From the NCBI GenBank assembly GCA_028287805.1, contig JAQBOY010000255.1:1-34589 (forward strand): DNA of 34,589 nucleotides, in the 5' to 3' direction. Under the pieces are notes generated by a model. The model did no database searches, was not told where the DNA came from, and saw nothing but the letters and a program-made list of their open reading frames with translations. Below are positions 1 through 34,589 of the stretch, one piece after another. This DNA is from Mucilaginibacter sp. GTDB lineage: Bacteria > Bacteroidota > Bacteroidia > Sphingobacteriales > Sphingobacteriaceae. Each line of letters begins with the position of its first letter. Position 1 is the first letter of the stretch. The position numbers and the translations under genes are program-made.

Positions 1-611
1 GCCCGTACATAGTTTTTTGCGGTTTCTGTTAACTGCATAAGGTATTGATCTGTAATCTCTTTATTTGTATTAACTAATGAACTTCCTATACCAAAACCAA
101 CAGCGCCGGCATTTTTATATTGTTTAATATTTTCCAGGTTAACACCGCCGGTCGGTAATAATGGAATTTGCGGAAGCGGGCCTAAAATATTTTTAATATA
201 ATCAGGAGAAGTGGCAGGAAAAACTTTAATGATATCGCCTCCGTTTTTAAATGCATATACAATCTCTGTAGGCGTATGCGCACCCGGAATGACTATTACC
301 CCCAGCTTTTTTGCTGTGTTGATAACATCTATATCAACAATTGGTGAAAGGATAAATTTTGCACCCGCTTGTACGGCATCACCTGCTGCTTTTATATTAA
401 GCACAGTGCCTGCGCCTATGACCATTTTATCCCCCAATTTATCAGCTATTTTCTCAATTACCGTTAAGGGGTCTGAAGAATTCATGGTGATCTCTAAGAT
501 TTTTATCCCCCCCGCATACAACGCTTCTGCAATTTTTAAAACATCTGCCGGGTTTGCACCCCTTATAATGGACACTATTTGATGTTCCAGTATTTTATTT
601 AGTGTTGACAT
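1..611 (-). CDS. eda: KDPG/KHG aldolase (2-dehydro-3-deoxyphosphogluconate aldolase), 3' end beyond window
   Basis: Class I aldolase that cleaves 2-keto-3-deoxy-6-phosphogluconate to pyruvate and glyceraldehyde 3-phosphate at the end of the Entner-Doudoroff and uronate routes in the cytoplasm. The reading frame starts at the ATG at 611 and stays open for 203 codons to the window edge. Family members have roughly 205-215 residues, so only the last few codons are missing. Visible family features are the IIRG strand (R17), EIT with E40, GAGTV near 67-70, the Schiff-base lysine K129 in GGDIIKVFPA, and the phosphate-binding TGGV and GIGSSL loops near 154 and 174. It lies 36 bp downstream of the glycoside hydrolase gene in the same direction and is probably co-transcribed with it, which suggests a role in sugar-acid catabolism (inference). 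Confidence 0.9.
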   Translation of the reverse strand, partial: MSTLNKILEHQIVSIIRGANPADVLKIAEALYAGGIKILEITMNSSDPLTVIEKIADKLGDKMVIGAGTVLNIKAAGDAVQAGAKFILSPIVDIDVINTAKKLGVIVIPGAHTPTEIVYAFKNGGDIIKVFPATSPDYIKNILGPLPQIPLLPTGGVNLENIKQYKNAGAVGFGIGSSLVNTNKEITDQYLMQLTETAKNYVR

Positions 612-647
612 AAATAATTAAAATTTAGATAAATATTATCGATCATC

Positions 648-3230
648 TTATTTTTGCAGCATTACTGATTCAATATCCAGATTATATGATTGACCAGGAG
701 CAGCACCCTGCCCTATTACAACTTCGAGCATATTAACATGGTTTATATTAAACATTGAATTGCTTTCACTTTTAAATGATGAAGGTGAAAATTCAGGATA
801 AGGCCTTGGCCATAACATATAACTATCCTTTTGCAGGCTGTTGATCGGTATTTCAATGTTTTTTAAACTTTTGTCCACCATTATATATGTAGCATAAGCT
901 GATCCTTCATCATCAATTAAAGCTATTTTCATTTTAACGGGTGCTGCATTTTGAGTTTTAGCTTTTACAATCAGTTTAGTAAATCCATTTAATTCGTCTC
1001 TTCTTCCGTTAAGTTTATCTGTTAAATAAACATGAAAACCTGTATCACCTGCTCCCTGCCCTCCGTCATTTCTTGCCGTTAGGCTTAATGCCAATTGTTT
1101 TGGGGTTGATGAAGTAATAAAAACTGCGCTCCGGTTTATTCCGTCAATCCTATTCTGATCGTTATTAGCATTAAATAACACTAATGGGGTATTTTCTGTT
1201 GACACATAAGTTTTCCATTCTTCATTATTGTAATTATCCCAGGCAGCAGGGTCTCCGGGATGATTTCCTGGAAAAACAACAAAATTCCCCGGTCCATTTT
1301 GAATAACTATTTTATAACTTAATAAACCCGCATTCAATAGCTCCCTGCCAATTTGCGCCTCATAATCATAAGGGGTTTTTTTGGTCATGTCAATAGTTTG
1401 GTATCTTCCACCTTCAGAATTATGCAAAACCACGGTAATTTTACTATGAGCGTTTACACCAACTATTGTAGCTTTAATAATAAAAGGATGACCTGCTGAT
1501 ACCTCTGCAAAAGGATGATGTACAACATATGGCGTGCTATCAAATGGCTTTGGGGCTGCATATTCATCAAGTTTTAAAGTTCCCCAATTACTCCCTGCAT
1601 TCCATTTTGAATTTTTATGATCTTTGCGCACCAGCAAATAAACGCCTGGTTTAATTATAAAATTTTTACCGGTTAATGCAGCGGTATAGGTATTTCCGGA
1701 GTTTAAGGGCTTTATATTAAAATCATTGCCTAAGTCGGGCAGGTTAATGCTCATCTGTTCAGGCTCCCATTGTATCCGCGTTACTTCTTTTTTTAGTGAT
1801 GGCCTTTCAAACGGGTCTCTTATCGAAATAGCATCAGGCATCACTTCCAGCCGCCATACGCCGTTCTCTAATTTATCGATAAAATAGGCGCCATAACCCT
1901 GGTAATTAACTACAGGCGAACTGCCAACTCCTGCAATGTGTTCCAGCATTGCAATATGAACAGGCAAATCTTTTGTAGTATTGGAATAATAATATTCCTG
2001 GTCAGTATTCATTAAACTCAATTGCTGTTGATAGCTTACCTTAAAAACATCAAAGGAGCTATCCGCCGGATAGGTTCCGTAACGTTTCCCCCGAGGCAGC
2101 TTATGGAATGCTTTGGAACCAATTAACATGCTGATCGCCTTTGACGGTGTGTAAGCGAGGTTTAAATAATGTGTCTGATATTCGGTGTTAGCATAAGCAG
2201 TAGCCATAGGATCATAAGCAAATTGCGTTGCCCATTGAAAGCCTGCTGCTTTAAAGCTTCGTGCTATAGCCGGGTAAAGATAAGAACCTAACACATCTCC
2301 GGCATCAAATTCATAAATCATTCGTGCTTTATTCGCAAACGCCGGAATAGTATCATATGGAATTGTATAACGATCTACATTAGGTAAAAAATTATATTTT
2401 AACCAATGTCCGGATACCAGCCCGGAAGGGTACCATTGAAAGGAAAAACCGTTTACATCAGCTTTAGCAACTGCATCCGCATAATATGGCCCCTGGCTTA
2501 TATTATAAAATACAGGTTTCGACCACCCTATTTCTTTTAATGCATTACATAATCTGTTAATATATTCGGTTACTTTATTTTTAGGTCCGCTATGGCTGGG
2601 CTCATTGTTTAATTCTGTTGCTATAATGTTGGGGTCGTCCTTATAACTTTCTTTGGTGTAGGGATTTACGTGAACAAAAAGCTGTTTAATATAATTTTCT
2701 TCTGCTTTTATAGCTTTAGGGTTAGTAGCTTCTTCGCTCTTCGCGTAAATGCCGGCAAACCCCGGTGTTCTTCCATCCTTTTCAGGATAGCCATTTCCAT
2801 TAAATGCAATTGCGGTGATTATAACCTTTATGTGGCGTTTTTTTAATTGGGAAAGAAGATAATCGAATAATTTTAAATGATCATTTTGCAACAGGTTCCC
2901 TAAAGTGTCTGTAAATTCTGTTTCCCAAATATGTACCCTAAAAGCATCAATTCCTATTCTTGACATATGATAAACATCCTGCTCAATTGATTTTTCGGGA
3001 TCAATGCCCGCCGTTTTAACCGAACGGTAGCCATAAGCAAAAGGTGCTGTATAATTTACGCCGAAAAAAGAGGCTTCCTCATTTGTCTTTGTCCATCTCA
3101 GTATCCCTTTTTGATCCACATAAACTTCATTTTTTTCGTTTTTCGCTTTGTTTTGGGCTAATGTGTTTTTAGTAATAGTAAGTGTTAAAAACACATAAAT
3201 AAGGAGTTGATAGTTTTTAGCTGTTCGCAT
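648..3230 (-). CDS. Secreted clan GH-A-like glycoside hydrolase (family not assigned)
   Basis: An 860-residue exported protein. An N-terminal signal peptide (hydrophobic stretch about residues 8-20, likely cleavage after LAQ near 26) sends it to the periplasm or outer membrane. Residues about 35-400 read as a TIM-barrel of the GH-A clan: FFGVNY near 55, a DAFRVHIWETE strand near 95-105, the acid/base motif ELNNEP with E210, and a candidate nucleophile E307 in MIYEF. This is the usual two-glutamate layout of retaining clan A enzymes. The rest looks beta-rich, and the last 160 residues resemble a carbohydrate-binding or jelly-roll module. I cannot name the GH family or substrate. It precedes the KDPG aldolase gene by 36 bp. 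A terminator at 3327-3355 separates it from the peptidase gene upstream, so it probably has its own promoter in 3231-3326. Confidence 0.75.
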   Translation of the reverse strand: MRTAKNYQLLIYVFLTLTITKNTLAQNKAKNEKNEVYVDQKGILRWTKTNEEASFFGVNYTAPFAYGYRSVKTAGIDPEKSIEQDVYHMSRIGIDAFRVHIWETEFTDTLGNLLQNDHLKLFDYLLSQLKKRHIKVIITAIAFNGNGYPEKDGRTPGFAGIYAKSEEATNPKAIKAEENYIKQLFVHVNPYTKESYKDDPNIIATELNNEPSHSGPKNKVTEYINRLCNALKEIGWSKPVFYNISQGPYYADAVAKADVNGFSFQWYPSGLVSGHWLKYNFLPNVDRYTIPYDTIPAFANKARMIYEFDAGDVLGSYLYPAIARSFKAAGFQWATQFAYDPMATAYANTEYQTHYLNLAYTPSKAISMLIGSKAFHKLPRGKRYGTYPADSSFDVFKVSYQQQLSLMNTDQEYYYSNTTKDLPVHIAMLEHIAGVGSSPVVNYQGYGAYFIDKLENGVWRLEVMPDAISIRDPFERPSLKKEVTRIQWEPEQMSINLPDLGNDFNIKPLNSGNTYTAALTGKNFIIKPGVYLLVRKDHKNSKWNAGSNWGTLKLDEYAAPKPFDSTPYVVHHPFAEVSAGHPFIIKATIVGVNAHSKITVVLHNSEGGRYQTIDMTKKTPYDYEAQIGRELLNAGLLSYKIVIQNGPGNFVVFPGNHPGDPAAWDNYNNEEWKTYVSTENTPLVLFNANNDQNRIDGINRSAVFITSSTPKQLALSLTARNDGGQGAGDTGFHVYLTDKLNGRRDELNGFTKLIVKAKTQNAAPVKMKIALIDDEGSAYATYIMVDKSLKNIEIPINSLQKDSYMLWPRPYPEFSPSSFKSESNSMFNINHVNMLEVVIGQGAAPGQSYNLDIESVMLQK

Positions 3231-3326
3231 CTAACTGTATTATTAAGTATAACGTTTTTATAACGGACAAATATCATATTATTACTTGTTAAATGTATTC
3301 GGCAACTGTCAGTTTAACACTATTAT

Positions 3327-3355
3327 AAAAAAAGCCGCCTTGTGGGGCAGCTTTT
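3327..3355 (-). terminator. Intrinsic terminator after the S9 peptidase gene
   Basis: On the minus strand a hairpin (AAAGC arm, a C/A mismatch, then GCC pairing with GGC) is followed directly by seven T residues. It sits 35-63 bp downstream of the peptidase stop codon and upstream of the hydrolase gene. This fits rho-independent termination of the peptidase transcript. Confidence 0.75.
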
Positions 3356-3389
3356 AACTTTATTACTTATAGATTTTTTTTAAAACGGC

Positions 3390-5501
3390 TTAGTTATTTG
3401 CCATTGTTTTCCGCATAAACAGTTCCTTTTTAAAAAAATCTGCTATAGCCGTGTTTACTTTCAATACATCGGAATATTTCATCCAATGATGAGAATCACC
3501 AGGAATTACAAGGTATTCGAAATAAGGATTACCTTTTAATTCAAATCGCCTTATCAATGAAACACCTGCACTAAAATCAACGTTACGGTCATCATCACCG
3601 TGAATGATCATTGTTGGCGAGGTCCAGTTATCCAGCGGTTCCGGTGAATTGCCATGTATGATAACCCCTGCCTTAAATAATTTAGAATCATGAGATAATG
3701 CGGTAGCCGTTAATGCGCCGCCAGCCGATCCTCCATAAACCCCTAAACGCGCGGTATCAACATTAGGCTGGGCGGCAAGCCAGTCGCCTCCGGCTTTAAC
3801 ATCAATATAGTTGGCGCCAGGTGCGGCGGGGCGGTTAAAATCATATCCATAGCCTATTCCTTGCCTGTAATTAACAGACAGTACAATAAAGCCCATATTT
3901 GCCAGGTATTGGTTCAACGCATAATCAATAGAATAATAATCCATGTGATGCCATCCCAGCAACATTTGGCGTTGAGGCCCACCATGAATATATACAATAG
4001 CCGGTTTTTTTGCAGGGCCGCCAACCGGTTCAAACAATTGCGCATGTACCACCGTACCATCCGGTGAGTTATAAATAACTTGTTTGGGTATAATCATTTG
4101 TTTAACCGGGAAGTTAGCAGCAAGCAGCTTTTCGCCAATAAGCTTTGCTTTACGGGTGCTCAACGGCATCACCGCGGCTATTACAGGTCGCTGTCCTGTA
4201 GCACTAAAGCAAGCTACTGTTGAGCCATCACCAGTTAGTACAGGGTAGGTTTCCAGTTCTTCTCCCGTTGTAAGCATTTCCATAGCTGCTTTATCTACCG
4301 GAACACGTGCAACGTGCCTGCGGTCAATATCCAGTTGGTTATCCGGGCCTGTATTGGCACTGAATATTATCCACTTGCCATCGCTGCTGATATTAACTTG
4401 CTCAACTCCAAAATTACCAGGTGTTAACAATAAGGCTTCGCCACCTTCAGGATTAATTGAATACAGATGTGGCCATCCATCCTGATATGACATAAATATC
4501 AGATGTTCATTAGTAGCCCAATGCATATTTGCTCCGCCATCAATACCCGGAAATGATCCTTTTGGTGTTTCCGGGGCTTTCCATAGTTGCAATCCTTTTC
4601 CGGTAGCAACATCAGCTGTCCATATCGTCCATGTTCTGTTTTCGCGGCCACCACCGCCCGGGCCACGTTGTGGCTGGGCAGTAACAGGCTGGCCGGGTGC
4701 TGCTACTCCTCCGTTTCTGCTATCACCGGCAGCTGAACCGGGTGTAATAACGGCTCCCGGGGTACGTATAAAGGCAATCTTTTTCCCATCCGGCGACCAT
4801 CTGGGCGAAGCATCTTTTGCAAAGCCGGGTGAAATCCAGTTTATAGGTGTGTTATCATTGGTATAAACCCCAATGAAAGCATGATCTGTGCGGTTACATT
4901 CAAAAGCCAGCATAGAGCCATCTGGCGACCATTGTAGACCGGAGCATTCACCGCGTACGGTAAACATAGGTTTACCCGCCGTTAAACCATTAGTAGGTGC
5001 AACCCATACTTGTCCGGTATTAATAAAGGCAACTTTATCGCCTTTAGGCGAAACAACTGGATAATCTCCTTCACCTAAAAGCTTTGATGCACCACCTGCA
5101 AAAGGCATACTCCAAACCTGAATCTTAGGAGCGATAGGGTCATTCGCAGGATTTACTATTGTGCTGCGGTCATGGTTCCCGCTATGTTCACCACCTCTTA
5201 CATAAACTACCCACTTTCCATCTTTTGAGATTGATACACTGGTAATTTCCTGCCCGTCATCTTTAGTATAATTTGTTAGCTTCCGAATGGTAAAATCCGG
5301 ACCGCTGGCAACGTATATATTTCTACGACCCCGCTCTTCAACCGTATAGGCTATTTTAGATCCTGTCGCCGAACTGGTGAGCTCTCTCGGAAATGGGTAG
5401 TTGGTAACATCTTCCATAGAAAAATTTTGCGCTACCGAGGTGAATGAACCTAACAGAAATGCTGCTGTAGCTATGCTGCACAGGTGAATAAACTTTTTCA
5501 T
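3390..5501 (-). CDS. Secreted S9 family serine peptidase (prolyl-oligopeptidase/DPP-like)
   Basis: A 703-residue exported peptidase. A signal peptide (residues 1-25, ending SVAQ) is followed by TolB/WD40-like beta-propeller repeats (for example WSPDGSMLAF near 191, WSPDGKKIAF near 235, SSDGKWIIF near 372) and a C-terminal alpha/beta hydrolase from about 470. The catalytic triad is visible: S592 in GGSAGG, D638 in HGDDDRNV, and H671 in PGDSHHW. Members cleave short peptides, often after proline or alanine. The Ser-to-Asp distance is only 46 residues, shorter than in prolyl oligopeptidase (S554-D641) or DPP IV (S630-D708), so a loop is missing. A Gly/Pro/Gln-rich insert (about 255-287) interrupts the propeller. 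Its position near SusD/SusC could mean it supplies peptides for uptake, but that is inference. Confidence 0.88.
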   Translation of the reverse strand: MKKFIHLCSIATAAFLLGSFTSVAQNFSMEDVTNYPFPRELTSSATGSKIAYTVEERGRRNIYVASGPDFTIRKLTNYTKDDGQEITSVSISKDGKWVVYVRGGEHSGNHDRSTIVNPANDPIAPKIQVWSMPFAGGASKLLGEGDYPVVSPKGDKVAFINTGQVWVAPTNGLTAGKPMFTVRGECSGLQWSPDGSMLAFECNRTDHAFIGVYTNDNTPINWISPGFAKDASPRWSPDGKKIAFIRTPGAVITPGSAAGDSRNGGVAAPGQPVTAQPQRGPGGGGRENRTWTIWTADVATGKGLQLWKAPETPKGSFPGIDGGANMHWATNEHLIFMSYQDGWPHLYSINPEGGEALLLTPGNFGVEQVNISSDGKWIIFSANTGPDNQLDIDRRHVARVPVDKAAMEMLTTGEELETYPVLTGDGSTVACFSATGQRPVIAAVMPLSTRKAKLIGEKLLAANFPVKQMIIPKQVIYNSPDGTVVHAQLFEPVGGPAKKPAIVYIHGGPQRQMLLGWHHMDYYSIDYALNQYLANMGFIVLSVNYRQGIGYGYDFNRPAAPGANYIDVKAGGDWLAAQPNVDTARLGVYGGSAGGALTATALSHDSKLFKAGVIIHGNSPEPLDNWTSPTMIIHGDDDRNVDFSAGVSLIRRFELKGNPYFEYLVIPGDSHHWMKYSDVLKVNTAIADFFKKELFMRKTMANN

Positions 5502-5529
5502 AGTGGTCTTACGTAAGTATTAATAATTT

Positions 5530-5687
5530 ATAATGTCATTTAAAAAGTCCGTATCAGGATTACGATCTCGGGCAATGACCTAAAATACAGGAATTCTTTA
5601 TACTATTTCATCTTCTGCGCCATTGCAGAAATGCCCGCTGCCGGTGCCCCTACTGCTCTCTTCCTGCCGGAGTTGTTTCCTGCACAA
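5530..5687 (-). other. GC-rich, structure-prone intergenic stretch of unknown nature
   Basis: This stretch between the SusD and peptidase genes has a G+C-rich core (about 5620-5685) unlike the AT-rich intergenic DNA elsewhere in the window. On the minus strand it can form TTCTGC/GCAGAA (loop AATGGC) and an outer GTCATT/AATGAC stem enclosing CCG/CGG and ATC/GAT. It could be a peptidase 5'-leader RNA, a dispersed repeat or a gene remnant. No known RNA family was recognised. Confidence 0.35.
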
Positions 5688-5715
5688 AGGAATGATTGCT
5701 TATGCAATCATTCCT
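5688..5715. terminator. Perfect 12-bp stem-loop downstream of SusD
   Basis: A perfect inverted repeat with arms 5688-5699 and 5704-5715 and loop TTAT lies 46 bp after the SusD stop codon. It lacks a strong T-run on either strand (only CCTTTG on the minus side), so it is either a weak terminator of the SusCD operon or a transcript-stabilising hairpin. Confidence 0.55.
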
Positions 5716-5760
5716 GTTACTAATAAAACTTCAAAATTCATGATACTGATTTAAGCATGA

Positions 5761-7251
5761 CTATGAAGGATTGGGTATACACAAAGCATTAATAGAGGTT
5801 TCATTAGCGGGTATTGGCCATATATATCTGTTTTCTGTTGGTGCTACCGCAGGCGCTATTCCTGTAGGGGCTGTTTTAGCAGGCAAAGTTTGCAGTAACC
5901 TTTGCAAATCAGGTACACGGAAACCCTCTCCTAAAAATTCAATCTTCTTTTCCTGTAAAATGGTTGCTATCAGCGCTGATTGGGTGGCTGTGCTCACTAC
6001 AGGAAATACATAAGTCGCATCAGACCTGTTTCTTACAGCTGCCAGCAACAATTTAGCTTTTGCCATACTTATTGCGTCTCCTGCTCTTGCCAGCGCCTCT
6101 GCATAATTTAATAAAACCTCCGGATACCTGATAACCGGTACATAATCAGAATAAGTGGATGCAACCTTATATTTCGAAAGCCACTTTTGCCCGGTATTGG
6201 TAAATACAAGCCCCTTTCGTGCATCGGTTGATGCCGCACTGTAAACCGGGTCTGATATGGTACCTGCCGTATTCAGATAAAACTCACCGTTTCCGGGAGA
6301 AATATTAAAATAATAAGCAAGCTGATTTTGAGTGCCCGGAGTTTCGGTTGGTGTAAATGGCAATGATAACACCGCCTCAGGTCCTACGTAGCTTCCGCCA
6401 AATACGGTGGTCACATTGGTTTCCATTTTGTTGGTAACACCAGTTGGAGCTGAAAATGAAGTGGTTCCTGAAACTATTTTAGCAGCTTCTGTTATTACAC
6501 TGGCATAATTGTTCATCACCAGGTAAACTCTTGTTTTTAAAGCAATAGCTGTATTTTTGCTTGCTCTGGTAGAATTTAAAGACGCGCTTGAATAGCTGGC
6601 TGGTAAACCCGTTTCTGCAGCATTTAAATCACTAAGTACCTGTGCATATATTTGTGCAACGGTGCTTCTTGCCAACTGATTATTAGCTGATGAGTATTCA
6701 GGAATTAAACGAAGCGGCAATCCGGGGCTTGCGCCATTATCTTTTGCATAAGGCTGAGCATAAGTTTGTACCATTGCAAAATAACACAAGGCACGTAAAA
6801 ATTTAGCTTCTGCAGTATAATTATCATATAAAGTACTGCTTACCTTGCTTTTATTAAGGTCCAATCCGGCTAAAAATGTATTTACACTATTTATAGTGGC
6901 ATATCCTGCGCTCCATAAACCGTTAACTTCACTGGTACCCGAGTTAACCGACTGGCTCCAGGTTTGCTGACCGGTTACGATGTTAGGTTTATTCATGATA
7001 AACTCATCAGCCCTCAATTCATTGTAAATGATAAGCCTTCCTCCGTAAAAATTTCCATTTTTTATAGATGAATATAATCCGTTTACCTGTGCCAAAATCC
7101 TCTCAGGAGTATCGAAAGCTGATTTATCGGAAATGTTTGTAATAATAGTGGGAGCCAACAAGTTTTTAGTACATGATGTTGCATTGATCATCATTATGCC
7201 AAGCAGCGAACCACGCAATATTATTTTCCTATATTTTTTCATTTTTTCCAT
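5761..7251 (-). CDS. SusD/RagB-family outer-membrane nutrient-binding lipoprotein
   Basis: A surface-exposed lid protein that works with its SusC partner to capture glycans or peptides for TonB-dependent uptake. The 496-residue product has a lipoprotein signal peptide with the lipobox ATSC (C27). SusD-typical features follow: FDTPERILAQVNGLYSS near 46, IIYNELRADEF near 74-84, helical TPR-like segments such as AEAKFLRALCYFAMVQTYA near 148-166, the VIRYPEVLLNYAEALAR helix near 370, and the C-terminal YIWPIPANE motif near 473. It starts 10 bp after the SusC stop codon, so the two form one transcript. The internal ATG three codons downstream is an equally plausible start. The bound substrate cannot be told from sequence. 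Confidence 0.92.
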   Translation of the reverse strand: MEKMKKYRKIILRGSLLGIMMINATSCTKNLLAPTIITNISDKSAFDTPERILAQVNGLYSSIKNGNFYGGRLIIYNELRADEFIMNKPNIVTGQQTWSQSVNSGTSEVNGLWSAGYATINSVNTFLAGLDLNKSKVSSTLYDNYTAEAKFLRALCYFAMVQTYAQPYAKDNGASPGLPLRLIPEYSSANNQLARSTVAQIYAQVLSDLNAAETGLPASYSSASLNSTRASKNTAIALKTRVYLVMNNYASVITEAAKIVSGTTSFSAPTGVTNKMETNVTTVFGGSYVGPEAVLSLPFTPTETPGTQNQLAYYFNISPGNGEFYLNTAGTISDPVYSAASTDARKGLVFTNTGQKWLSKYKVASTYSDYVPVIRYPEVLLNYAEALARAGDAISMAKAKLLLAAVRNRSDATYVFPVVSTATQSALIATILQEKKIEFLGEGFRVPDLQRLLQTLPAKTAPTGIAPAVAPTENRYIWPIPANETSINALCIPNPS

Positions 7252-7261
7252 TGCTTTTTAA

Positions 7262-10200
7262 TTAAAATCCCACACTAAGTCCTAATGTGAATGTTTTACC
7301 GGCTGGTACTGCGTTCTTATCATGCCCGGCGGCAGTATTTGAATCACCATTGGCAGATATTTCAGGATCAGAACCGGTATATTTAGTATATAAAATGAAA
7401 TTGCCTGCTGTACCATATATCCTTACAGATGATACACCAAGCCTTGAATAATATTTCACGGGTATCCGGTAACCTATAGATGCATAGCCTAATTTAATAT
7501 AGCTATCATTTTCAACGTTGTACGAGTTGGGCAATACAGATCCGCTGGCTTGCTGGTCGTTATAGTGTAACGCAGGTATATCTGTTATTTGGCCAGGTGT
7601 TGTCCACCTCCTTAAAATATCCGTTTGATTGTTATAGAAACGGTTATCTAACATGGTAGCCTTAGTACCGTTATATATCTGGTTTCCGCCCGAAAAAGTA
7701 AAGTTTAAGGTAAGATCAATATTACCATAGTTAAAAGTATTGTTAAAACCACCATAATACGTAGGCAGCGTAGTGCCCATAACTACTCCGTCTCCATAAG
7801 CGTCAAGAGCCGGTGCGGTTGTTCCGTCAAGATAGGTCCACTTACCGTTCACAGGGCTATATTGTACTGTTTGTCCTGCTTTGTTCAAATAAGTTCTTAA
7901 ACCGTTGGCAGGGTTTACACCGGTTGTTTTAGCTACATATATAGCACCTACAGGATAGCCTACACGGGTAATATTTGTGGTTTCCAAACTGCTGGTCCAT
8001 ATATCATTAACTCCCGGAGCTAAAGAGGTTACTTTATTCTTTAAAGTACTGATGTTTAAGTTTGCTGTCCATTTAAATTTAGCATGGTCAATAATACGTG
8101 CCTCAATATTAAACTCGAAACCACGATTGTACATCGAACCTATATTCTCTGTAAGGGTATTATTGGGCAGGCCTTTTGAAGCTGCCTGGGGCACATTTAA
8201 TATCAAACCGTCATCACTATTATTGAAGTAATCGGCGTCAATCACAATCCGGTTATTAAATAAACCCACATTTAAACCAAAATCTGTTTTCTTACTGGTT
8301 TCCCATGTCAGATTAGGATTCCCGTTTTGAAATGTAGTTAAAGTTGGTAAACCGCCATAAACACCAGAACTATATAGCGATGAAGAAGCATAGGTACTTA
8401 CTCCGCTTATATTACCTGTTTTTCCGTAACTGGCCCTTAGTTTTAATAAAGAAAGGGTTTTTGCAAGCGTAGAGCTTTTAAAGAAACCCTCCTCCGCAAT
8501 ATTCCAACCTATTGATCCACCCGGAAAATTTCCATATTTATAGGCTAAAGATGAATAGCCGTCTCTGCGAAAGCTGGCGCTCAGTAAATATTTCTTGTCA
8601 TAGTCATAAAACAAATTACTGAAGTACGATTTCAACCCCGTTTGGGCATAGGTGGATGTCGAGCCGCTAATAGTAGAGAAACTACCATAAAAAGACTCAT
8701 AAAAACGATCGGTCAGGTTTGTTTTGGTAACGCCCCATGAAGATGAAGTAGTAGGAATTGCCTCATAAGCTGCTAAAACGCTCAAATGATGTTTCCCGGC
8801 AAATGTAGTGGTATAGGTTAACTGCCCGAGGATATCTGTTCGCCTGTTATCACCGGATGTATTAGTAGCCGAACCATTTGTAGAAAATCCACCAGCTTGG
8901 TAAGGATTGCTGAATCCCATATTCACCGTATTTAAATCATTTACACTATAGTTGATTTTTCCGGTTAATCCTTTAACTAATTCCCATTCCAGGAAAATAT
9001 TTCCTAAAAGTGCTTTACTCTCAGAAGTATATTTATCGTACTGTAATTGGGGCAGCGGGTTATAATAACCCGTTAATATCGTATTGGCACCATAACCTAT
9101 ACCACTTCCGCTTATATTATAGGATCCATCAGGGTTTAATGGCGAAAGATTGGGTGGTAATACCATCGACTCACGTACCAGGTTATTAAGTCCAAAAGTG
9201 TTATTAAATCCGCTGGTTAAGTTATTGTTTAAAGCATCAGTGTAGGATACATTTGCTCCTACGGTAATATTTTTGGTTAGCTTAGTGTCTATGTTAAATC
9301 TTGTTCCTCCACGCTCAAAGGTGTTCTTCACTAAAAAACCTATTTGGTCTGTATAGGAACCCGAAAAAAAGTAGTGGGTGTTTTCTGATCCCCCTGAAAC
9401 ACTTAAATTATGATTTTGAGATTTTCCGGTTTGATAAACATAATCATACCAATTAGTTTGAACGGTTGACCCATCAGGATTTTGTTGCAGGAAATACGCG
9501 GGTGCCGATCCATTATTAACTAATGATTCGTTTTTGATCATTACATAATCTGCGGCACTCAGCACTTTGGGCAGCTTCGGCTTTTTAGTCATGCCAACAT
9601 ATCCATCATAAGTTACCTTTGCTTTTCCCTGCTTCCCTTTTTTTGTGGTTATAACAACAACCCCGTCAGTACCCCTTGAGCCATATATAGCGGTTGCCGA
9701 AGCATCCTTTAATATTTCAATTGATTGTATATCATCCGGGTTAATAGTCGACAAAGGGTTATTTTCGGCCGAATTACCCACATTGCCTGTAAAAGCTTGT
9801 ACACCATCAATAATTATTAAAGGATAGGCGCTTGAAGTTATAGAATTGGTACCCCTGATCCTGAATACAGGCGGAGAGTTTAATGATCCGCTGGAAGAAG
9901 TAAGCTTTACCCCTGCCGCCTGGCCCGCAAGTGCCTGGTCAAAACTTGGAGCCGGACGCTCTGCTAATTCTTTACCCCCAATATGGGATGATGAACCGGT
10001 AAATTCAGCTCTGTTTTGTACAGTATAACCCGAAACCACAACCTCACTTAATTCACTCAGCGTTTCAGTAAGCGTTAAATTGATTGTTCTTTTTCCATCA
10101 ACTTTAACTTCCTTTTTTGAAAATCCTATTGAAGTAAAAACAAGGGTACTATTTTCATCAGGAACATTTATGGAGTAATTCCCGTTAGCATTTGTTTGTG

Positions 10201-10825
10201 TACTTGTTTTAGTTCCTTTAACAGTGACGTTAACTCCTGGAATCGGCTGGCCCTTATCATCTTTTATTTGACCTGTGATAGGGATACTGATTGGTGTACT
10301 TGTGCTTACTGTTGGTGTAGAATTGTTTGCATACTGAGGTTTTAATTGAAGGACAATTGTTTTGTTTACAATAGTGTAAGTTAAGGGCTGATTTTTAAAA
10401 CAAGCGTTGAGTACTTCTTCTAAAGGGGCATTGTTTGCTACAATGTCAACTTTATTAGCCAGTTTTATCCATTCCTGATTGTAAAGAAAAAGATAACCTG
10501 TTTGCTCATTTATTTTGCTGAACAGCTTTTTAAGCGATACATGATGCTGGTTAAACGTTACGTTTTGTGCATAACCTGTTGCATTAACCTGCGCTATAAC
10601 AGTAAATAAAAGCACAGCTATTATCCACATCCGCAAAATAAAACGTTTAGTTAAACTTGAATTAAACAGCTCTAAAAAAAAGGTACCGGTCTTTTTAGCA
10701 TTGTCATCAGCATACGCTGGTAATCTTATTGAATTATTAAGTCGGTTTTTCCGGTAATTTACTACATAAACGAGCCTATTGTAATAATATAATAGCACGT
10801 TTTTGCAAATAGCAGTCAATTGCAT
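7262..10825 (-). CDS. SusC/RagA-family TonB-dependent outer-membrane transporter with STN domain
   Basis: A 1187-residue beta-barrel importer energised by TonB. In order: an unusual 60-residue N-terminal stretch, a signal peptide (about 60-87, ending GYAQ), an STN domain (about 88-155, as in transducers that signal to an anti-sigma factor), a CarboxypepD_reg-like beta-sandwich (about 182-253), a TonB-box region (EVVVSGY near 261), the plug (about 270-395, with PLIIIDGV, DIQSIEILKDASATAIYGSRG and GVVVITTKKGK), and a barrel ending in an aromatic residue (LGLSVGF). The following SusD gene is 10 bp downstream. No ECF sigma/FecR pair is present in the window, so any partner for the STN domain is encoded elsewhere. 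The start is uncertain: the signal peptide begins so late that a later start such as the TTG at 10636 is possible, although long leaders occur in Sphingobacteriaceae homologues. Confidence 0.93.
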   Translation of the reverse strand: MQLTAICKNVLLYYYNRLVYVVNYRKNRLNNSIRLPAYADDNAKKTGTFFLELFNSSLTKRFILRMWIIAVLLFTVIAQVNATGYAQNVTFNQHHVSLKKLFSKINEQTGYLFLYNQEWIKLANKVDIVANNAPLEEVLNACFKNQPLTYTIVNKTIVLQLKPQYANNSTPTVSTSTPISIPITGQIKDDKGQPIPGVNVTVKGTKTSTQTNANGNYSINVPDENSTLVFTSIGFSKKEVKVDGKRTINLTLTETLSELSEVVVSGYTVQNRAEFTGSSSHIGGKELAERPAPSFDQALAGQAAGVKLTSSSGSLNSPPVFRIRGTNSITSSAYPLIIIDGVQAFTGNVGNSAENNPLSTINPDDIQSIEILKDASATAIYGSRGTDGVVVITTKKGKQGKAKVTYDGYVGMTKKPKLPKVLSAADYVMIKNESLVNNGSAPAYFLQQNPDGSTVQTNWYDYVYQTGKSQNHNLSVSGGSENTHYFFSGSYTDQIGFLVKNTFERGGTRFNIDTKLTKNITVGANVSYTDALNNNLTSGFNNTFGLNNLVRESMVLPPNLSPLNPDGSYNISGSGIGYGANTILTGYYNPLPQLQYDKYTSESKALLGNIFLEWELVKGLTGKINYSVNDLNTVNMGFSNPYQAGGFSTNGSATNTSGDNRRTDILGQLTYTTTFAGKHHLSVLAAYEAIPTTSSSWGVTKTNLTDRFYESFYGSFSTISGSTSTYAQTGLKSYFSNLFYDYDKKYLLSASFRRDGYSSLAYKYGNFPGGSIGWNIAEEGFFKSSTLAKTLSLLKLRASYGKTGNISGVSTYASSSLYSSGVYGGLPTLTTFQNGNPNLTWETSKKTDFGLNVGLFNNRIVIDADYFNNSDDGLILNVPQAASKGLPNNTLTENIGSMYNRGFEFNIEARIIDHAKFKWTANLNISTLKNKVTSLAPGVNDIWTSSLETTNITRVGYPVGAIYVAKTTGVNPANGLRTYLNKAGQTVQYSPVNGKWTYLDGTTAPALDAYGDGVVMGTTLPTYYGGFNNTFNYGNIDLTLNFTFSGGNQIYNGTKATMLDNRFYNNQTDILRRWTTPGQITDIPALHYNDQQASGSVLPNSYNVENDSYIKLGYASIGYRIPVKYYSRLGVSSVRIYGTAGNFILYTKYTGSDPEISANGDSNTAAGHDKNAVPAGKTFTLGLSVGF

Positions 10826-10894
10826 AATTTTGCAGAATTAGGGTTAAAGATTAAATTCGTTTCGAAAGCGGTTTTTTATTTGCCCATTGTATTT

Positions 10895-10926
10895 CCGGGA
10901 GCGGTGCAAACGTTCCCGGTTTTTTT
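10895..10926 (+). terminator. Intrinsic-terminator-like hairpin on the plus strand within the SusC upstream region
   Basis: A 9-bp stem (10895-10903 with 10911-10919, one G-T pair, loop GTGCAAA) is followed by T at 10920-10926. It has the form of a rho-independent terminator reading to the right, yet no plus-strand gene lies to its left. It may end antisense transcripts coming out of susC, or the same DNA may be an operator for the minus-strand SusC promoter. Confidence 0.5.
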
Positions 10927-11412
10927 ATGAGCCTTCTCTTAAGTAATTATGGCCCCATAGATTTGTCAGTAAGTGTTTTAGATAGCTTCATTTTGCTATT
11001 TTTTAAAAAATAAAAGAGGTTTGCAATAAATATCACCTTAAATTGACATTTAACAGTATAAAATTAGCAATTTGTGAACATAAATTTAATGAAAAGCACT
11101 TATGAATATCTTTTTTGCTATTTTTTTAAAATTCATAGTACAAATTCAATCGATATTATTTTTTTTATATAAAAAACAGCATAATTTATATAAAATATCA
11201 ATTGTTTTTTTTCTTATTAGTAAAATAAATAGGCTAATCTGATCGTTTTAATCATTAAAAAAATATTTAGTAAATTAATTACATGTAAAACCATTGTCTT
11301 AAATGAAATTTCTTTATATAACTAATCCAGTTAAAGCTTTAAAACTTAATATTAGTTATTCACGCCATAACGAATATCTTATATTACAATTCTTTCTTTG
11401 TGTAATTGTTAA

Positions 11413-11506
11413 AGCAATAGCGATTGCTACATGTTCATCATGGCCTTCACGATTTGGCCAATAGCAGCTTTCATTGAAAATGAAGCTTAAAAGTTTTTAC
11501 AACTTT
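11413..11506 (+). ncRNA. Candidate structured RNA (four consecutive hairpins)
   Basis: Consecutive stems are AGCAAT/ATTGCT (11413-11428), TGGCC/GGCCA (11441-11460), a 9-bp stem with one bulge (11466-11487) and AAAGTT/AACTTT (11490-11506). They lie about 165 bp upstream of the kinase-like gene on the same strand, so this could be part of its leader, a separate small RNA, or chance structure in AT-rich DNA. No known family was recognised. Confidence 0.25.
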
Positions 11507-11669
11507 AATAAGTTTAAAGTAACCTTAGTACGATTTTTTACGTAAAAAACTTATCCTAATTATAAAAAATATAAAATATAACGTTATAATGCTTTTATTA
11601 AAGAATAAGCGTTATAGTTTATAGTTAAATCATATCTAATTTAATCATAATAGTTCTCATCAATAAGAA

Positions 11670-12332
11670 ATGGTGCAAGAGGTAACGCTTTCAGAAAATC
11701 AATATCACAGTGGGTTTTACATGATGAGAGATATTGGCAAAGAGGTTTTTAGTTCTTTAGAATCAGAACGGGGGGAAGTAGCAGAGTTGCTGCAGGAAGA
11801 CATTGTTCAACTGATATCTATAGCAAAGATGAAACTATCGGGCGATACCGTAATAGAGGTGAACAACTATCTGACCATGGCTATTAACAAACTTCGTTTG
11901 TTAACTTTTGAACTTAAGCCTCAAATATTAGAACAATTTGGCCTTGCCACCGCACTTCAAACACTACTTAATCAGCGATTAAATATACAAGTCGATCATT
12001 GCCAGGTAAATTTACATCAGCTGCCGTTAGGCATAGATAAACTAATGGAAATTGTTATTTTCCGGATGGTGCAGCAAATTTTAAATAATGTTCCTTTTAC
12101 TTATTATAAGGATTTTAAGCTGGAAATTATAAGAACAGGACATTATATTAGTTTGAACACTTCGTTTAAAACTGATACTTTAATTGATAGTGATATAAAA
12201 ACAAGTATTACAAAAGATAAATTGATAAAAGCACTGCAGCCTAATATGTATTTATTTAACGGGCATTATCATTTTCACGTCTTTCACGATGGTACCATGC
12301 AATTGTCTGTGTTCCTGGATGAAAGTAACTAA
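11670..12332 (+). CDS. Degenerate NarL-type (HisKA_3) histidine-kinase-like protein, probably inactive as a kinase
   Basis: A 220-residue cytoplasmic protein without membrane segments. Residues 31-55 align with the HisKA_3 dimerisation helix (consensus A-R-E-L-H-D-x-I-x-Q-L), but the phospho-acceptor position is Q42. Residues 78-101 match the second helix (LTFELKPQILEQFGLATAL, typically LRP..LxxLGL). The ATPase part keeps the N-box asparagine (N140 in FRMVQQILNNV) and the final strands (GHYHFHVFHDGTMQLSVFL, 198-216), but DxGxG and GxGL glycine motifs are absent. I infer a fold-preserving pseudokinase or scaffold that may modulate another two-component system. No response regulator or sensor domain is adjacent. 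It is divergent from SusC and convergent with the efflux operon, 77 bp away. A later start at M18/M19 is possible. Confidence 0.7.
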   Translation: MVQEVTLSENQYHSGFYMMRDIGKEVFSSLESERGEVAELLQEDIVQLISIAKMKLSGDTVIEVNNYLTMAINKLRLLTFELKPQILEQFGLATALQTLLNQRLNIQVDHCQVNLHQLPLGIDKLMEIVIFRMVQQILNNVPFTYYKDFKLEIIRTGHYISLNTSFKTDTLIDSDIKTSITKDKLIKALQPNMYLFNGHYHFHVFHDGTMQLSVFLDESN

Positions 12333-12409
12333 ACTTCGAAATAAACAATTCTTTAATTCCGGGGTTCTTCACACACCAGCCAAACTAAAACCGTAAATAA
12401 CAGATTGTG

Positions 12410-15400
12410 TTAAATATCCTGATCCTTTTCATGGCCAGCTCTGTTCTCTTCATCCCTTGCTTTTTCCAGGGCTATTTCATATTCCAATTCCGGGTCAATG
12501 TTTTGCTTTTCCACTCTTTCTGATTTCTCCATCAATTCTTCATGGTGCGCCTGTAAATAAGCCAGCTCTTTTTTACCATAGGATAAACGGGTAAATAATA
12601 CAAAAAGCACAGGAACAATAAATATAGATATGGTTGATGAGGCAATCATTCCTCCCAAAACAGTTACACCTATAGTATTTCTTGACTCTGCCCCCGCGCC
12701 GGTTGCCAAAACAAGCGGCAGTACACCCAAAATAAATGCCAGCGAGGTCATAATGATCGGGCGTAAACGTAAGCGTACAGCTTCAAGGGTTGATTTTATC
12801 AGCTCCTCTCCCCGGTCAACCCTGATCTTGGCAAATTCTACTATCAAAATCGCATTTTTCGCAGACAGGCCAATCAATGTGATTAACCCAATTTGTGCAT
12901 ACACGTTATTGGTAATGCCTGGTGCCATTGTTAAGGCAAGAATAGCCCCAAAAGCACTTATCGGAACAGCAAGCATAACTGAAAATGGCACAGACCAGCT
13001 TTCATACAATGCTGCAAGAAACAGGAATACGAAAATAATGGAGAAAAGGAAGATATATATAGTAATAGAACCGGCCTTCAATTCTTCATAACTCAAACCT
13101 GAAAATTCATAAGTATATCCGCGCGGTAAGGTTTTGGCAGCTATGGCTTTTAAAGCCTCAATGGATTGACCGCTGCTATATCCTGCTGGTATTGATCCAT
13201 CAACCTCTGCCGAACGGAAAATATTAAAGTGGGTAATAAGCGGGGCCGCAACAGTAGGCTTATAATTAATCACCGCGCTTATCGGAACCATTTGACCTAT
13301 TGAATTGCGTACATAATATTTATCCATGTTGGATATAAGTGCTCTATACCCGGTATCTGCCTGTACTACAACGTGGTATGTTCGGTTATATAAAGTAAAG
13401 TTATTGACAAATAAGCTACCCATATAAGCTTGCATTGTCGAAAAAACGTCTGAAATATTAACACCAAGCTTTTCACATTTTTCCCTGTCAACATTAAGAT
13501 CATAACTTGGGGTATGCGCCGAGAAATAACAATATGCAGTTGATGTAGCTGGTGTTTGATGTGCTGCGGCTACAAATTTTTTGATTACCTTTTCAAAAGC
13601 ATATATATCATCAGTAGAGCTTCCCTGTTCAATTTGCATACTAAAACCAGCGGCCTGCCCTATGCCCCTTATAGGTGGGGGTTGAGCTACAACTATGTTT
13701 GCATTTTTTATGCCGGCTTTAGCAATCTTTTTTTTAAGTCCATCCATTAATCCTTGCGCCGTGGTGCTTGGCGTGGTACGCTCGTCCCATGGCGTAAGCA
13801 TGCAAAACATGGAGCCGTTATTAGAATTAGCCCCGCCGTTTAATATATTAAATCCGGATATAGCCGTATAATGTTGTATTCCTTTAGTAGAAGCCACAAT
13901 TTTCATCAGCTTTTGCATCAGGTTTACTGATTGAATAGTTGAAGAAGCTTCAGGCATTTGATAGGTTATATATAATCGGCCGCTATCTTCCGGTGGTACA
14001 AATCCTGATGGCTTGGCCATAAATAAAAGATAGGCTCCGGAACAAATACAAACCAGCATAATAACAACATATCGCGAGCTCTTGATGCTGCGTCTTACGC
14101 CATTGGTATAGTTAAAGGTTAATTTATCAAAAACATGATTGAAATGATGAAAAAATTTATCCAGCCAATTTGACTTATTTGTATAAGCCTTACTGGGTCT
14201 TAACAGTAAAGTACAAAGTGCCGGTGTTAGGGATAATGCGATAAATGCTGAAAGCATAACCGATATGGCAATAGTTATAGCAAATTGCTGATACAAACGA
14301 CCTACAATGCCGGGTATAAAGCCAACCGGAACAAATACAGACGCCAAAATTAGAGCGATAGCGATTACCGGTGCCGAAATTTCTTTCATAGCATTATATG
14401 TGGCTTCCTTGGGCGACATATGTTGCTCATCAATATAATGTTGCACAGCCTCCACTACAATAATAGCATCATCAACCACAATACCAATAGCCAGCACAAA
14501 GCCAAACATGGTAAGTGTATTCACTGTGAACCCTAAGGGTATAAAGAAACAAAAAGTTCCTAAAATTGATACGGGAATAGCCAGTATAGGAATAATTGTA
14601 GAGCGCCAGTTTTGCAGAAACAAGAATACCACTATTGCAACCAAGGCAAGCGCCTTTATTAACGTATCTATCACTTCGTGCATAGAAACTTTAATAATGG
14701 TGATGGATTCAAAAGGTATTACGTAATCAATATCAGCAGGAAAAGTTTTTTTTAATCGCGCAAGTTCAGCATATACATTATCGGCAGTTTGCAAGGCGTT
14801 ACTGCCCGGCGATTGAAATATTTGTAGTGTAGACGCCCTGTTCCCGTCAACAAATGCATTGCTTGAAAAAGTAAACTTACCTAATTCAACCCTGGCTATA
14901 TCTTTTACATAAACCATTTGCCCGGTTGCCGGAATTGTTTTTACAATTATTTTTTCATAATCAGCAGCTTTGTTCAGCATTCCGTTCACCAAAATGCCGG
15001 TTTCATAAGTTTGAGTTGATTTTTGGGGTGGCGCTCCAACAGATCCGGCAGCCACATAAACATTTTGAGCGTTTAAAGCTGCAACAACATCAGCCGGCGT
15101 TAAGCTATAGGATGCCATCTTATCAGGGTTCATCCAGATACGCATACTAAAGGCATCCGCACGGGCGTTTACATCACCTACTCCCGGAACACGTAATATA
15201 GCATCCTGTATAAACGTGCTCGTATAATTATCCAGAAAAGTTATACCATGCGTTTTCTTAGGGGAGTATACAGCGACAAGCATCAACTGATCGGGATTAC
15301 TCGCACGTACATTTAATCCCAGCCTGCTTACTACTGCTGGCAACAAGGGCTTTGCAATGCTCATTCGGTTTTGAACATTAAGCGCCGCAATTTGTACATT

Positions 15401-15697
15401 GGTGCCAATATTAAAAGTTACCCTTAAGCTCATACCCCCGCTGTTGGTACTGGTGCTTTGCATATACTCCATACCCGGCGTACCATTTACCTGCTCTTCA
15501 ATAGGAGTAGCAATCTGCTGTTCAACAGTTTGGGCATCAGCACCGGTATAGGAAGTATTAACCGAAACACTGGGTGGGGATATATTAGGATATTGGTCAA
15601 CAGCGAGATTAAAAAGGCATATTATCCCTGATATCATTAATACCACAGATATTACAATTGCAGTTACCGGTCTTTTGATAAATGTATTCGCAATCAT
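12410..15697 (-). CDS. RND efflux pump permease, HAE1 family (second of a tandem pair)
   Basis: Inner-membrane proton/drug antiporter of the AcrB/MdtB type, 1095 residues, with 12 expected membrane segments and two large periplasmic loops. It opens with the family sequence FIKRP and carries the paired proton-relay aspartates D409/D410 in TM4 (GIVVDDAIIVVEA) and the TM10 lysine in GLSAKNAILIVEFAK. The C-terminus is a charged tail of about 50 residues. Its start codon overlaps the stop of the upstream RND gene (ATGA), so they are translationally coupled. The two proteins align without gaps over at least their first 410 residues, showing tandem duplication. It ends the operon. It may form a heterotrimer with its neighbour as MdtB/MdtC do, or be a second pump sharing one adaptor. 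The drug substrate is unknown. Confidence 0.93.
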   Translation of the reverse strand: MIANTFIKRPVTAIVISVVLMISGIICLFNLAVDQYPNISPPSVSVNTSYTGADAQTVEQQIATPIEEQVNGTPGMEYMQSTSTNSGGMSLRVTFNIGTNVQIAALNVQNRMSIAKPLLPAVVSRLGLNVRASNPDQLMLVAVYSPKKTHGITFLDNYTSTFIQDAILRVPGVGDVNARADAFSMRIWMNPDKMASYSLTPADVVAALNAQNVYVAAGSVGAPPQKSTQTYETGILVNGMLNKAADYEKIIVKTIPATGQMVYVKDIARVELGKFTFSSNAFVDGNRASTLQIFQSPGSNALQTADNVYAELARLKKTFPADIDYVIPFESITIIKVSMHEVIDTLIKALALVAIVVFLFLQNWRSTIIPILAIPVSILGTFCFFIPLGFTVNTLTMFGFVLAIGIVVDDAIIVVEAVQHYIDEQHMSPKEATYNAMKEISAPVIAIALILASVFVPVGFIPGIVGRLYQQFAITIAISVMLSAFIALSLTPALCTLLLRPSKAYTNKSNWLDKFFHHFNHVFDKLTFNYTNGVRRSIKSSRYVVIMLVCICSGAYLLFMAKPSGFVPPEDSGRLYITYQMPEASSTIQSVNLMQKLMKIVASTKGIQHYTAISGFNILNGGANSNNGSMFCMLTPWDERTTPSTTAQGLMDGLKKKIAKAGIKNANIVVAQPPPIRGIGQAAGFSMQIEQGSSTDDIYAFEKVIKKFVAAAHQTPATSTAYCYFSAHTPSYDLNVDREKCEKLGVNISDVFSTMQAYMGSLFVNNFTLYNRTYHVVVQADTGYRALISNMDKYYVRNSIGQMVPISAVINYKPTVAAPLITHFNIFRSAEVDGSIPAGYSSGQSIEALKAIAAKTLPRGYTYEFSGLSYEELKAGSITIYIFLFSIIFVFLFLAALYESWSVPFSVMLAVPISAFGAILALTMAPGITNNVYAQIGLITLIGLSAKNAILIVEFAKIRVDRGEELIKSTLEAVRLRLRPIIMTSLAFILGVLPLVLATGAGAESRNTIGVTVLGGMIASSTISIFIVPVLFVLFTRLSYGKKELAYLQAHHEELMEKSERVEKQNIDPELEYEIALEKARDEENRAGHEKDQDI

Positions 15698-18600
15698 ATA
15701 TGATCAGATTTTCCCAGTTCTCGTGATTTTGTTATCTCGTACTCTAATTCAGGATCAATATTTTGTGCTTCAACTTTTTTCTCCTTTTCCAGTAATTCTT
15801 TATGGTGCGCCTTTAAATAAGCTAGCTGTTCTTTACCATAGGATACCTTTGTTATAAGAACATACAAAACCGGAACAATAAATATAGCCAGAGATGAAGC
15901 AGCCAACATCCCTCCAAGTACGGTATACCCTATAGTTCTTCGGGCTACGGCACCTGCACCGGTTGCCAGCACCAGCGGCAATACACCTAATATAAATGCC
16001 AGGGAGGTCATAATAATAGGCCGTAAACGAAGGCTTACTGCTTCAAGGGTTGATTTAATCAAATCTTCTCCCCTGTCTACCCGCACTTTTGCAAACTCAA
16101 CAATTAATATGGCATTTTTGGCAGCAAGGCCTATGAGGGTTATTAAACCAATTTGCGCGTAAACGTTGTTGGTAAGGCTGGGTACAAAAACAAGTGCCAG
16201 TATCGCTCCAAACGCTCCCACAGGTACGGCAAGCAATACCGAAAATGGTACCGACCAGCTTTCATATAGTCCTGCCAGGAAAAGGAAAACAAACGTAATG
16301 GAGAAAAGGAAGATGTAAATGGTGGTTGAACCTGCTTTTACCTCTTCATAACTTAAACCCGAAAATTCATAAGTATAACCTTCCGGCAAAACCCTGGCTG
16401 CTACATCCTGCAATGCTTTTAAGGCATCAGTACTGCTGTATCCTTCAGCAGATGAACCATCAATTTCGGCTGTACGGAATATATTAAAATGTGATATAAG
16501 CGGTGCTGCCTCAATTGGCGCATAGCTGATCATTGTACCCAATGGCACCATTGTTCCTGCCTGGTTACGCACATAATATTTGTTCATGTCTGCTATATTG
16601 GCACGAAAAGTTGTATCAGCCTGAACAACCACATGAAAAGTACGGTTATAGGTAGTAAAATCATTAATATATAAGCTACCCATATAAGCTTGTATAGTTG
16701 TAAAAACATCCGCCACATTTACCCCCAGCTTTTCGCATTTCTGGCGGTCTACGGTTAAATTATAGTTAGGCGTATGGGCAGTAAAAAAGCTGAATGCCCT
16801 GGTTATTGCCGGGTTTTTATTTGCCTCAGCAATAAACTTGTTAACCACCTTTTCAAAGGCATGAATATCGTCATTGGTGCTGCGCTGTTCTATTTGCATG
16901 CTAAAACCAACAGTAGTTCCAACACCGGGTAATGGTGATGGCTGTATAACTTCCACATTAGCGTTTCTTATCCCTGCATCAACAATACGTTTTTGTATTA
17001 CATTAATAATACCCGGCACTTGTTCGCTGCTTGTACTACGTTCATCCCATGGCGCAAGCTGGCAATAAATAGTACCGTTATTTGAATTACTTGCATTAGT
17101 TACCACGTTTAACCCCGATAAGGCAGCATAATGAGCTACACCCGGTGTTGCGCCAACTACTTTCATCAATTTAGACATCAACTCAACTGATTGTGCTGTT
17201 GATGAAGCCGGAGGCAACTGAAAAGTAACATATAAGTTTCCGTCATCCTCAGAAGGAATGAACCCGGACGGCTTTGCCTGGAATAAAAAGTAGGTACCTA
17301 TACAAATACATATTAATAAGATCACAATATACCTGGCCCCTTTTATACTCCTGTCTACACCATTGGTATATTTTACCGTTATCCTGTCAAACCAGGCATT
17401 AAATTTGGCAAAACCCCTGTCCATTAAATTGGGCTTTCTGTTAAAATCAGTTGGCTTTAATAATATGGTACACAATGCGGGTGTTAAAGACAATGCAATA
17501 AATGCCGATATCATAACCGATATAGCGATAGTGATGGCAAACTGCTGATATAAACGACCAACTATACCAGGTATAAAGCCTACCGGAACAAATACTGCCG
17601 CCAATATGAGTGCAATAGCTACAACGGGCGCAGAAATATCTTTCATAGCCTGGTAAGTAGCTTCTTTAGGCGACATTTTATCATGATCAATATAATGCTG
17701 CACTGCCTCAACCACAATAATAGCGTCATCCACCACAATACCTATAGCCAACACAAAACCAAACATGGTTAAGGTGTTAATAGTAAAGCCAAGCGGAATA
17801 AAGAAACAAAATGTGCCGAATATGGATACCGGTATAGCCAGAACCGGGATAAGCGTTGAGCGCCATGTTTGTAAAAACACAAATACCACAACTGCTACCA
17901 GGGCCAATGTTTTTAATAAGGTGCCCACCACATCCTGCATTGAAACTTTTACTACGGTTACTGATTCAAATGGAACACTGTATTCCACATCAGCAGGAAA
18001 GGTTTGACGTAATTTAGCTAATTCGTCATAAATACCTTGTGCTGTTTCGAGCGCGTTGCTTCCGGGCGCCTGGTAAATTTGCAGATAAGAAGCACGGTGG
18101 CCATCAACAAATGAGTTACTTGAAAAGGTAAACTTACCTAATTCAACCCTTGCTATATCCTTCATATAAACCATTTCCCCTGTACTGGGTATGGATTTTA
18201 TGATAATATTTTCAAACTCCGATACCTTACTTAACCGTCCATTAACCAAAATACCCAACTCATAAGTTTGACTTGATGATTGAGGGGGTACCCCGGCTGT
18301 ACCAGCGGCTACCTGTACGTTTTGCGCGTTTAAAGCACTAATAACATCTGTTGGCGTCAGTTTATAAGATGCCATCTTTTCAGGGTTCATCCATATTCGC
18401 ATACTGAAATCATCAGTAAACCGGTTGATGCTGCCAACCCCTGGCACCCTCAAAAGTGCATCCTGAATAAATATATTGGTATAATTATCCAGGAAAGTAA
18501 TATTATGAGTGTCTTTTGGCGCATAAATAGCCACCATCATTAGCATACTTGGATTAACAGCACGAACTGTTAGGCCAAGCCGGCTTACTACTGCCGGCAA

Positions 18601-18954
18601 CAATGGTGAAGCAATACTTACCCTGTTTTGAACATCCAATGCGGCAACGTCAATGTTAGTTCCTATCTTAAAGGTAACGTTCAAGGTCATTAAACCGTTA
18701 TTGGTACTGTTACTTTGCATGTATTCCATGCCAGGAGTACCATTTACCTGCTCCTCAATTGGCGTTGCAACCGTTTGCTCAACGGTTTGCGCGTCAGCTC
18801 CGGTAAACTGGCCGTTAACCTGCACAATAGGCGGTGTTATATCAGGGTATTGGTCAATAGGTAAAAGCAGGATACATACCGTACCGGTAATTACCAATAC
18901 AATGGATATAACTATCGCAGTTATGGGTCTTTTTATAAAAGTATTAGCAATCAT
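15694..18954 (-). CDS. RND efflux pump permease, HAE1 family (first of a tandem pair)
   Basis: A 1086-residue AcrB-like inner-membrane antiporter. The N-terminal FIKRP, proton-relay aspartates D409/D410 and the TM10 lysine in GLAAKNAILIVEFAK are intact, and the periplasmic porter region contains NGTPGMEYMQS near 71-81 and the usual VQNRVSIASPLLPAVV segment near 108-123. It follows the adaptor gene by 50 bp and overlaps the next RND gene by 4 bp, giving the order outer-membrane factor, adaptor, RND, RND. Because every visible mechanistic residue is present in both copies, neither appears to be a dead partner. It probably exports hydrophobic or amphiphilic compounds (family knowledge). Confidence 0.93.
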   Translation of the reverse strand: MIANTFIKRPITAIVISIVLVITGTVCILLLPIDQYPDITPPIVQVNGQFTGADAQTVEQTVATPIEEQVNGTPGMEYMQSNSTNNGLMTLNVTFKIGTNIDVAALDVQNRVSIASPLLPAVVSRLGLTVRAVNPSMLMMVAIYAPKDTHNITFLDNYTNIFIQDALLRVPGVGSINRFTDDFSMRIWMNPEKMASYKLTPTDVISALNAQNVQVAAGTAGVPPQSSSQTYELGILVNGRLSKVSEFENIIIKSIPSTGEMVYMKDIARVELGKFTFSSNSFVDGHRASYLQIYQAPGSNALETAQGIYDELAKLRQTFPADVEYSVPFESVTVVKVSMQDVVGTLLKTLALVAVVVFVFLQTWRSTLIPVLAIPVSIFGTFCFFIPLGFTINTLTMFGFVLAIGIVVDDAIIVVEAVQHYIDHDKMSPKEATYQAMKDISAPVVAIALILAAVFVPVGFIPGIVGRLYQQFAITIAISVMISAFIALSLTPALCTILLKPTDFNRKPNLMDRGFAKFNAWFDRITVKYTNGVDRSIKGARYIVILLICICIGTYFLFQAKPSGFIPSEDDGNLYVTFQLPPASSTAQSVELMSKLMKVVGATPGVAHYAALSGLNVVTNASNSNNGTIYCQLAPWDERSTSSEQVPGIINVIQKRIVDAGIRNANVEVIQPSPLPGVGTTVGFSMQIEQRSTNDDIHAFEKVVNKFIAEANKNPAITRAFSFFTAHTPNYNLTVDRQKCEKLGVNVADVFTTIQAYMGSLYINDFTTYNRTFHVVVQADTTFRANIADMNKYYVRNQAGTMVPLGTMISYAPIEAAPLISHFNIFRTAEIDGSSAEGYSSTDALKALQDVAARVLPEGYTYEFSGLSYEEVKAGSTTIYIFLFSITFVFLFLAGLYESWSVPFSVLLAVPVGAFGAILALVFVPSLTNNVYAQIGLITLIGLAAKNAILIVEFAKVRVDRGEDLIKSTLEAVSLRLRPIIMTSLAFILGVLPLVLATGAGAVARRTIGYTVLGGMLAASSLAIFIVPVLYVLITKVSYGKEQLAYLKAHHKELLEKEKKVEAQNIDPELEYEITKSRELGKSDHI

Positions 18955-19004
18955 AGGTTATTCATCAACTAAAAAGCATAAAGTATGTAAATCATCCATT
19001 CCCG

Positions 19005-20186
19005 CTAACGCCCTTTACCTCCCGCGGATGGCGGCACCTTATTGGCAGTAGTTATTTTTGAACCATCATGTAATGACTGTAAACCATCAACAACTATGCG
19101 GTCCCCATCATTTATACCGCTTTTTATCACCACATTTGGCCCTACGGTTTGTCCAACCATAACTTTTTTCTGATGCGCTACAAGTGTCTGCACTTTATTT
19201 TTAGCAGAATCTGCACCTGCTTTGGGGTTGTTTACAAGACTATCTTTCGCAACAAATACAAAATATTCGCCCATTTGCTCAACAACAGATTTATTAGGCA
19301 ATACTAATTGTGGCTGGGTGTCCTGGTTATGTACTCTTACCACGCAACTCATACCCACCCTTAAATAATGTTTTGAATTAGGAAAAACCAACCTTACTGT
19401 AATAGAGCCCGTCTGCGAATCAACAGCCCGGTCAATAACAGATATTTTACCCGGATATGTATAAAGCGAATTATCTGGCAATAAAATAGTGAAAAGTGAA
19501 TCGCGAACCTGGTCTTTAACCTCTTGCAATTTTTCAAATTTCGGTAATTGTTTTTCATTAATAATAAAATCAACAGCCATTGGGTCATCCGTTGAAATAG
19601 TATTCAAAATAGTTGAACCAACAGTTACAACATTACCCAGTTTTACCTGGCTAAGACCTATTGTACCGCTAAACGGAGCAGTTATAACGGCATAATTTAA
19701 ATTTGTTTTTGCTGTTTTTACCGCTTCTTCAGCTGATTTGACCTGGCTTTTAGAATTTTGCAGCGTAATTATAGCATGGTCATATAACTGCTTGGCTACT
19801 GCATTATACTTATTTAAATAGTCATAACGGTCAGCATCCTGTTGTGATTGTACCAAAGTACCTTGTGATACCTTAAGGTTTGCTATAGCTGCATTATAAT
19901 TTGCCTCATAAATGCTTCTATCAATCTCGTATAATTTTTGTCCTTTAGTTACATAGCTGCCTTCTTTAAAAAATATCCCGGTAATAGCACCCTGTATTTG
20001 TGCAAGCAGACTAACCTGGCTTAATGCCTGGGTTGTTGACGGATATTTATCATAATATAAAACCGTTTGAAGTTTAACTTGATATAGGTTAACAGGTATT
20101 TCCGGACTGGCCGGTGGTTGTTTCTTTTTACATGCTCCTAATAAAAGGAAGCTGATTAAAATGGTATTAAATATTACTCTGTTCAT
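19005..20186 (-). CDS. RND periplasmic adaptor (membrane fusion protein), AcrA/HlyD type lipoprotein
   Basis: A 393-residue adaptor that bridges the RND pump and the TolC-like channel. A lipoprotein signal with lipobox LLGAC (C19) anchors it to the inner membrane. A beta-barrel/lipoyl half follows (LLAQIQGAITGIFFKEGSYVTKGQKLYEID near 42-71, and its partner TAPFSGTIGLSQVKLGNVV near 173-191) flanking an alpha hairpin (about 73-165), then the membrane-proximal domain with VDGLQSLHDGSKI near 365-378. The gene lies 22 bp after the outer-membrane factor gene and 50 bp before the first RND gene. Confidence 0.93.
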   Translation of the reverse strand: MNRVIFNTILISFLLLGACKKKQPPASPEIPVNLYQVKLQTVLYYDKYPSTTQALSQVSLLAQIQGAITGIFFKEGSYVTKGQKLYEIDRSIYEANYNAAIANLKVSQGTLVQSQQDADRYDYLNKYNAVAKQLYDHAIITLQNSKSQVKSAEEAVKTAKTNLNYAVITAPFSGTIGLSQVKLGNVVTVGSTILNTISTDDPMAVDFIINEKQLPKFEKLQEVKDQVRDSLFTILLPDNSLYTYPGKISVIDRAVDSQTGSITVRLVFPNSKHYLRVGMSCVVRVHNQDTQPQLVLPNKSVVEQMGEYFVFVAKDSLVNNPKAGADSAKNKVQTLVAHQKKVMVGQTVGPNVVIKSGINDGDRIVVDGLQSLHDGSKITTANKVPPSAGGKGR

Positions 20187-20208
20187 GGAGCGTTGTTGGT
20201 TTTATACG

Positions 20209-21696
20209 TTAATATGAAATGCTTCCCATTGCTTTTTGCAAGTCTATTTTACTTGATAGTACCTGGAATAAAGCGTTTAAGTAGCTTATTTCTGATGTTA
20301 TCAGATTGGATTCGGCAGTAATTACATTCAAATAAGCCACAATACCTTGTTTATACTGCAGGTTTATTACAAAATAAGCGCGTTTTGCTAATGCTACGTT
20401 TTTCTCTAATAGTTGCAAATTATACAGGTTCCCTTTGTAACTGGCTAAAGCGCTTGAATATTCTGTATAAATTTGTGATTTAAGCTCAACCTCATCCCAG
20501 TTAAGCAGTTGCGATTGTAATTTAGCTCTTTGTATACTGTGTGTCCGTGCAAAGCCTGTGAAAATTGGTATGCTGAATGACAAGCCCACTATTGAGTTTG
20601 GATAAGATGAACTTAAAAGATTGGGGAAATTATTGTTTTGATACTGCAAACTATAATTAAAAAAAGCCGATACAGTTGGCAAATAAGCGGACCTGTAAAA
20701 ATGTAACAACTCGTTTTGCAAACCTTTTTGCGTATTTAATTGCTGATACTCAATGCGGCTTTCATAACGCAATTGCTGGGCTGTATCAATATGTATGCCC
20801 TGCATCATTTGCAGGGTATCAAAACTCACGTTAAAGCGCTGTTCTGGCGGGAAACCCATTAGTTGTTTTAATATAGCAAACTGAGGCACAACGTTTTCAT
20901 TGGCTTGTTTTAATTGTGCCATTGAATTATTTAATGTAATTGTGGCTTCCTCGTAATTTGTTTCATCTACAATACCGCCAATATACTGATGATAGGTATC
21001 CCGAACATTTTGACCAAGCCTTGCAGTATCTTCTTTTAAAACATTTATTTGCTCAAGGTTAAGCAATACATTATAAAATGATTTGCTTATAGCTGAAATC
21101 AGGAATATTTTGGTACTGTCTGTAATTTCTTGTGCTTGTTTAACAAATAAAGGAGCGCTTCTGGAAGTATATAAAAGGCTGGGACTGAATATAGCCTGAG
21201 AAACAGCTAATTGAGGAACAAAACTATTGGCAGCAGATGACCTTGTCGATGAACCTGTAGTTGTTCCAGTAGTTGTGGTACCTGTTGTACTTCCGGAACT
21301 GGTAACAGCAACACCATTACTTGAAGTTGTAAGGTAATGTACTAAACTCCCGGTGGCATTAACCTGGGGTAACCATGCTGCTAAATTTACAGCGTTAGTT
21401 TCTTTAGTAACATTAATATTTATTAATGATCTGTTTAAAGCAGGCTGATGAATCAATGCATAATCAATACACTGCTTGAGTGTTAAATATTGATCTGTGT
21501 GATTAATGTTTGTATCCTTTGCTCCTACTATTATCAATGAACCCTTTTTACCGGTATCAGGCTGATTAACGGGCGGTTTGTTATTATTATTGGTCCTCCT
21601 ATTTTGCGCATAAATAGATGATGTTACACAAAATATACCGGTAATAAATAAAAAAAATCTAACTGTGGTACCCATACTAAAAAAAATATTAGCCAT
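20209..21696 (-). CDS. TolC/OprM-family outer-membrane efflux channel
   Basis: A 495-residue outer-membrane factor, first gene of the efflux operon. A signal peptide ends at YAQ (about residue 31), and a start at M8 would also give a signal peptide. Residues 70-120 and 165 onward carry the heptad-rich helices of the OEP fold (LTLKQCIDYALIHQPAL near 71-87, LKSQIYTEYSSALASYKGNLYNLQLLEKNVALAKRAYFVINLQYKQGIV in the C-terminal half), ending with an ALFQVLSSKIDLQKAMG helix. Between the first two predicted barrel strands is a 35-residue Ser/Thr/Gly-rich loop (about 124-158) that should face outside the cell. The channel would complete the tripartite pump with the adaptor and one or both RND proteins. 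Confidence 0.9.
   Translation of the reverse strand: MANIFFSMGTTVRFFLFITGIFCVTSSIYAQNRRTNNNNKPPVNQPDTGKKGSLIIVGAKDTNINHTDQYLTLKQCIDYALIHQPALNRSLININVTKETNAVNLAAWLPQVNATGSLVHYLTTSSNGVAVTSSGSTTGTTTTGTTTGSSTRSSAANSFVPQLAVSQAIFSPSLLYTSRSAPLFVKQAQEITDSTKIFLISAISKSFYNVLLNLEQINVLKEDTARLGQNVRDTYHQYIGGIVDETNYEEATITLNNSMAQLKQANENVVPQFAILKQLMGFPPEQRFNVSFDTLQMMQGIHIDTAQQLRYESRIEYQQLNTQKGLQNELLHFYRSAYLPTVSAFFNYSLQYQNNNFPNLLSSSYPNSIVGLSFSIPIFTGFARTHSIQRAKLQSQLLNWDEVELKSQIYTEYSSALASYKGNLYNLQLLEKNVALAKRAYFVINLQYKQGIVAYLNVITAESNLITSEISYLNALFQVLSSKIDLQKAMGSISY
21223..21327 (-). repeat. Low-complexity Thr/Ser/Gly codon run within the TolC-like gene
   Basis: About 35 codons, mostly ACA/ACT/TCA/GGT, encode a Thr/Ser/Gly-rich segment at residues 124-158, between the two first predicted barrel strands. 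Such runs can change length by slippage, and its placement suggests an exposed extracellular loop. Confidence 0.5.
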
Positions 21697-22057
21697 TTAA
21701 ATTGCCTGCTCTTATTTTGACAATTGTAAATTAAAAGTGTTGTAATTGTAAATAAATTATTAACAATGGCTTTTTTAAAAAAAGCAAATCCCAATAATTT
21801 AGAGGGCGTGTAAAAGTGAGAAAAATAAGGTGTATAAAAGGTAACAATATTGTTAATTTTCGTTTTAATATTATTTTTTAATAATAATATCTAAAGTTTT
21901 ACATTATTATTTAAAAAACAGGCACAATATAATTCTAAATATGGAAGTACAGAAAAATAACTCATGAAAAAATACTTTTAAGTCAGTATAATAATTTTTT
22001 TTGGATTACAAAATACCAATAGTTTAGAATGAGGCTAAAATTATGGAGATTCTCTTA
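21697..22057. other. Intergenic region upstream of the efflux operon (361 bp)
   Basis: AT-rich, no gene seen. It must hold the promoter of the minus-strand efflux operon and the 3' end of the CLC transcript. A 10-bp direct repeat (AATTGTAAAT) occurs at 21722-21731 and 21744-21753. I found no canonical TAnnTTTG box. Confidence 0.4.
21722..21753 (-). promoter_or_regulatory. Direct repeat AATTGTAAAT x2, candidate regulator site
   Basis: Two identical 10-mers, start to start 22 bp apart (two helical turns), lie 26-57 bp upstream of the TolC-like start codon. The spacing would put two bound protein units on one DNA face. AT-rich chance repeats remain possible. Confidence 0.35.
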
Positions 22058-23434
22058 TTATTTTTTAAATGGTAAACGGTATTTTCTTAATTTTTGATAG
22101 ATATATCCTCTGCGCCTCATTGATTCTGATAATGATGTTTCATCAGCATAAAGCTTATCCAAAATTTTAGGAACAGCTATCCGCTGAGCACTGTAAATGC
22201 CCGAATGGCCGCTAAAAAAATAGGCGGTAAAACAAGCTACAGCAAACAAAAGCACATGCTCACCACCAAAAAGTTCAACCCCCATAAAGGTGCAGGCCAA
22301 TGGCGTATTAGTGGCCCCGGCAAAAACAGCAATAAAACCCAATGCTGCAAAAAGGCTTACGGGGGCATTTAACAATCCCGATAAGGTATTACCTAAAGTT
22401 GCACCAATATAAAACAATGGGGTTACTTCACCGCCTTTAAAACCTGTTCCAATGGTGATAGTGGTATACAACATTTTCCAGAACCAACTCCAGGTGTGGG
22501 ACCCGCCCGAATGAAAAGCCGAAGGAATAGTTACAGCACCTGGATATTCAGCATCTACGCCAAGACTTAAATAATCGGGCTTACCAATAAGCAGGGTAAG
22601 TCCAATAATTAGTAATCCGCCAAAAATTGGAATCATCCATTTTGATTTAAATATTCTAACACAGGTGTTTTTAATTTTATGTGCCATAATGGCAAAAGTA
22701 TAGCTTGCTATACCAAACGCAGCCGACGAAATAATAACCTTGCCCAGCAGCAGCACATCTGTATGAAAAAATTCCGGCATTAAATAAGATGAATGAGGTA
22801 ATGCATCAATATGATACTGTACATGTGATATATGCCAGGCACTCACTGTTATATCGCCTACAACAGCTGCTATCAAAGCCGGCAATAAAGCATCATACTG
22901 AATTTTGCCAATAGTTAAAACCTCCATGGCAAAAATTGCGCCGGTAACGGGTGTTCCGAACACAGCTCCAAATCCGGCTGCAATACCCGCCGTAAGGATC
23001 ATGCGCATATCCACCTCTTTTAATTTAAACCATCCGCCAAACATGGCAGCAATACTTCCGCCAATTTGTACGGCGGTTCCTTCCCGCCCTGCAGAACCGC
23101 CAAATAAATGTGTTATGATGGTAGTGATCAGAATGATTGGAGCCATTCTTTTGGGTACCCCCCCGCCCTCCTCATGAATTTCTTCCATAATAAGGTTGTT
23201 GCCTTTTTCTGAAGACTTACCTATGTATTGATAGATAAAATGAATAAGCAAGCCTGCTAACGGAAGCAAAAACAATAGCCACTTATGGGCAAAGCGAAAA
23301 TGAATGGCAAAGGTGAGCAGCCATAAAAAAAAAGCAACTACACTCCCGATAGTTAAGGCAACGGGAATGATCAATAAAGTCCAGCGGACTAAATGTTTAA
23401 TAATTGAATAATGTTCGGATTTTAATTTTTTCAC
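22058..23434 (-). CDS. CLC-family anion transporter, probable fluoride/proton antiporter (CLC-F type)
   Basis: An inner-membrane CLC protein of about 458 residues. The gating-glutamate motif reads GGSAGREGTAVQIGG (in place of GREGP), the first selectivity region reads GGGVPKRMAP rather than GSGIPE, and the GxFxP region is GGEVTP. The Arg-Met-Ala-Pro and Gly-Gly-Glu variants fit my recollection of the F-/H+ antiporter branch, which carries a Met near the anion site and an extra conserved Glu. The fluoride riboswitch just upstream strongly supports fluoride export, which protects the cell from fluoride toxicity. No ATG is available: the likely starts are GTG at 23434 (product begins Met-Lys-Lys) or TTG at 23440, two codons earlier. 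The gene stands alone, followed by the efflux promoter region. Confidence 0.85.
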   Translation of the reverse strand: MKKLKSEHYSIIKHLVRWTLLIIPVALTIGSVVAFFLWLLTFAIHFRFAHKWLLFLLPLAGLLIHFIYQYIGKSSEKGNNLIMEEIHEEGGGVPKRMAPIILITTIITHLFGGSAGREGTAVQIGGSIAAMFGGWFKLKEVDMRMILTAGIAAGFGAVFGTPVTGAIFAMEVLTIGKIQYDALLPALIAAVVGDITVSAWHISHVQYHIDALPHSSYLMPEFFHTDVLLLGKVIISSAAFGIASYTFAIMAHKIKNTCVRIFKSKWMIPIFGGLLIIGLTLLIGKPDYLSLGVDAEYPGAVTIPSAFHSGGSHTWSWFWKMLYTTITIGTGFKGGEVTPLFYIGATLGNTLSGLLNAPVSLFAALGFIAVFAGATNTPLACTFMGVELFGGEHVLLFAVACFTAYFFSGHSGIYSAQRIAVPKILDKLYADETSLSESMRRRGYIYQKLRKYRLPFKK

Positions 23435-23475
23435 CTGCAAATAGTTAATACCGTGTAAATACGATAGTTTAATTT

Positions 23476-23529
23476 GTAGGCGCCATCAGCAAATGCGGTT
23501 TTTAAAAGGAAGACACCATTTCCCTCCGC
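23476..23529 (-). promoter_or_regulatory. Fluoride riboswitch (crcB motif) in the CLC-F leader
   Basis: Read on the minus strand, the element has the class hallmarks in order: a P1 hairpin with arms GGAGG (23527-23523) and CTTCC (23512-23508); AATGG inside the loop; AACCGC; then GCTGATGGCGCCTAC, close to the conserved GCUGAUG...CUAC 3' end. A pseudoknot GGTGT (23517-23513) with GCGCC (23483-23479) pairs as five consecutive G-C/G-U pairs. The short P3 is GC/GC around ATTT. It ends 41 nt before the GTG start, so ligand binding is expected to switch expression on in fluoride (family knowledge). Confidence 0.87.
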
Positions 23530-23576
23530 AATATAGATAATTTATTATATACACAAAAACCCTGATAGTTATAAAA

Positions 23577-24431
23577 TTATCTCCATTCTTTTACATGTTG
23601 CTTTGAACTTCCAAGGCCATCTATACCTAATTCAACAACATCGCCGGGCTTTAAATAAAACGGCTCGGGCTTTTGTCCCAATCCTACACCTGCCGGAGTT
23701 CCGGTTGATATAACATCCCCTGGTAACAAGGTCATAAACTGGCTCAGATAATGAACTATAAAAGGCACTTTAAAAATCAGGTTTGATGTATTGCCATCCT
23801 GCATCATCTTGCCATTTAAAGTAAGCCACAAGCGCAAATTATCTACATCTTTAATTTCATCAGCGGTAGCTAAAAAAGGGCCTATAGGCGCAAAAGTATC
23901 ACAGCTTTTTCCTTTAACCCATTGTCCGCCCCTTTCCATCTGGAAAGCGCGTTCGCTGTAATCATTAATTAAACAATAGCCAGCTACATAATTTAAAGCT
24001 TCTTCTTCGCTTACATAGCTGGTTTTTTTACCAATAACAACAGCTAATTCAACCTCCCAATCGGTTTTTAAGCTGTTTTTGGGTATAATTAAATCGTCAT
24101 TAGGCCCAACAATAGTAGTGGTTGATTTAAAAAATATGATAGGCTCTGCAGGTAAAGGTAAATTTGATTCCTTAGCGTGATCTGCATAATTAAGCCCGAT
24201 ACAAACTATTTTTGAAGGGCGTAAAAAAGGAGCGCCAAGGCGTGTATCTCCCGGTAATTCTTCCAAACCATCTTTATGAGATGCTACATAATCGCTTAAC
24301 CGTTTTAAGCCATCTGTTTCAAAAAAGGCTTCATTATAATCTTCAGTAAAGCCGGTCAGGGCATATTTTTTCTCATTTAAAATTACACCCGGTTTTTCTT
24401 TTCCCGGTTCTCCGTATCTAATTAATTTCAT
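23577..24431 (-). CDS. Fumarylacetoacetate hydrolase (FAH) family enzyme
   Basis: A 284-residue soluble enzyme of the FAH fold, which hydrolyses, decarboxylates or isomerises beta-dicarbonyl acids in aromatic or deoxy-sugar catabolism (for example 2,4-diketo-3-deoxy-L-fuconate hydrolase or 2-hydroxyhepta-2,4-diene-1,7-dioate isomerase). The core starts at KIVCIGLNYADHAKE (about 74-88). The metal ligands are E126 and E128 in DWEVELAVVIG and D157 in INDYSER. The substrate loop KGKSCDTFAPIGP (173-185), TGTPAGVG (243-250) and PGDVVE (262-267) are typical. The exact reaction cannot be set from sequence, and no pathway genes are adjacent. It is divergent from the MOSC gene, with a plausible -7 box 22 bp upstream. 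Confidence 0.9.
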   Translation of the reverse strand: MKLIRYGEPGKEKPGVILNEKKYALTGFTEDYNEAFFETDGLKRLSDYVASHKDGLEELPGDTRLGAPFLRPSKIVCIGLNYADHAKESNLPLPAEPIIFFKSTTTIVGPNDDLIIPKNSLKTDWEVELAVVIGKKTSYVSEEEALNYVAGYCLINDYSERAFQMERGGQWVKGKSCDTFAPIGPFLATADEIKDVDNLRLWLTLNGKMMQDGNTSNLIFKVPFIVHYLSQFMTLLPGDVISTGTPAGVGLGQKPEPFYLKPGDVVELGIDGLGSSKQHVKEWR

Positions 24432-24452
24432 TTATAGTGATGTTATGGAGGC

Positions 24453-24460
24453 CAAATATA
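24453..24460 (-). promoter_or_regulatory. Candidate -7 promoter box TATATTTG for the FAH-family gene
   Basis: On the minus strand this matches the Bacteroidota -7 consensus TAnnTTTG exactly, placing a start of transcription about 15 nt before the ATG at 24431. No clear -33 TTTG is seen at the usual distance. Confidence 0.45.
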
Positions 24461-24532
24461 TAAAGTTTAAGTTTTAATAAAATGTTATGTTTTAATATTG
24501 TGTTAAATTATAACTTTACTAAACATTGCTGC

Positions 24533-25357
24533 ATGCTGAAAATAAATGAACTATATATTTATCCTGTTAAATCATTAGGAGGCATAAAAGTTAACAAAGC
24601 CTATGTAACTGACCGTGGTTTGGAATATGACAGGCGATGGATGCTGGTTGATAAATATAATCGTTTTATTTCTCAAAGAGAGGTAGCTCAAATGGCACTG
24701 TTAAAGGTTAACTTTCACTATGAAGGGTTACAAATTACAGATAAAACAAGCAATGCTAATCTTATTATACCATTTCAGCCTTTAACTCAGCAATTTATTA
24801 ATGTTACTATTTGGGATGACACCTGCACCGGGCAATTGGTAAGTGAAGATGCTGATAAATGGTTTACTGAAATATTGGGCATAAATTGCCGTTTAGTATA
24901 TATGCCTGATGAAACTGTACGATCTACAGACCCTAAATATACTTCTACAGATAGCATAACATCTTTTTCAGATGCCTATCCTTTTTTAATTATCGGGCAG
25001 GCTTCGTTGGATGACCTGAACGATCGGCTGCCCCAACCTTTACTTATTGACCGTTTTCGCCCCAATATTGTATTTACAGGTGGTAAGCCTTACCAGGAAG
25101 ATACAATGGATACCCTGGTGATTAATAATATTACCTTTAATGGTGTAAAGTTATGTGCCCGATGTAATGTTATTACAATAGATCAAAGCAATGCCGTCCA
25201 AACCAAAGAGCCATTGAAAACGCTGGCAACCTATCGTTCAAAAAACAACAAAGTATATTTTGGTCAGAATTTGATCAGCCTGAATGTAGGTTACATTTCT
25301 GTTAATGATCAAATAGCTGTTTTAAATACCCATACTGCAGAAAGATTTATGATATAA
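24533..25357 (+). CDS. MOSC-domain protein (mARC/YcbX-like, molybdenum cofactor)
   Basis: A 274-residue protein with an N-terminal beta-barrel MOSC_N domain (LKINELYIYPVKSLGGI..., with DRRWMLVD near 33-40) and a C-terminal MOSC domain. Residues RFRPNI (174-179) and the cysteine motif CARCNVITID (C208, C211) match the mARC/YcbX group, where a conserved Cys ligates molybdenum cofactor and the protein reduces N-hydroxylated compounds with a redox partner. No ferredoxin domain is fused here, unlike E. coli YcbX. The start chosen is the ATG at 24533, immediately before the conserved LKINEL strand; an in-frame ATG at 24482 would add 17 residues that fit no domain. It is followed 25 bp later by the SelW-like gene, likely one transcript. 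Confidence 0.87.
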   Translation: MLKINELYIYPVKSLGGIKVNKAYVTDRGLEYDRRWMLVDKYNRFISQREVAQMALLKVNFHYEGLQITDKTSNANLIIPFQPLTQQFINVTIWDDTCTGQLVSEDADKWFTEILGINCRLVYMPDETVRSTDPKYTSTDSITSFSDAYPFLIIGQASLDDLNDRLPQPLLIDRFRPNIVFTGGKPYQEDTMDTLVINNITFNGVKLCARCNVITIDQSNAVQTKEPLKTLATYRSKNNKVYFGQNLISLNVGYISVNDQIAVLNTHTAERFMI

Positions 25358-25382
25358 ATATTACTCCTGTTGAAATTGCCTT

Positions 25383-25661
25383 ATGAAACCTACCATTACT
25401 ATTGAATATTGCCCAAAATGCAACTGGCTGTTACGGGCGGCCTATATGGCCCAGGAATTATTAACTACATTTGAAGATGAGTTATATGGGGTAACCTTAC
25501 AACCAAGTGAAACAGCTGGTCGTTATCAAATCCGTGTCAACGAAATCAATTTATTTGACCGCAAAGAGCAGGGCCGTTTTCCTGAAATTAAGGAATTAAA
25601 GCAATTGGTACGTGATGTAGTTAGTCCCGAAAAGAATTTGGGGCATTCTGATAAGAAATAG
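25383..25661 (+). CDS. SelT/SelW/SelH (Rdx) family thioredoxin-like protein, Cys version
   Basis: A 92-residue protein with the Rdx-family beta-alpha-beta start ITIEYCPKCNWLLRAAYMAQELL. The CxxC pair is C10 and C13; in selenoprotein W the second position is selenocysteine, here a normal TGC/TGT cysteine, so no selenium machinery is needed. Family members are small thiol-redox proteins without an established substrate. Length is normal for the family. Its placement after the MOSC gene and before the Rrf2 regulator suggests a redox function, but only by association. Confidence 0.85.
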   Translation: MKPTITIEYCPKCNWLLRAAYMAQELLTTFEDELYGVTLQPSETAGRYQIRVNEINLFDRKEQGRFPEIKELKQLVRDVVSPEKNLGHSDKK

Positions 25662-25702
25662 TTGAATAACTACGTATTTTACTTTTCATCAAATTCTTTA
25701 TT

Positions 25703-25710
25703 TAAGTTTG
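25703..25710 (+). promoter_or_regulatory. Candidate -7 promoter box TAAGTTTG for the Rrf2 gene
   Basis: Exact match to TAnnTTTG, 17 bp before the Rrf2 start codon, giving a very short leader. The -33 region is not clearly matched. Confidence 0.45.
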
Positions 25711-25727
25711 TGATTATAATTTAGAAA

Positions 25728-26165
25728 ATGCTATCAAAAAAAACCAAATATGCTATTAAAGCATTAGTTATACTTGGAAAAAACAAGGATAAACCTCCAA
25801 TGCAAATTTCAAAAATTGCCGAATCGGAGAGCATCCCTAAAAAATTCCTTGAACAAATACTGTTAGATCTTCGTAACGCCGGTTTTTTGTATAGTAAAAA
25901 AGGAGCTGGCGGCGGTTATAGTTTAAATAAGGATCCCAAAGATATTTTTTTGGTTAACGTTATGCGCATTACCGACGGGCCAATTGCTATGGTACCCTGT
26001 GCCAGCTTGAATTTTTATCATAAATGTGATGAATGCCCCCAGGAAACCACCTGCGGTATAAGAGATGTATTTATTGAAGTACGGGATGCTTCCTTAAAGA
26101 TTTTAACAGAAACCAGTATTGCAGATATTATAGCAAGAGAAAATACGCTGATATTTAATGGTTAA
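25728..26165 (+). CDS. Rrf2-family transcriptional regulator, likely controlling the sulfur operon
   Basis: A 145-residue winged-helix regulator. The family signature runs from LSKKTKYAIKALVIL (2-16) through the recognition part IPKKFLEQILLDLRNAGFLYSKKGAGGGYSL (36-65), typical of IscR, NsrR and CymR. Four cysteines (C91, C100, C103, C109) lie in the loop before the dimerisation helix, the region that carries the Fe-S cluster in IscR and NsrR, so this protein may sense Fe-S status, redox or a sulfur metabolite. It is encoded directly upstream of the sulfate-assimilation operon on the same strand, 263 bp away, like the Bacillus cysteine regulator CymR in role. Autoregulation and control of the downstream promoter are inferences. 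Confidence 0.88.
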   Translation: MLSKKTKYAIKALVILGKNKDKPPMQISKIAESESIPKKFLEQILLDLRNAGFLYSKKGAGGGYSLNKDPKDIFLVNVMRITDGPIAMVPCASLNFYHKCDECPQETTCGIRDVFIEVRDASLKILTETSIADIIARENTLIFNG

Positions 26166-26250
26166 TCCTCTTTGATATTTAATGGTTAATCATTTGAATG
26201 TTAAAAGTCGTTATTTTTAATATTAATCTACCAATTCCGTATACTATATA

Positions 26251-26265
26251 TATCTTTGTACAAAG
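26251..26265 (+). promoter_or_regulatory. Promoter -7 box overlapped by a 12-bp palindrome (candidate Rrf2 operator)
   Basis: TATCTTTG at 26251-26258 fits TAnnTTTG. The perfect palindrome CTTTGTACAAAG at 26254-26265 overlaps it and the expected start site, an ideal position for a repressor. This would give a leader of about 165 nt before the sulfite reductase gene. Confidence 0.5.
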
Positions 26266-26348
26266 TTTGTAAAACTATATTTAAACAAATGGGTTATTTA
26301 TATTTTACAAAATATTGACGCATGCTGCATAAGCAGAATTGATATAAT

Positions 26349-26407
26349 GGGTATATTTAAAAAATATATACCCCTTTAGCCTGGCCTGGCCAAAGGGGTC
26401 TTTTTTT
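26349..26407 (+). promoter_or_regulatory. Attenuator-like leader with mutually exclusive hairpins before the sulfate-reduction operon
   Basis: Hairpin A pairs GGGTATAT (26349-26356) with ATATACCC (26366-26373). Hairpin B pairs CCCCTTT (26371-26377) with AAAGGGG (26392-26398), extended by GCC (26379-26381) with GGC (26388-26390), and is followed by TC and T7 (26399-26407). The CCC at 26371-26373 is used by both, so A prevents B. B looks like an intrinsic terminator 21 bp before the sulfite reductase ATG. A small CTGC/GCAG hairpin (26325-26336) lies upstream. The ligand or trigger is unknown. Confidence 0.6.
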
Positions 26408-26428
26408 AACAACAAACTAATAAATAAT

Positions 26429-28522
26429 ATGCAAAGCTTCAGAACAGAGCTGGAAAACCCAATTGTAGAGAAAGATATTATTGATCTTGAAAAAAAGATC
26501 AGGGATTTTCGTGAAGGTAAAATACATGATGAAAAATTCAGAAGCCTGCGATTGGCAAGAGGGGTTTATGGGCAACGACAGCCCGGCGTACAAATGGTAC
26601 GTATTAAACTGCCTTTTGGAAAAGTAACTTTTAAACAACTGTTGCGCATTGCCGACATTTCAGATAAATATGCCAGCCATAATTTGCATTTAACAACCCG
26701 GCAGGACATCCAGATACACTATGTAAGTCTGGATAGAACTCCCCAGTTATGGGCAGAATTGGCGCAGGATGATATTACTTTACGTGAAGCTTGCGGAAAT
26801 ACGGTAAGGAACGTTACATCTTCTCCTACATCAGGTATTGATCCGTTAGAGCCTTTTGATGTATCACCTTATGCACATGCTACTTTTGAATATTTTTTGC
26901 GTAACCCTATATGCCAGGAAATGGGGCGTAAATTTAAAATAGCATTTTCATCAAGCGAAGCTGATACTGCATTCTCCTATATCCATGATGTAGGCTTGAT
27001 ACCCAAAATAAACAGCAATAATGAACGTGGCTTTAAGGTAATGTTAGGCGGTGGTTTGGGCGCACAACCCATATTGGCAAGCATTGTTGAGGAGTTTTTA
27101 CCCGAAGATCAGCTAATTCCCTACATAGAATCTATTATAAGGGTATTTGACCGTTATGGCGAACGCAATAACCGTAACAAAGCCCGCATGAAATACTTAA
27201 TACAAAAAATTGGGCTTGATGAGGTTTTACGCTTAGCTAAAATAGAGCGTATTGCCAATAAAGTTAAATCATATACCGTTAACAGGGATACTATTGCTTT
27301 ACCTTTTATTCCTGAACTTACCCAATACCCTGCCGTTGAAATTACCAATCCATTACATTACGAGCAATGGTTAGCTACTAATGTTTTCGAACAAAAGCAA
27401 CAGGGATTTTATGGTGTTTATATTAAAGTGCCGGTTGGCGACATTGCTACTGATAATGCACGCAAATTGGTAGATGCTATTAAACCTTATGTTGCAGATG
27501 AGATAAGGATAACTCAAAACCAGGGTTTACTACTAAAATTTGCTAAAAAAGAGGCTTTACCTGCTTTATTTAAAGGTTTAGCAGAACTTGGATTTGCCGA
27601 GCCCGGATTTGACAGCGTTGCCGATGTAACCACCTGCCCCGGTACAGATACCTGCAACCTGGGTATCTCCAACAGTATGACACTTTCGCGTGTTTTAGAA
27701 GAGGTGATCTATGCTGAATATGAAGACCTGATTTATAACCGAGATATTAAAATTAAAATAAGCGGCTGCATGAACTCATGCGGACAACATGGTTTAGCTC
27801 ATATTGGCTTTCATGGTAGTTCACTAAAAGCCGGAACTAAAGTATTGCCATCTGTACAAGTACTGTTAGGTGGCGGAACGGTTGGTAATGGGGTTGGCCG
27901 CGCAGCAGAAAAAGTTATAAAAGTACCTGCAAAACGTGCCACTCACGTTTTAAGAGCAGTATTGGATAATTATAAACAACATTCAATAGAAGATGAAACC
28001 TTCCATAATTATTATGACAGGCAGGGTAAGGATTATTTTTACCAATTGTTAAAGCCATTGGCTGACCTGACTACCCTGACAGATGATGAATTTGTTGATT
28101 GGGGCCATGAAGAAACATTTGCAACCGCTATTGGTGTAGGTGAATGCGCAGGTGTAGTAATTGACCTGGTAGCTACCCTTCTTTATGAATCAGAAGAAAA
28201 AATGGGCTGGGCAAATGAATCTTATAACAACGGTGCCTGGTCTGATGCCATCTATCATTCTTACAATGTGTTTATCAGCTCAGCAAAAGCTTTGTTATTA
28301 GATAAAGGCGTTAACAGCAGTACACAGGCAGGAATTATTAAGGAATTTGATGCCAATTATGTAGAAACAGGCCTGATCGATTTAAATGGAACATTCAACG
28401 ACCTGGTATTACAGATCAACAAAAATGAACCATCTGAAGAATTTGCAACAACATACAAAGCTTTGGCTGTTGATTTTTTAAATACAGTTAAAACAAAAAG
28501 AGAGGAAGTGCTGCAATCATGA
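26429..28522 (+). CDS. Assimilatory sulfite (nitrite/sulfite-type) reductase hemoprotein with C-terminal HEPN-like domain
   Basis: A 697-residue siroheme/4Fe-4S reductase that reduces sulfite to sulfide with six electrons. It has the duplicated ferredoxin-like/siroheme core: LHLTTRQDIQIHYV (87-99), ACGNTVRNVT (121-130), and the cluster cysteines C403 and C409 (CPGTDTC) plus C447 and C451 (CMNSC). Genes for siroheme synthesis, APS reductase and ATP sulfurylase follow, so sulfite rather than nitrite is the likely substrate. Residues from about 577 to 690 form an extra helical domain (DAIYHSYNVFISSAKALLL and the TQAGIIKEFDANYVETG segment) that looks like HEPN and is not needed for reductase chemistry. 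No flavoprotein partner is adjacent; electrons probably come from ferredoxin. Its last codons overlap the next gene by ATGA. Confidence 0.92.
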   Translation: MQSFRTELENPIVEKDIIDLEKKIRDFREGKIHDEKFRSLRLARGVYGQRQPGVQMVRIKLPFGKVTFKQLLRIADISDKYASHNLHLTTRQDIQIHYVSLDRTPQLWAELAQDDITLREACGNTVRNVTSSPTSGIDPLEPFDVSPYAHATFEYFLRNPICQEMGRKFKIAFSSSEADTAFSYIHDVGLIPKINSNNERGFKVMLGGGLGAQPILASIVEEFLPEDQLIPYIESIIRVFDRYGERNNRNKARMKYLIQKIGLDEVLRLAKIERIANKVKSYTVNRDTIALPFIPELTQYPAVEITNPLHYEQWLATNVFEQKQQGFYGVYIKVPVGDIATDNARKLVDAIKPYVADEIRITQNQGLLLKFAKKEALPALFKGLAELGFAEPGFDSVADVTTCPGTDTCNLGISNSMTLSRVLEEVIYAEYEDLIYNRDIKIKISGCMNSCGQHGLAHIGFHGSSLKAGTKVLPSVQVLLGGGTVGNGVGRAAEKVIKVPAKRATHVLRAVLDNYKQHSIEDETFHNYYDRQGKDYFYQLLKPLADLTTLTDDEFVDWGHEETFATAIGVGECAGVVIDLVATLLYESEEKMGWANESYNNGAWSDAIYHSYNVFISSAKALLLDKGVNSSTQAGIIKEFDANYVETGLIDLNGTFNDLVLQINKNEPSEEFATTYKALAVDFLNTVKTKREEVLQS

Positions 28523-29310
28523 TGCAAGAGCAAACGGGTAAAATAATTAAAAAACCTACAATTACATTGGTTGGAGCCGGTCCGGGTGATGCGGAATTGA
28601 TAACCTTAAAAGCAATTAAAGCCTTAAATACAGCTGATGTTGTTTTATATGATGCCCTGGTTAATGAAGAACTACTGGAACATGCGTCTGAAAATGCGGT
28701 TAAAGTATATGTAGGTAAACGTTCAGGCGACCACTCTTATTCACAGGAAACTGTAAACAAGTTAATGGTTGATTATGCCATTAACTATGGTCATGTTGTT
28801 CGCCTTAAAGGCGGCGATCCTTTTGTTTTTGGACGAGGTTTTGAGGAATTGGAGTATGCCGCGTCTTACCATATCCCTGCACAGGTTATTCCCGGCATAT
28901 CAAGCGCTATAGCAGTACCCGAATTGCTGCAGATCCCTGTAACCCACCGCGGTTTAAGTGAAAGTTTCTGGGTGGTAACCGGAACTACGGCAGATGGTAA
29001 AATATCAAATGATTTATATGAAGCTGCCCGTTCAAAGGCAACTGTAGTTGTGTTAATGGGTATTCATAAACTTGCCGAAATTGTAGAAATATTTAAAAAC
29101 GCGGGTAAGCATACTTTGCCGGCAGCGGCAATTCAAAGCGGTTCAACTATTAATGAAAAGGTTGCTGTAGGTATGGTAGAAACCATAGTTGAGCATGTTA
29201 AGGAAAACAATATCACCTCTCCTGCTCTGTTGATTTTTGGCGAGGTGGTAACTTTACATTCAAGGTTTAAATCTACCAGTGAAATTCATGACGCTATTGG
29301 CACAAAATAA
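28519..29310 (+). CDS. cobA: Uroporphyrinogen-III C-methyltransferase (SUMT)
   Basis: A 263-residue SAM-dependent enzyme that methylates uroporphyrinogen III twice to precorrin-2, the first step toward siroheme. Family motifs are GAGPGDAELITLKA (19-32), DALVNEELL (45-53), VGKRSGDHS (65-73), RLKGGDPFVFGRG (95-107), PVTHRG near 140 and TLPAAAIQSGS near 200. Its ATG overlaps the stop of the sulfite reductase gene, tying cofactor supply to the enzyme that uses it. A second ATG immediately follows the first. Confidence 0.93.
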   Translation: MMQEQTGKIIKKPTITLVGAGPGDAELITLKAIKALNTADVVLYDALVNEELLEHASENAVKVYVGKRSGDHSYSQETVNKLMVDYAINYGHVVRLKGGDPFVFGRGFEELEYAASYHIPAQVIPGISSAIAVPELLQIPVTHRGLSESFWVVTGTTADGKISNDLYEAARSKATVVVLMGIHKLAEIVEIFKNAGKHTLPAAAIQSGSTINEKVAVGMVETIVEHVKENNITSPALLIFGEVVTLHSRFKSTSEIHDAIGTK

Positions 29311-30799
29311 TGATCAATTATCCGTTCAGGATGAAAAAACAACGGGGGGTAATCAACTATTCCCTGTTTTTTTAAAGCTGAATGAATTGCATACAGTGCT
29401 TATTGGCGCAGGTAATGTTGGTTTAGAAAAACTGACAGCTATCTTAAACAACAGCCGGCATGCAAGGGTAACTGTTATTGCTGAAAATGTTATCCCTGAA
29501 GTTTATCTTTTAGCCGATAAATTCAAGGGAATAAATATTATACAAAAATCATTTACTGAGAATGACCTGGATACTGCCGATATTGTAATTGCCGCTACTG
29601 ATAATAGTGAACTGAACAATTGTATCAGGCAGGCAGCCCATCAACGTAAATTATTAATTAACGTTGCTGACAAACCGGAACTTTGCGATTTTTACCTCGG
29701 TTCTATTGTACAGAAAGGTGATCTTAAAATAGGTATTTCTACCAACGGAAAATCTCCTACAGTAGCTAAAAGGCTTAAAGAGATACTTAATGAAAATATT
29801 CCTGACGAGCTCAATACCACACTTCACCAAATGAGCATACTGCGTAATTCTTTAAATGGTGATTTCGCTTATAAAGTAAAAAAATTAAACCAGATAACCT
29901 CCGTACTGGTTGAGCCTAAAACTCAACCCATAAAGAATTTTAAATGGCTGTTATGGGGTTCCATTATTGCATCCATTGTTATTGCGGCAACAGCACTATG
30001 GTTTAATGAACCCGAATTTAAAAGCTATGTACAAAATATAAACCCAATATTCTACTACTTTTTGGGCGCAGGTTTTGTATTAGCCCTTATAGATGGCGCT
30101 ATAGGTATGTCATACGGTGTTACCGCAACCACTTTTTCGTTGTCTATGGGTGTGCCCCCTGCAATTGCAAGTATGGGTGTTCACTTATCAGAAATACTAA
30201 GTAACGGTATAGCCGGCTGGATGCATTACCGCATGGGTAATATAAACTGGAAATTATTTAAACTACTGCTAATTCCGGGTATTATAGGTGCTGTAACAGG
30301 TGCTTATATTTTGTCATCATTAGAGCATTATAGCCAATATTCCAAACCTTTCGTATCTTTATATACACTTATTTTAGGATTGGTTATTTTATCAAAAGCC
30401 TTTAAGTTAAAACAAAAAAAGGCTGATAATAAAATTAAAAGAATAGGATTATTGGGTTTAGGCGGCGGTTTTATTGATGCTGTTGGCGGTGGTGGCTGGG
30501 GCTCAATAGTATTATCTACATTAATAGCTGGTGGCCGTAACCCGCGTTTCTCATTAGGTACCGTAAAATTATCCCGGTTTTTTATCGCTTTAATGAGTTC
30601 GCTAACATTTATCACCATGTTAAATGGCGCACGTTGGGAGAGTGTTTCCGGGTTAGTTTTGGGCAGCGCTTTAGCATCGCCTATAGCAGCCAAAATATCC
30701 AATAAAATATCAACCAGGTCTATTATGGTTGCTGTTGCAGTAATTGTAATATTAATAAGCCTAAAAAGTATTGTTAATTTCTTATTGAAGATTATATAA
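29288..30799 (+). CDS. Fusion: precorrin-2 dehydrogenase/ferrochelatase (Met8/CysG-N type) + TSUP (TauE/SafE) permease
   Basis: About 503 residues with two units (numbers counted from the GTG at 29279; subtract 3 for the ATG at 29288). Residues 28-220 are siroheme-synthase N-terminal type: Rossmann VLIGAGNVGLEK (40-51), TADIVIAATDNSELN, the catalytic-type aspartate D131 in NVADKPELCDF, and ISTNGKSPTVAKRLKE with S159. This unit oxidises precorrin-2 and inserts iron. From about 222 a hydrophobic TSUP transporter begins (KWLLWGSIIASIVIAA, then ALIDGAIGMSYGVTATTFSLSMGVPPAIASMGVHLSEILSNG and LGLGGGFIDAVGGGGWGSIV), likely moving sulfate, sulfite or another oxyanion. The enzyme part would face the cytoplasm. 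The frame is continuous, with no sign of a missed stop. It overlaps the SUMT gene by 23 bp and the next gene by 1 bp. The GTG at 29279 is an alternative start. Confidence 0.88.
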   Translation: MTLLAQNNDQLSVQDEKTTGGNQLFPVFLKLNELHTVLIGAGNVGLEKLTAILNNSRHARVTVIAENVIPEVYLLADKFKGINIIQKSFTENDLDTADIVIAATDNSELNNCIRQAAHQRKLLINVADKPELCDFYLGSIVQKGDLKIGISTNGKSPTVAKRLKEILNENIPDELNTTLHQMSILRNSLNGDFAYKVKKLNQITSVLVEPKTQPIKNFKWLLWGSIIASIVIAATALWFNEPEFKSYVQNINPIFYYFLGAGFVLALIDGAIGMSYGVTATTFSLSMGVPPAIASMGVHLSEILSNGIAGWMHYRMGNINWKLFKLLLIPGIIGAVTGAYILSSLEHYSQYSKPFVSLYTLILGLVILSKAFKLKQKKADNKIKRIGLLGLGGGFIDAVGGGGWGSIVLSTLIAGGRNPRFSLGTVKLSRFFIALMSSLTFITMLNGARWESVSGLVLGSALASPIAAKISNKISTRSIMVAVAVIVILISLKSIVNFLLKII

Positions 30800-31512
30800 T
30801 GATTGAATTAGAAAATATAAAACAACAAACCGACGGATTGGAGCCGGTAGAAGCTTTAAAGCTTTTAGCCAATCGGTTTCCAGGGCAAATTGTATTTTCA
30901 ACAAGCTTTGGATGGGAAGATCAGGCTATTACGCATATGATTTTTTCTAATCAGCTACCCATAAAAATATTTACATTAGAAACAGGCAGGTTGTTTCCTG
31001 AAACATATTATGTTTGGAACCGTACGATGGAAATATACGGCCAGCCAATACATGCCTATTATCCAAAGAATGAACCATTAGAGCAAATGGTGAATGCCAA
31101 AGGCCCTAACAGCTTTTATGAATCGGTTGACAATCGTAAGGAGTGCTGTGGCATACGAAAGGTTGAACCATTAAGCAGGGCATTAGCAGGCAATCAATGC
31201 TGGATAACCGGTATTCGTGCCGAACAATCAGTTAACCGGCAGTTTATGCATAATGTAGAATGGGATGAGCAGCACCAGTTAATTAAATTTCACCCCATTT
31301 TTAATTGGACGCTTGATGACGTAAAAGATTATATCAAAAAAAACAATATACCTTATAATACACTTCATGACAGGGGCTTTCCAAGTATTGGTTGCCTGCC
31401 TTGCACACGTGCGGTACAACCGGGCGAAGATTTTAGGGCCGGGCGCTGGTGGTGGGAAGATCAATCAAAAAAAGAATGTGGTCTGCATGAATTAATAATT
31501 GATAAACAATGA
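30799..31512 (+). CDS. cysH: Phosphoadenylyl/adenylyl-sulfate reductase, Fe-S type
   Basis: A 237-residue enzyme that reduces activated sulfate to sulfite using thioredoxin. The PP-loop-like FSTSFGWEDQ (33-42), the cluster-type cysteines C116 C117 (ECCGIRKVEPL), C199 and C202 (SIGCLPCT), and the C-terminal ECGLH with catalytic C227 are present. The double-cysteine motif is the mark of 4Fe-4S APS reductases, and there is no APS kinase gene in the operon, so adenylyl sulfate is the likely substrate. Start and stop are coupled to its neighbours (TAATG, ATGA). Confidence 0.94.
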   Translation: MIELENIKQQTDGLEPVEALKLLANRFPGQIVFSTSFGWEDQAITHMIFSNQLPIKIFTLETGRLFPETYYVWNRTMEIYGQPIHAYYPKNEPLEQMVNAKGPNSFYESVDNRKECCGIRKVEPLSRALAGNQCWITGIRAEQSVNRQFMHNVEWDEQHQLIKFHPIFNWTLDDVKDYIKKNNIPYNTLHDRGFPSIGCLPCTRAVQPGEDFRAGRWWWEDQSKKECGLHELIIDKQ

Positions 31513-32414
31513 GTAACAATCACCTGGATTATTTAGATGAGCTGGAGGCGGAAGCCATATATATTTTACGGGAAGTAGCCGGCCAGTTTGAACGTCCTGC
31601 ACTTTTATTTTCGGGCGGTAAGGATTCCATTACATTAGTGCGCTTAGCCGAAAAGGCTTTCCGCCCCGGTAAATTCCCGTTCCCGTTAGTGCATATTGAC
31701 ACTGGTCATAATTTTGTTGAAACGATCGAGTATCGTGATGCTATGATCAAGCGTATAAATGAAAAATTAATCATTGGTCACGTTCAGGACTCGATAGATG
31801 AAGGAAAAGTGATTGAACAAAAAGGTAAAAATGCCAGCCGTAACGCTTTGCAAACGGTAACCTTATTGGATACTATAGCCAAACATAAGTTTGATGCCTG
31901 TATAGGCGGCGCACGCCGTGACGAAGAAAAGGCAAGAGCTAAAGAACGTATTTTTTCTGTAAGAGATGAATTTGGCCAGTGGGACCCTAAACGTCAGCGT
32001 CCGGAATTGTGGAATATTTACAATGGTAAAATTCACAAAGGCGAAAATGTAAGAGTATTTCCTATCAGTAACTGGACCGAATTGGATGTATGGAATTACA
32101 TCAGACGGGAAAAGATAGACCTGCCATCAATTTATTTTGCGCATGAGCGGGAAACCATTGTACGCAACGGCCAGTTAATGGCTGCTTCTCCATTTTTAAA
32201 TATGGACGAAGAAGATATTATTGAGCGTCGTAACGTACGCTTCCGCACAGTTGGAGATATGACCTGTACAGCGGCAGTTGAATCTGAAGCTTATCATTTA
32301 GATGATATCATCAATGAAATAAGTGCTTCTAAAATAAGCGAACGTGGCGCGCGTATGGATGATAAAGTATCCGAAGCAGCGATGGAAGACCGTAAGAAAG
32401 GGGGTTATTTTTAA
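31509..32414 (+). CDS. cysD: Sulfate adenylyltransferase subunit 2 (small subunit)
   Basis: A 301-residue ATP-pyrophosphatase-fold subunit that forms adenylyl sulfate from ATP and sulfate together with CysN. The PP-loop SGGKDS is at 35-40, followed by FPLVHIDTGHNFVET, the GGARRDEEKARAKERIFS motif near 133-150 and the RERE-type C-terminal region GDMTCTAAVESEA. It begins in the stop codon of cysH (ATGA) and ends 3 bp before cysN. Confidence 0.95.
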   Translation: MSNNHLDYLDELEAEAIYILREVAGQFERPALLFSGGKDSITLVRLAEKAFRPGKFPFPLVHIDTGHNFVETIEYRDAMIKRINEKLIIGHVQDSIDEGKVIEQKGKNASRNALQTVTLLDTIAKHKFDACIGGARRDEEKARAKERIFSVRDEFGQWDPKRQRPELWNIYNGKIHKGENVRVFPISNWTELDVWNYIRREKIDLPSIYFAHERETIVRNGQLMAASPFLNMDEEDIIERRNVRFRTVGDMTCTAAVESEAYHLDDIINEISASKISERGARMDDKVSEAAMEDRKKGGYF

Positions 32415-32417
32415 TTT

Positions 32418-33668
32418 ATGGATATATTAAAATTTATTACTGCAGGTAGTGTTGATGATGGTAAAAGTACATTGATTGGTCGTTTGTTGTATGACAGCGA
32501 TTCTATATTAGCCGATCAGTTAGAAGCCTTACATTCTTCCAATCGAAAAAATGACGATGGTTCTATTGACCTCGCTATATTAACTGATGGTTTAAAGGCT
32601 GAGCGTGAACAGGGAATTACTATTGATGTAGCTTACAAGTATTTTCAAACAGAAAAGCGTAAGTTTATTATTGCCGATACTCCCGGGCATATACAGTATA
32701 CCCGTAACATGGTAACCGGAGCCTCAAATGCTAATTTAGCTATCATTTTAATTGATGCCCGTAAAGGGGTTATTGAGCAAACCATACGTCACTCCTACCT
32801 GGTATCGCTATTAGGTATACAACAGGTCGTAGTTTGTGTTAATAAAATGGATATGGTTAATTATAGCCAGGAGGTATATGATCAAATCATTACTGATTAT
32901 CAAAAATTAGCTGCAAAAGTTGATCTTAAAAATGTTTATTACATTCCGGTGAGTGCGCTTAAAGGCGATAATATTGTTCACCCATCTTCAAATATCAGCT
33001 GGTATAAAGGAGAAAGCTTATTACCATATCTTGAAAATATTGAACTTGCTGTTGATAATAGCACCGCTCATGCCCGCTTCCCGGTACAATGGGTAATACG
33101 CCCTCAAACTGAAGACCTGCATGATTATCGCGGTTATGCTGGCCGGGTGTCCAGTGGCTCATTTAAAGTAAATGATAAAGTAACTGTTCTTCCTTCAGGA
33201 TTTACTTCGTCTATTTCTAAAATAGAATTGTTAGATGAAGAACCCCAGGAAGCATTGGCAGGCATGTCTGTAACTGTTCATTTAAAAGATGATATTGATA
33301 TAAGCCGGGGGGATGTATTAGTAAACAGCAATTACCAGCCCGAAGTATCTCAATTGATCGAAGCTGATTTGTGCTGGATGGACACACGTGCCCTGGATAC
33401 TTCCCATACCTATTTTATACAGCATAACAGCAAGGTTACCCGTTGCAAGATCCAGGAGGTATTACATAAGGTAAACATCAATACGCTTGAAAAAGAATAT
33501 AATGAAGAGTTTAAGCTAAACGATATTGGCCGTATTATTATAAAAACTGCCGAGCCGTTGGCTTTTGACCTGTATCAAAACAACAAAGCTAATGGCGGAG
33601 CGATTATTATTGATAGTCGCACTAATTTAACAGTAGGCGCCTTAATGCTGCGTGCCGTAGCTGATTAA
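32418..33668 (+). CDS. cysN: Sulfate adenylyltransferase subunit 1 (GTPase)
   Basis: A 416-residue EF-Tu-like GTPase that drives adenylyl-sulfate formation by CysD. The G1 motif is GSVDDGKS (10-17), G3 is DTPGH (87-91), G4 is NKMD (142-145), and EF-Tu-like barrel domains 2 and 3 follow. There is no fused APS kinase (CysC) domain, so this is the CysN-only form, in agreement with an APS reductase route. It is the last gene of the operon. Confidence 0.95.
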   Translation: MDILKFITAGSVDDGKSTLIGRLLYDSDSILADQLEALHSSNRKNDDGSIDLAILTDGLKAEREQGITIDVAYKYFQTEKRKFIIADTPGHIQYTRNMVTGASNANLAIILIDARKGVIEQTIRHSYLVSLLGIQQVVVCVNKMDMVNYSQEVYDQIITDYQKLAAKVDLKNVYYIPVSALKGDNIVHPSSNISWYKGESLLPYLENIELAVDNSTAHARFPVQWVIRPQTEDLHDYRGYAGRVSSGSFKVNDKVTVLPSGFTSSISKIELLDEEPQEALAGMSVTVHLKDDIDISRGDVLVNSNYQPEVSQLIEADLCWMDTRALDTSHTYFIQHNSKVTRCKIQEVLHKVNINTLEKEYNEEFKLNDIGRIIIKTAEPLAFDLYQNNKANGGAIIIDSRTNLTVGALMLRAVAD

Positions 33669-33687
33669 CTTGCCTTAATTTTATAGT

Positions 33688-33736
33688 CTCTGAATCACTG
33701 ATTTAATCTGTTAAATATTAAATCAGTGATTCAGAG
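33688..33736. repeat. Perfect 20-bp inverted repeat downstream of cysN
   Basis: Arms 33688-33707 and 33717-33736 are perfectly complementary around a 9-nt loop. There is no T-run after either arm, so it is not a standard intrinsic terminator. It may be a dispersed palindromic repeat, a transcript-end hairpin or a protein site. Confidence 0.8.
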
Positions 33737-33763
33737 TAATATGTTACGTTAACCACAAAAAAT

Positions 33764-33797
33764 AAAGCCGCCTCATCGTAATGATGAGGCGGCTTTT
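33764..33797. terminator. Bidirectional intrinsic terminator between cysN and rpmA
   Basis: A 14-bp stem with arms 33764-33777 and 33783-33796 and loop GTAAT has T-rich sequence on both sides (TTTT at 33794-33797 on plus, and a T-run on minus opposite the A-run at 33757-33762). It can end both the cys operon and the convergent L21-L27 operon. Confidence 0.85.
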
Positions 33798-33817
33798 ATA
33801 ATAAGTTATAGTGCTGA

Positions 33818-34252
33818 TTACTCAGCTGCTGCTTCTTCTGTATCAGCTGCTTTTTTTACTTTAGGTGCTGCTGCCTTTTTAGCTTTAGGTGCTTCCTCAG
33901 CTTCAGCCGGTGCTTCTGCTACAGGCGCAACTGCAACTGGCTTTGCTTCAGCTTTTGCAACCGGTTTTGGTGCTTCAACTACTGCTACAGGCTCAGTTTC
34001 AAAAGGAATTACTGATACGTATGAACGGTTATCTGCTTTCTTTTTAAATACAACTTCGCCTTCAATTAAAGCAAATAAAGTATGGTCTCTACCGATGCCT
34101 ACATTAAGACCCGGATTATGTTTGGTACCACGCTGACGTACGATGATATTACCTGCAATTGCCGGCTGACCACCAAATATTTTTATACCTAAACGCTTGC
34201 TATGTGACTCGCGGCCGTTTCTGGAACTACCGGCCCCTTTTTTGTGTGCCAT
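33818..34252 (-). CDS. rpmA: 50S ribosomal protein L27 with a long Ala/Lys/Glu/Pro C-terminal tail
   Basis: L27 reaches the peptidyl-transferase centre of the ribosome. Residues 1-85 are a complete, canonical L27: [16 protein letters not shown] at the start, without the N-terminal cleaved leader of Firmicutes, then [21 protein letters not shown] and [22 protein letters not shown]. From about 86 to 144 the frame continues as a low-complexity tail rich in Ala, Lys, Glu and Pro, making 144 residues against about 85-90 usual. It is intact, followed by a proper stop and a terminator. It is encoded 47 bp after L21, the standard rplU-rpmA order. Confidence 0.95.
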
Positions 34253-34299
34253 TTCTTAATATCTTTATGGGATTATAAACGATCCCCGTTAAACTTTAA

Positions 34300-34589
34300 T
34301 TATAATGTGATACCGGTGATCTCGATCTTGGTGAATTGCTGACGGTGACCGTTTTTCTTTTTGTAACCTTTTCTTCTTTTCTTTTTGAAGATAATTACTT
34401 TATCACCTTTTAAATGAGACACGATCTTAGCTGATACTTTAGCGCTTTTCAAATCAGTACCTAATTTGAATTTACCTTCGTTTTCTGCTAACAACACATT
34501 GTCAAATTCAATACTAGCGCCCTCGTCACCTTGTAATCTGTGTACAAAGATCTGCTGGTCTTTAGCAACCTTAAATTGCTGTCCTGCTA
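34300..34589 (-). CDS. rplU: 50S ribosomal protein L21, 5' end beyond window
   Basis: A structural protein of the large subunit. The open frame runs from the window edge to the stop at 34300 and covers about 96 residues, starting AGQQFKVAKDQQIFVHRLQ and ending RQQFTKIEITGITL. Homologues begin with about seven further residues, so only the start is missing. The internal ATG at 34497 is not the real start because the L21 fold continues upstream of it. The Lys/Arg-rich KKKRRKGYKKKNGHRQ segment is the typical L21 rRNA-binding region. Confidence 0.95.
   Translation of the reverse strand, partial: AGQQFKVAKDQQIFVHRLQGDEGASIEFDNVLLAENEGKFKLGTDLKSAKVSAKIVSHLKGDKVIIFKKKRRKGYKKKNGHRQQFTKIEITGITL

Follow-up and report, generated by a model that had tools for sequence, protein, structure and literature searches.

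The classical attenuators of the trp, his and leu operons have a leader peptide with codons for the product amino acid, a stop codon near one arm of an antiterminator and mutually exclusive hairpins. Leader peptides with Cys codons have been reported from Mycobacterium, Propionibacterium acnes and Bifidobacterium, and the same study found no conserved hairpins able to act as terminators in the mycobacterial cys leaders (PMC1262725, relevant passages). Leaderless short ORFs of mycobacteria with polycysteine tracts have been linked to cysteine-responsive attenuation (Canestrari et al. 2020, as cited in passages of PMC9031893 and PMC13236596). Another described element is uORFC-8-2, an upstream ORF of Rhodobacterales cysS that begins with ATG, has two tandem Cys codons at approximately codons 14-15 and is accompanied by a terminator-like U run; ribosome-mediated attenuation was proposed in its description (PMC8632094). 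In the Bacteroidota, leader-peptide attenuators have been suggested for amino-acid biosynthesis operons of Flavobacterium psychrophilum (PMC9723704, cis-regulatory RNA section). Attenuators have also been suggested in Bacteroides, with no cysteine operon named in the available text of PMC7366714, and the available portions of PMC2965389 and PMC4833913 name no Bacteroidota cysteine operon under attenuation. Searches of an open-access library gave us no cysteine attenuator from the Bacteroidota; subscription papers, for example a 2010 attenuation survey cited in PMC4833913, could contain one.

Here we describe a leader located in front of a sulfate-assimilation operon of Mucilaginibacter sp., within a stretch of 34,589 nucleotides that we call the window. 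Comparison with related loci makes it very likely that the element is a ribosome-mediated cysteine-codon transcription attenuator that guards this operon.

The operon, its promoter and the leader hairpins

The features that surround and make up the leader, all on the forward strand, are as follows:

25728-26165, forward: Rrf2-family regulator gene (Pfam PF02082, E 1.7e-37), directly upstream of the leader
26228-26258, forward: promoter block CTACCAATTCCGTATACTATATATATCTTTG, composed of a conserved probable regulator site and the Bacteroidota -7 box TATCTTTG (26251-26258)
26263-26428, forward: predicted 5' leader of about 166 nt, its start placed by the -7 box spacing given in the promoter text of PMC9723704
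26349-26356, forward: antiterminator 5' arm GGGTATAT
26366-26373, forward: antiterminator 3' arm ATATACCC, overlapping the terminator
26370-26399, forward: intrinsic terminator hairpin, ACCCCTTT..AAAGGGGT
26401-26407, forward: T7 tract that completes the terminator; the ATG at 26429 is 21 nt further on
26429-28522, forward: sulfite/nitrite reductase-type gene, first in the operon (Pfam NIR_SIR, NIR_SIR_ferr)
28519-33668, forward: remaining operon, identified by family search as a tetrapyrrole methylase, a siroheme-synthase domain fused to TauE, two PAPS-reductase-type proteins and a CysN-type GTPase

From these families we take the names cysH, cysD and cysN for genes in the rest of the operon. 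In mapped promoters of Flavobacterium psychrophilum the sequence TAnnTTTG is located at -12 to -5 (PMC9723704, promoter text), and when this spacing is applied to the -7 box TATCTTTG the window transcript would start at about 26263. In 138 of 147 related loci the promoter block, which ends in a TATATTTG-type -7 box, agrees with a typed 30-base reference in at least 18 of the 30 places. The block just 5' of the -7 box (CTACYANTTCCNTATA, 26228-26250) is kept in most of the 147 loci. Its conservation would seem to exceed the apparent need of a plain Bacteroidota promoter, and it is perhaps a putative binding site for the neighboring Rrf2 regulator. Elsewhere in the window there is an ordinary fluoride riboswitch (RF01734, 47.5 bits) at 23470-23532 on the reverse strand, directly before a reverse-strand ORF at 22058-23440 that by its look is presumably a ClC-type channel.

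An original prediction made from the window alone had placed two hairpins in this leader, and folding recovers both of them, at 26349-26373 and 26370-26399. Specifically, hairpin 1 pairs 26349-26356 with 26366-26373 over 8 bp (-8.9 kcal/mol, z -2.5) and hairpin 2 reaches -17.8 kcal/mol (z -2.6). The second hairpin is the intrinsic terminator that it was said to be, with its T7 tract at the distance from the ATG that had been given, and a leader length put at roughly 165 nt agrees with the 166 nt counted from the predicted start. It was also proposed that a shared CCC makes the two hairpins exclude each other. The overlap is there, and consists of the CCC plus A26370, but exclusion is only partial, since the minimum-energy fold of the leader contains the terminator together with the AU part of hairpin 1. 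The leader as a whole folds better than 200 of 200 shuffles (z -2.8), with the two hairpins taken jointly reaching only z -1.7 and being equaled by 10 of 200 shuffles. The case illustrates how a hairpin pair of a single genome can become readable only once its relatives are considered.

Leader peptides and paired hairpins among relatives

A DNA search with the window leader gave only the query itself as a strong match in its own genome, and at E 0.01 it matched 21 of 100 genus genomes, its own included, with all of the other matches weak. Because the leader DNA is too diverged, loci were collected by means of the position of the sulfite reductase gene; the leader family is found by its position before this gene and not by sequence similarity. 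A scan of genome contigs kept the best 80 loci, of which 79 had upstream sequence (L093 was dropped). The sulfite reductase gene is present in 142 of 149 genomes of the genus, the window's own included, and from these we used 29 with flanks and 60 more of the remainder. In total, 169 upstream regions were obtained with the window included, 147 of them distinct. The gene is also present in 100 of 121 genomes of the family and 60 of 247 of the class. The family set comprised 20 regions, 19 of them usable, from 17 other genera. The large Pedobacter-like genus g14 was excluded from it, being represented already, and some of its regions duplicate loci that had been collected in the first set (for example L210 and L075, or L212 and L110). 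The class set comprised 40 of the 52 matches outside the family and represents 20 other families of the Bacteroidia.

Leaders of at least 120 nt were observed in 129 of the 147 distinct loci. We defined a leader ORF as one that begins with ATG or GTG at most 25 nt from the box, has 10-40 codons and contains at least one Cys codon. Such an ORF is found in 118 of the 129 long leaders as compared to 14.9 in dinucleotide shuffles, which here and below ignore relatedness. ORFs with at least two Cys codons occur in 109 of the 129 (3.9 expected) and ORFs with adjacent Cys-Cys codons in 84 (0.54 expected), leaving 11 long leaders with no Cys ORF. As a control, the 170 nt upstream of the promoter contained Cys-Cys in ATG ORFs in 0 of 147 loci under a slightly different ORF rule. 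A short ORF with codons for the amino acid that the operon produces is, in other words, a feature of the relatives. All four spellings of the Cys-Cys pair are used among the 84 loci (TGC-TGT in 42, TGT-TGC in 19, TGT-TGT in 13 and TGC-TGC in 10), which indicates that it is the amino acid rather than the DNA that is kept. Note that a genome-wide search with a plain Cys-codon pattern for other Cys leaders was too unspecific, matching 20 of 20 genomes with 20 to 135 matches in each.

The leader ORFs have a median length of 23 codons (range 14 to 40) and in 108 of 118 cases start 4-14 nt after the box, with a spacing of exactly 4 nt in 50. Given that TAnnTTTG occupies -12 to -5 in Flavobacterium psychrophilum (PMC9723704, promoter text), a 4-nt spacing would put the ATG at +1, and leaders with this spacing are probably leaderless when judged by this other genus. 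Peptides this short are easily missed in annotation.

Met is clustered beside Cys in these peptides, accounting for 135 of the 678 residues within two places of a Cys versus 51 of 1577 residues elsewhere, and in the other families for 56 of 147 versus 31 of 445. In 35 of 83 leaders Met directly follows Cys-Cys. This clustering suggests that methionine supply may be read too. The Met enrichment is also what might be seen if the leader were an arrest peptide, in which thiols of the nascent chain sense sulfide, cysteine, metal or redox state inside the ribosome in place of codons sensing tRNA-Cys. However, beyond Cys and the neighboring Met the peptides differ strongly among families and the Cys runs vary from 1 to 5, and we regard an arrest peptide as improbable.

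In regards to the second half of the element, an automated scan of the 131 leaders with a length of 100 nt or more identified an intrinsic terminator with a T-run, located ahead of the first gene, in 125; the calls are weak in a few loci (L032, L034, L068), and L149, where the hairpin was misassigned, was omitted from the terminator-arm sequestration and energy counts. A segment near the stop codon of the leader ORF pairs with the 5' arm of the terminator with a mean z of -1.66 in 114 loci, window included, only 47 of which have an antiterminator that individually beats 95% of shuffles. At least 4 nt of the terminator arm are sequestered in 113 of 116 loci versus 73.8 expected (folding z -1.7). 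In 98 of 113 relatives no more than 9 nt separate the start of the antiterminator 5' arm from the stop codon; relative to the last Cys codon, the arm begins 9 to 25 nt downstream. As a result of its location, the antiterminator of the relatives, which is exclusive with the terminator, could be covered by a ribosome positioned at the stop codon and not by one positioned at the Cys codons.

Evidence for both pairings comes from covariation. In 47 same-genus loci, which were selected because their stop codon coincides with a GG[C/T]T[G/A]T arm and compared using patterns that allowed only the observed letters, one position of the terminator arm pairs alternately with the antiterminator and with the terminator 3' arm; its letter varies and both pairings are kept. 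The combinations are G-C-G in 22 loci, A-T-A in 18, G-T-A in 6 and A-T-G in 1, and neither of the two possible A/C clashes occurs in any of the 47. For the 17 of these loci that are on the protein tree, 3 to 4 changes are needed. An alignment of the antiterminator helix (46 rows, 42 distinct) has 25 cells that changed on both sides, which 0 of 500 shuffles reach, as well as a covariation score of 0.273 versus 0.190 (0 of 500 shuffles) and 85.7% of cells paired versus at most 53.4% when slid. Two of the five covariation measures do not exceed the shuffles, namely double-change pairs (3, with 283 of 500 shuffles as high) and further pair types (9, with 447 of 500). Pairing also fails at the two outer positions of the helix, in 17 of 42 rows for one and in 22 of 41 for the other. 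In the terminator, all 46 of 46 rows have standard pairing at the eight pairs, with G-U counted as standard.

The relatives carry those defining features of a classical amino-acid attenuator that can be tested in sequence, and a response to cysteine is predicted. In the mechanism that we propose, transcription would start at the start codon of the short ORF itself or only a few nucleotides upstream of it, and the ORF would then be translated. Under a shortage of charged tRNA-Cys the ribosome would stall at the Cys codons, which are close to the end of the ORF. This would leave the arm by the stop codon free for pairing with the terminator 5' arm, and RNA polymerase would continue into the operon. 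With ample cysteine, the ribosome would proceed to the stop codon and cover this arm, such that the terminator would form and the operon would be off.

This comparison also bears on what had been proposed for the window. An attenuation element preceding the sulfate-reduction operon had been suggested, and this part is upheld, with the antiterminator/terminator pair conserved and covarying when the related leaders are aligned, which was the check that had been called for. The alternative offered with it was a riboswitch. A ligand-binding fold for SAM, O-acetylserine or sulfide, with the hairpin pair as its expression platform, would accord with a long, structured leader that has both a terminator and an antiterminator. 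However, no Rfam family matched at threshold when the window leader and 20 related loci were tested, the upstream half of the leader recurs in most relatives as an ORF with its frame and its Cys codons, and the conserved pairs that were found are near the stop codon and in the terminator. A riboswitch is very unlikely in our assessment; on sequence grounds the hairpins are the downstream half of a leader-peptide attenuator. Sub-threshold Rfam matches in the leader region (a trpB motif at 21.9 of 59 bits and a miRNA family at 14.9 of 110 bits) are at chance level. Among the triggers that had been listed cysteine fits, although as charged tRNA-Cys and not as a bound ligand. The leader peptide itself was invisible to this first reading because it is degenerate in the window genome.

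A constitutive terminator that simply limits read-through from the Rrf2 gene or the promoter, with the leader ORFs being incidental, would account for the strength of the terminator and for a window copy that has no Cys leader. It would not account for the excess of Cys-Cys leaders over the shuffles, for the antiterminator covariation or for the stop codon near the antiterminator arm, and we consider it extremely unlikely.

The cysteine leaders extend beyond the family. In the class set a Cys-Cys leader ORF is present in 20 of 40 loci, representing 12 of the 20 other families (1.64 expected), and runs of CCC and CCCC occur in 12 and 6 of the 40 loci, respectively (0.09 and 0.01 expected). In those 20 Cys-Cys loci an intrinsic terminator comes next after 26 of 27 leader ORFs. 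Among 26 attenuators of other families the antiterminators have a mean z of -2.85, with three that show no signal (z -0.2 to 0.9), and the antiterminator arm is often inside the last codons of the ORF. In 7 of these 20 Cys-Cys loci (L227, L229, L241, L243, L244, L247, L257) two units of poly-Cys leader ORF plus terminator occur in series in the 400 nt upstream of the gene. The other genera of the same family have Cys-Cys in only 2 of 19 loci (0.47 expected), indicating that the distribution is patchy.

The leader frame in the window

Two frames bear on the state of the leader peptide in the window:

26277-26342, forward: degenerate leader-peptide frame, ATA...ATG(26289)...TAT TGA CGC ATG CTG CAT AAG CAG AAT TGA
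26323-26328, forward: TGC TGC, two Cys codons in a frame without ATG, GTG or TTG

In an alignment with relatives, the counterpart of the degenerate frame in locus L036 is TAT TGT TGC ATG CAG GGC GAT AAT TGA, and the window codons at 26316-26321 (TGA CGC) occupy the place of the relatives' Cys-Cys. The block coding for Tyr-x-x-Met is identical to that of L036 at 10 of 12 nt, and to that of five others at 8 or 9 of 12. An in-frame ATA is located near the usual place of the start codon. We found no ATG or GTG near the window promoter, and no in-frame ATG, GTG or TTG, that leads to a Cys codon. Scored as a peptide against the relatives, the start-less TGC TGC frame, whose stop falls within the terminator, outperforms the collinear relic frame (26.0 versus 21.4), and because of this the route of decay is unsure. 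A frameshift as the sole cause, putting TGC TGC out of frame, is less favored, as collinear substitutions agree better with where the stop is located and with the Tyr and Met on either side, although the other frame has the higher score.

Judged from its letters, the window sensor is not intact under either reading of the frame. The window copy retains a promoter, an antiterminator and a terminator that overlap, and has no translatable leader ORF with Cys codons; it is probably a decayed attenuator. A ribosome that starts at the ATG at 26289 would finish translation at position 26316 (TGA), before it has advanced far enough to cover the antiterminator arm, and read-through would be favored. 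The energy balance was rejected as proof of decay, given that 9 of 116 Cys-leader loci have an equal or larger terminator advantage.

The broken frame might instead be an artifact of the assembly, a draft of 500 contigs and 84.9% completeness, and the living species might have an intact attenuator; this is the one genome of the species that was compared. However, the collinear differences are substitutions and not one indel, and nearer relatives have also lost Cys codons: L031 has lost both of the pair, with Gly-Leu there, and L113 and L126 have lost one each. We think an artifact unlikely, and keep to decay as the probable reading. A protein tree was built from 98 loci, of which 66 have Cys-Cys or two or more Cys, 8 a single Cys, 10 none and 14 short leaders. 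In it the window groups with local support of 81 with L115, which has no Cys, with L039, L056, L057 and L059, which have short leaders, and with L038, which was scored as Cys-Cys on an atypical ORF that has no terminator call. The group of the window is one of loci that have mostly lost the predicted sensor. Leaders shorter than 120 nt are present in 18 of the 147 loci (L039, L052, L056, L057, L059, L147, L184, L191 and ten others), and at least 6 or 7 changes are required to account for the 14 that the tree includes, which suggests several losses of the element.

More tentatively, assimilatory sulfate reduction may be gated widely in the Bacteroidia by leader peptides rich in both Cys and Met codons and encoded by leaderless or near-leaderless ORFs, often by two attenuators in series that would sense both sulfur amino acids and sharpen the response, with lineages such as that of the window losing the sensor before the terminator.

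Comparison with known attenuators

The Flavobacterium psychrophilum attenuators are from the same phylum and are also assigned to amino-acid biosynthesis operons, but no cysteine operon is named in the section of that paper on 5' cis-regulatory RNAs (PMC9723704). Like uORFC-8-2 as described in PMC8632094, the elements reported here combine an upstream ORF with tandem Cys codons, a terminator and proposed ribosome-mediated attenuation. Unlike uORFC-8-2, which in that description is found exclusively before cysteinyl-tRNA synthetase in alphaproteobacteria, the gene that follows here is of the sulfite reductase type and not cysS. Tandem copies go unmentioned in the relevant text of PMC8632094, and this comparison with the Bacteroidota elements is one of descriptions only. 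The polycysteine ORFs of mycobacteria, in the summaries cited above, share adjacent Cys codons, a short ORF that is leaderless (here probably leaderless or near-leaderless) and attenuation that would depend on ribosome speed. In contrast to the mycobacterial cys leaders as portrayed in PMC1262725, the Bacteroidota elements, from another phylum, possess both a terminator and an antiterminator.

A poly-Cys leader peptide would provide a simple, testable means of controlling cysteine synthesis in the Bacteroidota. Among the known systems, the trp, his and leu attenuators likewise have a leader peptide, a stop codon by the antiterminator arm and exclusive hairpins; they differ in that the codons here are for Cys, and perhaps Met, in front of a sulfate-assimilation operon in Bacteroidota. 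The predicted attenuator would add a further setting for control by Cys codons beside those of the Actinobacteria and Rhodobacterales, one with a covarying antiterminator, tandem copies and, in many species, a start codon that is apparently the first transcribed base.
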